NCBI RefSeq assembly: GCF_000271485.2
Contig: NZ_AKVN02000001.1
Coordinates: 1,430,001 to 1,494,000 of the forward strand
Source: Pelosinus fermentans DSM 17108
GTDB lineage: Bacteria; Bacillota; Negativicutes; DSM-13327
Direction of reading: 5' to 3'
Length of the DNA: 64,000 nt
The notes below the pieces were generated by a model. That model had not been told where the DNA came from. It saw only the letters and a list, made by a program, of their open reading frames with translations, and ran no database searches. Below, in pieces: positions 1 through 64,000 of the stretch (position 1 is the stretch's first letter; every line of letters starts with the position of its first letter). Made by a program: the position numbers and the translations under genes.

Positions 1-1357
1 CACGCCTTGCGTATGGCGTGTGGATTGAAACAGCAACTTAGCCTTAACAGTAAAAGGCACATATGTCACGCCTTGCGTATGGCGTGTGGATTGAAACTGC
101 TAAAGGGGGTTAGTGATTGCCTAAACAATGTCACGCCTTGCGTATGGCGTGTGGATTGAAACTATGATTGGTAAACAGAATGTATCAGCTACTAAGTCAC
201 GCCTTGCGTATGGCGTGTGGATTGAAACTTTAACTCGGCAATCTGCTTTGCTACTGAATCAAGTCACGCCTTGCGTATGGCGTGTGGATTGAAACGATCA
301 CCTCTTTGTATCTGCCACAAGTACAATTGTCACGCCTTGCGTATGGCGTGTGGATTGAAACAGCAAGCTCACTATTTGTAAACTGATCCAGCTTGTCACG
401 CCTTGCGTATGGCGTGTGGATTGAAACATTCTTCCAACACCAAACCCGACTAATTTATTTCGTCACGCCTTGCGTATGGCGTGTGGATTGAAACTCATTG
501 GCAGGTATCATTAACGAATAGTCGCCAGTCACGCCTTGCGTATGGCGTGTGGATTGAAACTCTTTGTGACGCTACATCGGCGAGTACTCCAACAGTCACG
601 CCTTGCGTATGGCGTGTGGATTGAAACTACTGTCGTTACTAGCCTAGTTTCTTTGGCTGGGTCACGCCTTGCGTATGGCGTGTGGATTGAAACCATCTTT
701 TTACTTAACCAGCTAAACATCCTCAACAGTCACGCCTTGCGTATGGCGTGTGGATTGAAACATCATCAGCGGGTTTACTACGCTCCCAAATAAAGTCACG
801 CCTTGCGTATGGCGTGTGGATTGAAACAATCACGGTTACATGTGTCATTTTGCGTTGCTTAACGTCACGCCTTGCGTATGGCGTGTGGATTGAAACATCG
901 TCTGGGTTATCAGTGCTTTGGCAGCAATCGTCACGCCTTGCGTATGGCGTGTGGATTGAAACGCAGTACTGCGTGACACAGATTGCCCAGCGGTAGTCAC
1001 GCCTTGCGTATGGCGTGTGGATTGAAACAATGACGTTATCGCTGTTTGTAAAGGTTTAACTGTCACGCCTTGCGTATGGCGTGTGGATTGAAACCGGTAG
1101 TTATGGCTACTGGATTTATCGCGTAGTCTCGTCACGCCTTGCGTATGGCGTGTGGATTGAAACTTGACGATGGACCGCAAATAAAACATTATTTCGTCAC
1201 GCCTTGCGTATGGCGTGTGGATTGAAACTTTGACCACTTAGCCGCCTTTAGTTTCATGGTGGTCACGCCTTGCGTAGGCGTGTGGATTGAAACGCTTTCA
1301 TGATAGCCGCAATCATTGGACTCTGAGTCACGCCTTGCGTAGGCGTATGGATTGAAC
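1..1357 (+). CRISPR. CRISPR array 1, type I-C-like repeats, 5' end cut by the window
   Basis: Twenty-one repeats (the first lacks its leading bases at the window edge) separate 20 spacers of about 32-36 nt. Repeat starts are at 65, 130, 196, 263, 329, 395, 462, 528, 595, 661, 729, 795, 864, 930, 996, 1062, 1131, 1196, 1262 and 1327. Repeats begin GTCACGCC and end GTGGATTGAAAC, as in type I-C. The first 19 are 33 nt with a loop reading GCGTATGG. The last two lack that T (GCGTAGG), and the final one is also degenerate at its 3' end (GTATGGATTGAAC). The degenerate terminal repeat marks the trailer, so the leader lies left of the window and transcription runs rightward. The array is probably served by the type I-C operon at 4815-12932. 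Confidence 0.98.
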
Positions 1358-1397
1358 TCAATCAATAGCACATTGTTATTGAGATCTGAAAATAGGT

Positions 1398-1433
1398 AAA
1401 AAAAGAACCTTCAGTGTAAACTGAAAGGCTCCT
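1398..1433 (-). terminator. Terminator of the yefM-yoeB operon
   Basis: Read on the minus strand, a GC-rich hairpin (GAGCCTTTCAG paired imperfectly with CTGAAGGTTC) is followed by a run of seven T. It lies just past the yoeB stop codon. Confidence 0.75.
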
Positions 1434-1437
1434 ATAT

Positions 1438-1695
1438 TTAGTCATAATGTCCTCTGCATTGTACGATTTCAATGACTTCATCCTCAACCTTATAGATGAG
1501 TCGATGTTCAGTGGTAATTCTTCTGCTCCAGTAGCCACTCAAATCATTTTTAAGGGGCTCGGGTTTTCCTATCCCTTCATTGTAGTTACGGTCAATATCC
1601 TTAAGGAGTTCATTGATCTTCTTAAGAACCTTTTTATCAGTAGACTGCCAGTAAAGGTAATCATCCCATGCGTTATCCGAGAAAATCTTATTCAT
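1438..1695 (-). CDS. yoeB: YoeB-type mRNA interferase toxin
   Basis: The 85-aa protein has the length and pattern of the Txe/YoeB family, ribosome-dependent endoribonucleases that cut mRNA in the A site. It starts with a W-rich helix (NAWDDYLYWQ) and ends RGHYD, which carries the conserved His-Tyr pair of YoeB. The arginines of SRRITTEHRLIY match the family's catalytic region. The start codon overlaps the upstream antitoxin gene by 8 nt, so the two are translationally coupled. The toxin looks intact. It lies between a CRISPR array and the cas operon. Confidence 0.93.
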   Translation of the reverse strand: MNKIFSDNAWDDYLYWQSTDKKVLKKINELLKDIDRNYNEGIGKPEPLKNDLSGYWSRRITTEHRLIYKVEDEVIEIVQCRGHYD

Positions 1696-1945
1696 CCTCT
1701 ATAAGTTCCCTGATTTTACCTTTACCAGCCTTTAATTGGGCAATGGACTCCAGAAGTCTGTCATAGGTCTTCTTATTGCTTCTGATATAAAGATTTTCCA
1801 TAAGATTGTTATACTCATCCTCTGAGATCATAACGACATTTCCACCTTGTTTGCGGGTGATAATAATCGTTTCAAAGTCATTATTTGCTATATCACAATA
1901 CGTTTTAAGGTTTTCCCGGACATTAGAGTAATTTACTGCTAACAT
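1688..1945 (-). CDS. yefM: YefM/Phd-family antitoxin
   Basis: An 85-aa Phd/YefM antitoxin. The N-terminal part (MLAVNYSNVRENL) is the DNA-binding Phd fold, followed by the family motif TRKQGGNVVMISEDEYNNLMENLYI. The C-terminal tail, rich in K and E, is the expected toxin-neutralising segment. I chose the ATG at 1945 because AGGAGG lies 8 nt upstream; a GTG nine bases further up overlaps that site. The protein should neutralise YoeB and repress its own promoter. Confidence 0.93.
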   Translation of the reverse strand: MLAVNYSNVRENLKTYCDIANNDFETIIITRKQGGNVVMISEDEYNNLMENLYIRSNKKTYDRLLESIAQLKAGKGKIRELIEDE

Positions 1946-1953
1946 AATAAACA

Positions 1954-1977
1954 CCTCCTGTACTATATATTGTACAA
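1954..1977 (-). promoter_or_regulatory. Candidate YefM operator
   Basis: The region just upstream of yefM contains TGTACT and, 13 bases on, the palindrome TGTACA (1971-1976). TGTACA is the known core recognised by YefM-YoeB in enterobacteria, where two repeats lie over the promoter. Autoregulation here is inferred from that resemblance. Confidence 0.5.
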
Positions 1978-2021
1978 CTTAATAGTATATTATGCAAGTT
2001 ATTTAATTTTGTTGTCTGCAT

Positions 2022-2058
2022 AAAAATAGGATTCGCATTTTAGCGAATCCTATTTTTA
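2022..2058. terminator. Bidirectional terminator between yefM and the XRE gene
   Basis: Inverted repeat AATAGGATTCGC / GCGAATCCTATT with A-rich 5' and T-rich 3' flanks, able to terminate in both directions. It ends the minus-strand XRE gene. Confidence 0.85.
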
Positions 2059-2088
2059 TAATCACTCTATGTATTGATGCGAAATAAA

Positions 2089-2319
2089 CTACTTCCTATC
2101 AGGATTATCTGATCTTCCCACGAGATAATCAAGGGAAACGTCGAAGTAGTCGGCGAGGGCAACAAGAGTATCGGCAGAAGGAATATTAAGGCTTGTTTCA
2201 AATTGTCCAATAGAGCCTTTGTTCTTTAAACCAACAGCTTGGGCTAGTGCTTGCATAGATAATTTTTTTTCTGTTCGAAGTTGCTTTAATCTGTACGAAA
2301 AAAGTTCTCTGTTTAGCAT
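2089..2319 (-). CDS. XRE-family helix-turn-helix regulator
   Basis: A 76-aa single-domain Cro/C1-type protein. RLKQLRTEKKLSMQALAQAVGLKNKGSIGQFETSLNIPSADTLVALADYFDVSLDYLVGR is the typical HTH_3 sequence, with the recognition helix around KGSIGQFE. An AGAGG ribosome site precedes the ATG by about 8 nt. There is no sensor or peptidase domain, so it is a simple DNA-binding repressor. Paired 17-bp operators upstream suggest autoregulation. It could belong to a decayed prophage or a restriction/TA control unit; no partner gene is adjacent. Confidence 0.9.
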   Translation of the reverse strand: MLNRELFSYRLKQLRTEKKLSMQALAQAVGLKNKGSIGQFETSLNIPSADTLVALADYFDVSLDYLVGRSDNPDRK

Positions 2320-2335
2320 AATAAAACCTCTTGAC

Positions 2336-2388
2336 GTTTATTATAATTAAACGTATACTTTAAATTAAGTAGTTTAATTATAATAAAC
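2336..2388. promoter_or_regulatory. Two inverted 17-bp operators upstream of the XRE gene
   Basis: GTTTATTATAATTAAAC (2336-2352) and its exact reverse complement (2372-2388) lie 36 bp apart. Each is itself nearly palindromic (GTTTA...TAAAC). Perfect duplication in an AT-rich gap beside an XRE gene is what a dimeric repressor's operators look like. They could control the XRE gene and also transcription toward 2582. Confidence 0.7.
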
Positions 2389-2581
2389 CTTATATTTCTA
2401 TATACAAGATGAAGATCATTAACGTACGCAGTAAGATTGAATTTATATAGATTTAATTATACCTGATATTGCAAAGAGTTCCTAGTCACATTTAAAAATG
2501 GTTATATGAGACTGTTTACTATAATGCCTGTTAGTATAGAAATCTGGTGATTAATAACCAATAATAGTGGAGGGATTTACG

Positions 2582-2875
2582 ATGGTAAAAAGTATATTCG
2601 ATATACTGGTGACTGCTAGCGAGATGGAGAGTTTAGATGGCCTAGACTTGGAGAAAGTTTCTAGTGATTATTATCATGCCTATCAAAGAATGCTTAAATA
2701 CCAGACACAAATTAAGCATGCATTGCCAGCAGAGATGCAGAAGATATTAATGGAACTGGATGATGAATATACTTGTATGCAGATAAGTAGTGGGGATGTA
2801 TATTACCGTCAAGGATTTTCTGACGCAATGCGCTTGATAATGCAGACTTTAACATGGGGACCAGCAAGAAGTTGA
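2582..2875 (+). CDS. Small hypothetical protein
   Basis: A 97-aa acidic protein, not firmly recognised. I chose the ATG at 2582 because GGAGGG lies 6 nt upstream; an in-frame GTG at 2567 has no such site. It begins MVKSIFDILVTASEM and contains the helical segment YRQGFSDAMRLIMQTL near the end. This broadly resembles small Firmicutes/phage proteins of the DUF6809 type, with an N-terminal IFD motif and a C-terminal 'Y..GF..G.RLM' helix. No catalytic residues or membrane segments are visible. Confidence 0.65.
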   Translation: MVKSIFDILVTASEMESLDGLDLEKVSSDYYHAYQRMLKYQTQIKHALPAEMQKILMELDDEYTCMQISSGDVYYRQGFSDAMRLIMQTLTWGPARS

Positions 2876-2956
2876 TATACGAAATAACAAAGGGCATAAC
2901 TAAGTTGTTTCAAATATCATGTTGGGATATAATGGTATTGTAAACGGATTAGTAAA

Positions 2957-3802
2957 ATGATTTTTGTAAGGGAAGAGTCTAAGGCTATTTCATCTTTAAC
3001 GTATGAAGAATTGAATAAGATTAGTATAATAGTTGAGCAGTTTGGGAGGAGTGTTGGCGTGGACTATTCCTTGTTATTACAAACAATAGACGAGAAAAAA
3101 GCGATCTTAGATGGTAAGAAACCCTTTCCATACCATACGCTAAAAAGCCTTAGGGAAAAGTTATTAGTGGAATGGACATATCATTCTAATGCTATTGAAG
3201 GCAATACTCTTACTTTGTCAGAAACAAAGGTGGTTTTAGAGGGAATAACCATTGGTGGGAAAACACTGCATGAGCATCTTGAAGTAATCAACCACAAAGA
3301 CGCCATTCACTATATAGAAGAAATTATAGCAAATCATGAAACTTTATCAGAATGGCAGATTAAAAATATTCACTCCCTGATATTAAAGGGAATAATGCCT
3401 GGAAATGCGGGCGTTTACCGCACCGAAAATGTATTCATAAGCGGTGCCGAGCATATTCCGCCTGCATTTGTACAAGTACCTGAGCAAATGACCCAACTAA
3501 TGGAGTGGTATGCAGGAGAAGGTCAAACATTACATGTAGTGGAAAGGGCTGCTGTTTTACATAGTGAATTTGTAAAAATACATCCATTTGTAGATGGAAA
3601 TGGTCGTACAGCAAGACTATTATTGAACTTCGAACTAATGAAACATGGCTACGTGCCAATCGTCATAAAGAAAGAGCAAAGGTTAGAATATTATAATGCT
3701 CTTGATCATTCCCATATTAAAGGGGAATATGATGTATTTATAAAATTGGTGGCTGGAATTTTGGAAGGTACTTTGGGTTTTTATATACGGCACATTAAGT
3801 AG
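2957..3802 (+). CDS. Fic-domain protein, class II, probable AMP-transferase
   Basis: A 281-aa Fic protein. The Fic active-site motif HPFVDGNGRTAR is intact around residues 210-221, with His as the catalytic base. An inhibitory motif SNAIEGN lies upstream at about residue 78, which makes it class II: the Glu blocks ATP until displaced. Proteins of this type transfer AMP to a hydroxyl of a target protein. No antitoxin gene is needed, because inhibition is in cis. The start is uncertain because no good ribosome site precedes the ATG at 2957. The flanking genes fit an accessory island; the target is unknown. Confidence 0.92.
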   Translation: MIFVREESKAISSLTYEELNKISIIVEQFGRSVGVDYSLLLQTIDEKKAILDGKKPFPYHTLKSLREKLLVEWTYHSNAIEGNTLTLSETKVVLEGITIGGKTLHEHLEVINHKDAIHYIEEIIANHETLSEWQIKNIHSLILKGIMPGNAGVYRTENVFISGAEHIPPAFVQVPEQMTQLMEWYAGEGQTLHVVERAAVLHSEFVKIHPFVDGNGRTARLLLNFELMKHGYVPIVIKKEQRLEYYNALDHSHIKGEYDVFIKLVAGILEGTLGFYIRHIK

Positions 3803-3881
3803 TTATACTCTAAGAAATATTAAGTGAGAGGGTTATGGGTAAAAGACTAGGGCGATTACTGAGAAACCATAGCAACGAGCA

Positions 3882-3938
3882 GGTAAGTTAATTGACATTC
3901 CACTTACCATATGTTAATATTTACCATGTGGTAAGTGG
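3882..3938 (+). promoter_or_regulatory. Promoter with three GGTAAGT half-sites, driving the mini-CRISPR RNA
   Basis: TTGACA (3892-3897) and TAATAT (3915-3920) are separated by 17 bp, close to the sigma-70 consensus, so transcription should start near 3927. A perfect 10-bp inverted repeat, CCACTTACCA (3900-3909) and TGGTAAGTGG (3929-3938), brackets the -10 box. A third GGTAAGT lies at 3882-3888, upstream of the -35 box. The left arm lies outside the predicted transcript, so this is more likely a DNA operator than an RNA hairpin. The binding protein is unknown. A very small ORF (3835-3891, 18 codons) just upstream is weakly supported and not annotated. Confidence 0.7.
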
Positions 3939-4053
3939 AGGTAGAAATATCCTTGTGATGTTGTCGCGCATTTGCGTGTGGATTGAAATTATAGTTAATA
4001 TATTGTATAGCGTTTATTCTTGCTAGCGCCTCATATAGAGGCGTAATTTTTTT
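3927..4053 (+). ncRNA. Degenerate mini-CRISPR, crRNA-like regulatory RNA (CreA/CreR-like candidate)
   Basis: After the promoter at 3892-3920 comes a 27-nt pseudo-repeat (3963-3989) that keeps the CRISPR 3' handle GTGTGGATTGAAA. It still folds (CGCGC / GCGTG, loop ATTT), so Cas5 could process it. A 33-nt pseudo-spacer follows (3990-4022). The next bases, CGCCT...AGGCGT, match the stem of the array repeat CGCCT...AGGCGT. This second repeat remnant now ends in a T run and serves as terminator. The pseudo-spacer starts TATAGTTAATATATTGTAT and matches 4071-4089 at 18 of 19 positions. Gene order and partial matching resemble published CreA and CreR RNAs that guide Cascade to repress a promoter. No function is shown here; the RNA ends are predicted. 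Confidence 0.7.
4027..4053 (+). terminator. Terminator derived from a second repeat remnant
   Basis: CGCCTC (4027-4032), loop ATATA, GAGGCG (4038-4043), then TAA and seven T. The stem shares CGCCT...AGGCGT with the array repeats, so it may be a repeat whose 3' half was lost. Confidence 0.85.
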
Positions 4054-4070
4054 ATGTTATAAAAACCTTT

Positions 4071-4089
4071 TATAGATAATATATTGTAT
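4071..4089 (+). promoter_or_regulatory. Self-target of the pseudo-spacer
   Basis: TATAGATAATATATTGTAT matches the first 19 bases of the pseudo-spacer at 3990-4008 with one difference, at position 6. The preceding triplet is TTT (4068-4070), close to the usual type I-C PAM TTC. The region is AT-rich with several -10-like hexamers (TAATAT 4077-4082, TAATAA 4090-4095). It lies about 30 bp upstream of a strong Shine-Dalgarno sequence, so it is probably promoter DNA for the transcript that follows. No convincing -35 box could be fixed by eye. Confidence 0.65.
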
Positions 4090-4111
4090 TAATAATAGAA
4101 TTAAAAATAAA

Positions 4112-4141
4112 AGGAGGGATGGATTAGACTATAGAAGAAGA
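4112..4141 (+). other. Strong Shine-Dalgarno with a two-codon ORF and tandem AGA triplets (CreT-like candidate)
   Basis: AGGAGGG (4112-4118) is followed at once by ATG GAT TAG (4119-4127). Three consecutive AGA triplets follow at 4133-4141, in the +2 frame. Known CreT toxins are tiny RNAs with a strong ribosome site followed by a start and rare codons, sequestering a tRNA. The layout is similar, but the ATG lies only 1-2 nt from the ribosome site and the AGA run is out of frame with it. The resemblance is therefore partial and the function is a hypothesis. Confidence 0.35.
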
Positions 4142-4177
4142 ATTCCGAATATCTCTTTAATTAAGATTATAACTAAT

Positions 4178-4255
4178 ATGATAAAAAAGTATGGAGCTGG
4201 TTATAGTGCTTTACTTCTTTTTTTTAGTGATAAGGCGAAACGAATAGTTACATAA
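4178..4255 (+). CDS. Possible small peptide, 25 aa
   Basis: MIKKYGAGYSALLLFFSDKA followed by KRIVT. The frame is open upstream to the strong ribosome site near 4115, but no normal start codon exists there, and the ATG at 4178 has no Shine-Dalgarno sequence. The hydrophobic centre (ALLLFF) flanked by lysines resembles small membrane-active peptides. It ends 13 bp before the next gene. It may equally be non-coding. Confidence 0.25.
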   Translation: MIKKYGAGYSALLLFFSDKAKRIVT

Positions 4256-4268
4256 AAGAGGTGTTTTA

Positions 4269-4550
4269 ATGCAAAAGCTTACTGGAAAATATAAAAAGAT
4301 TACAGCAATCAAAAGAGTAAATGAAAACAATACATTTTCTATTAAAGTAACGCAAGAATCATTTTTGAAGTTCCCTAGGATTTATGATTTTATAGATACA
4401 CTAAGTGGATATATCTATAAAATATTTTTAAATGGGAATTTGCTGAGCAAGAATAATCATGAGCTAAGCAAATTAAATAAAGAAAATATGGATTTGAAAG
4501 CCGAGAATTCCATGTTGAAAAAAATAACAGTTCACTATTTAGAAAAATAA
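4269..4550 (+). CDS. Unknown 93-aa protein between the mini-CRISPR and cas3
   Basis: Not recognised. GAGGTG lies 5 nt before the ATG. The N-terminal half is basic and beta-like (GKYKKITAIKRVNENNTFSIKV). Residues 32-52 are hydrophobic and aromatic. Residues 58-86 form a leucine-zipper-like coiled coil (HELSKLNKENMDLKAENSML), suggesting dimerisation. It lies downstream of the pseudo-spacer target and is closed off from cas3 by a terminator. It may therefore be the gene the crRNA-like RNA controls. A regulator, toxin or Cas-accessory role are all open. Confidence 0.6.
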   Translation: MQKLTGKYKKITAIKRVNENNTFSIKVTQESFLKFPRIYDFIDTLSGYIYKIFLNGNLLSKNNHELSKLNKENMDLKAENSMLKKITVHYLEK

Positions 4551-4632
4551 AAATTAACTTTTTAATGGAGAACGTCTAATGTAATTGGAATTGGTCTTAA
4601 CTTAAATTTAAGTGTATATAGTAATTGAAATA

Positions 4633-4677
4633 AAAATCCTGCAGCGTAATAGAATCTACTGCAGGATTTTGTATTTT
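4633..4677 (+). terminator. Terminator separating the 93-aa gene from cas3
   Basis: Perfect 12-bp stem AAAATCCTGCAG (4633-4644) / CTGCAGGATTTT (4659-4670) followed by a T-rich tract. It implies that the cas operon has its own promoter in 4678-4800, which I could not place with confidence. Confidence 0.9.
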
Positions 4678-4814
4678 AATGGTAAATAAAGAAGTAATAG
4701 GTATTTCATATTATAAATCTTAAAGAATTATCTTAAGTTACAAAGCTAATATAAATAATGAGATCTTTTAAATATACTGCTTAATTTGATGAAAGGAGAG
4801 TAACTAAAATAATT

Positions 4815-7355
4815 ATGGATGATTATGAAACTAATGTAAACCTTGAAGGAATTCCTTTAAAGTTGATTTTTGTAGCACATGTTAGAGACTTGGACAAAAA
4901 AGTTCAAACATTGTGGGATCACTTGAGAGAAGTTTCGTATTTAACAGGTCAGTTTACAGAGAAGATAGGGCTTCGAAAACATGGAGAACTAATAGGATTA
5001 TTGCATGATATTGGAAAGGCAAGCAGGGAATTTAATCAATATATTCGATCTGCAACAGGGCTTATTGGTCCGAATGACAGTGAATATATTGATCCAAAAG
5101 AAAAACGCGGAAAAATTGATCATGCAAGTGCAGGAGCACAAATAATACATCGTTATTTTTCCAATAAAGGTAGTGAGTATAAGTTTGTACTGCAAATTTT
5201 GTCACTAGCAATTGCATCTCATCACTCTGGCTTAATCGATTGTCTTACTATAGAAGGGAAAGATAACTACTCGAAACGAATGAATAAGATCAATGAAAAA
5301 ACACGATTTAATGAAGTTGTAAAAAATATGGATAATTCGTTAAAACAAAAAATGGACGAATTAATGTTTGATAATGATTTCGCTCCTTGCTTCATTAAAA
5401 AAATGAGATCATTACAGGAAAAAAAAGATTCAGTAGAAACTATTAAATTCAAAGTGGGGTTATTAGCACGATTACTTTTTAGTTGTCTAATTGATGCAGA
5501 TAGACTAAATACGGCAAATTTTGAATTTCCGAAGAATGAAATTTTAAGAAATCAAGGTAATTATGTGGAATGGTCTATTTTAATAGATCGATTAAATATT
5601 CACCTAGCCAAGTTTGAAAAGAATAAAAGCAAATCTGAAAAACAGAAAATAGTTAATTCTTTGCGAACCAGGATTTCTAACGAATGTATGAATTATTCTG
5701 AAGAAAAGAAAGATGTTTATCAACTTACAGTTCCGACCGGTGGTGGAAAAACTTTATCAAGCTTACGTTTTGCATTAAATCATGCAAAAAAACATCAGAT
5801 GGATCGAATTATTTACGTCATACCTTATACCTCAATCATTGATCAGAATGCTGAGACAATAAGAAATATATTGGAAATTGAGCAGGAGGACGGTACTTAT
5901 ATTGGTGATGTGGTATTAGAGCATCATTCTAATTTAACGCCAGAAGAAGAAACTGATCGACAAAAGCTACTCGCAGAGAATTGGGATGCACCGGTCGTTT
6001 TTACAACGATGGTGCAAGTTTTAGAGAGTCTATTCGGTCATGGAACAAGAAACTCTCGGCGAATGCATCAACTTGCGAATGCAGTTCTCATATTTGATGA
6101 AATTCAAACTCTTCCTATTCGATGTGTACATCTTTTTAATATAGCAGTTCGTTTTTTTATACAAGGATGTAATTCGACGGTGGTACTCTGTACTGCAACG
6201 CAGCCTTTATTAGGCAAGGTGAAACCAATTGAAAAAGCATTACAAATTGCACCAAGGCAAGAAATGATGTCTGATGTCTCAAAATTATTTGAGGAATTAA
6301 AAAGAGTGGAAGTTTATGATAAATGTAAACTTGGTGGCTGGACGGAGGATGAAATTGCTAGCCTTGCAAAACAGGAATTAAAATTGACTGGTAGTGTTTT
6401 GATTATAACTAATACCAAAAAAAGTGCGAAAAATCTTTTCAGTTTACTTCAAGATCAACCTAATACCAAAAGATTTCATCTTAGTACAAATATGTGTCCA
6501 ATACACCGTATGGAAGTATTGGATAAGGTAAAAGAGTGTTTAGAAGCGAATATTCCGGTTATCTGTATTAGTACACAACTTATTGAAGCTGGCGTTGATA
6601 TTGACTTTGGTAGTGTTATTCGCTACTTGTCAGGTATTGACTCAATTGCACAGGCTGCCGGACGTTGCAATCGAAATGGGGCAAGATCACAAATTGGGAG
6701 AGTCTTCATCGTCAATCCCAAAAAGGAAAATCTAGATAAGCTACCAGATATTAAAATTGGCGGAAATATTACAACGCGTATACTTGAAGAATTTAAAACT
6801 GATCCAGAGCAGTTTGATAACGATATTATAGGTCCTAAGGCTATAAAACGTTATTATGAATATTATTTTCATGATCGAGCTAAGGAGATGAAATATGAAG
6901 TTGATAGTAAGTCCAGTGTTGGTAGAGCAGATAATTTATTCAATCTGTTATCTGCCAACCAAATATCAGTGCAAGAATATCAAAGAATGAATGACAATGC
7001 TTCTCCTGACTTGGCCTTATGTCAATCATTTATGGCAGCTGCAAAGTCATTTCAGTCAATTGATTCATCTGGGCGAGGTATTATTGTTCCATATAAAGAG
7101 GGAAAGGATATTATTTATGATCTTTGCGCAAGCAATGAATTAGAAAAGCAATATGCTTTATTAAAAAAAGCACAACGTTACTCCATTAATGTATTTTCAT
7201 ATTTATTTGATGAACTTGTGGAAAAAGAAATCATTCATGAAATACAAAAAGGATCAGGAATTTTTTATCTTAATGATCAGTATTACAGCGAAGACTATGG
7301 TATGAGTGACTCATCGGTGAATGAAATGGAAGTTCTTATTTATGGAGGTGTATGA
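4815..7355 (+). CDS. cas3: Cas3 helicase-nuclease, type I-C
   Basis: 846 aa, full length for Cas3. The N-terminal HD nuclease carries LLHDIGK (His64-Asp65) and DHASAGA. The SF2 helicase has Walker A PTGGGKT (about residue 307), DEIQ (about 427), [17 protein letters not shown] and [10 protein letters not shown] (about 613). It unwinds and degrades DNA marked by Cascade. It is the first gene of a tightly packed operon. The ATG at 4815 lies 16 nt from the nearest ribosome site (AAAGGAG, 4792-4798). This is too far for efficient use, so initiation may be weak or begin at an ATA/ATT codon between. Confidence 0.98.
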
Positions 7356-8074
7356 TGATGGAAAACAAAGTGCAATTTAAAGTTTATGGGAAATATGCCC
7401 TTTTCACAGATCCATTGACTAAAATTGGTGGTGAGAAATGTTCTTATCAAATACCAACTTATCAGGCGTTAAAAGGCATTATGGAGTCGGTGTACTGGAA
7501 GCCGACCATTGTGTGGATAATTGATAAAGTAAGAATTATGAAGTCAATACGAACGCAAACTCGTAGCGCTAAACCTATTAATTATGGTGGAGGAAATTCT
7601 TTAGCGATTTATACTTATCTTTCTGATGTAGAATATCAAGTTCAAGCTCACTTTGAGTGGAATCTGAATCGAGAAGATATGGTAAAAGATCGGAATGAGA
7701 ACAAGCACTTCTTTGTAGCAAAGAGGATGATTGAGCGTGGGGGGCGAAGAGATATTTTTCTTGGTACACGTGAGTGCCAGGGATATGTGGAAAGTTGTGA
7801 TTTCGGTGAAGGTGAAGGATTTTATGATTCTTATGGGGAGTTAGCTTTTGACCTAATGTTCCATGGCTTCGATTATCCTGATGAGCTAGGTGAAAATAAG
7901 CTTCAAGCAAGATTCTGGCGACCTAAACTAGTAAATGGTATTGTGGAATTTAATCGTCCAGAAGAATGTATTAATAAGTTTGTGAAACTAATGATGGCAG
8001 CCCCTCCTATTTCTATTGGATTGCAAGAGGAGGGTATTTTGGAAGGGTATTCCCAAGAGGAGGCTTTGCAATGA
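7352..8074 (+). CDS. cas5c: Cas5 (Cas5d/Cas5c) crRNA-processing subunit
   Basis: About 240 aa. In type I-C, Cas5 replaces Cas6: it cuts pre-crRNA at the base of the repeat hairpin and stays bound to the 5' handle in Cascade. The sequence ([44 protein letters not shown]) is the Cas5d N-terminal RAMP fold. ATG codons at 7352, 7355 and 7358 are in frame. GGAGG at 7343-7347 favours 7355 or 7358. The gene overlaps cas3 by 4 nt. Confidence 0.97.
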
Positions 8075-10002
8075 GTTGGATGCAAAAGCTTTATGAAACT
8101 TACGAAAATTGTGCAAGTGCGAAAGACACATCCCTGTTGTCAATCTGCCATACAACACAAAAGGCTCAAATTGAAATTATTATTGATAATGCGGGGAATT
8201 TTAATAGGGCGAGAGTAATTGCAAAAGATCAAGCGCGAACGATTATTCCTTGCACGGAAAGCTCAGGTGGAAGGGCTGGAATAAAACCAGAAGCTCATCC
8301 TCTTTGTGATAAACTGCAATATCTTGCTGGAGATTTCGCTATATATGGCGGAGAAGTAACGAAAGGCTATGCCAAAAATCCTACGGAACCATATGAAAAA
8401 TATACAGAACTTTTGCAGCAGTGGTGTGATTCGGAATTTACTCATCCAAAAGCAAAAGCAGTTTTTGAATATGTTAAAAAAGGTAATTTAATAAAAGATT
8501 TGGTTGAGAGTAAAGTGTTATTTTTAGATGATAATAAAAAACTTTTAAAAGAGTGGAGAGGGGATACCAAGCAAGAAGTTCCAGAGATTTTTAAGGTTAC
8601 CCAAAATTCAATACAAGGAGATGCTTTTGCACGATGGATAATTGAAATACCTACCGATCCGCAAAGCGCAGTCTGGACAGATGAAAGCTTATTTGACAGT
8701 TGGACGAGGTTTTATTTATCAACCAAAAAAACTAGTGGGTTGTGTTTGGTTACTGGGGTGAACATAGCTTTGTCTGATCAGCATCCAGCTAAAATAAGAA
8801 ATGATGGAGATAAAGCAAAATTAATTTCCTCCAATGATATAAGCGGTTTTACCTTTCGGGGGCGTTTCTTATCTGCTGAACAAGCATGTGGTGTTGGATT
8901 TGAAGTAACGCAAAAAGCACATAATGCTTTGCGATGGCTTATTAATCGCCAAGGGTATAGGCGAGGAGATTTAGCAATAGTGGCATGGTCAACTGTTGGA
9001 AAAAAAATTATTGATCCTCTGGCTGATCCCTATTCTATATTCAATATTGATGAAATGGAAAGTGATTCGGAGATTTTAGCTGCAACTACTCAGGAATTAG
9101 CGATCAAGCTAAATAAGAAGATTGCTGGTTATCAAGGAGAAATCGGAAATACAGCAGGAGTTGTTGTCATGGGACTTGACTCTGCAACTCCTGGCAGGAT
9201 GGCTATGACATTTTACCGGGAACTTACTGATTCTGATTTTTTACATAGAATTGAGGATTGGCATAAGTCATGTTGCTGGATTCATAATTATCATTCGAAA
9301 GAGATTATTGATAAAAAAACAGGAAAAAAGCAAAAAATCAAGGTTCGACTTGTTGGTGCTCCTACTCCCAATGATATTGTAGAAGCGGCTTATGGAAGTA
9401 AGGTAGATGATAAATTACGTAAGACAACTGTAATGCGTATCCTCCCTTGTATTATTGACGGAGAGAAGATTCCAAGAGATTTAGTAGAATCTGTGGTTAG
9501 GCGTGCCATAAATAGGGGAGCGATGGAAGCGTGGGAGTGGAATAAAACCCTCAGCATAGCTTGTGCGCTTTATCGAAAATATCAAGAGAAGGAGAATTAT
9601 GAGATGGCTTTAGATGAAAAACGAGCAAAAAGAGATTATTTATATGGCAGATTGTTAGCCTTAGCTGATGGCTTAGAAGAGTGGGCATTAAGACAAGGAG
9701 GGGAAAATCGTCAAACCAATGCAGCTAGGTTGATGCAACGATTTGCGGATCATCCTTTTACAACGTGGCCTACTATTGAACTTGCGTTACTGCCTTATAA
9801 AGCTCGATTAGGGAAAAAAACTGCAAAAATTGAAGGATTAATATCAAAAGTTACGGCGATGTTTGAACCCGATGATTTTATAAGCGATAAAAAACTAAGC
9901 GGCGAATTTTTACTAGGATATCATTGCCAGCGAGAAGCAAGATGGTATGAAAAAAGTATAGACAAGGAAATTATATCAGAAATAGAGGAGGAAATAGTAT
10001 GA
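8071..10002 (+). CDS. cas8c: Cas8c (Csd1) large subunit of type I-C Cascade
   Basis: 643 aa, within the usual Csd1 size. It starts [11 protein letters not shown] with a GAGGAGG site and overlaps the cas5 stop by 4 nt. Cas8c recognises the PAM and recruits Cas3. Conserved Csd1 stretches include a glycine-rich core near residues 70-90 and the MTFYRELT segment. The C-terminal third is also translated separately as Cas11c from an internal start at 9604. Confidence 0.97.
9604..10002 (+). CDS. cas11c: Cas11c small subunit from an internal start within cas8c
   Basis: In frame with cas8c, an ATG at 9604 is preceded by AAGGAG (9589-9594) with 9-nt spacing, which is near ideal. The product would be 132 aa, all helical ([20 protein letters not shown]), fitting known Cas11c subunits that coat the Cascade belly. 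Internal initiation of Cas11 from cas8c is established for type I-C; here it is supported by the ribosome site and length. Confidence 0.85.
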   Translation: MALDEKRAKRDYLYGRLLALADGLEEWALRQGGENRQTNAARLMQRFADHPFTTWPTIELALLPYKARLGKKTAKIEGLISKVTAMFEPDDFISDKKLSGEFLLGYHCQREARWYEKSIDKEIISEIEEEIV

Positions 10003-10904
10003 GAACTTTGGAAAACAAAATTGATTTTGCAGTAGTCATAAATGTAAAAAATGCCAATCCCAATGGAGATCCTTTGAATGGGAACAGACCTCGTACAAAC
10101 TATGATGGATATGGAGAAATATCTGACGTATGCATTAAAAGAAAAATACGAAACCGTTTAATGGAGATGGGAAAAGAATATTCTATTTTTGTTCAGTCAG
10201 ATGACAATAGGGTGGATGGATACAGAAGCCTTCGTGAGAGAGCGGAAGGAGAATTGAAAGATGCTCTTAAAAATGAGGAGAATTTTCGAGAAGAAGCTTG
10301 TAAAAAATGGCTTGATGTTAGAGCCTTCGGACAAGTTTTTGCTTATAGTGGAGGAAAAAAAGGAAAGGGAAAAGCTAAGTCTGAAAGTGGTGAAGAGCCT
10401 GGGGATGACAAAGGTGTTTCCATTGGGATTAGGGGACCAGTTTCGATTCATCCAGCCTTTAGCGTTAGTCCCATAAGTATTTCCAGTATTCAGATTACCA
10501 AGAGTGTTAGTGGTGAAGGAGATGGGAGTAAGCGGGCCTCTGATACTATGGGGATGAAACATCGTGTAGATCATGGAGTATATGTATTTTATGGTAGTAT
10601 AAATCCTCAGTTGGCTTCTAAAACCGGTTTCAATGACGTAGATGCCGAGGTTATCAAGCAAGCATTAAGTGAGTTATTTCAGAATGATGCATCTTCTGCA
10701 AGACCAGAAGGAAGCATGGAAGTCTATCAAGTCTATTGGTGGAGACATGATTCAAAGAATGGACAATATTCGTCTGGAAAGGTTCATCGCTCATTGGAAA
10801 TTGTATTAAAAGATAGTGTGGCAGAAGCAAAGTCAATAGATGACTATAATATTACAATCCATCCGTTGGAAAATTTAGTGCCAGAAATTATTGATGGTAA
10901 ATAA
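9999..10904 (+). CDS. cas7c: Cas7 (Csd2) backbone subunit
   Basis: 301 aa. It begins with the hallmark Csd2 sequence KIDFAVVINVKNANPNGDPLNGNRPR. Multiple Cas7 copies form the crRNA-bound filament in Cascade, and their thumbs flip out every sixth guide base. GAGGAGG precedes the ATG, which overlaps the cas8c stop by 4 nt. Residues about 115-135 form a lysine/glycine-rich loop (GGKKGKGKAKSESGEEP). Confidence 0.97.
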   Translation: MRTLENKIDFAVVINVKNANPNGDPLNGNRPRTNYDGYGEISDVCIKRKIRNRLMEMGKEYSIFVQSDDNRVDGYRSLRERAEGELKDALKNEENFREEACKKWLDVRAFGQVFAYSGGKKGKGKAKSESGEEPGDDKGVSIGIRGPVSIHPAFSVSPISISSIQITKSVSGEGDGSKRASDTMGMKHRVDHGVYVFYGSINPQLASKTGFNDVDAEVIKQALSELFQNDASSARPEGSMEVYQVYWWRHDSKNGQYSSGKVHRSLEIVLKDSVAEAKSIDDYNITIHPLENLVPEIIDGK

Positions 10905-10907
10905 ATC

Positions 10908-11615
10908 ATGTTATCTATTGATTTAGAAGATGACTTTCTCATGCTCTCAGGAATCCAGCATATAGCTTTTTGTGAGAGGCAGTGGGCACTCATTCATATT
11001 GAGCAAGTTTGGGCGGAAAATGTTCGTACCGTAGAGGGGCAGCACCTTCATGAACGTACTGATGATCCCTTTGAAGATGAAACAAGGACAACCTTGCGGA
11101 CAGTTAGAGCCATGCCGCTTATTTCAAGGAAACTGGGACTTAGAGGTATTGCGGACGTGGTGGAATTTCACCAGGAAAAGGAATTGATTGAAGGTAAGAC
11201 TTGTCGTCTTGAAGGCAGAGAAGGTTGGTGGCGACCGATTCCTGTAGAATATAAGAGGGGGCGTCCCAAAAAGGATGATCGGGATGCTGTTCAATTGTGT
11301 GCCCAAGCCATGGCATTGGAGGAGATGATGCAGGTATCAATTGATACAGGATTTCTCTTCTATGCTCAAACGAAACATCGGGAAAAGATTTTGTTAGATG
11401 AAACCCTTCGTTTGCATACCGTAGAACTTGCCAGCCGCATGCAGCAGTTTTTTCGCGAAGGGAAAACACCGAAAGCAACCAAGGGAAAACGCTGCTCCCA
11501 GTGTTCTTTGGTGGAAGAGTGTCAGCCAACCTGGACATTGCGTCATCGTCCCGTCAAAGATTATCTGGCACGAATGTGCCGCGAGGAGGTGGATGACTCT
11601 TGCGACGGCTTCTAA
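10908..11615 (+). CDS. cas4: Cas4 exonuclease for spacer PAM selection
   Basis: 235 aa. RecB-like nuclease core: PVEYKRGRPK, with Glu and Lys of the active site, and upstream Asp in GIADVVEF. The iron-sulfur cysteines are one near the N-terminus (FCERQW, about residue 22) and three at the C-terminus (CSQCSLVEEC, about 195-204). Cas4 trims prespacers and sets PAM orientation with Cas1-Cas2. It is 3 nt downstream of cas7 with a weak ribosome site. Confidence 0.97.
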   Translation: MLSIDLEDDFLMLSGIQHIAFCERQWALIHIEQVWAENVRTVEGQHLHERTDDPFEDETRTTLRTVRAMPLISRKLGLRGIADVVEFHQEKELIEGKTCRLEGREGWWRPIPVEYKRGRPKKDDRDAVQLCAQAMALEEMMQVSIDTGFLFYAQTKHREKILLDETLRLHTVELASRMQQFFREGKTPKATKGKRCSQCSLVEECQPTWTLRHRPVKDYLARMCREEVDDSCDGF

Positions 11616-12631
11616 ATACATTGTATGTAACCTTGCCAGATGTTTATTTAGCCTGTGATGGCGAGAATGTACTGATTAAAGTCAATGATGAGATTAAATT
11701 TCGGGTTCCTGTTCACAACTTAGAAGGAATTGTTTGCTTCGGCTTTGCAGGAGCCAGTCCAAGATTGATGCATTTGTGTTGTGAGCGAGGTGTAGCCATT
11801 TCTTTCTTATCACAATATGGAAAATTCATGGGACGCATTACGGGTAATGTATCAGGCAATGTTCTACTTAGGCGAACACAATATCGCTGGTCGGATGATG
11901 AGATAGTGACGACCCGGTTATCACGCCGATTTATTGCCGCTAAAATTATGAATAGCCGGGCGGTATTACATCGTGTTTTACGAGACCATACTGAAGTGGT
12001 TGATAATGAAGCTCTGGAGAGAGCACTTCAATTATTAGCAAGGATGCCTGCGAAGTTGGAAATGGCACATCATGGTGATTCTATACGAGGCATTGAAGGA
12101 GAAGCAGCGCATCTCTATTTTTCTAATTTTAATCAATTAGTATTAAATCAAAAGGAAGCATTTCGTATGCTAGGGCGAAATCGCAGACCACCGACAGATC
12201 GAGTGAATGCTTTGCTATCTTTCTTATATACGCTGCTCACGCACGAAGTTGTAGCGGCTCTCGAAAGTGTTGGACTTGATCCCCAGGTTGGGTTTTTGCA
12301 TAGGGATCGACCAGGACGACCTAGTTTAGCACTTGATGTCATGGAAGAATTGCGCCCGCATTTTGTGGATCGTCTAGCAGTGACGTTGATTAATCGCAAT
12401 CAGATTACAGCAAAAGGCTTTGTCGTAAAGGAAAATGGTGCTGTGATTATGGATGATGATACTCGTAAGGAAGTATTGACTGCTTGGCAAAAGCGCAAAC
12501 AAGAAGAGATTACTCATCCCTATCTGGAAGAAAAAATTCCTTTGGGTCTTGTGCCATATGTTCAAGCTATGCTGCTGGCGAGGCATATGCGTGGTGATTT
12601 AGAAGATTATCCGCCATTTTTCTGGAAATGA
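11600..12631 (+). CDS. cas1: Cas1 integrase
   Basis: 343 aa. The start is TTG at 11600, 9 nt after GAGGAGG, because the nearby ATG at 11593 is out of frame. It overlaps cas4 by 16 nt. Catalytic residues are visible: Glu in RGIEGEAAHLYF (about 167), His in VGFLHRDRPGRPSLALDVMEE (about 233), then the acidic Asp/Glu of that motif. Cas1 joins new spacers to the leader end of the array. Confidence 0.98.
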   Translation: MRRLLNTLYVTLPDVYLACDGENVLIKVNDEIKFRVPVHNLEGIVCFGFAGASPRLMHLCCERGVAISFLSQYGKFMGRITGNVSGNVLLRRTQYRWSDDEIVTTRLSRRFIAAKIMNSRAVLHRVLRDHTEVVDNEALERALQLLARMPAKLEMAHHGDSIRGIEGEAAHLYFSNFNQLVLNQKEAFRMLGRNRRPPTDRVNALLSFLYTLLTHEVVAALESVGLDPQVGFLHRDRPGRPSLALDVMEELRPHFVDRLAVTLINRNQITAKGFVVKENGAVIMDDDTRKEVLTAWQKRKQEEITHPYLEEKIPLGLVPYVQAMLLARHMRGDLEDYPPFFWK

Positions 12632-12641
12632 GGGTTTGGCA

Positions 12642-12932
12642 ATGATGGTATTAATTACTTATGATGTAAGTGTGACCACCGATTCGGGAAAGAAACGTCT
12701 TCGCAGAGTAGCGAAACAATGTGTAAATTATGGTCAACGTGTTCAAAACTCAGTTTTTGAATGTTTACTTGACCCAGCGCAGTTTGCAGAGTTAAAGCAT
12801 CGCTTGGAAAGCATAATCAATCATGAGACGGATAGCCTGCGATATTATTTCTTAGGAAGCAACTGGAAAAATCGCGTAGAGCATGTGGGTGCGAAATCAG
12901 GATATGATCCAGAAGGAGTTCTGATGATCTAA
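12642..12932 (+). CDS. cas2: Cas2, spacer integration partner
   Basis: 96 aa ferredoxin-like protein beginning MMVLITYDVS, with the conserved Asp of Cas2. I prefer the ATG at 12642 (or 12645), since GAGGG lies 7 nt upstream; a TTG at 12636 is also in frame. It bridges two Cas1 dimers. It is the last gene of the operon, directly followed by the array leader. Confidence 0.97.
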   Translation: MMVLITYDVSVTTDSGKKRLRRVAKQCVNYGQRVQNSVFECLLDPAQFAELKHRLESIINHETDSLRYYFLGSNWKNRVEHVGAKSGYDPEGVLMI

Positions 12933-13097
12933 TGCGAACCCTAAGTGCTCATCGTTTTCCTGGGGCATTCGCAGTCTAGAAGGTACAAGCCTTCTTGATG
13001 TTTATATAAGGAAAATCTTTTTAAAAATCGATATAATTTTCTAGTTCGCGAAATCATGTGTTTTGACCCATGGTTTTCTTATATCCCACAATTGCCA
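12933..13097 (+). promoter_or_regulatory. Leader of CRISPR array 2
   Basis: 165 bp between the cas2 stop and the first repeat, AT-rich toward the array. It contains TATAAT at 13032-13037 as a likely -10 box, with no clear -35 box. An inverted repeat TGCGAA...TTCGCA (12932-12974) lies at its start. The position between cas2 and a perfect first repeat is typical for the integration site. Confidence 0.8.
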
Positions 13098-15437
13098 GTC
13101 ACGCCTTGCGTAGGCGTGTGGATTGAAACCGAATATCTTTGTCTGCCACTGCTAATGCTAAGGCGTCACGCCTTGCGTAGGCGTGTGGATTGAAACTATA
13201 GTAACTCCGTTTGTTGTCTCTGAGCTTCCTGGTCACGCCTTGCGTAGGCGTGTGGATTGAAACCATATTATGGGGAGCCTTGAATTTCTTTTGCATAGCG
13301 TCACGCCTTGCGTAGGCGTGTGGATTGAAACGCTCCGCTGTTTGATCCTGTGTCATTCGAGCTGGTCACGCCTTGCGTAGGCGTGTGGATTGAAACTATG
13401 ATTGGCGCTAACTCGGAGGCTTGGTATGCTGTCACGCCTTGCGTAGGCGTGTGGATTGAAACAAATAGCCAGTATACAGTCCGTTATCAGACGTAGTCAC
13501 GCCTTGCGTAGGCGTGTGGATTGAAACATCTGTAAAGCTACCGTTGTCATGGAGTGTCGTAGTCACGCCTTGCGTAGGCGTGTGGATTGAAACTAAGTCC
13601 TCTCATGCCAATACCAATATGCCTGAGGTCACGCCTTGCGTAGGCGTGTGGATTGAAACTAGAGCTAGACATTGTTCTATCAAACATTTCTTTGTCACGC
13701 CTTGCGTAGGCGTGTGGATTGAAACAATTCACCAGTGCCGGCTTCAGCATCATTAACTTCGTCACGCCTTGCGTAGGCGTGTGGATTGAAACATCGTCTA
13801 TGAAATCAAACAACGTAGGTGTATCAATGTCACGCCTTGCGTAGGCGTGTGGATTGAAACTGTCTGATGTGTTGACCATGCGTTATTTCTTAGGTCACGC
13901 CTTGCGTAGGCGTGTGGATTGAAACTTATTGTTTTGGCTAACACCGTTGGCGTATTGGTCACGCCTTGCGTAGGCGTGTGGATTGAAACTGTTCACCAGT
14001 TAACTGGTCTATGTATTCTTCGGTCACGCCTTGCGTAGGCGTGTGGATTGAAACATCATCTGCATTGTCAATAAATGCAGTTTCAACCAGGTCACGCCTT
14101 GCGTAGGCGTGTGGATTGAAACATTAGAAGTTGCTTTTTGGATAGCTTTGCAACTGTCACGCCTTGCGTAGGCGTGTGGATTGAAACCCTTAGTAATTGC
14201 CAAGGTGACGGTGTGAGCTTCGTCACGCCTTGCGTAGGCGTGTGGATTGAAACACAGAAGAAGAAAAGGAAATGCTTGAAAACTGGGTCACGCCTTGCGT
14301 AGGCGTGTGGATTGAAACTCAAATCTGCACCTCTAAAGATATAAGTCTTGCGTCACGCCTTGCGTAGGCGTGTGGATTGAAACAATGTCACATGAGTAAC
14401 CTCTATAATTCGCCATTGTCACGCCTTGCGTAGGCGTGTGGATTGAAACATTGTTCGTCACTCCGTTTACCTATGATACACATGTCACGCCTTGCGTAGG
14501 CGTGTGGATTGAAACCATTTTGATCATTTATTAGGGGCTAAACCCCATTGTCACGCCTTGCGTAGGCGTGTGGATTGAAACTTATTAACTCTGTAGCCAA
14601 CCATATTTGTTTTACCGTCACGCCTTGCGTAGGCGTGTGGATTGAAACTGCCAAAAACGAGCCGAATTGCTGGCAGGTGAACGTCACGCCTTGCGTAGGC
14701 GTGTGGATTGAAACTCACCAAGACTAGCTTTGCCAATAGCCTGTATACTGTCACGCCTTGCGTAGGCGTGTGGATTGAAACACGTATTTGAAATTCAAGG
14801 TTTAGACCACCAAGTCACGCCTTGCGTAGGCGTGTGGATTGAAACCAACTGAGTTGATGCTGTTTTTAAGTCCTGTTTGTCACGCCTTGCGTAGGCGTGT
14901 GGATTGAAACACGTATCTTAAAGCGATTGAAGCTCTACTACGGTCACGCCTTGCGTAGGCGTGTGGATTGAAACAATTAAACAATATTTTATAGAGCGAT
15001 TTATTAAGTCACGCCTTGCGTAGGCGTGTGGATTGAAACAGATCTTCGGCAGCCAGTATAAAAGAGGAGTTGGTCACGCCTTGCGTAGGCGTGTGGATTG
15101 AAACATAGGTTTTATTTGTGACTACATCCATTCGTGCAAGTCACGCCTTGCGTAGGCGTGTGGATTGAAACATAATTAAAGATAATGAAAAACCTGAGCA
15201 TAAGCGTCACGCCTTGCGTAGGCGTGTGGATTGAAACATGTAAAACTTGTTAGGGGTTACATTTCCTTTATTGTCACGCCTTGCGTAGGCGTGTGGATTG
15301 AAACCCCATTGTAAGGTATTTCCTTGTGCCACTTTTCTGTCACGCCTTGCGTAGGCGTGTGGATTGAAACCGTTTTTCGGGTTTCAACATCAACCCTCTG
15401 GTAGAGTCACGCCTTGCGTAGGCGTGTAGATCAAAAC
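13098..15437 (+). CRISPR. CRISPR array 2, type I-C, complete
   Basis: Thirty-six repeats of 32 nt and 35 spacers of about 32-36 nt. The repeat begins GTCACGCCTTGCGTAGG and ends GTGGATTGAAAC. CACGCCT / AGGCGTG form a 7-bp stem with a TGCGT loop. All repeats look identical except the last (15406-15437), which reads GTGTAGATCAAAAC and marks the trailer. The leader is at the cas2 side, so the newest spacers are near 13130. One spacer (14516-14549) contains its own GGGGCTAAACCCC hairpin. Confidence 0.99.
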
Positions 15438-15649
15438 TGAGGTGGAATCTCATCCTATCTCCGAATGCTTGGTGTTTATCCAAAGCAGTTGGAGTTATAG
15501 AAGAAGAAATGGGAACATACTGTATGGAATGATTAAAGAGGCAAAGAGGAGCTTTGTGAGTACCATTATATTGCCGAGGGAGAAGTCTTAAAAATAAAAG
15601 ATACATTATGTGTCAAAGAACAAAAAACTTACAAAGTTGAGGGATCATA
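15438..15649. other. Array trailer region, no intact gene
   Basis: About 210 bp of purine-rich sequence with in-frame stops in every plus frame. Nothing recognisable is coded. It may be a decayed gene or old array flank. Confidence 0.5.
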
Positions 15650-16369
15650 ATGATATTTGTAAAACATACCCCTAATCATGCAGGTGTGGCTATATATGGT
15701 GATTGTTTAGATTTTGAGGAACTTTATGGTGCACTGCATGATGTTGTTGGTAAGGAGAATCAATATGTTGCCTACCAAGGTGTTCGTATAAGAGTGTTAG
15801 GGTTCTGCTATGAGCTGCGCCATGCTTTAATGGGGAATCGGGAATTTGAATTTGTTGAGAATGGTATGGATGAGAATCGGATGAAAGAGTTAGCAATGAT
15901 TACTCCTAAGAAAAATATATATATAGGCACTCATATTTTATGGCCGGAAATATTGTTTGTTATTATGTGTTTGAGTGATTTTATTTTGTTACGCCAGAAA
16001 AAAAACAAGTATCCAGAATGGGATGCGAATACTGCTGCGGTTCATAAGTTTCAGGCGGCGGTTGTAGAGTGCCTGAAGCAAGTAGTAACGGAGGCTTCCT
16101 ATAAACGTATACTGAACATGATAACCCATGATTATACATGGTTTTACGGATATACAATACAGTATATTGATATTTTAAATGGTAAATTTCTGGCAATGAA
16201 TAAGGAAAAGCGCTTAAAGAGTGTAGCAATCATAGCAAAGAGAATTGCAGAACCAGACGATGAATATAGAGAGGTGAGAGAGGAAGTTTTGGAAGAAGCT
16301 CTAAAATATAATTGTCCTGCAGATGAAATTCAATATGACTGGGACTATCCTGAAAACATCCAGTGGTGA
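15650..16369 (+). CDS. DUF6904-like hypothetical protein
   Basis: 239 aa. The N-terminal block (MIFVKHTPNHAGVAIYGDCL, then RVLGFCYELRHALMGNREFEFV) matches my recollection of the DUF6904 family, uncharacterised proteins common in Firmicutes accessory regions. Residues 90-115 are hydrophobic (ILWPEILFVIMCLSDFIL) and probably buried rather than transmembrane. The C-terminus is acidic. TGAGGGA precedes the ATG. It follows the CRISPR array without an evident operon partner. The function is unknown. Confidence 0.75.
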   Translation: MIFVKHTPNHAGVAIYGDCLDFEELYGALHDVVGKENQYVAYQGVRIRVLGFCYELRHALMGNREFEFVENGMDENRMKELAMITPKKNIYIGTHILWPEILFVIMCLSDFILLRQKKNKYPEWDANTAAVHKFQAAVVECLKQVVTEASYKRILNMITHDYTWFYGYTIQYIDILNGKFLAMNKEKRLKSVAIIAKRIAEPDDEYREVREEVLEEALKYNCPADEIQYDWDYPENIQW

Positions 16370-16515
16370 ATACGGATGAACAGGAGACGATTCTGGTTAA
16401 AAGTGATATACTATTATTTTGATTACGAATGGATAATGAGGGGAATCATTCCTATGATATTGACATATGAGATGATTTATTGTCTGAAAGTGTAAAACAG
16501 GGAGATTGGTGTGGT

Positions 16516-17019
16516 ATGGTGAAAATTCGTTTAGCTTCTCAGATAACAACGGATTCGGTTGTAGATGGAAAGGGATTGAGAACGGTGATCTGGTGTCAAG
16601 GCTGTACTCATCATTGCCAAGGCTGTCACAATCTTGATACCCAGGATTTGAAGGGTGGTTTTGAACAAGAAATTGATGATGTGGTACAGACTGTTCTAGC
16701 GGTCAAACTGCAGTCCGGGGTAACATTTTCAGGTGGCGAACCAATGCTGCAGCCCGTTGCTTGTACTGCTATTGCTGAGCAATTGAAAAGTAAAGGCGTT
16801 AATATTTGGTGTTATACTGGTTTCACTTTTGAAGAGTTAATTAAGAGACCGGATTGTCTGGAATTTTTACAATACATTGATGTATTAATTGATGGCAAAT
16901 TTGAATTAGCATTGAAAAGTTATGATTTGTTATTCAAGGGTTCTGCTAATCAGCGCATTATTGACGTTCCGGAAAGCCTAAAAGAGAAAAAAGTGGTATT
17001 GTATGAACCTTTGCCTTAA
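16516..17019 (+). CDS. NrdG-like radical SAM activating enzyme
   Basis: About 168 aa. CTHHCQGC is the CX3CX2C iron-sulfur motif of the anaerobic ribonucleotide reductase activase type, followed by SGGEPMLQP, the SAM-binding GGE motif. Such enzymes install a glycyl radical on a partner. I prefer the ATG at 16516, with GGAG upstream, over a TTG at 16480. No NrdD or other glycyl-radical enzyme is encoded in this window, so the partner lies elsewhere. Confidence 0.85.
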   Translation: MVKIRLASQITTDSVVDGKGLRTVIWCQGCTHHCQGCHNLDTQDLKGGFEQEIDDVVQTVLAVKLQSGVTFSGGEPMLQPVACTAIAEQLKSKGVNIWCYTGFTFEELIKRPDCLEFLQYIDVLIDGKFELALKSYDLLFKGSANQRIIDVPESLKEKKVVLYEPLP

Positions 17020-17059
17020 ATAAAGAGATCATTGCTCGGCAAAAAAAGTGATAAAAAGT

Positions 17060-17130
17060 AACTGCAGAGGCGCAGAGAACGTAGAGATAGGATGAATATA
17101 TCCCTCTGCGTACTCTGCGCCTCTGCGGTT
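17060..17130. repeat. Dispersed palindromic repeat, type A copy 1
   Basis: Left arm AACTGCAGAGGCGCAGAG, right arm CTCTGCGCCTCTGCGGTT, about 35 bp apart. Related copies lie at 29509, 42900 and 59854. It occupies most of the gap between the radical SAM gene and the GntR promoter. Confidence 0.9.
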
Positions 17131-17165
17131 AAAAAAATCGTACTCATTTAAATTTCAGAATAATC

Positions 17166-17214
17166 TTGAAAAAGATAATAGAAGTGTTATAATACAATTG
17201 TAAATGTATATACA
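17166..17214 (+). promoter_or_regulatory. Promoter and candidate operator of the GntR gene
   Basis: TTGAAA (17166-17171), 16 bp, TATAAT (17188-17193). Downstream lies the palindrome TGTATATACA (17205-17214), then ATGTCAACATGATGACAT. GntR/HutC regulators of amino-sugar genes bind similar TTGTATATACAA-like sites, so autoregulation is likely but inferred. Confidence 0.6.
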
Positions 17215-17267
17215 ACATGTCAACATGATGACATTTCAAATTTATGATAAATGTAAAGGTGGTAATC

Positions 17268-17999
17268 ATGAAAAGAGTTGATAAAGATTCGCCGATTCCT
17301 TTGTACTATCAGTTGAAAAATATTATTTCCGAAATGATCGAAAATGAAGAACTAGCTGCAGATGAAGTCGTTCCAACAGAAAGAGAGCTGTGTGAATATC
17401 ACGGAATTAGCCGAATGACTGCGAATAAAGCCATTGCAAGCTTAGTAAATGAAGGATTGCTATATCGGGAACGGGGAAAAGGAACCTTTGTTGTCAAAAA
17501 CAAAGAAAAACATCCCCTGCATAATTTGCTGGGATTTACGGAAGATATGCAGCGGCGCGGCATGAGTATTCATACGAAAATAATTTCTTTTCAAAGAAAA
17601 TCTGCAACGAAAAAATTGCAGCATGATCTGCAGTTGGAAGAGCAGGATGAAGTATTTGAAATTACCCGATTGCGCTCTGTTAATGATGAACCCTATGCCA
17701 TTGAGACTGCTTATTTACCAACAGCACTTTGCGAGGGATTAACGGCTGAGGCGTTAGAGAATAATTCCTTGTATACCATTTTAGAAAAGCAGTTCGGTTT
17801 GCAGATTGAATATGCAAACCAGACCATCGAGCCTGTATTAGTAAATGATTATGAGAGTCAAATGCTGCAGGTAAAGCAAAAAACCTTAGCACTTATGTTT
17901 TCACGATTAACCTATACAAAAAAGAATATTCCCTTTGAGGTAACAAAGTCCATTTATCGCAGTGACCGCTATAAATTTGAAATAACATTAAAGCGATAA
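17268..17999 (+). CDS. GntR/HutC-family regulator of amino-sugar genes
   Basis: 243 aa. The N-terminal winged helix (PIPLYYQLKNIISEMI, then PTERELCEYHGISRMTANKAI) is followed by a UTRA ligand-binding domain starting near residue 90. This is the NagR/YvoA architecture, which responds to GlcN-6-P or GlcNAc-6-P. The ATG at 17268 has AAAGGTGG upstream. It lies directly before a PTS-nag gene set in the same direction, which suggests it is the local repressor. Confidence 0.9.
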   Translation: MKRVDKDSPIPLYYQLKNIISEMIENEELAADEVVPTERELCEYHGISRMTANKAIASLVNEGLLYRERGKGTFVVKNKEKHPLHNLLGFTEDMQRRGMSIHTKIISFQRKSATKKLQHDLQLEEQDEVFEITRLRSVNDEPYAIETAYLPTALCEGLTAEALENNSLYTILEKQFGLQIEYANQTIEPVLVNDYESQMLQVKQKTLALMFSRLTYTKKNIPFEVTKSIYRSDRYKFEITLKR

Positions 18000-18212
18000 T
18001 CGGTACTTGCTATGTGTATATAGGGCAAATTGCAAAGTGACATATGAATAGCACTAAATCGGCATTCTTTTATTCGATGACTAACATTCAGTGGAGTTAA
18101 AACTTCATCGAATCAAGTCTTCTTTATCTTTAGAAAGTACTATCAAGTTTTCTTTTTGCCAGGTCATTTTGTAGTTTGTAATGTATAAATAAAGAATAGG
18201 GGGTTCATAGTT

Positions 18213-19646
18213 GTGGGAAATTGGTTTGGGAAACTGCAAAAGATTGGTAAAGCGCTGATGCTGCCCGTGGCAGTACTGCCAGCCGCGGCTTTGCTGCTGC
18301 GTTTTGGTGCTCCGGATGTTCTTGATATTCCTTTTGTTATGAAAGCAGGAGGGGCTATTTTTGACAATTTGGCATTATTGTTTGCTATGGGTATTGCCAT
18401 TGGTCTGTCTCATGATAATGGAGGCGCATCCGGTTTATCAGGTGCCATCGGTTATCTAGTACTTACCAATGGTCTAAAGACCATTAATCCTGATTTGAAT
18501 ATGAGTGTGCTTGGAGGTATTCTAAGCGGTTTGGTAGCGGGTTATTTGTATAATCGATTTTATAATATTAAGCTTCCTGATTTCTTAGGTTTCTTTGCAG
18601 GGAGGCGTTTTGTTCCCATCGTGACGGCAGCTGCAGGAATCGTTATGGCAGGAATTTTTGGCGTGATTTGGGCACCCATTCAAAGTATCATCCATAGCAT
18701 GGGTGAATGGATTATTGGTGCAGGATCTCTAGGATTATTTGTTTATGGGATCTTCAATCGTCTGCTCATTCCTTTTGGACTTCACCACATTTTGAATAGT
18801 TTTGTTTGGTTTGTCTTTGGGAATTACACGGATGCCACGGGCAAGGTGGTAACGGGCGATTTAAATCGCTTCTTTGCCGGAGATCCCACAGCGGGCGGCT
18901 TTATGGCAGGTTTCTATCTCATCTTTATGTTTGCTCTGCCAGCGGCGGCATTGGCGATTTATACATGTGCAAAGCCTGAGAATCGCAGTAAAATCGGCGG
19001 TGCTCTATTATCAGTAGGATTTACAGCGTTCTTGACTGGTATAACGGAGCCTATTGAATTCATGTTTATGTTTTTAGCTCCGATGCTGTACTTCTTACAT
19101 GCAATCATGACTGGCTTGGCGATGGCGTTAGTAAGTTCTATGGGAATTTTACATGGGTTTGGTTTTTCTGCAGGCTTGATTGATTTACTGCTGAATTGGG
19201 GTTTGGCAACGAAACCTGCTATGCTGGTTCCCCTTGGCCTGGGGTTTGCTGCTTTATATTATGTGGTATTTGTGTGGGCGATCAAACAATTTAACATCCC
19301 TACGCCTGGTCGTTTTGACGATGAAGCAGAGAATACGAAGTTAGACAATGTTGATAGCAGTGATTTCTCCATGAATCTTATAGAAAAGCTGGGAGGCGCA
19401 GAAAATATCGAGGTTGTCGATTCCTGCATTACTCGTTTGCGGTTAACTTTGAAAAATGCTGCTCTGTTAGATGAAAATGAGATGAAAGCATTAGGGGCAG
19501 CGGGTGTGATTAAGAGTGGCAACAGTGTTCAAATCATTGTAGGCACAAAGGCAGAAATGATTGCTGATGAAATGAAAAAGCTATTGATAGAAAGACGAAA
19601 TCACATTACAAAAGATATACATAATACTTCAACACCTAATTTCTAA
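18213..19646 (+). CDS. nagE: PTS transporter EIICB, N-acetylglucosamine type
   Basis: 477 aa. The EIIC domain (residues 1-370) is a multi-pass membrane channel (LMLPVAVLPAAALLLRFG; GITEPIEFMFMF). A C-terminal EIIB domain carries the phosphorylated cysteine in VDSCITRLRL (Cys405). It starts with GTG. It has no fused EIIA; the separate EIIA is encoded at 22586. Its partner MurQ leaves open whether MurNAc is also a substrate. Confidence 0.92.
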   Translation: MGNWFGKLQKIGKALMLPVAVLPAAALLLRFGAPDVLDIPFVMKAGGAIFDNLALLFAMGIAIGLSHDNGGASGLSGAIGYLVLTNGLKTINPDLNMSVLGGILSGLVAGYLYNRFYNIKLPDFLGFFAGRRFVPIVTAAAGIVMAGIFGVIWAPIQSIIHSMGEWIIGAGSLGLFVYGIFNRLLIPFGLHHILNSFVWFVFGNYTDATGKVVTGDLNRFFAGDPTAGGFMAGFYLIFMFALPAAALAIYTCAKPENRSKIGGALLSVGFTAFLTGITEPIEFMFMFLAPMLYFLHAIMTGLAMALVSSMGILHGFGFSAGLIDLLLNWGLATKPAMLVPLGLGFAALYYVVFVWAIKQFNIPTPGRFDDEAENTKLDNVDSSDFSMNLIEKLGGAENIEVVDSCITRLRLTLKNAALLDENEMKALGAAGVIKSGNSVQIIVGTKAEMIADEMKKLLIERRNHITKDIHNTSTPNF

Positions 19647-19797
19647 AAAGAGGTATATGGAATTGAAGGTTGGAGTTGATGCGTGCATATCTTCAAGATT
19701 CAATTCCTTTTTTCAATGAAATTCCAGGGAATACATAGGGCTAGGATTCATTGGAAGGTTACTCCCTTTGAATCAAGTCTCTTTTCAGGAGGACCAT

Positions 19798-20676
19798 ATG
19801 GAGCAATGGAATCAAGATACCATAGAGATTGATGAGGTTTCTACCATTGAAATGGTAACTATGTTTAATCGGGAAGATGAGAAGGTAGCTGCTGCCGTGG
19901 GAAAATGCACTGGGGTAATTAGTTCAGCCATCGACATCATCGTGGAACAGATGGTAAAGGGCGGGCGGCTGTTTTATATTGGCAGTGGTTCGGGGGGGAA
20001 GCTGGGACTGCTGGATGCAACCGAATGTCCGCCAACCTTTGGTACGGATGATAATACAGTGATTGGACTGATTTCTGGAGGAGAAGAAGCGCTCTCTGGC
20101 TGGCGGGAAGATACGGAAGATGACGAAGGTTTGGCAATCAAAGATCTTAAGGCAAAAGGTTTTGGAGGTCACGATGTATTAGTAGGGATTAGTGCCAGTG
20201 GCAATACGCCTTATGTAATATCGGCGGTTTCTTATGCGAAAGACATGGGAAATAAGACAATTGGAATCTGCTGTTCCTTATCTGGAAGGCTGGAACATAT
20301 CGCTGATGTGTGTGTGGTAATGGATGTGGGACCGGAAGTCATCATGGGTTCTACCCGTCTAAAGGCGGGTACAGCACAGAAGATGGTACTCAATATGTTA
20401 TCCTCTTGCGCTATGATAAAACTAGGGAAAACCTATCATAATTTAATGGTGGATGTAAGACCGATTAATCGTAAGTTAAAACAGCGAGTCCTGGATATCA
20501 TCACTCTTGCTACCGGAAAAGGAGAAGCTCTTGCCCAGCAGGCCTTAACGAAGGCGAAAGGCAATGCAAAACTTGCCATTCTCATGCTGACATTGAATAT
20601 CAACGCTACAATCGCTGACGCACTCCTTAAGAAACATAATGGATATTTGAAAAAAGCAATAAAGGATGAAGCATGA
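19798..20676 (+). CDS. murQ: N-acetylmuramic acid 6-phosphate etherase
   Basis: 292 aa. A SIS-domain lyase that removes lactate from MurNAc-6-P to give GlcNAc-6-P. Key features are IGSGSGGKLGLLDATECPPTFG and GISASGNTPYV, both sugar-phosphate binding. The ATG at 19798 has AGGAGG 5-6 nt upstream. The next gene, nagA, uses the product. This places cell-wall sugar recycling in the operon. Confidence 0.95.
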   Translation: MEQWNQDTIEIDEVSTIEMVTMFNREDEKVAAAVGKCTGVISSAIDIIVEQMVKGGRLFYIGSGSGGKLGLLDATECPPTFGTDDNTVIGLISGGEEALSGWREDTEDDEGLAIKDLKAKGFGGHDVLVGISASGNTPYVISAVSYAKDMGNKTIGICCSLSGRLEHIADVCVVMDVGPEVIMGSTRLKAGTAQKMVLNMLSSCAMIKLGKTYHNLMVDVRPINRKLKQRVLDIITLATGKGEALAQQALTKAKGNAKLAILMLTLNINATIADALLKKHNGYLKKAIKDEA

Positions 20677-21812
20677 TGAAAGCAATTGTGAATTCAAGAA
20701 TTGTTACATTGCAAGGAATCCTGTTTAACCATGCAATTCTTTTTGATGATCGAATTAGAGGTATTGTAGCAGAAACCCAGTTGGGCAAGTTTACGATTTC
20801 TGAGCAGCTTGATGGGCAGGGGCAATACGTATCGCCTGGATTTATTGATATTCATGTACATGGCTGCAATGGGTTTGATACGATGGATGAAGATAAAAGA
20901 GCGTTAGCTGTCATTAGTGAAGGTCTTTTACAAACAGGTGTCACTTCTTTTATGCCAACAACCATGACCATGTCCATGGCGAGGCTTGGACAGTCCATCG
21001 AACATATTCGGCAGGCTATGAAAAGGAGCAGCGGCGCCCAGGTGCTTGGCTGCCATATGGAGGGACCTTTCATTCATGAGGAGTATAAAGGAGCCCAGGA
21101 TAAACAATATATCATTACACCTGACTTGAAGAAGATTGAAGCCTATCTGGATTGCATTAAGATGATCACTATTGCTCCTGAAATTGCAGATAGTAAAGAA
21201 TTTATTCAAGCTTGTGTGCAGAAAGGGATTGTGGTATCCATTGGGCATAGCAGTGCTACCTATGAACAAGGGATGGAGGCGATTGGAGCGGGAGTTTCTC
21301 ATATGACTCATACCTTTAATGCATTGCCGCCCTTACATCATCGTTTTCCTGGTGCCATTGGAGCCGCCATGGATAGTGATATTACTTGTGAACTGATTGC
21401 TGATAATTTGCATGTCCACCCCGCGATGCAGCGGATACTGCTAAAAGTAAAAGGTCTGGGGAAGATGATTCTGATTACTGACGGGATGCGGGCCAGCCTC
21501 TTAGGTGATGGAGAATATGATTTAGGCGGACAGAATGTAATTGTGAAAAACGGGGAAGCCCGATTGACTGATGGAGTGATTGCAGGCAGTATATTGACTC
21601 TTAATAAGGCAGTGCGTAACTTCATGGAGAATACAGGGCTGGGCTTAGCAGAGGCGATTCAGCTGGTCACCCTTAATCCTGCCAGGCAAATCAAGGTGGA
21701 CCAGGATAAGGGGAGTTTAGAAGTTGGCAAGCATGCTGATCTGATCTTATTTCGTGATGATCTGGAGATTTCCGCTGCGTTTGTAAAAGGAAACTTATTA
21801 TTCAGGAGGTAA
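20673..21812 (+). CDS. nagA: N-acetylglucosamine-6-phosphate deacetylase
   Basis: 379 aa amidohydrolase. Metal-binding motif IDIHVHGCNGFDTMD, then GCHMEGPF, GHSSAT and HTFNA, and the catalytic Asp in LITDGMRA. It converts GlcNAc-6-P to GlcN-6-P and acetate. It overlaps murQ by 4 nt and is followed closely by nagB. Confidence 0.96.
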   Translation: MMKAIVNSRIVTLQGILFNHAILFDDRIRGIVAETQLGKFTISEQLDGQGQYVSPGFIDIHVHGCNGFDTMDEDKRALAVISEGLLQTGVTSFMPTTMTMSMARLGQSIEHIRQAMKRSSGAQVLGCHMEGPFIHEEYKGAQDKQYIITPDLKKIEAYLDCIKMITIAPEIADSKEFIQACVQKGIVVSIGHSSATYEQGMEAIGAGVSHMTHTFNALPPLHHRFPGAIGAAMDSDITCELIADNLHVHPAMQRILLKVKGLGKMILITDGMRASLLGDGEYDLGGQNVIVKNGEARLTDGVIAGSILTLNKAVRNFMENTGLGLAEAIQLVTLNPARQIKVDQDKGSLEVGKHADLILFRDDLEISAAFVKGNLLFRR

Positions 21813-21816
21813 ACCA

Positions 21817-22569
21817 GTGCGTATCGTAATTGCTAAAGATTATGAAGATATGAGTGCGCGAGCGGCAAGGATTGTGGCTGGCCAAATCTATTTAAAGCCT
21901 AATAGTGTATTAGGAATGGCCACCGGCAGCACTCCCCTTTTAATGTATAAAGAGTTAATTAAAGTGCATAAGGAAGTCGGTCTGGATTTTTCTGAAGTGA
22001 TAACCTTTAACTTGGATGAATATTTAGGATTACCAAAAGAAGATGAGCAAAGCTATTATTACTATATGTTTCATCATTTCTTTAATCACATTAATATAAG
22101 AAAGCAAAATATCTATATTCCCGATGGTATGGCACAAGATGTAGAAGAAGAATGCAGAAACTATGATAGAAGTATTTTGAACATGGGAGGCATTGATCTG
22201 CAGATATTGGGAATCGGCAATAATGGACATATTGGTTTTAATGAACCGGATATCAAGTTTGAGGCTACTACCCATAGAGTTAAATTGGATGATGAGACAA
22301 TTGAGGCCAATGCCCGGTTTTTTGCAACGATTGAAGAGGTACCGCGCTTTGCCATTAGCATGGGGATTAAGACGATTATGCACGCGAAAAAGCTTGTACT
22401 CTTAGCTAGCGGTGAAAATAAAGCAGAGGTGCTTTATCACGCACTGTTTGGAGGAATCACTCCTGAAATACCAGCTTCGATTTTGCAGCTTCATCAAGAC
22501 GTTACTGTAATTGTAGAAGAAAGTGCGGCTCACTTAGTAAAGCATAAATATCAGAATCATAGAATATAA
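21817..22569 (+). CDS. nagB: Glucosamine-6-phosphate deaminase
   Basis: 250 aa. The motifs MATGSTPLLMYKEL, TFNLDEYLGL and GIGNNGHIGFNEP are the sugar isomerase signature of NagB. It converts GlcN-6-P to fructose-6-P and ammonia. GTG start with AGGAGGT; 4 nt after nagA. Confidence 0.96.
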   Translation: MRIVIAKDYEDMSARAARIVAGQIYLKPNSVLGMATGSTPLLMYKELIKVHKEVGLDFSEVITFNLDEYLGLPKEDEQSYYYYMFHHFFNHINIRKQNIYIPDGMAQDVEEECRNYDRSILNMGGIDLQILGIGNNGHIGFNEPDIKFEATTHRVKLDDETIEANARFFATIEEVPRFAISMGIKTIMHAKKLVLLASGENKAEVLYHALFGGITPEIPASILQLHQDVTVIVEESAAHLVKHKYQNHRI

Positions 22570-22585
22570 GTAGGAAGGTAGAAAT

Positions 22586-23065
22586 ATGTTTCAGTTATTT
22601 CAGCGAAATAAGGATCAGTTAATTCTCTTTGCTCCTGTTAAGGGGAAGGTTGTGGATATAACCAATGTTCCTGATGTTGTTTTCTCTAAGAAGATGCTAG
22701 GAGATGGTCTGGGGATTGAACCTGATGAAAATGTGATTACGGCACCTTGTGATGGTACTGTCATCCTGGTAGCAAAAACCCTCCATGCAGTCGCTATAGA
22801 AGCCCAAGGAGTCGAGATATTAATTCATATCGGCATTGATACCGTAATGTTAGACGGTCAGGGATTTACCCCTCATGTAAATACGGGAGATATAGTAAAA
22901 CAAGGTGATGCGCTAATTACGTTTGATAAGGACTATATTCTTCAGCAAGGTAAATCTGTAATGACACCCATTGTACTTACTAATATGGAAAAGAGCGTGA
23001 ACCGTGTGGAAAAAAGATTTAATAGCAGCGATGGAACAATTATGGGGATAGAAGTAAGAAAGTAA
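22586..23065 (+). CDS. PTS EIIA, glucose type
   Basis: 159 aa Crr-like EIIA. The phosphorylated His lies in ILIHIGIDTVMLDG. It should pass phosphate from HPr to the EIIB of NagE encoded in the same operon. The Shine-Dalgarno is AGGAAGG. It is the last gene before a strong terminator. Confidence 0.93.
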   Translation: MFQLFQRNKDQLILFAPVKGKVVDITNVPDVVFSKKMLGDGLGIEPDENVITAPCDGTVILVAKTLHAVAIEAQGVEILIHIGIDTVMLDGQGFTPHVNTGDIVKQGDALITFDKDYILQQGKSVMTPIVLTNMEKSVNRVEKRFNSSDGTIMGIEVRK

Positions 23066-23085
23066 GAAATAATAAGATCGATAAT

Positions 23086-23123
23086 GTTAAACATCCTCCT
23101 ATCAATATAGGAGGATGTTTAAC
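23086..23123 (+). terminator. Terminator of the nag operon
   Basis: Perfect 17-bp inverted repeat GTTAAACATCCTCCTAT / ATAGGAGGATGTTTAAC with a 4-base loop. Confidence 0.85.
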
Positions 23124-23319
23124 ACTATCTATAGACATATGAAAAAAAGATGTACATAATTTTAGACAACTATGTATACATATATGGACGGACTCTTTCT
23201 TATGAACTGTCTATTGCAATAGTAGAAATATTAAGAATTAGCAGGAAAAATGCAAAAAGATGCTATGAGTAGGAGGTTTTAATAGGAATACTGCAGACAC
23301 TGTTTTTTTTGCTCTTAGA

Positions 23320-23337
23320 TTGGCATAATAATTGCAT
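23320..23337 (+). promoter_or_regulatory. Sigma-54 promoter of the C4 acyl-CoA cluster
   Basis: TTGGCATAATAATTGCAT has GG and GC spaced exactly as the -24/-12 elements of RpoN promoters. It lies 43 bp before the CoA-transferase ATG. Upstream palindromes TATGTATACATA (23171-23182) and CTATTGCAATAG (23211-23222) are possible activator sites. Confidence 0.85.
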
Positions 23338-23379
23338 AAGTATTAGCTAAAGATAGCTTGGTAAGGAGAGTCGATAATA

Positions 23380-24927
23380 ATGGCCAAGGTGATAAGTGCA
23401 TTAGAAGCTGCAAAGCTTGTAAAAAGCGGTGATACAGTTGGTGTTAGTGGATTTGTTGGCAATGGACATCCAGAAGCATTAAGTGCTGCCATGGAGAAAC
23501 GTTTTTTAGAAGAAGCTGGACCTCGTGATTTAACTCTGTTTTACTGTGCTGGTCAGGGAGATGGCAAGGAGCTTGGTCTGAACCATTTCGGTAATGAAGG
23601 TATGGTAAAAAGAGCCGTTGGCGGCCATTGGAACCTAGCTCCAAAGTTAGGTAAGCTGGCTGTAGAGAATAAAATTGAAGCTTATAATTTTCCTCAAGGT
23701 ACGCTTGCTCATCTTGCCCGCAATATTGCAGGCAGAAAACCTGGGGTAATGACAAAAGTTGGTTTGCACACTTTTGTGGATCCTAGAGTAGAAGGCGGAA
23801 AAATTAATGACATTACCAAAGAAGATTTAGTTGAGGTCATCGAACTCGGCGGAGAAGAATGGTTATGGTATAAACCTTTTCCGATTCATGTAGCCTTGCT
23901 AAGAGGTACGAGCGCTGATGAAAGAGGCAATATTACCATTGAGCATGAAGCTGTTTCCTTGGAGATTTTGTCTTTAGCCCAAGCTGCTAAAGCATCAGGC
24001 GGTATTGTTATTGTACAAGTAGAGAGATTGGTAGCTAATGGCAGTTTATCTCCGATGAATGTAAAAATTCCTGGTATTGTTGTGGATTATATTGTAGTAG
24101 TGGAAGATATGAAACAGCATATGCAAACCTTTGCTGAACAGTATAATCCTGCTTATTCCGGTGAAATTGCAGTGCCTTTGTCAGCTCTAACTCCAATGCC
24201 TCTTGATGAGCGCAAAGTAATTGCCCGCCGTGCGGTAATGGAATTGATTGCTGATTCTAAGGTGAATCTTGGAATCGGGGTGCCGGAAGGAGTGGCTTTG
24301 GTAGCCAATGAAGAAGGCATCGGCAATAAAATGACCTTAACCGTTGAGGCTGGTCCAATTGGCGGCGTGCCTGCTGGTGGATTAAGTTTTGGTGCAGCAA
24401 CCAATGCCGAGGCTATTTTAGATCAGCCTTATCAGTTTGATTTTTATGATGGCGGCGGTTTGGATTTAGCATATTTGGGACTGGCGGAAACGGATAAATA
24501 TGGTAATATTAATGTAAGTAAGTTTAAAGGCCGTGTAGCTGGTTGTGGTGGTTTTATCAACATCACCCAAAATGCAAAGCAAGTCATTTTTTGCGGTACC
24601 TTTATGGCTGGCGGTTTGAAAGTAACGGTAACGGATGGCAAGCTAACTATTGTCAATGAGGGAAGAGCGAAGAAATTCATTGATCATGTAGAACAAATTA
24701 CATTTAGCGGCAAATATGCTCAGGAAACAAAGCAAACGGTTATGTATATTACGGAGCGGGCAGTTTTTGAATTAACGAATGAAGGCATGATGTTGACAGA
24801 AATTGCACCTGGCGTCGATTTAGATAAAGATATTTTGGCATTAATGGATTTTAAGCCAATCATTTCGCCAAATCTGAAACTGATGGATGCACGTATTTTT
24901 CATAACGAATTGATGGGTTTAAAATAA
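23380..24927 (+). CDS. Acetate/propionate-type acyl-CoA transferase
   Basis: 515 aa, family I CoA-transferase with both halves fused (YdiF/Pct type). The putative catalytic Glu lies in [14 protein letters not shown]. It exchanges CoA between acetyl-, propionyl- or butyryl-CoA and free acids. First gene after the sigma-54 promoter, with thiolase 25 bp downstream. In this setting it could activate incoming C4 acids or release butyrate. Confidence 0.9.
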
Positions 24928-24952
24928 TTTTTCAAAGAGGATGGTGTCTGTA

Positions 24953-26134
24953 ATGAGAGAAGTAGTGATTGTAAGTGCAGTAAGAACGGCTGTTGGCAGT
25001 TTTAATGGATCGTTGGGGTCTTTTTCTGCTGTGGAATTGGGCAGTATGGCAATCAAAGAGGCAATTGCAAGAGCGGGCATAGAAAAAGAGAAGGTTGATG
25101 AAGTTATTTTTGGTAATGTACTGCAGGCAGGTTTAGGACAAAATCCAGCTCGCCAAGCTTCGATCAAAGCTGGTATTCCTGTAGAAGTGCCATCGTATAC
25201 TGTGAATAAAGTATGCGGTTCTGGCTTAAAAACAGTAAATTTAGCAGCACAGGCAATTATGTCTGGCGATGCTGAGATTGTTGTAGCTGGTGGTATGGAA
25301 AGCATGACAAACGCGCCGTATGTTCTTGATAGTAAAGCTCGTCAAGGCTTACGTATGGGACATTCACAAATAAAAGATACCATGATCCAGGATGGTTTGT
25401 GGTGCGCATTTAATGATTATCACATGGGCATTACAGCTGAAAATGTTGCAGCAAAATTTGGAATTACCCGTGAAGCCCAGGATCAGCTTGCGTTTTCTTC
25501 TCAGCAAAAAGCAATAAAGGCGATTGAAAGTGGAGCATTTGCAAAAGAAATACTGCCAGTTACCATCAAAGGCAAAAAAGGCGATACTATTTTTGATACG
25601 GATGAATATCCTAAGAGCGATGCAATGCTTGAAAAAATACAAGCACTGCGTACTGCCTTTAAAAAAGATGGTACCGTAACTGCAGGTAATGCTTCCGGAA
25701 TCAATGACGGAGCAGCTGCTCTTGTATTAATGTCAGCTGACAAAGCAAAAGAATTAGGCATTAAACCGATGGCACGCATCCGCAGCTTTGCTGCAGCAGG
25801 GGTTGATCCTAGTATTATGGGAATTGGTCCAGTGCCTGCGGCACGCAAAGCATTGGCTAAAGCTGGTTTGTCAGTTGCTGACCTTGATCTGATTGAGGCG
25901 AATGAGGCTTTTGCAGCTCAATTTTTGGCAGTCGGTAAAGAGCTTGGTTTTGATCAGGACAAAGTAAATGTAAATGGTGGCGCCATTGCTATCGGTCATC
26001 CAATTGGTGCAAGCGGAGCTCGTATTTTGGTAACTCTGCTTCATGCGATGGAGGCAAGAGATGCAAAAATAGGCTTGGCAACCTTATGTATCGGTGGCGG
26101 ACAGGGCGTAGCAACAATTGTTGAACGCGTCTAA
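24953..26134 (+). CDS. thlA: Acetyl-CoA acetyltransferase (thiolase)
   Basis: 393 aa. The three thiolase catalytic motifs are present: [11 protein letters not shown] (nucleophile Cys), [18 protein letters not shown] (His) and CIGGGQG (second Cys). It condenses two acetyl-CoA or cleaves acetoacetyl-CoA. I chose [12 protein letters not shown] as the N-terminus by family comparison; an ATG at 24941 is in frame but abuts the AGAGG. Confidence 0.95.
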
Positions 26135-26153
26135 GATCGTCTAATGTAGTCCT

Positions 26154-26190
26154 AATGTCGTGTCAATAGATAAGCTATTGACACGACATT
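26154..26190 (+). terminator. Intergenic hairpin after the thiolase gene
   Basis: Perfect 16-bp stem AATGTCGTGTCAATAG / CTATTGACACGACATT with no T run. It may act as a weak terminator, attenuator or mRNA-stability element rather than a full stop. Confidence 0.6.
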
Positions 26191-26237
26191 GAAATAGATA
26201 TGTGACATTTTTCACAAAAAAGAGGAGGCTTATCAGT

Positions 26238-27377
26238 ATGCAATTTCAATTAACAGAAGATCAGCAAATGGTTCAAAAATTGGCACGTGATTTTGCAGAG
26301 AAACGATTGGCACCAAGTGTAGCAGAACGGGATGAAAAGGAAGAGTTTTCTCGTGAACTGTTCAATGAAATGGGAGAAATGGGTCTAACTAGTATTTGTT
26401 TTCCAGAGGCTTATGGCGGTGCTGCAGGTGATGTTTTAAGCTACATCCTGGCAGTGGAGGAATTATCAAAGGTAGATGATGGCATAGGCATTACTCTATC
26501 GGCTACTGTGTCCTTATGTGCATGGCCGATTTATGCTTATGGCACGGAAGAACAAAAGCAAAAATATTTAGTGCCGTTAGTAGAAGGCGAAAAGCTTGGA
26601 GCCTTTGGTTTGACCGAACCCAATGCGGGAACGGATGCAGCAGCCCAGCAAACTGTGGCAGTAGCTGATGGCGATGATTATATTTTAAACGGCAGCAAAG
26701 TATTTATCACCAATGGCGGTGAGGCTGAAACCTATGTGGTCTTTGCTATGACTGATAAATCAAGAGGAACAAGAGGGATTACTGCATTTATCGTAGAGAA
26801 GGATATGCCTGGTTTTACCTTTGGTAAAAAAGAACATAAAATGGGTATTCATACTTCCTTAACAAATGAATTAGTGTTCCAAAACGTTCGCTTGCCAAAA
26901 GAAAATATGTTAGGTAAAGTAGGCGAAGGATTTAAGATCGCAATGAGTACCTTAGATGGCGGTCGTATCGGCGTAGCTGCTCAAGCATTAGGAATTGCCC
27001 AGGGAGCTCTTGATCATGCCATTAGGTATTCCAAAGAAAGAGTACAATTTGGCAAACCGATTGCACATAATCAGGCATTGGCATTTATGATGGCTGATAT
27101 GGCTACTAAAATTGATGCTGCCCGCCTTTTGGTATATCGCGCAGCCTATTTGAAAGATCAAGGATTGCCTTATTCCAAAGAAGCTGCTATGGCAAAATTA
27201 TATGCATCTGATATTGCTATGGAAGTTACAACAGATGCTGTACAGATTTTCGGCGGCTATGGTTATAGTCGGGAATATCCAGTAGAGCGTTTAATGCGTA
27301 ATGCAAAAATTACACAGATCTATGAAGGAACCAATCAAGTTCAGCGCATGGTTATTTCCGGAAGCATATTAAAATAA
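26238..27377 (+). CDS. bcd: Butyryl-CoA dehydrogenase, copy 1
   Basis: 379 aa acyl-CoA dehydrogenase. FAD-binding signature [14 protein letters not shown], and the catalytic Glu in [15 protein letters not shown] near the C-terminus. It is followed by etfB and etfA, the arrangement of the electron-bifurcating Bcd-Etf complex that reduces crotonyl-CoA. ATG 26238 with AGAGGAGG 9 nt before. A close paralogue lies at 48112. Confidence 0.95.
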
Positions 27378-27452
27378 TATTTTAATAAAAATTTTTGTAG
27401 GATTCATTTACTGCGATGTATGGTTTATGAAAAAAACAGGAGGACTTATGTG

Positions 27453-28241
27453 ATGGACATAGTAGTTTGTGTCAAGCAAGTGCCTGATACTACGGAAGTG
27501 AGAATTGATCCGGAAACCAATACTCTTATTCGTCAAGGGGTCCCAAGTATTGTGAATCCCTTTGACAAAAATGCAGTAGAAGCAGCATTGCAGCTCAGAG
27601 AAAAGTATGGTGGTAAAGTCACCATACTTTCTATGGGGCCCCTACAGTCAAAAGAAGCATTAAAAGAATGTTTGGCAATGGGAGCCGATGAAGCAGTACT
27701 TCTAAGTGATCGGGCTTTTGGTGGTTCGGATACCTTGGCTACCAGCCATGCATTGGCAGCCGGTCTTCGAAAAATGGGTAAGGTGGATATTATTCTTTGT
27801 GGTAAACAAGCGATTGATGGGGATACGGCTCAGGTTGGTCCTGAAATTGCGGAACATTTAGGGATTACTCAGGTTACGTATGTTTCTAAAATTAACACAG
27901 TAGATGAGCAAGTGATTCGTGTGGAACGCGAGCATGAAGAAGGTTATGAAGTGATTGAGGCTCAAATGCCTGTTTTGCTGACGGTAGTGAAATCTATTAA
28001 TGAACCGCGTTATCCTACAGTCAAAGGAACGATGAAAGCAAACCGCAAGGAAATACCTGTATGGACAGTAGATGATGTAGAAGTGGATCGGGATGCTCTT
28101 GGACTAAAGGGTTCACCAACACAAGTACGTCGTATTTTTACTCCTGAGCGTCGTGTGCAGGGTGAAATTATGCAGGCGGATACGGCAAGGGAAGCAGCGG
28201 CGCTACTTGTCAAGCGTTTAGTAGAAATAAAAATTATCTAA
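27453..28241 (+). CDS. etfB: Electron transfer flavoprotein beta subunit, copy 1
   Basis: 262 aa. It begins MDIVVCVKQVPDT, the EtfB start, and contains the adenine-nucleotide site around GKQAIDGDTAQVGPE. It pairs with EtfA downstream. CAGGAGG lies 9 nt before the ATG. Confidence 0.95.
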   Translation: MDIVVCVKQVPDTTEVRIDPETNTLIRQGVPSIVNPFDKNAVEAALQLREKYGGKVTILSMGPLQSKEALKECLAMGADEAVLLSDRAFGGSDTLATSHALAAGLRKMGKVDIILCGKQAIDGDTAQVGPEIAEHLGITQVTYVSKINTVDEQVIRVEREHEEGYEVIEAQMPVLLTVVKSINEPRYPTVKGTMKANRKEIPVWTVDDVEVDRDALGLKGSPTQVRRIFTPERRVQGEIMQADTAREAAALLVKRLVEIKII

Positions 28242-28259
28242 AAGTAGGGGGTGAAAAAC

Positions 28260-29459
28260 ATGGCTGTAAAAGTGAACCCGGAAGAATGTATTGGCTGTAC
28301 TGCATGCGTCGGCGCCTGTCCATTTGGAGCAATTGTCATGGAAGATGGCAAAGCATTGATAACAGACGCCTGTACCGCTTGCGGTGCTTGTATAGATATT
28401 TGCCCGGTAGGGGCTATTCATCGTGAAGTGGAAGAAAAAAATGTTTCCATGAATAAAGACGATTTTAAAGGCGTATGGGTTTATATTGAACAAGTTGACG
28501 GACACGCACGCAATGTGGGGTATGAATTGTTAAATGAAGGCCGTAAACTAGCGGATGCTATGGGTCAGGAATTGGCAGGAGTACTTATTGGCGATAATGT
28601 CGATCAACTGACCAAAGAAGTGTTTGCCCGGGGTGCTGATAAAATTTATTTGGTAGAAGGCAAAGAATTTTCTCATTACAGTACAGACGCCTATACCATT
28701 ACGTTGACGGATTTGATCCATACGTATAAACCTGCTGTTATTTTAATGGGGGCAACCAATGATGGAAGAGATTTAGGACCAAGAGTAGCTGGTCGGGTTG
28801 GTACTGGATTGACTGCGGATTGCACGAATCTTGGTATTGATCCGGCGACAGGCTTGGTAGCCTGGACTCGTCCTGCATTTGGCGGCAATATTATGGCAAC
28901 TATTTTATGCCCTGACCATCGTCCACAGATGGGAACCATACGTCCTAATGTTTTTAAACGTTCAGCGCCGGATTATTCACGAACTGGCGAAATCGTAAAA
29001 GTAGCCAGTAAGGTAAAAATGACGGATATTCGTACTAAATTGCTGGAGATCATTCGCGAAGGCGTTGCATCGGCTAATTTAGAAGAAGCTGAAATCATTG
29101 TCTCAGGCGGCCGTGGTTTAACAAAGCCGGAAAGTTTTGCTTTAATTGAGGAACTGGCCGATGTACTGGGCGGAGCCGTAGGTGCATCCCGGGCAGTAGT
29201 TGATGCGGGCTGGAAGCCGGCACTCTATCAGGTTGGGCAGACGGGCAAAACTGTTGGTCCCAAAGTCTATTTCGCCTGTGGCATTTCCGGTGCCATTCAG
29301 CATGTAGCTGGAATGTCGTCCTCTGACATCGTAATTGCGATAAACAAAGATCCAGAAGCACCCATTTTCAAAATTGCCAATTATGGTATTGTAGGCGATG
29401 TAATGGAAGTCATCCCTGCGTTAATTGATGAGATTAAAAAGGTGAAAGCTGCGGGTTAG
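28260..29459 (+). CDS. etfA: EtfA with N-terminal ferredoxin domain, copy 1
   Basis: 399 aa. Residues 1-60 hold two CX2CX2CX3CP clusters ([12 protein letters not shown] and [12 protein letters not shown]), a 2[4Fe-4S] ferredoxin fused to EtfA. The C-terminal FAD domain is intact: [30 protein letters not shown]. The fusion may let electrons pass between ferredoxin clusters and flavin. The paralogue at 50183 has the same fusion. Confidence 0.95.
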
Positions 29460-29508
29460 TTTGTCAATCACCGACTAGAAGGCAAGTTTTTTAAGAGTAT
29501 AACATGAT

Positions 29509-29556
29509 TGAACCGCAGAGGCGGACCTCTGTGCTCTCTGCGCCTCTGCGGTTCAA
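29509..29556. repeat. Dispersed palindromic repeat, type A copy 2 (short)
   Basis: TTGAACCGCAGAGGCG / CGCCTCTGCGGTTCAA, a perfect 16-bp stem with a 16-base loop. It lies inside the operon gap between etfA and hbd. Confidence 0.9.
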
Positions 29557-29638
29557 ATCTTTTTAGGCTTTTTTGCGTATTTTTATTATCTAAGTAGTAT
29601 TTATTATATTTTATTTAAAATTAGAGGAGGATTTTTTG

Positions 29639-30499
29639 ATGGAAATTAAACGCGTATTAGTTATTGGGGCTGGACAGATGGGGAGCGGTATCGCTCAAGT
29701 TATGGCACAAGGTGGATTAGAAGTAATATTACGGGATATCAAAGATGAGTTTGTACAAAAAGGTATTAAAGGAATTGAAAAAAACTTAACTCGTGCAGTA
29801 GAAAAAAACAAATTGACTGCTGAAGAAAAAGAAGCAATCTTAAAACGCATATGTGGAGTGGTAGAATTAGATGCTGCTTCTTGCAATGTGGATCTTGTCA
29901 TTGAAGCTGCTGTAGAAAATATGGACATCAAACGGGATATCTTTCAAACATTAGATCGATTATGCCCTGCTCATACTATTTTGGGAACGAATACTTCTTC
30001 CTTGCCGATTACTGCAGTGGGCGCAACAACCAAACGTGCAGATCGAGTAATTGGCATGCATTTCTTTAATCCAGCACCAGTAATGAAATTAGTAGAAGTC
30101 ATTAACGGTTTGGCAACGAGTGAAGAAACTTTTGCTTCCGTAAAAGCTCTTGCAGAACAATTAGGCAAAACACCAGTAAAAGTTGCAGATTTCCCCGGCT
30201 TTATCGGCAACCGCGTTATGATTCCAATGATCAACGAAGCAGTATTCACTTTGATGGAGGGAGTAGCCAGCGCAGAAGATATTGATAATGTAGCAAAATT
30301 AGGTTTTAATCACCCAATGGGACCGTTGGCGCTGTCTGATTTAATTGGTAATGATACTGTGCTGTATATCATGGAAGTACTGCATGAAGGCTATGGTGAT
30401 CCTAAATATCGTCCATGCCCGTTATTAAAGAAAATGGTACAGGCAGGTTACCTGGGACGTAAATCTGGTAAAGGCTTCTATGACTATACGTTAAAATAA
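29639..30499 (+). CDS. hbd: 3-Hydroxybutyryl-CoA dehydrogenase
   Basis: 286 aa. N-terminal NAD-binding [11 protein letters not shown], and catalytic region [17 protein letters not shown] with its His. It interconverts acetoacetyl-CoA and 3-hydroxybutyryl-CoA. The ATG at 29639 follows GAGGAGG by 8 nt; a TTG just before is in frame. The second cluster has no hbd, so this one may serve both. Confidence 0.96.
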
Positions 30500-30645
30500 C
30501 ATACATGATTAAGTAGAAACTTTGTTTCAAATAGCTTGGTTATGTGAAGAAGAGGGCAGGCTTATGCTAATGGATCGTAGATTGGCATAAGCCTTAGTCC
30601 TTGTTTTAAATACTAGGATTTATTAAAAATAGGAGAGTGCTAATT

Positions 30646-31431
30646 ATGAGTCAGTATACCAATCTTTTATTTGAAGTTAAAGACAGCATTGGGATGATTA
30701 CGTTACATAGACCGAAAGCATTGAATGCCCTTAATACAGAATTATTACAAGAACTAAGTAACCTATTGGATCGTATAAAAGAAGATACATCAATTGGAAT
30801 TGTGATTCTTACAGGCAGTGGGGAAAAGGCCTTTGTGGCAGGAGCCGATATTGCTGAAATGCAAACATTAACTGCTATTGAAGGTCGTAATTTTGGCAAG
30901 ATTGGTCAAGATGTATTTAATAAACTGGAAAGTCTGCCTCAGCCAGTAATTGCTGCCATTAACGGTTTTGCCTTAGGCGGTGGATGTGAACTGGCAATGG
31001 CATGTGATATTCGTATCGCTTCTGAAAAGGCGAAGTTTGGACAGCCAGAAGTTTCTTTAGGGATTACCCCTGGTTTCGGAGGTACGCAACGTCTGCCGCG
31101 GCTGGTAGGCAAGGGACGCGGGAAAGAATTAATTTATACGGGTGATATAATTGACGCAGGGGAAGCCTATCGTATTGGCCTGGTTAACAAAGTTGCAGCT
31201 CCTGATGAATTGATGAATGCAGCCAAGGCTATGGCAGAAAAGATCTTATCGAGAGCTTCTGTTGCTGTACAGCTGTCAAAAGCTGCTGTAAACGAAGGCC
31301 TAAATATGGATCTTGCATCAGGCATTGCCTATGAGGCGGAAGTCTTTGGCTTGTGTTTTGCCACAGAAGATCAAAAAGAAGGCATGACTGCATTTGTAGA
31401 AAAAAGAAAAGCCAATTTTTCTGGAAAATAA
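30646..31431 (+). CDS. crt: Enoyl-CoA hydratase/crotonase, copy 1
   Basis: 261 aa. Crotonase motifs FVAGADIAEM and FALGGGCELAMACDIRIAS (oxyanion hole and first catalytic Glu), with GQPEVSLGITPGFGG carrying the second Glu. It interconverts 3-hydroxybutyryl-CoA and crotonyl-CoA. It ends the first C4 set, followed by a terminator. Confidence 0.95.
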   Translation: MSQYTNLLFEVKDSIGMITLHRPKALNALNTELLQELSNLLDRIKEDTSIGIVILTGSGEKAFVAGADIAEMQTLTAIEGRNFGKIGQDVFNKLESLPQPVIAAINGFALGGGCELAMACDIRIASEKAKFGQPEVSLGITPGFGGTQRLPRLVGKGRGKELIYTGDIIDAGEAYRIGLVNKVAAPDELMNAAKAMAEKILSRASVAVQLSKAAVNEGLNMDLASGIAYEAEVFGLCFATEDQKEGMTAFVEKRKANFSGK

Positions 31432-31471
31432 ATTTTGATCATCGAATAAAATGAAAAATGGCATTTAACGT

Positions 31472-31527
31472 AACCTCTTTCAGATGCATGCAGTAGAAAT
31501 ACATGTAGTTACTGAAAGAGGTTTTTT
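31472..31527 (+). terminator. Terminator of the first C4 cluster
   Basis: AACCTCTTTCAG / CTGAAAGAGGTT followed by TTTTTT. Confidence 0.9.
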
Positions 31528-31617
31528 AAAAATAGATGGTGTTCTATGACTTTCGATAGAGGCGAAAATCAGCGTTTTCTGTTAAAATTAATCAATTAAG
31601 GCAAAAGGAGGCTGAAA

Positions 31618-33345
31618 ATGAAGATTGGTCAAAAAATTTCATTGTCTTTAGCAGTTATTCTAGGTTTAATCGTAATTATGGGGATTTATTCTATATGGTC
31701 GTCTGATAGAATAAAAGATGGTGTTGGAGATATACAATCCAGTAATGCCAGAGCCATTATTTCAGCAAAGGCTGAAAATGAATATACTGGCGCAGTATTA
31801 GAGATCAGACGCTATATAGCAGATGGAGATGAAAAATACAGCAAGAACTTTGAGGACAAGTTAGGATCAGTCATTGAATTGGAAAAGCAGCTGCTCAGTA
31901 TAACGCCCCAGGGAAAAAGAGCAGATGTAGAGAAACTAATTGATGATACCGAAAAGTATAAAAGTGGCGTCGTCACTAGATTGATTCCTGTATTGCGGGA
32001 ACAATATAAAGAAAAAACCGCTGGAAATCAGTTAAGGGCAAATGACCTATCTCAAACAAGCGGTATTATAACCCGGGAATTGACCCCTTTTGCTCAAGCA
32101 ATACAGCAAGCCCTCCATACCAGCGTTGAGGCCAATTCTAATGATGCAATTGCAGAAGTTAGCCAGGTCAATCAAAAAGTATCGAGTGGTATTTATACCG
32201 CCATTGTATTAAGCCTTGTTGCACTCGTATTTGGGATCATACTCAGCATTTATTTAACGAAGCAGATTACTTCACCGATCAGTAAAATCACCAATGATAT
32301 CGATCTCATGGCAGGTGGAATTTTTACAGGCAAAGATGACCCTATACTAAAAGCCAGAAGTGATGAATTTGGACATGTAGCAGATTCTCTTTCCAAAATG
32401 AAAATGAATTTGAAAGCCCTTATTGTAAATGTGCAAGAAAAGACAGAGCTGCTCGCCAGTTATTCTGAAGAATTGTACGTTAGTGCAGAACAGTCTGCTC
32501 AGGCTTCTGGTCAGGTAGCTGATTCGATTATGAATGTAGTGGCAGGTACCGATAAACAGGCAAAATCCATCCATACCACTTTAGCGGTAGTGGAAAAATC
32601 GGCAACGGATTCTAAGATGGTAGCTAGTAATGCGCAAAATACGGTTTCAACGTCCGATGCAGCTACTGAAGCTGCTGTAGAGGGCGAAAAGCTGATCACC
32701 TCAGCACAGCGTCAAATGAATAGTATTGAAACTACAGTTGGAAGTTCAGCGCAAATCGTAGAAAAATTGGGCGAACGCTCTAAACATATTGGACAAATTG
32801 TAGATACGATTACGGGAATTGCTGGGCAAACCAATCTTTTAGCACTCAATGCTGCCATTGAAGCAGCTCGTGCAGGAGAGCAGGGCCGGGGATTCGCCGT
32901 AGTAGCAGAAGAAGTACGAAAGCTGGCAGAGCAATCGGAAGATGCCGCCAAATTAATTGCACAATTAATTGGAGAGATTCAGCTTGAGACAGACCAAGCT
33001 GTTGCAGCTATGCATAGTGGCACGGAAGAGGTACGAATTGGCGGTAAAGTTGTAGCCGATGCTGGAATTGCCTTTCAGAACATCATACAGCTTGTGAAAG
33101 TCATTACCACTGAAGTAACCGAAATCGCTAAATCAGGGGAAGATGTACTAGCCAGCAGTCAAGAGATAGTTGAAATCGTTCGTGAAATCAACGAAGTCAC
33201 CCAAGACACTGCAGCGCAAACCCAGACTGTATCTGCGGCAACGGAGGAACAAACTGCGTCTATGGAAGAAATAGCAGCAACTAGCCGTAGTCTTACTACC
33301 ATGGCCGAAGAACTGCAAGTAGCAGCACATAAGTTTAAGATTTAA
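31618..33345 (+). CDS. Methyl-accepting chemotaxis protein
   Basis: 575 aa. TM1 at about 7-26, a periplasmic four-helix sensor, TM2 at about 190-213, HAMP to about 270, then the signalling coiled coil with the tip [18 protein letters not shown] near residue 400. AGGAGG precedes the ATG. The ligand is unknown. It is a single-gene unit between terminators. Confidence 0.95.
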
Positions 33346-33358
33346 GAGTACATAGTAA

Positions 33359-33401
33359 AAAGTCTCTTGGCATCACATTGTGAATGCCAAGAGACTTTTT
33401 T
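33359..33401. terminator. Bidirectional terminator between convergent genes
   Basis: AGTCTCTTGGCAT / ATGCCAAGAGACT with A and T runs on the outer sides. Confidence 0.9.
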
Positions 33402-33425
33402 CATGGTAGAGAAAGAGCAATTAAC

Positions 33426-33842
33426 TTATTTCTTCATGACAGTGGCTTTACCATCAATCACAATAGTTCCTTCTTGATTGGTAACGAAGGTTCTAAAGAT
33501 CAAACGATTTTTTGCTTCAATTTTTTCGATTACTTCTACGGTAGCCGTTACGGTATCGCCAATTTTTACAGGAGCTTTGAAGGCTAATTCCTGCCCCATA
33601 TAAATCGTATTTGCACCAGGTAAGGTAGTGCCTAGCACTGCCGAAATGAAGCCTGCTGACAGCATACCGTGAGCAATACGTTCTTTAAACATGCTGGTTT
33701 TAGCAAACTCAGCATTCACATGTACGGGATTGAAATCCCCAGTTAGACCAGCGAATGTATATACATCATATTCTGTTACCGTTTTAGACATGCTGGCTTT
33801 GTCCCCAACTTGAATATCTGCAAATTTTACGTCTTGTATCAT
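33426..33842 (-). CDS. MaoC-family (R)-specific enoyl-CoA hydratase
   Basis: 138 aa hot-dog protein. The hydratase motif TGDFNPVHVNAEFAK supplies the catalytic Asp and His, and HGML is conserved in PhaJ-like enzymes. It hydrates crotonyl-CoA to (R)-3-hydroxybutyryl-CoA, the opposite stereochemistry to crotonase. It is downstream of gntP on the same strand, probably co-transcribed from the sigma-54 promoter at 35462. This links it to C4 metabolism. Confidence 0.9.
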   Translation of the reverse strand: MIQDVKFADIQVGDKASMSKTVTEYDVYTFAGLTGDFNPVHVNAEFAKTSMFKERIAHGMLSAGFISAVLGTTLPGANTIYMGQELAFKAPVKIGDTVTATVEVIEKIEAKNRLIFRTFVTNQEGTIVIDGKATVMKK

Positions 33843-33974
33843 GAATAATACCCTCCCTTAATTGATTCGTATACTCTTGAAAAAGCAATCCTAGAGTATA
33901 CCTATATCAGGCAAAGGATGAGTAATGCTCGTCCCTTGCCGTCCTAAATGAGACTTTTCGAAGAGACTTACTGA

Positions 33975-35372
33975 TTATAGTATTCCAGTAGTCGTATGAA
34001 TCAAAATAATTACAAATACCATCAAGGTTTTGATAGCAGTCAGTACGAAAATATCGCCATAAGAATCTTTATGAGTCATTCCGCAAACTGCAAGCAGAGT
34101 GATTACAGCACCATTATGAGGTAATGTATCCATACCGCCGGAAGCCATGGATGCTACTCTGTGAAGGATTTCAGGAGACATGCCGATGGAATTTGCCCAG
34201 GCTAACCAATCCTTTGCCATTAAGTCCAGAGCAATGGACATACCGCCAGAGGCAGAACCAGTAACACCAGCAAGAATATTTACCGTTACTGCTTCGGATA
34301 CGAGAGGTGAGCCTCCCACTTTAATACTCATTAACGCATTGGAAATATTTTTAAAACCGGAAAGGGAAGAAATTACATTACCATAACCAACTTCAGATGC
34401 AGTGTTCATAATTGCTAACAAGGAACCAATGGCACCAGCGTTTAAGGATTTGGCTAATATGCCTTTACCTAGGTTGTTGAAACCAAGAGCAATTGCCAGC
34501 AAGATACCACATACTAGGGCAATAATGAGTGACCAGATACTAATAACATTTTTAATAGAAGCGGCAGTTAAAGGAAGTTTCATTGCTTTAAAAGGTTCAA
34601 GCATATTGGGATCCCATGTGAAGACTTGTGTCATTACATAGTTTACAACTAATACTGTTAACAATGGCAGAATCGCAACTTTGAAAGAAGGCAGCTTAAT
34701 TGCAGCTGAAGCCTCGGGCTCATTTAATGTGTGTGCGCCATAGCCTTCACCGCGGTCTGCAGCTTGTTTACTGCGACGTTCTAACCAGAACGTACCCAAG
34801 GTAAAGATCAGGACACCGCCAATAAGACCTAAGATCGGTGCAGCATAAATGTTAGTACCAAAAAAGTTAGTGGGGATTAAATTCTGAATTTGCGGAGTAC
34901 CAGGCAGGCAGTCCATCGTTGCAGTAAAAGCTCCTAAGGCAATTGCAGCTGGTAATAATCTTTTAGGAATATCAGCTTCTTTAAATAATGCGGACGCAAA
35001 AGGATATACTGCGAACACAACTACGAACAAGCTTACGCCGCCATAAGTAAGTGCTGCACCAGCTAAAACAACTGCTAAAATAGCACGCTCTTTTCCTAAA
35101 GATTTCATAATAGTGTGAGCGATGCCTTTGGCAAGGCCAGTATCTTCCATAATTTTACCAAAGACAGCACCTAATAAGAATACAGGGAAAAAGGATTTAA
35201 TATAGGTGACCGCTTTTGCCATAAATAGTTCTGTATAAGCGGGCATTAATGGCAGTCCAGACAGAGAGGCTGCTAACAAAGCAAACACAGGGGCAAACAG
35301 GATAACAGAAAAACCCCTATACGCAAAAAACATTAAAAGAAATAAACTTAAGATAATACCTACTACTTCCAA
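33975..35372 (-). CDS. GntP-family permease
   Basis: 465 aa, at least ten hydrophobic segments, with the GntP/citrate-transporter pattern (NAGAIGSLLAIMNTASEVGYG; ASGGMDTLPHNGAVITLL). TTG start at 35372, with AGGAGG 8 nt upstream. GntP members carry gluconate, 3-hydroxybutyrate and related acids. Its sigma-54 promoter and co-located MaoC suggest a C4 hydroxy or fatty acid substrate. Confidence 0.9.
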   Translation of the reverse strand: MEVVGIILSLFLLMFFAYRGFSVILFAPVFALLAASLSGLPLMPAYTELFMAKAVTYIKSFFPVFLLGAVFGKIMEDTGLAKGIAHTIMKSLGKERAILAVVLAGAALTYGGVSLFVVVFAVYPFASALFKEADIPKRLLPAAIALGAFTATMDCLPGTPQIQNLIPTNFFGTNIYAAPILGLIGGVLIFTLGTFWLERRSKQAADRGEGYGAHTLNEPEASAAIKLPSFKVAILPLLTVLVVNYVMTQVFTWDPNMLEPFKAMKLPLTAASIKNVISIWSLIIALVCGILLAIALGFNNLGKGILAKSLNAGAIGSLLAIMNTASEVGYGNVISSLSGFKNISNALMSIKVGGSPLVSEAVTVNILAGVTGSASGGMSIALDLMAKDWLAWANSIGMSPEILHRVASMASGGMDTLPHNGAVITLLAVCGMTHKDSYGDIFVLTAIKTLMVFVIILIHTTTGIL

Positions 35373-35461
35373 AATGATGACCTCCTCTATTTTAGTTTAA
35401 TTATGAACCTAAAAGCAAGCTATTGTCTTGATAAGCCTCCTTTCATTATATCTCTAAATAT

Positions 35462-35479
35462 ATGCAAATTTTGTGCCAA
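35462..35479 (-). promoter_or_regulatory. Sigma-54 promoter of gntP-maoC
   Basis: On the minus strand TTGGCACAAAATTTGCAT, with GG/GC spacing identical to the promoter at 23320. It lies about 90 bp upstream of the gntP start. TAGACAGTATGTAC at 35541-35554 resembles TAGACAACTATGTATAC at 23163-23179 and could be a shared activator site. Confidence 0.88.
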
Positions 35480-35679
35480 TTCAAATTAGGGTGAAAATTA
35501 GTAGTTTATTGTTTTTTAGATGAGTATCTGTATAGATATATAGACAGTATGTACAAGAAAAGAGACATATATTTAGAACATAATAAATAATAGCTTTTCC
35601 AAGAGCCTCTCCTTTTATTCCAAAAGGATACAATTGCTGAAGTTGCGTTAATAATTATATAGGGAGTATAAGCGTTACC

Positions 35680-35812
35680 CTTTGTGCCCTTTGTGTCCTT
35701 TGTGGTTCAATTCGTTTTATCCGTTTTAAAAGGCGTTATATTTTATCCTTTAGTATTCTTCGCACCTTTCGGTTCAAAATGTTTTATTTTTAAAAGAACG
35801 CGCAGTGTTTTA
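35680..35812. repeat. Two one-armed remnants of dispersed repeats
   Basis: CCTTTGTGTCCTTTGTGGTTCA (split here as CCTTTGTGTCC and TTTGTGGTTCA) near 35691-35712, and CCTTTCGGTTCAAAATG near 35764. The latter is followed by GTTTTATTTTT and a CAGTGTTTT tail like that of the type B copies at 40336 and 45818. No matching left arms are seen. The rest of the 35,480-35,942 gap holds no gene. Confidence 0.5.
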
Positions 35813-35942
35813 CTTATTATAATTGAAATATTGTAAATTACCTATTGTATTGATGATGTCTAAGAATGAGTACACCAATTAGCAGGAATAATAAAAGAAA
35901 TGTCTAATGGCTTATTGTATAGAAGACATTTGGAGGTGGGAA

Positions 35943-38033
35943 ATGCGCATACGGGATTTAATGAACATGAACGTAGTAACGGTGTTGCCTACTATGATGT
36001 TGAAGGAAGCTGCAGTCATTCTTAATAATGCTGGTACAGACAAAGCATTAGTCGTTGATGATGATGGGAAATTAATCGGATTCATTAGCCAAAGAGGATT
36101 TATTAAGGCGGTAGCGATTAGTAAGATAGAGGATCTTTGTGTTCAAGATATTATGACGAATCGTGTCGTTCCTTTGCTATATACGAAGAGCGTTAGTGAA
36201 TTAAAAGAAGAATTTACCTTGAATCAATGCCCGTTTTTTCCTGTGGTAGATGGGGAAAATCGTCCAATCGGCATATTGCATCAAAACGATGTAGTTACCT
36301 ATTTATCAGACAGATCCTTGCTATTAGTAGAAGAAACTCAAGCTATTATTCAGTCTTTGTATAATGGTGTTACTGCAGTAAATGCGGAAGGAATTGTGAC
36401 GTTATTCAATGCTGCTGCAGAATTTATTACTGGATTAACAGCTGATGCCGTAATTGGACATCATGTAGATCATGTATTACCAAATACGAGGCTTAGCCGG
36501 GTATTAGAAACAGGTGAGACCGAAGTCAATCAGCAGCAGACCATTGCTAACTGTACAATTATTACGACACGATCGCCAATTTTTAATGGCAACAAAGTGA
36601 TTGGAGCAGTGGCTGTTTTTCAAAATATTACAGAATTGCAGACCGTTGCTGTTGAATTAGAGAATGTAAAGAATTTAAAGAGTACCTTAGAGTCTGCAAT
36701 TGAAAGCTTCTTTGAAGGCATTGTAATTGTCGATCGGAGCGGTAAAATCACAATGATTAATCAATCCTATTGTGATTTTCTCGGAGTCGAACGGGAAAGG
36801 GTCATTGGTCTGCATGTGGTTGACGTGATTCCCAATACACGTATGCATGTGGTTGCCCAAGACGGTAAAGCAGAAATTACAGAAATCCAAAGGATAAACG
36901 ATCATAACTGTGTAGTAACTCGTATTCCGATTGTAAAAGATGGTGAAACAGTTGGGGCAGTGGGAAAAGTTGTATTTAAAGATGTGAAAGATTTAAAAAT
37001 ACTATCAAATAAGCTCAATAAGCTAGAATTTGAGTTAGAGTATTATAAGGAAGAGCTGCGTAAAGCCTATGGAGGTAAATATACCTTTGACAGTATCATT
37101 GGGACAAGTGAGAAAATGCAATGGATGAAATCCATTGCGATGAAGGCCGCTAAAGGAAATTCTACAGTACTAATATTAGGAGAAAGTGGTACTGGAAAAG
37201 AAGTATTCGCCCAATCCATTCATAATGGAAGTATCCGCAATAATGGTCCTTTTATTAAAGTGAATTGTGCGGCTCTTCCAGAAAACCTGTTGGAAACAGA
37301 ATTATTTGGCTATGATGAAGGAGCCTTCACAGGGGCAAAAAAAGGCGGGAAACCAGGTAAGTTTGAACTCGCAAATCGGGGGACGATCTTCTTGGATGAA
37401 ATTGGGGACATGCCAATTTCCATGCAGGTCAAATTGCTCAGAGTGCTCCAGGAGCGAGAGTTTGAACGGGTCGGGGGAACCAAGACGATAAAGCTGGATC
37501 TGCGGGTGATTGCTGCTACCAACCGAGATTTGACAAAAATGATTGAAAAAGGTGAGTTTCGTCAAGATTTATATTATCGTCTGGATATTATCTCCTTAGC
37601 CATCCCTCCATTGCGGGAACGTACGGAAGATATACCCGCGCTATGTGACATGCTGTTAAAAAAAATTAACAAGCGGGTGCAGCATGATGTTGAAGGAATC
37701 GCAGCAGCAACATTAAAGCTGTTAATGGCTTATAAATGGCCAGGCAATGTTCGCGAACTGGAAAACGTGTTAGAAAGAGCATTAAATTTGATGGATGATC
37801 ATGAAGTGTTAATTGCTCCTGAACATTTACCTCCTATAGTAAAGAAAGTGAATAAAGAAAGCGAACCCATTGAAGTTTCCGATAATTTGGCTGGGATGCT
37901 GGATGATACGGAAAAGCAGGCAATTTTAAAGGTATTAGAAGAAGCCGGCGGTAATAAGAGTAAAGCGGCGAAGATTTTAGGAATCCATCGATCGGGATTT
38001 TACCAAAAGTTACAGAAACATAATATTAAATAA
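35943..38033 (+). CDS. Sigma-54 activator with CBS and PAS domains
   Basis: 696 aa. Two CBS domains at 1-120 ([19 protein letters not shown]), two PAS domains at about 130-240 and 250-360, AAA+ at about 395-620 with Walker A GESGTGKE and the sigma-54 contact loop GAFTGA, and a Fis-type HTH at the end ([17 protein letters not shown]). CBS pairs often bind adenine nucleotides, so it may read energy state plus a PAS ligand. The ATG at 35943 follows GGAGGTGGG. It is the obvious candidate activator for the promoters at 23320 and 35462. Confidence 0.95.
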
Positions 38034-38070
38034 GACGGTTTACGATTTATACAAAAAAATAATAATGATG

Positions 38071-38150
38071 TTGACATGATAAAATAATAATGTTATAATG
38101 ACAAAGATCAATATCGAAAGCTAAGAGCCGTCATATTTGACGGCTTATAT
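38071..38150 (+). ncRNA. Consensus promoter with short hairpin transcript, possible sRNA
   Basis: TTGACA (38071-38076), exactly 17 bp, TATAAT (38094-38099). The transcript should start near 38106 and soon meets AGCCGTCA / TGACGGCT (38126-38145), followed by an AT-rich tract. No gene begins for another 240 bp. It may be a small RNA of about 45 nt, or a 5' leader of the small gene at 38387. The remainder of 38,150-38,386 shows nothing else. Confidence 0.5.
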
Positions 38151-38386
38151 TTATATAGAAATTGCAAAAGTAATCGAGTATGTTCTAGCAAAGCAATACA
38201 AAAAGTCGATTGTAAAAAATGATTGGTAGATTAGAGTTGTGCTCCTTTAAAAAAGAGTAATCATAAATCCTATCTCTGCATATCCTATAAAATGGTGGTA
38301 ATGTTGATTAAGTACATAGTGGGCAAATTTACAAGGTGTGTTGTATCATTACCGCTATAGTTTATAGGTTATTAGGGAGGATTCAA

Positions 38387-38593
38387 ATGAGAATAGAACA
38401 GCGTATCCAGCAGCTTTATAAGAAGTTGTTAAAACTAGGATATTATCCATTTCAAGTACAAAGTATTATACACTTTGCGATTGGCAATAACGATGTAGAG
38501 GCAGCAACTGCTGCTGATAAAATTAAAGTTGTTAATATCTTGGAAGACTATGAAAAATTAGCATATAATTTTTCTCTTGCATATAGTAAATAA
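38387..38593 (+). CDS. Small hypothetical protein, 68 aa
   Basis: Not recognised. AGGGAGG lies 6 nt before the ATG at 38387. The sequence MRIEQRIQQLYKKLLKLGYY suggests a basic helix. The rest is mostly helical (DVEAATAADKIKVVNILEDYEKLAYNF). Its good ribosome site and own terminator argue that it is real. Confidence 0.7.
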   Translation: MRIEQRIQQLYKKLLKLGYYPFQVQSIIHFAIGNNDVEAATAADKIKVVNILEDYEKLAYNFSLAYSK

Positions 38594-38596
38594 GTA

Positions 38597-38625
38597 AATA
38601 AAGAGCCTAGTAGGCTCTTTATTTC
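38597..38625 (+). terminator. Terminator after the 68-aa gene
   Basis: AAATAAAGAGCC / GGCTCTTTATTT with a five-base loop. Confidence 0.8.
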
Positions 38626-38683
38626 TGTCAATTTTAAATAAGTAGATTTTAAGTACCATTAAAAAAGGAAGGCTGGTAAAAAT

Positions 38684-40276
38684 ATGATTAGTACAAGTGG
38701 TTTGACGTTACGGTATGGAAAAAGGGCATTGTTTGAGGATGTCAATATAAAATTCACGCCAGGCAATTGTTATGGATTAATTGGTGCCAACGGTACAGGA
38801 AAATCGACTTTCTTAAAAATATTATCAGGTGAAATTGAGCCCAATTCTGGTGAAGTTATTATTTCATCTGGAGAACGCCTAGCCGTTTTGAAACAGGATC
38901 ATTATGAATTTGATGAATTTGATGTGCTGAAAACGGTTATTATGGGACATGCCAGACTTTTTGAAATTATGGAAGCAAAAGAAGTATTATATGCGAAAGC
39001 CGATTTTACAGACGAAGATGGTATAAAGGTTGGCGAATTAGAAGGTGAATTTGCTGAACTCAACGGCTGGGATGCGGAAACAGAAGCAGCCCGCATGTTG
39101 ACTGGTCTAGGAATTGGAGAAGAGCTACATACGAAATTAATGAAAGATTTAAGCGGCAATGAAAAGGTCCGGGTCTTGTTAGCTCAAGCTTTATTTGGCT
39201 CTCCGGACATTTTGCTGCTGGATGAACCGACAAATCATTTGGATGTAGAATCCATTCGCTGGTTGGAAGAGTTTCTGTATAATTTTGATAACACAGTTAT
39301 TGTGGTATCCCATGACCGTCATTTCTTAAATAAAGTTTGTACTCATATTGCCGATATTGATTTTAGTCAAATTCAGCTGTATGTAGGTAATTATGATTTT
39401 TGGCAGCAGTCAAGTGAACTTGCATTGAAAATGGCTAAAGAAGCCAATAAGAAGACTGAAGAAAAAATGAAAGATCTGCAAAGCTTTATCCAGCGTTTTA
39501 GTGCGAATGCTTCCAAATCAAAGCAGGCAACGTCACGTAGAAAACAATTGGATAAGTTGACGCTGGAAGATATCAAGCCATCATCCCGTAAATATCCATA
39601 TATCGCTTTTAAACCAGACAGAGAAGCAGGAGATCAACTATTAACCGTTGAGAATCTTTGCAAAACCATTGATGGGGAAAAAGTGCTGAATAATGTTAGC
39701 TTCGTTGTTACAAAAGCAGATAAAATTGCTTTCGTTGGGGCTAACAGCTTGGCGAAAACGACACTGTTTAAGATCTTAATGGGTGAAATGGAAGCGGACA
39801 GCGGTGAATTTAAATGGGGTGTCACTACTTCCCAGGCTTATTTCCCAAGAGATAATGCGGAGTATTTTAATAGTACATTAAACCTGGTAGACTGGCTCAG
39901 ACAATTTTCTCGGGACCCGGACGAAACTTTTGTTCGAGGATTCTTAGGTCGTATGTTATTTTCCGGTGAGGAAAGTCAAAAAGCTGCCAATGTATTATCC
40001 GGTGGTGAAAAAGTACGGTGCATGCTGTCTAAAATGATGCTGAGCGGCGCCAATGTACTGATTTTTGATGAGCCGACAAATCACTTGGATTTGGAGTCTA
40101 TCACTTCATTGAATAATGGTTTAATCAGCTTTGAGGGAACCATGCTATTTGTTGCTCATGACCATGAGTTTGTGCAAACCATTGCCAATCGTATTATTGA
40201 AATTACGGAAGATGGTATCATTGACAAACGTATGACCTATGATGAATATTTGGAAACCGTGGCAACTAGAAAATAA
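38684..40276 (+). CDS. ABC-F family ATPase (YbiT/YkpA-like)
   Basis: 530 aa with two ABC domains and no membrane segment, so a ribosome-associated ABC-F protein. Domain 1: GANGTGKST, signature LSGNEKVRV, DEPTNHLD. Domain 2: LSGGEKVRC and DEPTNHLDLES, but its Walker A reads GANSLAKTT, where the usual GKT glycine is Ala. The linker between domains (about 230-310) is lysine-rich. Probable role in translation or ribosome rescue. Confidence 0.93.
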   Translation: MISTSGLTLRYGKRALFEDVNIKFTPGNCYGLIGANGTGKSTFLKILSGEIEPNSGEVIISSGERLAVLKQDHYEFDEFDVLKTVIMGHARLFEIMEAKEVLYAKADFTDEDGIKVGELEGEFAELNGWDAETEAARMLTGLGIGEELHTKLMKDLSGNEKVRVLLAQALFGSPDILLLDEPTNHLDVESIRWLEEFLYNFDNTVIVVSHDRHFLNKVCTHIADIDFSQIQLYVGNYDFWQQSSELALKMAKEANKKTEEKMKDLQSFIQRFSANASKSKQATSRRKQLDKLTLEDIKPSSRKYPYIAFKPDREAGDQLLTVENLCKTIDGEKVLNNVSFVVTKADKIAFVGANSLAKTTLFKILMGEMEADSGEFKWGVTTSQAYFPRDNAEYFNSTLNLVDWLRQFSRDPDETFVRGFLGRMLFSGEESQKAANVLSGGEKVRCMLSKMMLSGANVLIFDEPTNHLDLESITSLNNGLISFEGTMLFVAHDHEFVQTIANRIIEITEDGIIDKRMTYDEYLETVATRK

Positions 40277-40286
40277 GAATCATTAT

Positions 40287-40322
40287 GAGCACGTACTTCA
40301 CTTATGAGGTGCGTGTTTTTAT
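40287..40322 (+). terminator. Terminator after the ABC-F gene
   Basis: Imperfect stem GCACGTACTTCA / TGAGGTGCGTG followed by TTTTT. Confidence 0.7.
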
Positions 40323-40335
40323 GTGAAAGAATAAC

Positions 40336-40561
40336 GAATCGCGAAGGTCGCGAAGAAATGCAAAGGGCACGAAGGGGTTTTCTTCATAGCATCAGAATTT
40401 ATAAGTTTTGGAGGATGAAAGTACCATTAATCTGTCATTGCGAACAGAGTGAAGCAATCTCTTAACAAGGAGGGGATTGCTTCACTCTGTTCGCAATGAC
40501 AAAAGAAGGAATATTATGAATATTTTAGTCTTTTGATTCTTCTTCGTGTCTTCGCGGTTCA
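40336..40561. repeat. Dispersed repeat type B interrupted by another inverted repeat
   Basis: The left arm GAATCGCGAAGGTCGCGAAG and the right arm CTTCGTGTCTTCGCGGTTC are those of the copy at 45818, but 200 bp apart instead of about 60. Between them lies a second element at 40433-40501. Confidence 0.85.
40433..40501. repeat. 27-bp perfect inverted repeat nested in a type B repeat
   Basis: TGTCATTGCGAACAGAGTG and the rest of a 27-nt arm (40433-40459) repeats inverted at 40475-40501 with a 15-base loop. Similar TCATTGCGA...GAAGCAATC palindromes are scattered in many bacterial genomes. Confidence 0.9.
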
Positions 40562-40700
40562 AACGGTTTTATTTTTTTAGGATGCAAAGTGTTTTTCTGA
40601 TAAAATGGATATTGTAATTGTTTTTTACATAAAAGTATATACTATATAGATAGTAAGAATTTCTAAAACAGTATAGCTTTAACAGCAGGAGGATATTAGG

Positions 40701-42404
40701 ATGAGAGAATATGATATTTTAATCGAAAAATTTCATGATTTCTTTACTCAGGATGGGAACGCTTGTGTGAGTCTGGGAGTCAATAAGCATTTGGATGATC
40801 TGCCTAATCCTAGCTTGGAGAACGCTGCACTACGTATTGCTGCAGGCAAGAAATTATTAGCAGATATTATAAGTTTTCCTAAAGGGGTATTGGAATTTGA
40901 TCAAATCCTGGATTTAGATTTGGCGGCATTGGCTGTTGAATTTGCCATATATAGTCTCACGTATCGCTTTAATGGTAAAACCCAGCTGCAGCAAAAACCC
41001 ACTGCAGGTGCTGATATTAGTGATGGAATGTTTCTGCTGTTCATCAACGATCCTCGTCCTTCTCACGAAAGACTGGATCATATTACGGCCCGCTTGGAAA
41101 AAGTACCTCAATACCTGGAGCAATTGCTTTTAACGTTAGATACACCTGTAGAGCGCTGGGTCAGCATGGATATTGAAAAAGTAAATGGACTGCCAGAATT
41201 CTTTGAGACTCTTTATAATTGGGCGAAGAGTGAGCAGTACAATCAGTTAGAAAGGCTGGCAGCTGCAAAGCAGCAAGCTAATGATGCTTTAGAGGAATAT
41301 ATAGCAAAACTCAAAGCAATGCCTACAACCACCAATTTCTTTATTGGGGCAGAACAGGCTAAAACATGTATTGCATTACGAGGCATTGATAAATCCCTGG
41401 AAGAATTACATACAATGGCTGTCCAGTTTTTACAGGATACTGGAAAAGAACTGGAACTTTTGAGTGGGAAGTTAATTGATAAATACAGCTTGCCGCCGAC
41501 TACTACTTTGGAAGAATTACATACTTTTTTGAACCAGCGATATCAGGTAAAGCTTACCCATAAAGATTCCTTCTCTGATATCCTTTTACGATATAAGGAG
41601 GAAAAGGATAAGATTATCAAGTATCTCCAGAAAAAAGAGCTGTTTCCCATCGGGGAAGGACAGGATATGCTGATTATGCAGACACCTGCTTTTATGGCTC
41701 CTTCTATTCCAGCTGGAGCTATGGTTTCTCCGCCGCCATTTCGCCCTGGTACAAAGACCAGTGTGATTTACCTTACACTGAGTCAAGAGTTATTAGATGA
41801 GCATACGGAACTATCCATCCCTTCGATGATGATCCATGAGGGGATTCCTGGGCATCATTTACAGCTTGCTACTGCAGCGAACCATCCATCCGTAGTGCGA
41901 CGGCATTTTGATGCAATGGAGCATGCAGAAGGCTGGACCACGATGCTGGAAGATTATATGCTGGATATTGGGTATATGGGTGAACTAACTGATGAAGCCC
42001 GCTTTTGTGCGAAAAGGGATATTTCCAGAATTGGTGCGCGAGTGGCAATTGATTTATACTTCATGACAGGAGATATAAAATATTTAGATGTAGGTATTGA
42101 TGTGGATGTAACTTCTGATGATCCTTTTATCAATGCTGGTAAACTGCTGCAAAAAGTGACTGGATTTGTGGGAGGCAGAGTACAAGCGGAATTAAACTGG
42201 TACTCTCAAGAAAGAGCCTATCCTCTTTGCTACCTTACGGGTAATAAATTGGTGTGGGAATTAAAGACAGATATGGTCAAAGCGCAGCAAGGCAAACTCG
42301 AGGGATTCGAGTTGGATAAAGTATTTCACAGTATGTATCTGAAGGCGGGAAATATGCCTGTTGCCTTTTTGCGCAAGGTATTTGAACATGAAAAGCTGCT
42401 GTAA
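40701..42404 (+). CDS. DUF885 family protein, probable metallopeptidase
   Basis: 567 aa. The motif MIHEGIPGHHLQLA gives a zinc-binding HEGIPGHH site near residue 378, the DUF885 signature, and EHAEGWTTMLEDYM follows. No signal peptide, so cytoplasmic. AGGAGG precedes the ATG. It probably cleaves peptides; the substrate is unknown. Confidence 0.9.
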   Translation: MREYDILIEKFHDFFTQDGNACVSLGVNKHLDDLPNPSLENAALRIAAGKKLLADIISFPKGVLEFDQILDLDLAALAVEFAIYSLTYRFNGKTQLQQKPTAGADISDGMFLLFINDPRPSHERLDHITARLEKVPQYLEQLLLTLDTPVERWVSMDIEKVNGLPEFFETLYNWAKSEQYNQLERLAAAKQQANDALEEYIAKLKAMPTTTNFFIGAEQAKTCIALRGIDKSLEELHTMAVQFLQDTGKELELLSGKLIDKYSLPPTTTLEELHTFLNQRYQVKLTHKDSFSDILLRYKEEKDKIIKYLQKKELFPIGEGQDMLIMQTPAFMAPSIPAGAMVSPPPFRPGTKTSVIYLTLSQELLDEHTELSIPSMMIHEGIPGHHLQLATAANHPSVVRRHFDAMEHAEGWTTMLEDYMLDIGYMGELTDEARFCAKRDISRIGARVAIDLYFMTGDIKYLDVGIDVDVTSDDPFINAGKLLQKVTGFVGGRVQAELNWYSQERAYPLCYLTGNKLVWELKTDMVKAQQGKLEGFELDKVFHSMYLKAGNMPVAFLRKVFEHEKLL

Positions 42405-42482
42405 TACAAATGGATTTACAAGGAAAAATGTGAAGTGATTATAGGTTTCTGTAATTAAATGTCCATTTCATAAAGAATGTTG

Positions 42483-42815
42483 TTGACAGTGTGAAGAATT
42501 TTTTGTATTATAATCAAAAAGAAGACTATAATGACGATGAATGGAAGAGTAATTGTATTGGTAATATTCACAGCGAGCTGGAGATGGTGTAAGCCAGTAA
42601 TATGAAATACAATGAAAATCATCCACGAGTTGCGGGCTGAAGAATTAGTAAGCTGCGCCGGGCCTCTTTTAGAGGAATTGCTGCCCGTTATTGCAGCGAG
42701 GTATAGAGTATTTATGCTCCGTACCTATGAGATATTATGGTTTATTCCATAATAATTTGGGTGGTATCGCGGATTAACCTCCGTCCCTTTATAAGGGACG
42801 GAGGTCTTTTATTTT
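42483..42815 (+). promoter_or_regulatory. T-box riboswitch upstream of ilvBN, probably isoleucine-specific
   Basis: Promoter TTGACA (42483-42488), 17 bp, TATTAT. Stem I includes AGCGAGCTGGAGATGGTG, and the specifier loop AATGAAAATCATCC offers ATC (42618-42620) followed by A, an Ile codon. The T-box bulge TGGTATCGCGG (42762-42772) pairs with uncharged tRNA. The terminator CCTCCGTCCC / GGGACGGAGG followed by a T run ends it at about 42815. Low charged tRNA-Ile should allow read-through into ilvB. Confidence 0.92.
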
Positions 42816-42899
42816 ACTCTGGTTTATAAAATTCATAGTATTTTCTTACGATATTAGAATGAATATGATTTTAGTGGAAGAGAAAAGAAAGAATGATCT

Positions 42900-42982
42900 A
42901 ACCGCAGAGGCGCAGAGAACACAGAGAAATGATGGATAGGGTTATAAATTTACCCCTCAGCGTACTCTGCGTCTCTGCGGTT
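42900..42982. repeat. Dispersed palindromic repeat, type A copy 3
   Basis: AACCGCAGAGGCGCAGAG / CTCTGCGTCTCTGCGGTT. It lies between the T-box terminator and ilvB, so it is inside the ilvBN leader transcript. Confidence 0.9.
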
Positions 42983-43035
42983 CAAAAACGGTTTAATTTT
43001 TTAATTCTTATTAAGAAAATAAGGAGGAATTTACT

Positions 43036-44736
43036 TTGAAAATGTTGGGAGCGGAAGTTGTAATTGAATGTTTGAAGGCGGAAGAGGTGGATATTGTATT
43101 TGGTTATCCTGGAGGAGCTGTTTTAACTCTTTATGATGCATTATTTAAAACTGATTTTCCCCATATTTTAACTCGGCATGAACAAGGAGCGGTGCATGCT
43201 GCGGATGGATATGCCCGGGCAACGGGTAAAACGGGTGTCTGTTTTGCTACCTCTGGTCCCGGGGGAACCAATCTGGTTACTGGTATTGCAACGGCGTATA
43301 TGGATTCGATTCCCTTGGTAGCGATTACTGGTCAGGTAGGAGTGTCTTTGATTGGCAAAGATTCTTTTCAAGAAGCGGATATTTGTGGTATTACTACCCC
43401 TATTACCAAACATAATTATTTAGTAAAAAAGATTCAGGATTTGCCTGGTGTAATGAAAGAAGCGTTTTATATTGCACGCACCGGACGGCCAGGGCCAGTC
43501 CTGATAGATATTTCTAAAGATGTTTTCAATGATACGCTTGATTTTGTATATCCTGAGACTGTCTGTCTTAGAGGATATCGATCTTTATTTGCCGGTGATT
43601 CTAACCAGATTGATTTAGTGATTGAATCCTTAGAAAAAGCAGAAAAACCGGTAATTTTTGTAGGCGGCGGTGTTAATATTTCAGGCACATCAGAAGAAAT
43701 GCGCAAAGTGATTAACCTAACTGGCATTCCAGTCATAGCAAGCTTAATGGGATTAGGCTGTATTCCCAGTGATGCACCTGAACACTTGGGAATGGTGGGA
43801 ATGCATGGAACCTATGCTGCCAATATGGCGACAATGGACTGTGATCTTCTTATGGGTATTGGAGTTCGTTTTGATGATCGGGTTACCAGTCTGGTTCAGA
43901 ACTTTGCTCCTAAAGCAACGATTATACATTTTGATATTGATCCAGCCGAGGTAAACAAGAATGTCCGTGCTGATTTAAAAGTAATAGGAGATTTGCGCTG
44001 GTCTTTGCCTCTTTTGTGCGAAAAAATAGCGGAGCGCAGTTTAACGAAAAAACAGTGGGCAAAAGCAGAATGGGTGGATTTAGTACAGGAATGGAAGCGG
44101 GAAAAGCCTTTGGCATCAAGTTTGCCTGCAGGAGGAATTCGGCCGCAAACTGTGATTGAGAAGGTCAGTGAGCTCACTCAAGGTGAAGCCATTATTGTAA
44201 CAGATGTTGGTCAGCATCAGATGTGGACTGCCCAATCTTATAATTTTAATACACAGCGTTCCTTCCTGACTTCTGGTGGACTAGGAACCATGGGATATGG
44301 CTTGCCAGCTGCAATTGGAGCGCAGATAACCTTACCGGAGAAGGATGTTGTATTATTTACTGGTGATGGCAGTATTATGATGAACTGTCAGGAGCTTGCA
44401 ACGCTTGCTGATAATGGTTTGCCAGTGAAAATTATCGTCATGAATAATCAGGTGCTTGGCATGGTCAATCAATGGCAGCGCATGTTTTATGGGAAACGCT
44501 ATTCCCATTCCAGTACGAAGGGGTGTACTGATTTTGTGAAGCTTGCTGAAGCTATGGGAGTTGCTGGTCTTAGAGTAACCAAATCAGAAGAGTTAAACAT
44601 TGTACTGGAAAAAGCTTTGAAGATGGAAGGTCCGGTGCTGGTTGATGTTCTGCTGCCGGAAACTGAAGATGTATTACCGATGGTTGCACCAGGAGGGCGT
44701 CTGGATCAAATGGTCTTAAGGGGGATAATTGGATGA
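43036..44736 (+). CDS. ilvB: Acetolactate synthase large subunit
   Basis: 566 aa. GYPGGAVLTLYDAL, the catalytic Glu in RHEQGAVHAADGYARATG, and the ThDP-binding motif GDGSIMMNCQELATLADNGL. It makes acetolactate or acetohydroxybutyrate for Val, Leu and Ile. TTG start at 43036, 8 nt after AAGGAGG; the ATG at 43042 is an alternative. It overlaps ilvN by 4 nt. Confidence 0.97.
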   Translation: MKMLGAEVVIECLKAEEVDIVFGYPGGAVLTLYDALFKTDFPHILTRHEQGAVHAADGYARATGKTGVCFATSGPGGTNLVTGIATAYMDSIPLVAITGQVGVSLIGKDSFQEADICGITTPITKHNYLVKKIQDLPGVMKEAFYIARTGRPGPVLIDISKDVFNDTLDFVYPETVCLRGYRSLFAGDSNQIDLVIESLEKAEKPVIFVGGGVNISGTSEEMRKVINLTGIPVIASLMGLGCIPSDAPEHLGMVGMHGTYAANMATMDCDLLMGIGVRFDDRVTSLVQNFAPKATIIHFDIDPAEVNKNVRADLKVIGDLRWSLPLLCEKIAERSLTKKQWAKAEWVDLVQEWKREKPLASSLPAGGIRPQTVIEKVSELTQGEAIIVTDVGQHQMWTAQSYNFNTQRSFLTSGGLGTMGYGLPAAIGAQITLPEKDVVLFTGDGSIMMNCQELATLADNGLPVKIIVMNNQVLGMVNQWQRMFYGKRYSHSSTKGCTDFVKLAEAMGVAGLRVTKSEELNIVLEKALKMEGPVLVDVLLPETEDVLPMVAPGGRLDQMVLRGIIG

Positions 44737-45230
44737 AATATATCTTAGCTGTTTTAGTAGAGAATCGGCCGGGGGTATTAACTCATATATCAGGACTCAT
44801 CAGCCGCAGGGCCTTTAATATTGAAAGTATAGCCGCAGGGCCTACTGAGGAAGTTGATACAACGCGAATCACCATTGGTGTTGAGGTGGAGGATGAATTT
44901 GAATTAGAGCAGGTAGTTAATCAATTGTCAAAACTCGTTAATGTGATTAAGATTGCAAATATCACATATGTAGATTCCATTCAGCGTGAACTGGCTCTCA
45001 TTAAAGTTCGTGCCAACAAAGCTAATCGATCAGACCTTGTTGATGTTGTAGAAATTTTTCGTGCTAAAATTGTAGATGTAAATAGAGAGACCTTAGTCGT
45101 CGAATTATCCGGTGAAGAATCTAAAATTGATGCTTTGTGTGAGGTATTAACTGATTTCGGCATTCTTGAAATTGTTCGTACAGGAAGAATTGCAATCTCT
45201 AGAGGACCGGTTCCTGCAAAAGATATGTAG
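44733..45230 (+). CDS. ilvN: Acetolactate synthase regulatory subunit
   Basis: 165 aa. N-terminal ACT domain (LVENRPGVLTHISGLISRRAFNIESI) that binds valine for feedback control, and a C-terminal ALS_ss domain. Coupled to ilvB. The rest of the ilv pathway is not adjacent, since a terminator follows. Confidence 0.97.
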   Translation: MKYILAVLVENRPGVLTHISGLISRRAFNIESIAAGPTEEVDTTRITIGVEVEDEFELEQVVNQLSKLVNVIKIANITYVDSIQRELALIKVRANKANRSDLVDVVEIFRAKIVDVNRETLVVELSGEESKIDALCEVLTDFGILEIVRTGRIAISRGPVPAKDM

Positions 45231-45252
45231 ACAAATGCTAAAAAAGGACTAT

Positions 45253-45288
45253 AAAAGCCCAGTGCCGCAGCAGCGGCACTGGGCTTTT
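45253..45288. terminator. Terminator between ilvN and the DUF441 gene
   Basis: AAAAGCCCAGTGCCGC / GCGGCACTGGGCTTTT, a 16-bp perfect stem that serves both convergent genes. Confidence 0.93.
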
Positions 45289-45294
45289 ATGCTT

Positions 45295-45753
45295 TTAATT
45301 TTTAAACAACCCTATTGCACTGATAATCAAAGATACTATTCCACCTGCAATTAGAGGACCGACTGCCAGCCCTTGGAAGAAACACACTCCCACAATGGTA
45401 CCAACAACTAAAGCCGTTACTGCTTCTGGCGATTCTTTCATAAAAAATACACCTTGGGCAGCGATCCAGGCGACGAGAATGCCAACAAAAATGGCCACTA
45501 AACCAATGGGGGTCTTAAATGCTTCCAAGATTCCGCTGATAGATATGCGTCCTTGAGCGATAGGTGTTAATACGGCCAAAGTTAAAATGGTAATGCCAAT
45601 CGTAATGCCATGATCTTCGATATAAGGAAACCATGTATGAAAGCCTAACAGCTTTATTAGAAGCAGTATGAGTGCAGCAATTGATACAGAGTGGTTATTG
45701 CCAATAACGGATAAACATAAAATTATCAAAATAGGTAGGTTTTCCCAATTCAT
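45295..45753 (-). CDS. DUF441 family membrane protein
   Basis: 152 aa with four hydrophobic segments. The start MNWENLPILIILCLSVIGNN and ITIGITILTLAVLTPIAQGR match the DUF441/YeaL family. Function unknown; inner membrane. Confidence 0.9.
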   Translation of the reverse strand: MNWENLPILIILCLSVIGNNHSVSIAALILLLIKLLGFHTWFPYIEDHGITIGITILTLAVLTPIAQGRISISGILEAFKTPIGLVAIFVGILVAWIAAQGVFFMKESPEAVTALVVGTIVGVCFFQGLAVGPLIAGGIVSLIISAIGLFKN

Positions 45754-45817
45754 TTTTTCACATCCTTATGTAGTTGCATTGATCAATAAATTGTATAGTG
45801 TTATATAAAAACAATAA

Positions 45818-45914
45818 TGAACCGCGAAGATGCGAAGAAATACAAAGGACGCGAAGGGGTGTTACAGTATTTTAATCCTCATATTCTTCGTTGTCTTCGT
45901 GTCTTCGCGGTTCA
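45818..45914. repeat. Dispersed palindromic repeat, type B copy 2
   Basis: TGAACCGCGAAGATGCGAAG / CTTCGTGTCTTCGCGGTTCA. It is followed by GGTTTTATTTTTTAG and CAGTGTTTTTCTTA, a tail shared with the copy at 40336. It fills the gap before the TetR gene. Confidence 0.9.
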
Positions 45915-46033
45915 AAAGGTTTTATTTTTTAGTCGCTCAGTGTTTTTCTTAGTATGGCAGAACTTACTTATATATCATACTAACCTTAGTCAAAAAAGTC
46001 TAATAGAATCCTAAAAAAAATGTTTGACTTTTC

Positions 46034-46048
46034 AAGACGACTGGTCTA
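46034..46048. promoter_or_regulatory. TetR operator 1
   Basis: AAGACGACTGGTCTA, 11 bp upstream of the tetR ATG. It matches the site at 46711 at 12 of 15 positions and is palindromic (AGAC...GTCT). Autoregulation is inferred. Confidence 0.7.
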
Positions 46049-46058
46049 TTATTTAAGT

Positions 46059-46658
46059 ATGAAAAACACGACAAAAGAGAAATTAATTAAAGCAGGAGCC
46101 AAAGCAATGGTAGCAAAAAGCTATCATGCGGTAGGAATACAAGAAATACTAACAACAGTAGATGTTCCGAAAGGATCGTTCTATCATTATTTTGAATCGA
46201 AAGAAGCCTTTGGTATAGCCATTATTGAATATTACGGAGAACAATTAGCCAAGTCCATCGCAGAAAAATTAGCAAATGAAAAGGGCTCTCCTAGAGAAAA
46301 AATACAAAAGTATTTTTTAGGTATTCGGGATTATTATGCCATACATGGCTGCGGCAGAGGATGTTTGGTTGCTAAATTGGCAATTGAAGTGGAAAACCCC
46401 AGTGCTGCTATGGGAGATGCATTAAAACGGGAATTTGATAAATGGACAGCACTGTTTGCGTCTTGTATAAGAGAAGGCCAGAAAATGGGGGAAATATCAT
46501 TGGAGTATGATGCAGAGTCTATGGCAGAATTCCTATATACCTCATGGGAAGGTGCACTCATTCGTATGCAAGTGAATCGCGATCTTGCACCAATTGATAA
46601 ATTTATTGAACATTCTTTTGATCGAATCATACCAAGGCAGAAGCATGTGGTGAACTAG
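46059..46658 (+). CDS. TetR/AcrR-family regulator
   Basis: 199 aa. The N-terminal HTH (TKEKLIKAGAKAMVAKSYHAVGIQEILTTVDVPKGSFYHYFESKEAF) is typical of the AcuR/RutR group. A Cys-Gly-Arg-Gly-Cys segment (HGCGRGCLVAKLA) in the ligand domain recurs in regulators that sense electrophiles or acryloyl-type compounds. The ATG at 46059 has no strong ribosome site. Two matching operators flank the gene. Confidence 0.9.
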   Translation: MKNTTKEKLIKAGAKAMVAKSYHAVGIQEILTTVDVPKGSFYHYFESKEAFGIAIIEYYGEQLAKSIAEKLANEKGSPREKIQKYFLGIRDYYAIHGCGRGCLVAKLAIEVENPSAAMGDALKREFDKWTALFASCIREGQKMGEISLEYDAESMAEFLYTSWEGALIRMQVNRDLAPIDKFIEHSFDRIIPRQKHVVN

Positions 46659-46710
46659 ATTCCTTCACCACATAACAATTTGTGGGATAGGGGTGAATTA
46701 TACACATTTA

Positions 46711-46725
46711 TAGACGACCAGTCTA
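46711..46725. promoter_or_regulatory. TetR operator 2
   Basis: TAGACGACCAGTCTA, a palindrome upstream of the small gene at 46751 and the radical SAM gene. It suggests that TetR controls both. Confidence 0.7.
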
Positions 46726-46750
46726 TTTTAAGAGGGAGGTGACCCTACCT

Positions 46751-46879
46751 ATGCAATATTTTGTAACTTATGATATAACAGGATTATTGCTCTATCTTAT
46801 GGATTCTCAGGGGATGCAGCAGTTGTTTCTTGATTCTGCTGATAGCAGACCTCTTTTCTTGAACGCCAATTGTGTTTAA
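46751..46879 (+). CDS. Small unannotated protein, 42 aa
   Basis: GGGAGGT lies about 10 nt before the ATG, just downstream of a TetR operator. The sequence begins MQYFVTYDITGLLLYLMDSQ and ends LFLNANCV. It is partly hydrophobic and not recognised. It ends 37 bp before the radical SAM gene, so the two may share a transcript. Confidence 0.5.
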   Translation: MQYFVTYDITGLLLYLMDSQGMQQLFLDSADSRPLFLNANCV

Positions 46880-46916
46880 ATAAAAAGATAAATTCGTAGT
46901 AGAAAGGAGCCGTAGT

Positions 46917-47789
46917 ATGCGTTATGAAGGCGTTGTTTATCGCCCGCCTAGTGAAGCCGGCAGCTTACTGATTCAGGCTACTATTGGTTGTCCCCATAAC
47001 CAATGCACATTCTGCGGAATGTATAAAGAAAAACAATTTCGCATTCGGTCGGTTGCTGATATTAAAGAAGATTTGAACCAAGCACAAAAAGTGTATCGGA
47101 ATACAGTGGAGACTCTTTTTTTCCCCGACGGCAACACCATCCTGATGAAAACCTCTGATTTGGTAGAAATCATTCATTACGCGAAAGAGACTTTCTCCGG
47201 TTTACAGCGTATTACCATGTATGGTTCTTCTAAATATATCTTACGAAAATCAGAAGAGGAACTGCTTTTATTGCAGAAAAGTGGCCTTACTCGAATTCAT
47301 TCTGGTATGGAATCAGGCGATGACATTGTATTAAAGCGAATTTGCAAAGGTGCAAGTGCTAAGGAGACGATTCTGGCAGGGCGTAAGGTAAAAGAAGCGG
47401 GAATTGAACTTAGTGAATATGTCATGCTGGGGATTGGTGGAAAAGAGCGTTCTATGGAGCATGCGCAAAATAGTGCTAAGGTACTCAACCAAATTAACCC
47501 GGATTTTATCCGTCTTCGTACATTCATTCCTATGGCAGGGACTCAGCTGTATGAAGAGTATCGCCAAGGGGCATTTAGACTGCTGAGCGCCCATGAAGCA
47601 TTACGAGAGACTAGATTATTTATTGCCAGCCTTGAAGTAACCAGTATGTTATATAGTGATCATCATTCTAATTACGCCTATGTGAATGGGCGATTGCCTG
47701 CAGCAAAAGAAGAGATGCTGCAAACCACTGATCATTTGCTGACATTGCCAGAAGAGCATTTTCGTCCGCCTGAAGTGGGAAATCTGTAA
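46917..47789 (+). CDS. Radical SAM protein of unknown substrate
   Basis: 290 aa. The cluster motif CPHNQCTFC has spacing CX4CX2C instead of the classic CX3CX2C, followed by GMYKEKQF. The family is Elp3/HemN-like (COG1032 group) and is widespread in anaerobes. The SPASM region is absent. It is downstream of the TetR operator and the 42-aa gene. The reaction is unknown. Confidence 0.85.
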   Translation: MRYEGVVYRPPSEAGSLLIQATIGCPHNQCTFCGMYKEKQFRIRSVADIKEDLNQAQKVYRNTVETLFFPDGNTILMKTSDLVEIIHYAKETFSGLQRITMYGSSKYILRKSEEELLLLQKSGLTRIHSGMESGDDIVLKRICKGASAKETILAGRKVKEAGIELSEYVMLGIGGKERSMEHAQNSAKVLNQINPDFIRLRTFIPMAGTQLYEEYRQGAFRLLSAHEALRETRLFIASLEVTSMLYSDHHSNYAYVNGRLPAAKEEMLQTTDHLLTLPEEHFRPPEVGNL

Positions 47790-47952
47790 ATGATGTCATT
47801 ATACAAAAAATGATTTTTATTCGATTATGGTCTTGCAATTCTCCAAAGCATGGATTAGTATTTAGAATATACAGTTAATTTTTAGGAGTTATTTTCTTCA
47901 ATGTTACGTCATAAATTTTCACTCTAGTCTAAAAATTATACTGTTTTATGTT

Positions 47953-47999
47953 AATCATTTAGTTTGCATGCAAGATATGTTGATGCAAACTAAATGATT
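47953..47999. promoter_or_regulatory. Long inverted repeat with candidate MarR site
   Basis: Perfect 17-bp arms AATCATTTAGTTTGCAT (47953-47969) and ATGCAAACTAAATGATT (47983-47999). The left part contains TTTGCATGCAAG, similar to TTTGTATGCAAA at 52762-52773 in front of marR. It lies 113 bp upstream of the second acyl-CoA dehydrogenase gene. The rest of 47,790-48,111 holds no gene. Confidence 0.55.
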
Positions 48000-48111
48000 T
48001 GATAGATAGGAAATAAAGTATTTTTTGATTTTTAATGATTGGTGGCTTACGCCAAATGGCGTATCACATAGATTTTGTCATAATAATAATAAAATGTGGG
48101 AGGAAGAAACT

Positions 48112-49251
48112 ATGAATTTTGAATTGACCAAAGAGCAGGAAGACATTCGGAGCATGATAAGAGATTTTGCTGAAAAATCGGTGGCACCGACTGCGGCAGA
48201 GCGGGACGAAAAAGAATATTTTCCCCGTGAAATCTTTGACCAGATGGGTGAGCTGGGAATTTTAGGACTGCCGTATCCAGAAGAGTACGGTGGTGCAGGA
48301 AGTGACTTTTTATCCTATGCCATGGCAGTCGAAGAAATATCTCGTGTATGTGCATCAACAGGTATTGGACTTTCGGTGCATGTATCATTGTGTTCCTGGC
48401 CCATTTTTCACTATGGAACCGAAGAACAAAAACAGAAGTTTCTCAGACCATTAGCAGAAGGGACAAAGTTAGGGGCTTTTGGTTTGACGGAACCTAATGC
48501 CGGCACCGATGCAAGCGCTGCTACTACGACCGCAGTGAAAGATGGAGACCATTATATTTTGAACGGTGCTAAAATCTTCAACACAAATGGCGGGGAAGCA
48601 GAAATTGAAGTGATATTTGCCTCTACTGATAAAGCAGCTGGTTTAAAAGGCATGAGCGCTTTTATCGTTGAGAAAGGTACTCCCGGTCTTAGCTTCGGTA
48701 AAAAAGAAGTAAAAATGGGTATTCGATCTTCTGTACAACGTGAAGTATTTATGAAAGACTGCCGTATTCCAGCTGCTAATTTGCTGGGGAAGGAAGGGCA
48801 GGGTTTTAAGATTGCGATGACTGCCTTAGATGGCGGACGTATTGGTGTTGCGGCTCAATCTCTTGGTATTGCCCAGGGAGCTTTGGAACAAGCCATTAAG
48901 TATTCCAAAGAGCGGGTACAATTTGGCAAACCAATCTCCAGCAATCAGGCAATTGCATTTAAGATTGCTGATATGGCGGCTAAAGTGGAGGGAGCAAGGC
49001 TGCTCGTGTATCGTGCTGCCTATCATAAATCCCACCATCTTCCTTATTCAAAAGAAGCAGCTATGGCAAAATTAGTTGCATCTGATGCTGCTATGTCCGT
49101 TACAACGGATGCTGTACAAATTTTTGGTGGTTATGGCTATACTCGTGAGTATCCAGTAGAACGCATGATGCGTGATGCTAAAATCACACAAATATACGAG
49201 GGAACAAATGAAGTTCAGCGTATGGTTATTTCAGGTGCTGTTTTACGATAA
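48112..49251 (+). CDS. Acyl-CoA dehydrogenase, copy 2
   Basis: 379 aa, a close paralogue of the enzyme at 26238. [14 protein letters not shown] binds FAD, and [15 protein letters not shown] carries the catalytic Glu. GGGAGGA lies 7 nt before the ATG at 48112. It is followed by its own etfB, etfA and crotonase. Substrate chain length may differ from copy 1. Confidence 0.95.
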
Positions 49252-49281
49252 GAATTACTCGCCAGGATAATCTGCTATGGG

Positions 49282-49330
49282 CAATGCCCTATCTAAATGA
49301 GATATGAGTTTTTAAAGAGATAGGGCATTG
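49282..49330 (+). terminator. Intergenic hairpin between acyl-CoA dehydrogenase 2 and etfB2
   Basis: CAATGCCCTATCT / AGATAGGGCATTG, 13-bp stem, no T run. Probably a partial terminator or processing site that adjusts downstream expression, as at 26154 in the first cluster. Confidence 0.6.
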
Positions 49331-49378
49331 TGTAAGGTTTTATATAAAAATGCATTAATTATATTAGGAGGCGAAGAG

Positions 49379-50164
49379 ATGGAAATTCTTGTTTGTATTA
49401 AGCAAGTTCCTGATACTGCCGAAGTAAAAATCGATCCAGTAACCAATACGTTGATCCGACAAGGGGTACCCAGTATTGTAAATCCTTTTGATAAAAATGC
49501 CTTGGAGGCTGCCCTGCAATTAAAAGATAAACATGGCGGTAAGGTTACAGTGATTTCTATGGGACCGCCTCAGGCGAAAGAGGCATTGAGGGAATGTTTA
49601 GCCATGGGTGCTGATAACGCCATATTAGTCAGTGATCGGGCTTTTGGCGGATCGGATACATTAGCTACCAGCTATACCTTAGCGGCAACCATCCGTAAGA
49701 TTGGTACATATGATTTGATATTCTGTGGTAAGCAAGCCATTGATGGTGATACTGCCCAAGTCGGGCCAGAGATTGCAGAACATTTGGGGATTGCACAGAT
49801 TACCTATGTAGCTAAAATTGAAGTGAATGGTGATACCGTTTCCGTAGAGCGTGAGTATGAGGAAGGCTATGGCGTCATCGAAGGAAAATTACCTTTGCTG
49901 ATATCAGTGGTAAAATCCATTAATGAACCCAGATATCCTACGATTAAAGGAACAATGAAAGCCAATCGGGCCGAAATCCCTGTATGGACCATGGCTGACC
50001 TTGATGTAGATGAGCAAAAGCTTGGTTTAAAAGGATCGCCTACTCAAGTCCGCAGAATTTTTACACCTCCTCAGCGTACGGAAGGCGTGATCATTCAAAA
50101 AGATACAGCATGGGAATCGGTTGCTGTATTGATTCAAAAACTATCGGATGCTAAAATTATATAA
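49379..50164 (+). CDS. etfB: Electron transfer flavoprotein beta subunit, copy 2
   Basis: 261 aa, a close paralogue of the protein at 27453. MEILVCIKQVPDTAEVKID and GKQAIDGDTAQVGPE are conserved. TAGGAGG precedes the ATG at 49379. Confidence 0.95.
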   Translation: MEILVCIKQVPDTAEVKIDPVTNTLIRQGVPSIVNPFDKNALEAALQLKDKHGGKVTVISMGPPQAKEALRECLAMGADNAILVSDRAFGGSDTLATSYTLAATIRKIGTYDLIFCGKQAIDGDTAQVGPEIAEHLGIAQITYVAKIEVNGDTVSVEREYEEGYGVIEGKLPLLISVVKSINEPRYPTIKGTMKANRAEIPVWTMADLDVDEQKLGLKGSPTQVRRIFTPPQRTEGVIIQKDTAWESVAVLIQKLSDAKII

Positions 50165-50182
50165 AAGAAGGGTGACAGGACA

Positions 50183-51379
50183 ATGGCTATAAAAGTAAAC
50201 CAAGAAGAATGTATTGCCTGTGGTGCTTGTTTATCTGTATGTCCCTTTGGTGCCATTGTAATGCAGGATGAAAAAGCGTACATAACGGAGGCATGCACTG
50301 CTTGCGGTGCTTGTGTTGATACTTGTCCAGTAGAGGCAATCCTTCGTGAAGAAGAAGATAAAGTTGTGGCTATGGATAAAAGCCAATACAAGGATGTTTG
50401 GGTATATCTGGAGATTGGTGAAGGAAAACTGCGCAATGTTGGTCTGGAACTACTTGGCGAAGGGCGTAAATTGGCAGATGGTATGGGACAAAGCTTAGCG
50501 AGTGTTCTGATTGGACATAACGTTGAAGGGTTAGCGCAAGAAGCTTTTGCAGCAGGTTCTGATAAAGTATATTTGGTAGATGCTGCTGAATTAGCCCAAT
50601 ATAATACGGATAGTTACACTGCAACCTTATTTGATTTAATCAGTAATTATAAACCGTCTGTTATTCTCATGGGTGCGACGAATGACGGACGGGATTTTGG
50701 GGCACGTGTTGCATGCCGTGTGGGAACTGGGTTAACGGCAGATTGTACTGGTCTTGGCATTGATGAGGCAACTGGATTCGTTTCCTGGACTAGACCAGCA
50801 TTCGGCGGTAATATCATGGCGACAATTATCTGTCCGGATCATCGTCCTCAGATGGGGACTGTTCGCCCTTCCGTATTTAAGAAGCCAGTGTTAGATTATA
50901 GTAAAAAAGGCGAACTGATTCGCGTAGCCAGCAAAATTAAGCAAGAAGATATGCGGACGAAGCTTATCGATATGATTCACGTTTGTACCGTATCCTGCAA
51001 TTTGGAAGAAGCTGAAATTATCGTATCTGGCGGGCGAGGTATGTGCAAACCTGAAAATTTCTCACTTGTGGAAGAGTTGGCCAATGTTCTTGGCGCTTCC
51101 GTAGGGGCATCCCGTGCTGCTGTAGATGCGGGATGGAAGCCGGCATTGCATCAAGTGGGGCAGACGGGAAAAACCGTAGGACCGAAGATTTATTTTGCCT
51201 GTGGTATATCCGGTGCTATTCAGCATTTGGCAGGTATGTCATCATCTGATCTTGTCATTGCGATTAATAAAGATCCTGATGCACCAATCTTTAAAATGGC
51301 TGACTATGGTATCGTCGGCGATGTATTAGAAGTATTGCCGATATTAACGGAGGAATTTAAAAAAATAAAGAGCGCTTGA
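50183..51379 (+). CDS. etfA: EtfA with N-terminal ferredoxin domain, copy 2
   Basis: 398 aa. Clusters CIACGACLSVCP and CTACGACVDTCP form the fused 2[4Fe-4S] domain, and the C-terminal FAD domain is intact. Partner of the EtfB encoded just upstream. Confidence 0.95.
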   Translation: MAIKVNQEECIACGACLSVCPFGAIVMQDEKAYITEACTACGACVDTCPVEAILREEEDKVVAMDKSQYKDVWVYLEIGEGKLRNVGLELLGEGRKLADGMGQSLASVLIGHNVEGLAQEAFAAGSDKVYLVDAAELAQYNTDSYTATLFDLISNYKPSVILMGATNDGRDFGARVACRVGTGLTADCTGLGIDEATGFVSWTRPAFGGNIMATIICPDHRPQMGTVRPSVFKKPVLDYSKKGELIRVASKIKQEDMRTKLIDMIHVCTVSCNLEEAEIIVSGGRGMCKPENFSLVEELANVLGASVGASRAAVDAGWKPALHQVGQTGKTVGPKIYFACGISGAIQHLAGMSSSDLVIAINKDPDAPIFKMADYGIVGDVLEVLPILTEEFKKIKSA

Positions 51380-51441
51380 TTTGATGCAATTTTAAATAAA
51401 AAATCAATATTCCTATTAAATAATAAGGAGAGGTGTTTGTT

Positions 51442-52230
51442 ATGGGAGAGTATACAAATTTATTAGTCGAGATCGATAGTGAGGGTATTAGTACGGTCAC
51501 CATTAATCGTCCAAAGGCTTTGAATGCGTTAAATGCTGCAACTGTACATGAACTGGATCAACTGTTTGATGAACTAGCTGCTAATGATGCTGTAAAAGTG
51601 GTCATCGTTACTGGCAGTGGCGAAAAGTCTTTTGTTGCCGGAGCGGATATACTTGAAATGAAGGATAAGACCGCTGTAGAGGGGCGGCAATGGGGGCAAT
51701 TGGCACAAGGCGTATTTAATAAAATTGAGAATCTTCCCAAACCTGTTATTGCGGCAGTCAATGGCTATGCCTTGGGTGGAGGTTGTGAACTTGCCATGGC
51801 TTGCGATATTCGCATTGCTTCGGAAAAAGCCAAGTTTGGTCAGCCAGAAGTGTCTTTAGGCATACCGCCAGGATTCGGTGGAACCCAGCGGCTGTCACGC
51901 TTAGTGGGCAAAGGCAGAGCCAAGGAATTATTGTTTACTGGTGATATGATTGATGCTGCTGAAGCCTATCGAATTGGTCTGGCAAATCAGGTGTCAGTTC
52001 CCGAAGAACTAATTGGTAAAGCAAAAGCAATGGCTCAGAAAATAATATCAAGAGCACCAATTGCCGTACAAGTTTGTAAAACAGCAGTCAATAGAGGTCT
52101 TGACGTGGATCTGACGTCAGGAATCGCCTATGAAGCAGAAGTTTTCGGTCTTTGTTTTGCGACACAGGATCAAAAAGAGGGCATGACTGCTTTCATTGAA
52201 AAACGCAAAGCAAACTTTATTGGGAAGTAA
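51442..52230 (+). CDS. Enoyl-CoA hydratase/crotonase, copy 2
   Basis: 262 aa. FVAGADILEM, YALGGGCELAMACDIRIAS and GQPEVSLGIPPGFGG hold the oxyanion hole and catalytic glutamates. AAGGAGAGG precedes the ATG. It ends the second set, which lacks thiolase and hydroxyacyl-CoA dehydrogenase. Confidence 0.95.
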   Translation: MGEYTNLLVEIDSEGISTVTINRPKALNALNAATVHELDQLFDELAANDAVKVVIVTGSGEKSFVAGADILEMKDKTAVEGRQWGQLAQGVFNKIENLPKPVIAAVNGYALGGGCELAMACDIRIASEKAKFGQPEVSLGIPPGFGGTQRLSRLVGKGRAKELLFTGDMIDAAEAYRIGLANQVSVPEELIGKAKAMAQKIISRAPIAVQVCKTAVNRGLDVDLTSGIAYEAEVFGLCFATQDQKEGMTAFIEKRKANFIGK

Positions 52231-52246
52231 AATATTGGTGTAATAA

Positions 52247-52286
52247 AAATAAGGTGATAGAGGCATTGCGCCTCTGTCACCTTATT
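52247..52286. terminator. Terminator after the second C4 cluster
   Basis: AAATAAGGTGATAGAGGC / GCCTCTGTCACCTTATTT, able to serve both the crotonase gene and marR. Confidence 0.9.
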
Positions 52287-52298
52287 TACCATATCATA

Positions 52299-52730
52299 TT
52301 AGCTGTTGAAATTAATGAGAATGCGTTTCAAAATGCTGCGAAACATAAAGATTTCTGCTTCACTGGAGCCTTCTAACATTTTACTTTCAATCTGTTTCAT
52401 TAATTGCAATATTGTTGCTTTATGGATTTTCGCTTTTTCTGTTAAAATGATTTGGTAAGAGCGGCGATCGTTGGGAGTATCAATTCGCATCACAAAGTCT
52501 GTCTTTTCTAAACGATCAATTAGACCAGTAAGTGTTGAATTGTCTAACAAAACATTCTTGCTAAGTTCTGATATGGAGATATTGTCTTTTGTGAACAAGG
52601 AATAAAGCACGACCAGTTGTCCTGGTGAGATTTCTAAACCCGATTGATCTAACATTTTCTTTGTATAGGAAAAATGTTTTTGTTCTGATTTTGCTAAAAG
52701 AATACACATACTATCAAGGATCTGGAGCAA
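52299..52730 (-). CDS. MarR-family regulator
   Basis: About 143 aa. Winged helix around SISELSKNVLLDNSTLTGLIDRLEKTDFVMRI with the wing DTPNDRRSYQIILTEKA. I prefer a TTG start at 52730 because AGAGGTG lies 8-9 nt before it. A TTG at 52772 is also in frame but has no ribosome site and overlaps a likely operator. It is convergent with the second acyl-CoA dehydrogenase operon, whose upstream region has a similar site, so it may be its regulator. Confidence 0.9.
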   Translation of the reverse strand: MLQILDSMCILLAKSEQKHFSYTKKMLDQSGLEISPGQLVVLYSLFTKDNISISELSKNVLLDNSTLTGLIDRLEKTDFVMRIDTPNDRRSYQIILTEKAKIHKATILQLMKQIESKMLEGSSEAEIFMFRSILKRILINFNS

Positions 52731-52761
52731 TATCGTATTCACCTCTGAATCATTATTGTAA

Positions 52762-52818
52762 TTTGTATGCAAATTTTATGTATATCAATTATTCTATACA
52801 GTTTTTAAGTATTGTCAA
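52762..52818 (-). promoter_or_regulatory. marR promoter and candidate operator
   Basis: On the minus strand TTGACA (52818-52813), 16 bp, TAGAAT (52796-52791). Downstream lies TTTGCATACAAA (52773-52762), a near palindrome like that at 47963. Confidence 0.6.
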
Positions 52819-52873
52819 TAAAGAAGATTGCAGTATAGGTGGAGTTACTCCAGAGATCAATTTACGATAGGAC

Positions 52874-52915
52874 AAAGAAACTAGACCATGTCTTAAAAGA
52901 TGGTCTAGTTTCTTT
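52874..52915. terminator. Bidirectional terminator after the response-regulator gene
   Basis: AAAGAAACTAGACCAT / ATGGTCTAGTTTCTTT, 16-bp perfect stem. Confidence 0.85.
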
Positions 52916-52948
52916 GCGTTTGTGAAGTAGTGTATTGCTGTTAAAAGA

Positions 52949-53620
52949 TCATATACACGTATCTTCTTGTAGAAAATATCCGACCCCTCGCACTGTTTTT
53001 ATATTAGATGAGTTCAATTTCTTTCGTAGATAATGAATATAAAGGTCGATATTGGCGATATTGGTTTCAGAGTTGTAGCTCCAAACCTTTTCCATAATTC
53101 GTTCCTTGGTAATAACTTGACCAAAATTGCGCATCAGCATTTCTAAAAGTAATGATTCCTTCATGGTGAGATGGATGGATTGGTTGCCTTTTATTACCTT
53201 GCCTTTTAACGGATGAAGAGTAAGACCTGCGGCACAAATATTATCTCCAACAAAATCTTTGTTTTTTCTTCGACTCAAGGCACGCAGCCTAGCCAGCAAT
53301 TCTCCTGTGAAAAATGGTTTTGCCAGAGAATCGTCAGCACCAGCATCTAATGCTTCAATTCGATACTTTGGCATACTTTTTTCAAGAAGAAAAAGAATAG
53401 GAGTATTAATTTTTAGACTACGGATTTTCTTTAAAAAGGAGATGCTGTTACTGCATGGCAAAGAGCGGTACAGGAGGATAATATCATGGACTTGCGTTGT
53501 GGCTATTTCCACCCCTGTTTCTTCATCTCCTGCAGTATCAACTGCATAACCATGCTTTTTTAAGAGCTGGAACATCGTTCCATTGCTTTTTGATTCGTCT
53601 TCCATTAGTAAAATTTTCAT
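52949..53620 (-). CDS. OmpR-family response regulator lacking the phosphoacceptor Asp
   Basis: 223 aa: receiver at 1-120 and OmpR winged helix at about 130-220 (SLLLEMLMRNFGQVITKERIMEKVW). The acidic pocket MEDE and the lysine of LAKPFF are kept. Where the phosphorylated Asp should be (usually ILLD.MLP), it reads HDIILLYRSLP, with Tyr instead. No histidine kinase is adjacent. It may work without phosphorylation. It is divergent from the Spy-like gene, which it could control. Confidence 0.9.
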   Translation of the reverse strand: MKILLMEDESKSNGTMFQLLKKHGYAVDTAGDEETGVEIATTQVHDIILLYRSLPCSNSISFLKKIRSLKINTPILFLLEKSMPKYRIEALDAGADDSLAKPFFTGELLARLRALSRRKNKDFVGDNICAAGLTLHPLKGKVIKGNQSIHLTMKESLLLEMLMRNFGQVITKERIMEKVWSYNSETNIANIDLYIHYLRKKLNSSNIKTVRGVGYFLQEDTCI

Positions 53621-53940
53621 CGCTTACCCTCTTATGGTAACTTCCTTGTCTAAATTAGCCTTCCTTGGATTATTTTTCTATTTTAAAAAAAGAATGTTTG
53701 AATTAGATTTGATATTTTCATAAAAAATGAGATTATTCGACATTAAATGGATTATTATTCCTAGAATAGCAATTAAATTGTAAAAAAAACAAATTTTTGA
53801 TAAATTTATAAACTTTCAATGAAAAAAACAAGACAGCTACGATACAATCAATAGTATTAATACGTCTAACCTTGTTCTATAGGAAAAGGAGACGATGAAG
53901 GCATCATATAACAAGAAGAAAATGGATGAAGGAGTGCAGG
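53621..53940. other. Divergent intergenic region
   Basis: About 320 bp of AT-rich DNA between the response-regulator gene and the Spy-like gene. It probably holds both promoters, but no consensus boxes or repeats could be placed with confidence. Confidence 0.5.
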
Positions 53941-54567
53941 ATGTTGCATATAGCTAAGACATTTATATGTTGTATTATGTTTTTGGAAATTATATTTGGC
54001 TTTGGGATTTGTTCCGCTCAAATTGGTGTATCGGATATGTATCAGGAAGCGCTATGGATAAACCTGGATCTTTCCAAAGAACAAAGAGATCAAATTGATG
54101 GAATTATTCTAGATGCAGACAAGCAAATGAGAGCTGTAAGAGGGAAACAAAAAATGGTTGATGATCTATATAAATTTGATGATTTATACAACTATGCGGA
54201 TTCCTTAAGCCAAATGAAAGAAATTCGCATGGATGCAGGCAGTAAAATTACACAAGTGCTGCCTTTAAAAGACCGAGAAATTTTTGAAAGTCAATTGGAG
54301 GAAAGCCAACAGCTTACAGAACAATATACGATGATGATGTTACAATTGGATCTTACGGAAAATCAGCAAACTGATATTGTTAAGTCCTTGATAAAATCCC
54401 AGCAGCGAGTATGGTCTGTTGTTTCTGATACCTCTCTATCATGGGAACAGAGAAGGCAAAAATTAAAACGCGTAAATGCCATAAATCTAATAACTGGTAA
54501 GTTAACAACGACTCAGCGATCAGCGTGGAAAAAATGGAATCAATCACTTAATTTAATGAACTTATAA
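53941..54567 (+). CDS. Spy/CpxP-like periplasmic protein
   Basis: 208 aa. A signal peptide (AKTFICCIMFLEIIFGFGICSA) ends near residue 27. The mature protein is helical and has two LTxxQ-like repeats, LDLSKEQ and LDLTENQ, the mark of the Spy/CpxP chaperone fold. It implies a periplasm and envelope-stress response. AAGGAG lies 6 nt before the ATG at 53941. Confidence 0.8.
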   Translation: MLHIAKTFICCIMFLEIIFGFGICSAQIGVSDMYQEALWINLDLSKEQRDQIDGIILDADKQMRAVRGKQKMVDDLYKFDDLYNYADSLSQMKEIRMDAGSKITQVLPLKDREIFESQLEESQQLTEQYTMMMLQLDLTENQQTDIVKSLIKSQQRVWSVVSDTSLSWEQRRQKLKRVNAINLITGKLTTTQRSAWKKWNQSLNLMNL

Positions 54568-54632
54568 CATATAGTGTAGAGTTTTAGTGTTTTTCATTGG
54601 TCCATTAACTTAAATAAGGCGGTGCATTAAGT

Positions 54633-55457
54633 GTGATACAAAATCAAGCTAAAATACTGGTTTTGAATAAAATACATGAAACGGCAGTAATTTCTCCAAA
54701 TGCTAAACTTGGCAAAGACGTTGAGATTGGACCTTGTGCGATCATTGGAAACCATGCCAGCATAGGAGACGGTACTAAAATAGGAGCAAATGCAGTAGTT
54801 GACAGCTGGACAAGCATTGGCAGAAATTGCAGGATTCATGCAGGTGCATCCATTGGATCGGATCCACAGGATAAAAAATTCATTAGTGAAAAAGGGTATG
54901 TGAAGATTGGAGATCATACGCATATCAGAGAGTTTGTAACCATTAACAGAGGGATTGGCAAAGGGCGAAAAACACAAATCGGTTCTAATTGCCTGCTATT
55001 GGCATATAGTCATGTAGCTCATAATTGTCTGATAGGCAACCATGTAGTGATGTCAAATGCTGTTAACCTGGCTGGTCATGTAGTAGTGGAAGATCGAGTT
55101 ACGATTGGTGGTTTTGCAGGAATTCATCGGTTTGTAAAAATAGGACGAAATGCTATGATTGGTGGTTTTTCTAAAGTGGTACAAGATGTGCCTCCTTATA
55201 TTATGGTGGATGGAAATCTCGCCCGGATAGCAGGCCTTAATAAAATTGGAATGGTTCGCGGGGGCGTTGAGGAAGATACCCGTAAAGTGATGAAGCGTGC
55301 TTATAAACTGCTATATTATTCGGGACTTAGTATAGAACAAGCATTAGAGGCAATGGAGCAGGAACTGCCCAAGTCGGAGGAATTGGAGTCCTTCATAACA
55401 TTTTTACGCAATTCAAAAAGTGGAATCTGCCAAAAGGTATCTAAACACAAACGCTAA
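54633..55457 (+). CDS. lpxA: Acyl-ACP--UDP-GlcNAc O-acyltransferase
   Basis: 274 aa. Left-handed beta helix of hexapeptide repeats from residue 10 to 190, then a helical C-terminal domain. SHVAHNC holds the catalytic His. This is the first step of lipid A synthesis, so the cell makes LPS. GTG start at 54633. It stands apart from the usual lpxD-fabZ-lpxB cluster and might be a second copy. Confidence 0.93.
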   Translation: MIQNQAKILVLNKIHETAVISPNAKLGKDVEIGPCAIIGNHASIGDGTKIGANAVVDSWTSIGRNCRIHAGASIGSDPQDKKFISEKGYVKIGDHTHIREFVTINRGIGKGRKTQIGSNCLLLAYSHVAHNCLIGNHVVMSNAVNLAGHVVVEDRVTIGGFAGIHRFVKIGRNAMIGGFSKVVQDVPPYIMVDGNLARIAGLNKIGMVRGGVEEDTRKVMKRAYKLLYYSGLSIEQALEAMEQELPKSEELESFITFLRNSKSGICQKVSKHKR

Positions 55458-55525
55458 GAAAGCATGATGCGCAAAACATTATCAGTAATTCGCTGTATAA
55501 GGAATTAATCCTCCATACAAACCAT

Positions 55526-55575
55526 AAAAAAACAGATCGACCCCCTGGCAGGGAATCGGTCTGCTTTTATCTTTT
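55526..55575. terminator. Terminator between lpxA and the nitroreductase gene
   Basis: Imperfect stem CAGATCGACCCCCT / AGGGAATCGGTCTG with flanking A and T runs. Confidence 0.75.
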
Positions 55576-55578
55576 ATC

Positions 55579-56187
55579 TTATTTGAACACTTTAATGCGT
55601 TCGTCTAATGGTTTAAATTCTTTCTCACCGGGATCTGCAGTTGGTTTTCCAAAAGGAAGCTGTGCAATCAATTTCCATGTTGTTGGAACATTCCACTTTT
55701 GAATGACTTGCTCTTCGATCAGAGCACCATAATGCTGCAGGGAAGCGCCGAGTCCTTCTGCTTCTAATCCAGTCCACACGACTAATTGCACCATGCCGGA
55801 AGCATGATGTGACCAAATAGGGAAGTTGTCTTTATAAAGAGCAAATTGAGTTTGAAGATCTTTAATCACAGTTTCATCTTCGAAAAACAATACAGTACCA
55901 TATCCACTCTTAAAAGAATTTATCTTTTCTTCCGTAGGAGCAAATGCATTTTCAGGAACAATCTTTCTAAGAGCTTCTTTGGTAATATCCCATAATGTAT
56001 CGTGCTGCTCTCCTAGTAATAAGAGTATTCTAGCACTTTGTGAATTAAATGCAGATGGAGTATGCTTTACAGCAGCTTCAATGATTTCTTGTATCTTCTC
56101 ATAGGATACAATTTCTTCTTTACTAATACTATAAATCGAACGTCTTGCTTTTAAAGCGGCATAAAAATCTTTGGACATGACTGACAC
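55579..56187 (-). CDS. Nitroreductase-family flavoprotein
   Basis: 202 aa. FMN-binding start ALKARRSIYSISKE, then TPSAFNSQSARILLLLGE. C-terminal LPFGKPTADPGEKEFKPLDER matches the fatty-acid-repression-like nitroreductases. It reduces small nitro or quinone substrates with NAD(P)H. Confidence 0.9.
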   Translation of the reverse strand: MSVMSKDFYAALKARRSIYSISKEEIVSYEKIQEIIEAAVKHTPSAFNSQSARILLLLGEQHDTLWDITKEALRKIVPENAFAPTEEKINSFKSGYGTVLFFEDETVIKDLQTQFALYKDNFPIWSHHASGMVQLVVWTGLEAEGLGASLQHYGALIEEQVIQKWNVPTTWKLIAQLPFGKPTADPGEKEFKPLDERIKVFK

Positions 56188-56340
56188 CTCATCTTTACAT
56201 TTTAATTTTTTATATTTCTAAGCAGGCTTGTATAGAAACCGCCTAAAATAATTGTTTAATGCTTCTTATAGTATTAGTCAAAGTTTTTTCGAAAAAGATA
56301 CGGCTTCTGCAGCACTTTATAAAAAAAATATGATTTTTCT

Positions 56341-57087
56341 TTAATTCGAGAGCAATTTGAGAAGTTTAGCTTTATTTAATATTTCATGAGTTATAAATGT
56401 ACCATTAAAAAAAACACTATAACTTGTTATTGGACAAGTGTGGTTTTGAGCTTGCTCTTTTCTGGTAAATTGATGAACTCGAATGGGTACGGAAGAATCC
56501 TTGGAAAGTAAAAGAGCTTCTTGAGCGTAATTTACAGAAAAAGGGCATTGGGCTGTATAATAGATGTCTAAACCATGTCCCAAGTCAACTCTTAGAGTTT
56601 TGGCATTGTCACGAAAATAAGGTATAGGGGATGTAGAATGAAATCTTTTTGCCAATAACTCAAAGTAGGGAGGTGCTGTATCACATACTTCAAAACCGCT
56701 TTTTAATAAGAATTTTTTATCGGATAAATAGGGTTTTTTCTTGTTACTAGAAATCACGGCAATGCCATGCATGTTTTTAGCATCTTTTTCACATTCTTCT
56801 AATAGTTTTTTCCCCCAGCCTTGTCCCTTAAATCTGCCAGCCACCCAGTGGCAATTAATGATCATATAGCCAGGGGCATGAATGGGAACCCAGGCATTTG
56901 CGGCGGGAAGATATTCAATAAATACTTTACCCCGCTCATTGAGGCGCTTGAACTTTAAACCTTCCAAAAACTGATTTCTGAGCCATTCCTTTTTAAGACG
57001 TACACCGGATTCTGATTGTTTATCAGAAAGGCAGCAGCAGATATGCTCTTTATGTATAGTATCATTTGTTATATCTATGATCTTCAT
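56341..57087 (-). CDS. GNAT acetyltransferase with YoaP-like domain
   Basis: 248 aa. N-terminal GNAT fold with the acetyl-CoA loop VAGRFKGQGWGKKLLEECE. The C-terminal part (from about 155, SPIPYFRDNAKTLRVDLG) matches the YoaP-like domain. CPF at about residue 190 could be a redox-type cysteine. Substrate unknown. Confidence 0.8.
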   Translation of the reverse strand: MKIIDITNDTIHKEHICCCLSDKQSESGVRLKKEWLRNQFLEGLKFKRLNERGKVFIEYLPAANAWVPIHAPGYMIINCHWVAGRFKGQGWGKKLLEECEKDAKNMHGIAVISSNKKKPYLSDKKFLLKSGFEVCDTAPPYFELLAKRFHSTSPIPYFRDNAKTLRVDLGHGLDIYYTAQCPFSVNYAQEALLLSKDSSVPIRVHQFTRKEQAQNHTCPITSYSVFFNGTFITHEILNKAKLLKLLSN

Positions 57088-57179
57088 AATAATACTCCAA
57101 GTTAAAATCCTTATGTAATATATTTACCATTATACTTGAAAAACCTTCACCATGTCGGGTAAAAACTGAAAAAAATAGA

Positions 57180-57710
57180 CTATTTCATCTCAGCTGTATG
57201 AAAATCAAATACAAATAATATGATCGCTGCTAACAAGAATGTGATAGACCAGGCCAAGAAGGGTTTTGAATGATGAATTTTTACAAAGGAAAAAAGAGCA
57301 ACATCAAACAAGGTTGATATACGCCACGACCAGCCATTTTGATAGGAGATTCCTCCTAACGTGTAATCGATCAATTCAATGGTACTAAAAATGAAAACCC
57401 ATAAGGCAAAATAAGCATATTGAATCAGCCTTCCAGATGAAGGAAAACGGGATAAGAAAATAAATACCGTAGCTGGTAGGGCAATATAAGAGTTAAGTAA
57501 TTCAACGACAGTAGATGTTGTTACAAAAAAGTCCGGACCAAACCCCCATAAAATATGATGATAGGTCAAGAGGGAGGAGGTTAAATTCACAACCATGACA
57601 AAAAGCATAGTTGGATAATAGCTCTGGAGATTTTTCCAATCTCCAAAGCTATAAACGCCGATGATAAAAGCACATACTAATAAAAGCCTGAAAATAAACA
57701 ACTCTATCAT
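57180..57710 (-). CDS. CBO0543-like membrane protein 1
   Basis: 176 aa with five or six hydrophobic segments and no catalytic motif. WKNLQSYYPTMLFVMVVNL and the loop WGFGPDFFVTTSTVVELLN suggest the CBO0543 family, small proteins common in spore-forming Firmicutes. It is divergent from a second member at 57914. Confidence 0.7.
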   Translation of the reverse strand: MIELFIFRLLLVCAFIIGVYSFGDWKNLQSYYPTMLFVMVVNLTSSLLTYHHILWGFGPDFFVTTSTVVELLNSYIALPATVFIFLSRFPSSGRLIQYAYFALWVFIFSTIELIDYTLGGISYQNGWSWRISTLFDVALFSFVKIHHSKPFLAWSITFLLAAIILFVFDFHTAEMK

Positions 57711-57913
57711 TTAGCATCCACCTTATTATATTACTTATACAATAGTGTATGTAACCCCTGCATGTACTAATTCTTAATGCGTTAAGAAAATAATGAGCCC
57801 TAAAGGTTGAAGCGTTTTTCTCATAAACAAAAGGAGCGTTGAAGGATAAAATAAGGTAATTTGTACAAAATAATAATCTTAAAGACTCTATGAACAGTGG
57901 GGGATATACAGAA

Positions 57914-58396
57914 ATGTTTAGTGCAGAGACGATTATTACTATAATTGCAATAGTAATTACATTGTTATTGTTGATCTTCGCCGTTGATTGGCGATATTTT
58001 CGGGATTGGATTGTGGTTTTTCTCTTTAAATCCGTTATTGACTTCGCATGGGGAAGTCCAGTTGTGAATTTAAAGTTATTGGACTATCCGATTCGGTTGC
58101 TGCCCCATTACTATAACACAAGCATCTTATTTGAATTATGGGTATTTCCCACTGCGTGTATTTTATATAATCAAGTTACAAGAAAACGAGGTTTATGGCC
58201 GATCATTTATTATGCAGCGATATTTAGTGCAGTCATTACTGCCATCGAATATCCTATTGAATTATATACTAAGCTGATTGAATATTTAGATTGGAGCTGG
58301 TTTACTAGTTTTTATACGATCATGATTACATTTTTATGTTCAAGAGCTTTTATAGCTTTTTTCCGTTGGGGTTGTAATTATTTTGGGTGTAAGTAA
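57914..58396 (+). CDS. CBO0543-like membrane protein 2
   Basis: 160 aa, about five hydrophobic segments. DWRYFRDWIVVFLFKSVIDFAWGSPVV and LLPHYYNTSILFELWVFP follow the same plan as the neighbour. ATG 57914 with GGGGGA 9 nt upstream. Function unknown. Confidence 0.7.
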   Translation: MFSAETIITIIAIVITLLLLIFAVDWRYFRDWIVVFLFKSVIDFAWGSPVVNLKLLDYPIRLLPHYYNTSILFELWVFPTACILYNQVTRKRGLWPIIYYAAIFSAVITAIEYPIELYTKLIEYLDWSWFTSFYTIMITFLCSRAFIAFFRWGCNYFGCK

Positions 58397-58690
58397 CAAT
58401 TTCAATTAGCTTCAACAAAAACATAAATGAGATTCGCGCAGCAAATCCTAGCCAATTGCTCACATATTAGTAGACAGTCCTTTTGATAAGTGATAAACTA
58501 CTGTCATATAAGTAATGAGATCGTAGAGCATCCATAACAGCATAGGAACATTTTATCTCAATGACGAGGAATGAAATAGCTGATCAGAACTATGAAGGCT
58601 AAAGTACGGATTAAACCGGCTTTAACCTTTTTCTTTATTCAATAAGATGTTATAAAAATGATTTTAAACAATATACGAGGAGGATGGGAT
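58397..58690. other. Intergenic region before the trans-sulfuration gene
   Basis: Contains a weak hairpin GGCTAAAG / CTTTAACC followed by TTTTTC near 58600-58632. No S-box or T-box pattern was seen by eye. Confidence 0.5.
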
Positions 58691-59809
58691 ATGAAAATTG
58701 AAACAAAAGCAATTCATCTTGGGCATGAAATCGATAAAGAGACAGGTGCAATAGCACCTCCGATACATTTGTCGACAACCTTTGAACGTGACGCAGATGG
58801 CAGCTATCCTCGTGGTTATGTTTATAGCCGTTTAAGCAATCCGAATCGAGATGCTTTGGAAAAGTGTTTGTGTGGTTTAGAAGGGGGAGAAGGAGCCGCT
58901 GCATTTTCCTCTGGTTTAGCAGCTATCTTGAATGTATTTCAGGCATTGCTTCCTGGAGATCATGTCATCGTATCTCAGGACTTATATCATGGAACTACGC
59001 GTATATTGCAAGATATTTTAGAACCCTGGGGACTACAAGTAAGTTATGTGGATGTAAATGATTTTTCTCAAGTTCGGGCAGTGATTAAAAGCAATACTAA
59101 GATTATCTATTTGGAAACTCCTTCGAATCCTTTGTTAAAGATAACCGATATCTCTGCTCTATCAGCCATTGCTCATGAAGCAGGAGCCCTTTGTGTTTGT
59201 GATAATACTTGGCCGACTCCGATGCTGCAGAGACCTTTGGAATTGGGAGCTGATATTGTTGTCCATTCTACGACTAAATATTTCGGCGGACACAGTGATG
59301 TTTTGGGTGGTGCTGTAATCAGTAAAGTAAAGGATGCTTTTTTTGATAAAATTCGCATGCTGCAGCAAATCGGCGGAGCAGTACCAGCCCCCTTTGATTG
59401 CTGGCTGGTACTGCGGGGCATTCAGACCTTAAACTGCCGTATGAAAAATCATTCGGAGAATGCCTTAGAGATCGCCAAGTTTTTACAAAAACATCCTAGA
59501 GTCGAAAAAGTATATTATCCAGGGCTAGTCGATCATCCAGGACATGATATTGTATTGCGGCAGATGAGTCAATTTGGTGGAATGCTGTCCTTTCAAGTGC
59601 GAGGCAATAGAGATGAGGCTTTGGCATTTATCGGACGGTTAAAGATCATTCAAAGAGCGACAAGCCTCGGTGGGGTAGAAAGTCTAATTGAACATCGGGC
59701 TTCCATTGAAGGACCCCAGAGTAAAACTCCTGATAATTTACTGCGATTCTCAGTAGGATTGGAAAATATAGATGATCTGATTGCCGATCTGAATACTGCA
59801 TTAGGATAA
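58691..59809 (+). CDS. Cys/Met-metabolism PLP enzyme (cystathionine gamma-synthase/lyase type)
   Basis: 372 aa. The PLP lysine lies in VHSTTKYFGGHSD, and YSRLSNPNR binds the phosphate. ETPSNPLLKITDI and GGVESLIEHRASI are family hallmarks. It could be cystathionine gamma-synthase, gamma-lyase or methionine gamma-lyase; sequence alone does not decide. ATG 58691 follows GAGGAGG. Confidence 0.9.
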   Translation: MKIETKAIHLGHEIDKETGAIAPPIHLSTTFERDADGSYPRGYVYSRLSNPNRDALEKCLCGLEGGEGAAAFSSGLAAILNVFQALLPGDHVIVSQDLYHGTTRILQDILEPWGLQVSYVDVNDFSQVRAVIKSNTKIIYLETPSNPLLKITDISALSAIAHEAGALCVCDNTWPTPMLQRPLELGADIVVHSTTKYFGGHSDVLGGAVISKVKDAFFDKIRMLQQIGGAVPAPFDCWLVLRGIQTLNCRMKNHSENALEIAKFLQKHPRVEKVYYPGLVDHPGHDIVLRQMSQFGGMLSFQVRGNRDEALAFIGRLKIIQRATSLGGVESLIEHRASIEGPQSKTPDNLLRFSVGLENIDDLIADLNTALG

Positions 59810-59853
59810 AATAATTTGCGAAAGAGCAAGTATAAATACCCTAAAATATAACC

Positions 59854-59933
59854 GAACCGCAGAGGCGCAGAGAACACTGAGAAAAGATAGGGTAAGGATT
59901 TTCTCTCAGTGTGCTCTGCGTCCTCTGTGGTTC
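59854..59933. repeat. Dispersed palindromic repeat, type A copy 4
   Basis: GAACCGCAGAGGCGCAGAG / CTCTGCGTCCTCTGTGGTTC. Same plan as the copies at 17060 and 42900. Confidence 0.9.
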
Positions 59934-59977
59934 AGCGTTCTCCTTAGCAAACTATTCTAAGCTAAAAAAATAATATT

Positions 59978-60020
59978 GAAGACGTGCCGTATATATTTAC
60001 AGCACGTCTTCATTTTTTTT
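59978..60020. terminator. Terminator between convergent genes
   Basis: GAAGACGTGC / GCACGTCTTC followed by eight T on the plus strand. Confidence 0.9.
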
Positions 60021-60021
60021 A

Positions 60022-61719
60022 CTAGATTTTAAAAGTAGAAGCTACTTCGTTCAGTTCGGTAGCAAGGGAGGCTAATGATTCAGCATTTGTACGAATTTCA
60101 TTCATGTTATTTTCTTGCTGGTTAATGGTTTGTGCTACAACGTTGGTATCTGTAGAGGTCTGGTGAGCAATCGAGCTGATCCGCTGAATATGAGATGCTA
60201 CATTCTGGGTTCCTGAGGCTGTTTCAGCAATGACTTGCGTGATTTGTCCAATACCCGATTTCACAATTGATAGTTTCTCATGAATTAAATCAAATTCTTT
60301 TTGTGTCTGATCAACAAATTCTTTCCCTTTGGCTACTTCCTCATTTGCTTTTTCTACCACTCCTACTGCAGTTACAATCTCTTGACTCATGGAATTTATG
60401 ATGATGGCAATATCGGTAGTGGCATTAGCTGATTGCTCAGCGAGCTTGCGAACCTCATCCGCTACGACTGCAAATCCTCTGCCTGATTCACCAGCCCGTG
60501 CCGCTTCAATGGCTGCATTAAGGGCAAGAAGATTTGTTTGTGCAGCAATTGAGTTGATGACTTCTACGATACCTTTGATCTTGTCAGATGAATCAGAAAT
60601 TTTATCCGTTGCTGTAGTGATTTCTACCATAGCAGTACTTACATTTTTATTCTGGCTGACCACGTTACCCAGTAACTCCATTCCTTTCTGGGCTTCATTT
60701 ACAGCGTTGTTTGTATTGGTGCTTACTTCCAAAGCTTGTGTGTTCATCTCTTCACTTCCGGCATTAATTTGTGCAAGAGTGCCAGAGATATCATCAATGC
60801 TATGAGAATTTTCATTTGCACCTGCTGCAATCTCATCCACAGTGGAGGCAACAATAGAGACGGAGGCGGTATACTCTTCTACAGTCGCGTTTAATTCTTG
60901 ACTGGAAGAGGACAACGTATCTGTACTCAACTGAAGGGTAGTGACCATTTTTTTTAAGTTATTTTTCATGAGAATGATTTCTTGGTTCATGTCACCGATT
61001 TCATCATTAAGGGTTGAAGTAATATCGGCAGTACTCAAATCAAAATGGGCAATATGACTTAATGTTTCTTTTAAGTGATTGAATCGACGGCTCATATGAT
61101 TGCTATACCAAAAGATTAATCCGATTACGAGAATTAAAACGCCTATATTGGCTATAATTGCAAAGGAATTTTGGGATTTGACACTTGCATCAATATAAGT
61201 TGTTTGTTCTTTAATAATACCATCTTGAACTGCAAATAAATTGTCAAAGTCTTTATCAAGATCTTCCGAGGTCTTTACCATGAACTTGATTTGCTTTGCC
61301 ATTTCAGGCCTATCTCCGGCTTTTTGTGCAAGGATGATTTTATCGCTGTAATCGCGAAAATGGATCACATTGTTAAGAGTTTGATCCGCAGCCGTTTGAG
61401 CGGCATCATTGGCAGCTGCCTTACGATAGGCTGTCAATAATTTGATCACTTCAGCAATTTCCGTGCGATACGCATTTTCATACTGTGGGTCATTGTATTG
61501 GGTATATTTTAAGCGATCAATGCGAGCCCGTTGCAGCTGGGCAAAGGCTTCTCGAATTTGGAAAGCTTCTGGAATACTGTAGGATTGAACCTTTTCTACC
61601 CTATTTCCCATATCACTGAATTTGTAAGAAGAAAATAGAGACAACGCGATTAACAGAACAACCGAAATTAGAAAAATACCTAATAGTTGAAACTTAATTG
61701 ACCATCTTCTTTTTTCCAT
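60022..61719 (-). CDS. Methyl-accepting chemotaxis protein with 4HB sensor
   Basis: 565 aa. TM1 at about 12-31, a helical periplasmic sensor (4HB_MCP type), TM2 at about 186-207, HAMP, then the signalling domain with tip [20 protein letters not shown] near 395. Ligand unknown. Confidence 0.95.
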
Positions 61720-61928
61720 ATACTTACCCCTAACAAAATTATTTTCTTGCAGAATCGTCCTTTAACTAGGAAATTGAGATTTGTTCTCACTGAACTGGTT
61801 GAAAAAAATAACCATTTTTGGCTGATGAAGCACTTTGGTTTATAGTTAATTTAACCAATAAAATCTTTTTCTGTCAATATAAAATGTAAACTTATAAAAA
61901 ATAAAAGTCAAATGGTCAAATAAAAACA

Positions 61929-61958
61929 TTGACTTTTAATAAGAAAGATTGATAAAAT
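61929..61958 (+). promoter_or_regulatory. Candidate promoter upstream of cbpA
   Basis: TTGACT (61929-61934), 18 bp, TAAAAT (61953-61958). The 5' leader is about 165 nt and has a small GCTGCA / TGCAGC hairpin at about 62090. The 61,720-62,131 gap otherwise holds nothing recognisable, and no CIRCE element. Confidence 0.5.
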
Positions 61959-62131
61959 ATTAGTAAGGAAAATGGTTAATATTATGTAAAATACACAGGA
62001 TTTTTGGATTAAGATCAAATTCTATTGCCCCAAAACACAAGGAAGTATAAAAATCACAGTATTGATGCAAAATTTGATAAAACAGCTGCAAGAAATAAAT
62101 CTGCAGCTATTGGAGAAAGTAGGTGAAAGGT

Positions 62132-63133
62132 ATGAAATTTATTGACTATTATGAAGTTTTAGGTGTGCCAAAGACCGCCACTGATAAAGAAATTAAAACG
62201 GCATATCGTAAACTAGCCAGGCAATATCATCCTGATGTGCAAAAAGGGAAGGAAAAGAAAGAGGCAGAAGAAAAATTTAAACAAATCAATGAGGCATATG
62301 AGGTATTAGGGGATGCTTCCAAGCGGGAAAAGTATGATACATTAGGAGAAAACTGGAGGATGGGTCAAGAATTTCAGCCGCCACCCAATGCTTCCGGGTA
62401 TCAGACGTATCATATGGATGGAATGGATGGCTTTGGTTTCAGCGATTTTTTCTCCTCCATTTTTGGGCAGGAGTTTTCTAGACAGTCAGATGGTTATGGG
62501 AGAAGTTATCAGGCAAGGCAGCCTAGATACGAAGGGGACGATGTGGAAGCCACAATCAGCCTGACAGTGGAAGAACTGATGACGGGAGCAGAAAAAGAAA
62601 TTCAAATTCATGTACCAGTCATTTGTGCTGCCTGTGAAGGACAGCGTTTTACCAGCAGGGGCGTATGCACTGCCTGTAAAGGGGCAGGAGTCATAGAAGA
62701 ACACAAAAAGCTAAAGGTCAAAATTCCTGGCAAGTCTTATCCTGGCACTGTGCTTCGTCTAAAAGGAATGGGGGGCAAAGGTTCTAATAATGGTGCAAAT
62801 GGTGATTTGTATCTTCATGCAGAGATGAAACCTCACTCCAATTGGCGTGTTGTCAACCAGATCGACTTAGAGGGTGATTTGACGATTTATCCGGAACAAG
62901 CTGTTTTAGGAGATCTGGTTTCTGTGCATACTCCATCAGGGATAGTTGAAGTGAAGATTCAGCCAGGAACCCATTCTGGTCAGAAACTTCGTTTAAAAGA
63001 TAGAGGATTTAAGAAGAATGCAACGTTAGGGGATTTGTATATAAAAATTCAGATTGATATTCCGCGAAATCAAAGGAAGGAAGAATTGGAGCTTTATAAA
63101 CAGATTTTCGCCCTGCGGCACAAAGAAATATGA
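62132..63133 (+). CDS. cbpA: DnaJ-like co-chaperone CbpA
   Basis: 333 aa. J domain at 1-70 with the HPD motif (QYHPDVQKG), a G/F-rich linker, then the C-terminal DnaJ domain. A small CX2C pair set ([15 protein letters not shown]) remains of the zinc finger, giving two CxxC motifs instead of four. It stimulates DnaK. It lies 40 bp upstream of clpB, so the two probably form a heat-shock unit. Confidence 0.9.
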
Positions 63134-63173
63134 TTAAGGTTGTTATGCTCGTTATATAGAGGAGGTAAATAGT

Positions 63174-64000
63174 ATGAATCAAGAACAATACACGCAAAAG
63201 GCATTGGCTGCCCTTTCGGAAGCGCAGCAGTTAACTGCGCTGCATTACCAGCAAGAAGTAAGTACCAGGCATTTATTATTAGCACTAGTCAAAGAAGAAG
63301 ATGGTATGATTGGGCAAATTTTGTCTCAATCACAAATTGATGTTAAACTCTTAAAGGCCAAGGTAGAGAAATTAATCACGAATCAGCCTTCTGTTCGCGG
63401 TCAAGAGGGCAGTTTGCGAATGAATACGGCAATGATTCGGGTGCTGGGATTAGCGGAAAAAATTGCATCCGGCATGAAAGATGAATTTATCAGTACAGAA
63501 CATTTATTACTAGCTGTTGTAGAAGACGGTGATAGTGATGTAGTGGAAGTCTGTAGGGAATTTGGGCTGCATCGCAGCCGTATTCAGCAGATTGTAAAGG
63601 AATATCGTCAAGGACAGCGGATTACCAGCGACAACCCTGAAGAAGGATACCAGGCATTATCAAAATATGGGCGGGATTTGACCGAAATGGCTAAACAGGG
63701 AAAATTAGATCCTGTTATTGGTCGAGATGAAGAAATTCGCAGAGCAATAGAAATACTATCTCGCCGAACCAAGAATAATCCTGTGCTAATCGGTGAACCC
63801 GGGGTTGGAAAGACAGCGATTGTAGAAGGGTTAGCTCGGCGCATTGTAGCTGGGGATGTACCAGAAACGTTGAAAAATAAAAGCTTATATTCCCTGGATC
63901 TTAGTTCTTTAGTGGCTGGTGCCAAATACCGGGGTGAATTTGAGGAACGCTTGAAAAATGTTTTAAATGAAATTGCTAAATCAGAGGGAAAAATTCTCTT
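63174..64000 (+). CDS. clpB: ClpB disaggregase, N-terminal part (cut by the window end)
   Basis: The first 275 or so residues are present. Residues 1-145 are the Clp N domain ([18 protein letters not shown]). AAA+ domain 1 starts about 165 ([38 protein letters not shown]), followed by [19 protein letters not shown] precedes the ATG at 63174. The frame is open to the last base. Confidence 0.93.

Follow-up and report, generated by a model that had tools for sequence, protein, structure and literature searches.

A one-repeat crRNA-like guide RNA gene beside a type I-C cas operon of Pelosinus fermentans and its predicted role in Cascade-guided repression

Shmakov and colleagues reportedly described, in 2023, crRNA-like elements that consist of standalone repeats or mini-arrays and partially match promoters in cas loci. 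In haloarchaea, the RNA CreA represses a promoter through Cascade at a site with a TTC PAM, and mutagenesis showed that guide positions 1-5 and 7-11 are required and positions 6 and 12 dispensable (PMC8501985). CreTA has been described for type I-B systems of haloarchaea and for type I-F in Acinetobacter (PMC10097628). The cas-regulating RNAs named CreR have been described for types I-B, I-E and V-A (PMC13131331), and CrePA is a guide RNA that represses a protein toxin gene (review PMC12737573). In the literature covered, we found no CreA or CreR case of type I-C. Here we describe a solitary degenerate type I-C repeat followed by a short guide that matches DNA close by, within a window of 64,000 nucleotides from P. 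fermentans DSM 17108 (contig NZ_AKVN02000001.1), and compare it with related loci.

Layout of the window and anatomy of the guide RNA gene

The cas operon of the window (Table 1) is of type I-C, with Cas5c, Cas8c/Csd1, Cas7/Csd2 and Cas1c above the cut-off and no cas6. The effector genes are intact in the same genome, cas5c, cas8c and cas7 being present at full length. Two CRISPR arrays accompany the operon, and their repeats differ slightly (33 and 32 nt, GCGTATGGCGTG versus GCGTAGGCGTG); copies of the downstream-type repeat form the end of the upstream array. A YoeB/YefM toxin-antitoxin pair (1438-1954, minus strand; Pfam YoeB_toxin, E 6e-39, and PhdYeFM_antitox, E 2e-16), followed by an HTH_3 regulator, lies 3' of the upstream array and 5' of the guide gene, and a gene for a Fic-domain protein (2957-3802, plus strand; E 5e-24) lies directly 5' of the guide gene. 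The Fic gene precedes cas3 in congeners too, including the congener that has no cassette of the kind listed below.

Table 1. Coordinates of the guide RNA gene, its target and neighbouring features in the window
Feature	Position	Strand	Remark
CRISPR array upstream	1..1358	+	final repeats degenerate
Guide RNA promoter, TTGACA-17-TAATAT, TG 5' of -10	3892..3920	+	consensus match only
Inverted repeat spanning -10/start region, possible operator of guide promoter	3899..3939	.	
Degenerate type I-C repeat, 5-bp hairpin	3963..3989	+	compared with array repeat
Pseudo-spacer	3990..4022	+	target-matching part 3990-4008
Intrinsic terminator, 7-bp stem and T-run, in place of second repeat	4026..4053	+	
PAM position, TTT	4068..4070	+	three bases 5' of target
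Promoter-like site overlapped by target, TTTATA-16-AATAAT, 9/12	4069..4096	+	weak; consensus match only
Target (protospacer)	4071..4089	+	18/19 match, mismatch at position 6
ORF of 93 aa, likely regulated gene; orphan and diverged relative of IS3 OrfA	4269..4550	+	
12-bp hairpin between ORF and cas3, terminator-like	4633..4670	+	z -4.1; conserved in congeners
Most conserved intergenic block 5' of cas3, candidate cas promoter region (putative role)	4659..4691	+	
Type I-C cas3-cas5c-cas8c-cas7-cas4-cas1c-cas2	4815..12932	+	all frames open, no cas6
CRISPR array 3' of cas2	13098..13989	+	part seen, array runs on beyond

Judged from its sequence, the guide gene resembles a self-contained small transcription unit with promoter, repeat hairpin, guide and terminator. 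Its terminator is the sole one found by a scan of positions 3780-4830, and a palindrome, GTAAAATTTTAC, occurs in congeners at the place that corresponds to the -10/start region of the guide promoter. The degenerate repeat is of the CRISPR type resident in the same genome and lies outside the arrays, 5' of the guide. Its last 11 nt (3979-3989, TGGATTGAAAT), the expected 5' handle, differ from the array handle in the final base only, and positions 3974-3995 match the array copy at 13181-13202 at 21 of 22 positions, which places the pseudo-spacer directly against the degenerate type I-C repeat.

The sequence-only reading had reported a match between the start of the pseudo-spacer (TATAGTTAATATATTGTAT) and a site about 80 bases away (TATAGATAATATATTGTAT). 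When we recomputed it, we obtained the same 18 agreements in 19 positions, with the single difference at position 6 and no agreement past 19 nt. Total complementarity is limited, and the seed (positions 1-5 and 7-11) matches at all ten positions. Within 4010-4814 the best match of the guide 19-mer is 18; none of 20,000 dinucleotide shuffles of this region reached 18 and nine reached 17, and when the guide itself was shuffled in this way 5,000 times, one shuffle reached 18. With position 6 left free, the 19-mer has no other mismatch-free site in the 5.03-Mb genome. The sole place with one mismatch, C1:200138, was considered as a second chromosomal target and rejected, as its PAM position reads TAA and the site is where a coding frame ends. 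A scan of a viral collection for PAM plus target returned one contig, probably by chance, and an Rfam search gave nothing that reached the gathering score, a weak GcvB match being taken as chance. Sites like the promoter predicted at 4069-4096 are about as frequent in shuffled sequence, hence this is a weak prediction.

Guides and targets covary across type I-C loci

A comparison of pseudo-spacer and target in relatives had been proposed along with the original match. We analysed about 138 related type I-C regions and the window, nearly all of the regions being centred on Cas8c genes of related genomes, and found 58 solitary repeat-like sites (motif GGATTGAAAC/T). For inclusion, a guide had to match DNA within 600 nt with a score of at least 8.5, with all positions weighted alike and the PAM ignored. 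Seventeen of the 58 sites, including the window, have a guide that matches DNA at most 600 nt away; three more that exceeded the threshold were excluded (L056, L037 and L165; one array fragment and two without PAM). The 17 pairs span many genera, and at least 16 bacterial genomes besides that of the window have the arrangement, with differing guide sequences. The four lowest scores (L097, L120, L127 and L138) are each near P 0.06, and we kept these loci on the strength of their PAM, seed pattern and location.

Guides and targets covary across these loci: the guides differ, and each matches its own neighbour in the seed, with 10/10 agreement in 15 loci and 9/10 in the other two. Position 6 is mismatched in 14 of the 17 loci and so is position 12, the latter count being partly inflated by how matches end, an effect that was seen in the null and leaves position 6 unaffected. 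Within positions 1-12, two further mismatches make up the remainder. The PAM reads TTC in 13 loci, TTT in three and GTT in one; the TTT that flanks the window target, which had been described as close to the type I-C PAM TTC, is thus among the TTC or TTT found in 16 of 17. The mean score of guides placed in other loci is 5.8, versus 10.8 at their own, with TTC at 3.3%, and 600 random guides of similar score gave position 6 mismatches no more commonly than elsewhere and TTC at 3.5%. When guides were permuted onto the targets of other loci, 0 of 100,000 permutations reached the observed seed agreement; we consider the swap and random-guide controls fairer than this permutation, because targets were picked as best matches. 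Compensatory change is seen in close orthologues, at positions 2 and 14 between L121 and L124 and at positions 3, 8 and 11 between L117 and L110.

The locus L048, a near relative of the window in its effector genes, has a solitary repeat 5' of cas3 and no convincing target. Possible reverse-strand targets were left out of the count (L050, L088, L108, L164 and L091). In the first four of these, solitary type I-C repeat guides match the nearby opposite strand with 9/10 seed agreement and mismatch mostly at position 6, and they are possible further members.

We compared the window with type I-C loci from three more species of the genus, G001 (L103), G002 (L104) and G004 (L105). L103 and L104 repeat the layout of the window, running from promoter through degenerate repeat, guide and terminator to target and small ORF, and their guides are unrelated in sequence (TCTTCTTGTATGAAATA versus target TCTTCATGTATAAAATA in L103; TCCAGATGGTACATAT versus TCCAGTTGGTAAATAT in L104). 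The PAM is TTC in both, and mismatches are restricted to positions 6 and 12. Their guide promoters, at the corresponding place, are TTGACA-17-TAAAAT (L103) and TTGATA-17-TAAAAT (L104), and their terminators were found by scan as well. In L103, a recognisable second degenerate repeat doubles as the terminator stem, suggesting how the one-repeat form of the window arose. As a separate observation, Cas4-Cas1-Cas2 of L103 and L105 are 94-100% identical to those of the window and Cas3, Cas5 and Cas7 about 30%, from which we read that the effector module was swapped as a block within the genus.

Could the match be a decaying leftover, an AT-rich duplicated stretch beside an old repeat with no function? 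In its favour, both repeat and ORF have degenerated, guide and target are rich in A and T, and a shuffled guide also got 18/19. Yet promoter, hairpin, terminator, match and PAM all reappear, in unrelated sequences, in the congeners and 14 further loci, and neutral drift would not spare the seed while striking only positions 6 and 12, which makes a leftover very improbable. Lower still we rate a Racr-like anti-CRISPR RNA, in which the solitary repeat would merely occupy Cas proteins and the guide match would be incidental. Solitary type I-C repeats do function as RacrIC1 in a prophage (PMC10651486), but the element of the window adjoins a cas operon that belongs to the host, and its guide, target and PAM are conserved together although a Racr requires no matching target.

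Cascade-guided repression of the site at 4071-4089 is the best explanation of the pair, because the rule that was proven for CreA by mutation emerges here from evolution alone; we put its probability at roughly 80%. Two points speak against it: the window target has TTT in place of a TTC PAM, and the promoter under the target is a weak prediction. The proposal that selection has favoured repression by Cascade without cleavage is supported by the 17 covarying loci, the drift at positions 6 and 12 and the PAM, with repression itself as the predicted outcome. A crRNA-like type I-C guide RNA would be transcribed from the promoter at 3892-3920 and cut by Cas5 at the degenerate repeat, the terminator hairpin presumably substituting for a second repeat. 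It would be loaded into the type I-C Cascade with the 11-nt handle, and the complex would pair with the target beside the TTT PAM through positions 1-5 and 7-19, leaving position 6 unread. A 19-nt match would probably fail to license Cas3, going by what is established for partial matches, and the complex is expected to remain bound with no cleavage of the target.

Candidate transcripts under control of the guide

The target sits 5' of the ORF at 4269-4550, where a promoter is only weakly predicted. The encoded protein is 30% identical (E 2e-9) to that of the small ORF of L104, an IS3 OrfA-type protein (HTH_Tnp_1, E 2.1e-9) with no OrfB behind; elsewhere in the family, there are copies followed by OrfB-like sequence. 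No toxin family match was found for the window ORF. The OrfA-like cassette is present in the window and in both L103 and L104, and in G004, whose Cas4, Cas1 and Cas2 are 99-100% identical to those of the window, the entire cassette is absent as a unit and the block just 5' of cas3 is retained.

The 17 loci fall into two placement classes. In nine loci, cas3 and cas5 flank the guide gene, which is on the opposite strand from cas (L121, L124, L120, L138, L127, L117, L110, L073 and L049). The target is immediately 5' of cas5 in eight of them, and hence autorepression as by CreR fits; in L049 it precedes cas5 by some 600 nt and has a DUF4062 ORF nearby. The guide of the window might work as described above and mainly limit the cas operon in the same way, through read-through from the target promoter. 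Besides these nine loci, this account can draw on the position of the target, which is on the same strand as cas3 at a distance of 725 nt, and on CreR being known in types I-B, I-E and V-A (PMC13131331). The ORF and the hairpin, however, intervene between target and cas3, L103 and L104 have further hairpins there, and the conserved block 5' of cas3 is present without the cassette in G004. We regard autorepression in the window as a serious possibility, if the lesser one.

The module is upstream of cas3 in the other eight loci (window, L103, L104, L054, L089, L042, L097 and L119). In L089, genes for DUF3791 and DUF3990 proteins (10783-11480, minus strand) lie behind a promoter region that is matched 17/17 by the adjacent type I-C guide, and the DUF3990 protein resembles the PADLOC defence candidates PDC-M13 and PDC-M10. 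In L042 and L097, the target precedes the guide by about 50 nt, where the guide probably has its own promoter; the module of L119 is near PIN and MazE-type genes. A further rival reading is a CreT-like RNA toxin, a short toxic RNA from near 4100 that the guide would silence, with the 93-aa ORF as a relic. A strong Shine-Dalgarno sequence, AAGGAGG, follows the target in the window and L103 with no normal start behind it (tiny or no frame), and CreT toxins are such mini-ORF RNAs (PMC8501985). In L104, however, the corresponding Shine-Dalgarno sequence leads directly to the OrfA-like ORF, and the target of L054 is followed by an ordinary ORF of 85 aa; we think a CreT-like toxin unlikely.

We lean towards the cassette, with its orphan IS3-OrfA-like gene at 4269-4550, as the regulated transcript rather than cas, because the ORF and the hairpin intervene and a congener without the cassette exists. 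The bound complex would block the promoter that overlaps the target and most likely drives the cassette gene. As long as Cascade is available, this gene would stay off, to be released upon loss of Cascade, inhibition by an anti-CRISPR or titration by other crRNAs. More tentatively, the cassette could have a guard role. A one-repeat guide, whose second repeat has turned into its terminator, would direct Cascade to silence an orphan IS3-OrfA gene that has been domesticated and serves as sentinel or addiction factor upon loss or inhibition of Cascade, and type I-C systems of several families would use such guides to autorepress the cas5 operon; taken as a whole, we hold this scheme to be conceivable and rather doubtful.

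Comparison with described Cascade guides

At the level of sequence, the pattern of the 17 loci is the signature of CreA and CreR known from other subtypes. RNA-guided gene control by native Cascade would thereby reach subtype I-C as well, an extension for which the 17 guide-target pairs give comparative support. The two placements predict type I-C loci that autorepress their effector genes versus loci that keep a neighbour gene silent, and the natural series of guide and target variants is usable to test which positions Cascade reads. Type I-C systems serve as tools, and therefore competition for Cascade from hidden native guides is of practical importance.

The guide of the window shares with CreA of CreTA a degenerate repeat followed by a short guide, predicted base pairing through positions 1-5 and 7-11 that dispenses with 6 and 12 (PMC8501985, PMC10097628), a target that is predicted to lie in the promoter of an adjacent non-cas gene, and a one-repeat form that ends in a terminator. 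The PAM of CreA is TTC, as in 13 of the 17 type I-C loci, versus TTT in the window. Unlike CreA, the window system is of subtype I-C and would depend on Cas5 instead of Cas6 for cutting, its putative regulated gene is an orphan IS3-OrfA-like ORF, and the guide gene is upstream of its target gene. As in CrePA, protein-coding cargo beside cas appears to be under a Cascade guide (PMC12737573), but the cargo is of a different family with no toxicity known. CreR is likewise a mini-CRISPR guide whose complementarity to a promoter within the cas locus is limited (PMC13131331, PMC12737573), whereas the window target is separated from cas3 by 725 nt that hold an ORF and a hairpin. RacrIC1 is also a solitary type I-C repeat RNA (PMC10651486), but it is phage-borne and acts by mimicry, and the window has a conserved guide-target pair in a host cas locus. 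Overall, the window resembles CreTA and CrePA more than CreR, because the target promoter probably serves the cassette and not cas, and it appears to represent a known kind of Cascade guide in a subtype previously unreported within the literature covered, with an unusual cargo.

What the first reader, a model, noticed from the sequence alone, without database searches (positions are those of the whole stretch)
4112..4260. Possible CreT-like toxin RNA or mini-gene under the pseudo-spacer target
A very strong Shine-Dalgarno is followed by a two-codon ORF (ATG GAT TAG) and then three AGA triplets. A 25-aa hydrophobic frame follows. Mini-genes with strong ribosome sites are known to be toxic through tRNA or peptidyl-tRNA depletion. 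Being directly downstream of the target, it is the natural thing to repress. If so, loss of Cascade would be harmful and the element would guard the cas operon.
Basis: inference. Interest (0 to 1): 0.75.

Follow-up and report, generated by a model that had tools for sequence, protein, structure and literature searches.

The report
Leader of a CRISPR-repressed transposase-derived gene
The supposed toxic mini-gene is most likely just the 5' leader of a small gene, derived from part of a jumping gene, that the cell's own CRISPR complex is guided to keep switched off; the guide and its target are real and shared by related bacteria, but the mini-gene itself is not conserved and its start codon sits too close to the ribosome site to work well.

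Summary
The letters are there: AAGGAGG at 4111-4117, ATG GAT TAG at 4119-4127, AGA AGA AGA at 4133-4141 and a 25-codon frame at 4178-4252. The toxin reading is not supported. The ATG lies 1 nt after the SD, while this genome mostly uses 4-11. GAT and AGA are common codons. The AGAs lie after the stop, in another frame. The RNA has no unusual fold, and the block is not found in relatives. The surrounding module is real. A solitary degenerate repeat carries a pseudo-spacer that matches a site overlapping the promoter (4071-4089). Two other Pelosinus species have the same module with entirely different guides, each matching its own target at all ten seed positions. In all three the repressed gene derives from an IS3-transposase OrfA: 92 aa with intact HTH, 93 aa diverged (window), 61 aa truncated. 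A conserved hairpin follows, then the cas operon; a fourth species has cas but no module. Most likely 4112-4260 is the leader of a Cascade-repressed, OrfA-derived gene. Its strong SD either acts in cis on mRNA stability or is the relic of a lost small ORF. The addiction idea survives only if the OrfA-derived protein is toxic, which is untested.

The parts
3892..3920 (+). promoter of the guide RNA: TTGACA-17-TAATAT, extended -10
   Evidence: 10 of 12 consensus; promoter-like sequence at the same place in G005 and G007 (read by eye)
3963..3989 (+). degenerate solitary repeat (psi-repeat), GTCGCGCATTTGCGTGTGGATTGAAAT
   Evidence: exact GTGTGGATTGAAA of the array repeats at 3976-3988; alignment to the repeat
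3990..4025 (+). pseudo-spacer TATAGTTAATATATTGTATAGCG...
   Evidence: 19-nt match to the target broken only at position 6
4026..4044 (+). hairpin of the intrinsic terminator of the guide RNA (T-run follows)
4068..4089 (+). guide target TATAGATAATATATTGTAT with TTT at the PAM position; overlaps the putative promoter of the repressed unit
4111..4117 (+). strong Shine-Dalgarno AAGGAGG without a usable start codon; proposed cis-acting 30S site or relic
4119..4127 (+). two-codon ORF ATG GAT TAG (the claimed mini-gene); probably not efficiently translated
   Evidence: spacing 1 nt; not conserved
4076..4255 (+). 59-codon open frame with AGA AGA AGA (4133-4141) and the 25-aa ORF (4178-4252); no canonical start at the SD; possible decayed small ORF
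   Evidence: no homologs
4269..4550 (+). 93-aa ORF with its own SD, derived from IS3-family transposase OrfA; HTH eroded, C-terminal coiled coil kept; main product of the repressed unit
4632..4680 (+). conserved terminator-like hairpin AAAAATCCTGCAG...CTGCAGGATTTTGTATTTT between the repressed unit and the cas operon
   Evidence: folding z = -3.6; conserved in G004, G005, G007
4815..10904 (+). type I-C cas3, cas5d, cas8c (Csd1), cas7: the interference genes

Best explanation
A crRNA-like guide (3963-4044) loads the type I-C Cascade and directs it, by partial pairing, to 4071-4089. There it blocks transcription of a short unit running from about 4090-4108 to the hairpin at 4632-4680. That unit encodes a 93-aa protein derived from IS3 transposase OrfA. 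The flagged block 4112-4260 is the unit's 5' leader, not an independent toxin gene. Its AAGGAGG lacks a start codon at a workable distance and most likely either binds 30S subunits in cis and affects mRNA stability, or is the relic of a small ORF that lost its start. Shown by sequence: guide, target, seed coevolution, OrfA descent, conserved hairpin, absence of the block in relatives. Inferred: repression, the leader's role, and any toxicity or regulatory function of the OrfA-derived protein.
For: Guide-target: five further Negativicutes species have a solitary I-C handle whose spacer positions 1-5 and 7-11 all match a nearby site, all with TTC or TTT at the PAM position; shuffled spacers give 0.195 hits per survey, 0.025 with such a PAM. 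The three Pelosinus guides differ from each other (TATAGTTAATA, TCCAGATGGTA, TCTTCTTGTAT), yet each matches its own target with a mismatch at flipped-out position 6. OrfA descent: HTH_Tnp_1 E=2e-9 in G007; window vs G007 E=2e-9, 30% identity with a single one-codon indel; the G005 remnant aligns to G007 above all 2000 shuffles. Coding constraint: dN 0.62, dS 1.67, and 0.12% chance of staying stop-free if neutral. Leader: block absent in G007; G005 also has AAGGAGG with no start codon behind it (L016:2000-2020); spacing statistics; no structure.
Against: No expression data. The -10/-35 of the repressed unit is weak and ambiguous. The window has TTT at the PAM position, while the reported I-C consensus is NTTC (PMC6546366). 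The 93-aa protein is fast-evolving and has lost the HTH signal, so it may be decaying. The 59-codon frame is longer than expected by chance (P=0.0035), so something may have been encoded in the leader.
Confidence: 0.6

Rival explanations
1. One reading: 4112-4260 is a CreT-like toxic RNA or mini-gene; strong SD plus ATG GAT TAG ties up ribosomes and tRNA when Cascade is lost.
For: Position directly under the guide target; strong SD; CreT RNAs of other systems have a strong SD and a mini-ORF (PMC8501985, PMC10097628).
Against: SD-ATG spacing 1 nt; GAT is the most used Asp codon (41 per 1000) and AGA is common (9.5 per 1000); AGAs are outside the mini-ORF; no stable hairpin; not conserved; the two-codon minigene of the axe-txe leader was not toxic (PMC8708949).
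Confidence: 0.06
2. The OrfA-derived protein is a Cascade-repressed toxin (CrePA-like): losing Cascade, or blocking it with an anti-CRISPR, releases it and arrests the cell. The leader only tunes its expression.
For: Discrete unit with its own guide-targeted promoter, ORF and terminator-like hairpin beside cas in three species; frame kept despite high divergence; protein-toxin modules of this layout exist (CrePA, reviewed in PMC12737573).
Against: No known toxin fold; the gene is truncated in G005 and has lost its HTH signal in the window, as if decaying; G004 keeps cas without the module.
Confidence: 0.27
3. CreR-like autoregulation: the guided Cascade represses a promoter that also feeds the cas operon by read-through, or represses an OrfA-derived regulator of cas.
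For: In two other Negativicutes the same kind of guide targets the cas operon's own promoter: exonuclease-cas3 in G146, cas5 in G120.
Against: In Pelosinus a conserved terminator-like hairpin separates the unit from cas3; G004 has cas directly behind that hairpin without any module.
Confidence: 0.25
4. Compatible with the best explanation, on the SD alone: the strong SD is a STAB-SD-like element or in-cis minigene that stabilises the downstream mRNA by binding 30S subunits.
For: AAGGAGG near the predicted 5' end with no workable start codon, in the window and in G005; STAB-SD in cry3A does not direct translation and blocks RNase J1 (PMC4113751); the two-codon minigene of axe-txe acts in cis, possibly through stability (PMC8708949).
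Against: G007 lacks the extra SD; the transcript 5' end is not mapped.
Confidence: 0.4

Closest known systems
CreTA (CRISPR-regulated toxin-antitoxin RNA pairs, type VIII TA), e.g. Haloarcula hispanica, Halobacterium hubeiense, Acinetobacter I-F
   Same: Degenerate repeat(s) plus pseudo-spacer beside cas; seed match at 1-5 and 7-11 with mismatch tolerated at 6 and 12; target over the promoter of a short gene; strong SD in the repressed transcript.
   Different: Here no usable start codon at the SD, no tandem rare codons in a mini-ORF, no stable hairpin; the unit continues into a coding ORF; the system is I-C.
CrePA (Cascade-repressed protein toxin, typically KilA-N)
   Same: Guide-repressed protein-coding gene adjacent to cas; gene derived from a mobile-element DNA-binding protein.
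   Different: IS3 OrfA derivative rather than KilA-N; toxicity unknown.
CreR (crRNA-like RNA that autorepresses cas operons)
   Same: Same guide anatomy; G146 and G120 in the same class fit it.
   Different: In Pelosinus the target is about 725 nt upstream of cas3 with a terminator-like hairpin in between.
Two-codon minigenes (axe-txe mg2)
   Same: SD plus two-codon ORF in the leader of a short operon.
   Different: Here the ATG is 1 nt from the SD core; no TA pair shown.
STAB-SD of cry3A
   Same: SD in a 5' leader that does not direct translation.
   Different: Function untested here.

Membership tests
CreTA (type VIII TA) | crRNA-like guide with degenerate repeat and 5' handle sequence | tested here: met
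CreTA (type VIII TA) | seed complementarity (1-5, 7-11) to a PAM-flanked site in the promoter of the neighbouring gene | tested here: met
   caveat: TTT at the PAM position in the window (TTC in G005 and G007) and an ambiguous promoter
CreTA (type VIII TA) | toxin RNA with strong SD and an efficient start codon | tested here: not met
   SD-ATG spacing 1 nt; no other canonical start at SD distance
CreTA (type VIII TA) | consecutive rare codons in the mini-ORF (tRNA-sequestering type) | tested here: not met
   mini-ORF has only GAT; AGA is 9.5 per 1000 and lies outside it
CreTA (type VIII TA) | stable stem-loop needed for toxicity | tested here: not met
   z = 0.23 and 0.37 against shuffles
CreTA (type VIII TA) | toxicity when Cascade is lost | not testable with these tools
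   needs experiment; cas without the module exists in G004
CrePA | guide-targeted protein-coding gene next to cas | tested here: met
   architecture only: 93-, 92- and 61-aa OrfA-derived ORFs
CrePA | KilA-N-type toxin domain | tested here: not met
   HTH_Tnp_1 in G007, no family in the window protein
CrePA | protein is toxic on derepression | not testable with these tools
   needs experiment
CreR | guide target lies in the cas operon's own promoter | tested here: inconclusive
   hairpin between unit and cas3; met in G146 and G120, not evidently in Pelosinus
toxic minigene (peptidyl-tRNA drop-off) | efficient initiation on a 2-5 codon ORF and limiting tRNA for its last sense codon | tested here: not met
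   spacing 1 nt; last sense codon GAT is the commonest Asp codon
STAB-SD | 16S-complementary SD in the 5' leader that does not direct translation | tested here: inconclusive
   sequence and spacing fit; lack of translation not measured
STAB-SD | stabilises the downstream mRNA | not testable with these tools
   needs half-life assay
IS3-family OrfA | OrfA HTH plus leucine zipper, followed by OrfB | tested here: not met
   descent supported, but HTH signal lost in the window, only a long C-terminal helix modelled, no orfB downstream

The most novel reading that the evidence does not exclude
A domesticated IS3 transposase OrfA gene has become the guarded effector of a type I-C CRISPR system: Cascade with a self-guide keeps it silent, and loss or inhibition of Cascade releases it, giving a protein-based guard of CRISPR built from transposon parts, with a leader whose start-less SD tunes its expression.
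Probability: 0.25. Interest if true: 0.72.

Novelty: new variant of a known kind. Interest (0 to 1): 0.42.

Why it matters
Self-guides that make Cascade silence a neighbouring gene have been studied in few CRISPR subtypes. Three related species with entirely different guide sequences, each tracking its own promoter, are a natural coevolution experiment indicating that guide-directed repression is under selection in type I-C systems. The repressed gene being an eroding transposase OrfA, together with a sister species that lacks the module, makes it directly testable whether such modules are addiction devices, sensors of anti-CRISPRs, or regulators.

Tried and rejected
(1) Toxic two-codon mini-gene: rejected on spacing, codon use and non-conservation. 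(2) AGA-starvation RNA like H. hispanica CreT: AGAs are not in the mini-ORF and AGA is common here. (3) Hairpin CreT as in Acinetobacter: no structure above shuffles. (4) Type I hydrophobic toxin in the 25-aa frame: about 10 hydrophobic residues, no SD, no convincing homologs in relatives, phages or plasmids. (5) Leader as duplicated OrfA or fic DNA: alignments not above shuffles. (6) Known RNA family: nothing at gathering score. (7) A second guide target inside the block near 4168: seed broken at position 5 and no PAM. (8) Structure of the 93-aa protein: two-sequence alignment, pLDDT 72, only a long helix, so uninformative on function. (10) The 85-aa ORF under the G012 target has no relatives in 300 genomes of the class.

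Full report
What is there. The window's genome is in the same genus as G004, G005 and G007, whose contigs match Pelosinus fermentans UBA6563, P. propionicus DSM 13327 and a Pelosinus MAG by length and content, so it is very probably a Pelosinus. Two type I-C arrays flank cas3-cas5d-cas8c-cas7 and the adaptation genes. Between a fic gene and cas3 lies a solitary degenerate repeat ending in GTGTGGATTGAAAT (3963-3989), a pseudo-spacer from 3990, and a terminator hairpin at 4026-4044, behind a good promoter at 3892-3920. The pseudo-spacer matches 4071-4089 over 19 nt except at position 6. In the H. hubeiense CreTA module, positions 1-5 and 7-11 were shown to be critical, while 6 and 12 were free (PMC8501985).

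The flagged block. The SD AAGGAGG is at 4111-4117 and the ATG at 4119-4121, one nucleotide after the SD core. In 424 kb of this genome, 59 of 63 AGGAGG-led ORFs use a spacing of 4-11, so the two-codon ORF should start poorly. Its only elongator codon, GAT, is the commonest Asp codon, and AGA is the second most used Arg codon. The AGA AGA AGA run (4133-4141) is in the same frame as the 25-aa ORF. That frame is open for 59 codons (0.35% of shuffles), stands in register with the SD only at a TTA codon (4124), and ends 13 nt before the next ORF, whose own SD lies in the gap. The block may therefore once have held a small ORF that lost its start, but no convincing relative of it was found in 100 related genomes, phages or plasmids. 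The RNA folds no better than shuffles.

The repressed unit. The ORF at 4269-4550 (93 aa) is related to IS3-family OrfA proteins. In a Pelosinus MAG (G007) the orthologous locus has fic, repeat, pseudo-spacer, terminator, a TTC-flanked target, an OrfA-like 92-aa ORF with an intact HTH_Tnp_1 domain, the same terminator-like hairpin, and then cas3-cas5-cas8c; the flagged block is missing. In P. propionicus (G005) the same order holds with a third guide sequence, an AAGGAGG without start codon, and a 61-aa remnant of the OrfA frame. In G004 the module is absent: fic is followed by the hairpin and cas3. The window protein keeps the frame with one single-codon indel against G007 (dN 0.62, dS 1.67; neutral chance of no stop 0.12%), but its HTH signal is gone and only a long C-terminal helix is modelled. 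The gene thus looks constrained but eroding.

How general it is. Among the Negativicutes I-C loci collected, five species besides the window have a solitary handle whose spacer matches a nearby site at all ten seed positions, each with TTC or TTT at the PAM position; shuffled spacers give 0.195 such hits per survey and 0.025 with a PAM. In G146 and G120 the target is the promoter of the cas operon itself, which fits CreR. In G012 it precedes a unique 85-aa ORF upstream of the guide.

Mechanism. Best supported: the guide directs Cascade to the promoter of the OrfA-derived unit and silences it; the flagged block is this unit's leader. Guide, target and their coevolution are shown by sequence. 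Repression itself is inferred from the known CreTA, CrePA and CreR systems (PMC8501985, PMC10097628, PMC12737573). What the start-less SD does is inferred: STAB-SD elements bind 30S subunits without translation and block 5' decay (PMC4113751), and a two-codon minigene in the axe-txe leader acts in cis and is not toxic (PMC8708949). Whether the OrfA-derived protein is a toxin, a regulator or a relic is open.

Verdict. As a whole the module is a new variant of a known kind.

Noticed in passing
L016:1898-1932 (P. propionicus, G005): The guide's terminator is itself a degenerate second CRISPR repeat (GTCGCGCCTTATTTAGGCGTGTGGATTTTTT) whose 3' end became a T-run: a snapshot of a repeat turning into a terminator.
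   Followed up: partly
window 3899-3939: Inverted repeat with 19-nt arms (89% complementary, 3-nt gap) overlapping the -10 of the guide promoter; G005 and G007 have GTAAAATTTTAC palindromes there. Possible operator controlling the guide RNA.
   Followed up: no
L113:439-456 (own genome, contig 1 near 200138): An exact 18-nt copy of the start of the pseudo-spacer (TATAGTTAATATATTGTA) at the 3' end of an ORF, with ATA at the PAM position; meaning unknown.
   Followed up: partly
window 4700-4815 and cas3: fic (about 92% identical) and the hairpin are conserved with other Pelosinus, but cas3 is only 40% identical: the cas operon was apparently exchanged next to a retained guide module.
   Followed up: partly
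window 4660-4705; L002, L003, L004, L006: The motif GCAGGATTTTGTATT..ATGGTAAATAAAG..AATAGG behind the hairpin recurs at several places in the genome.
   Followed up: partly
window 1-1235 versus 13097 onward: The two arrays use slightly different repeats (GCGTATGGCG versus GCGTAGGCG); the last two repeats of array 1 are of the second type.
   Followed up: no
L034:71-428 (G012): A guide located downstream targets a TTT-flanked site before a unique 85-aa ORF: a second type of CRISPR-targeted small gene.
   Followed up: partly
L042 (G146) and L045 (G120): Solitary I-C guides whose targets lie in the cas operon's own promoter: likely CreR-type autoregulation in Negativicutes.
   Followed up: partly
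window 1438-3802: YoeB-like toxin, Phd/YefM antitoxin, HTH regulator, DUF6809-like protein and Fic protein between array 1 and the cas locus.
   Followed up: no
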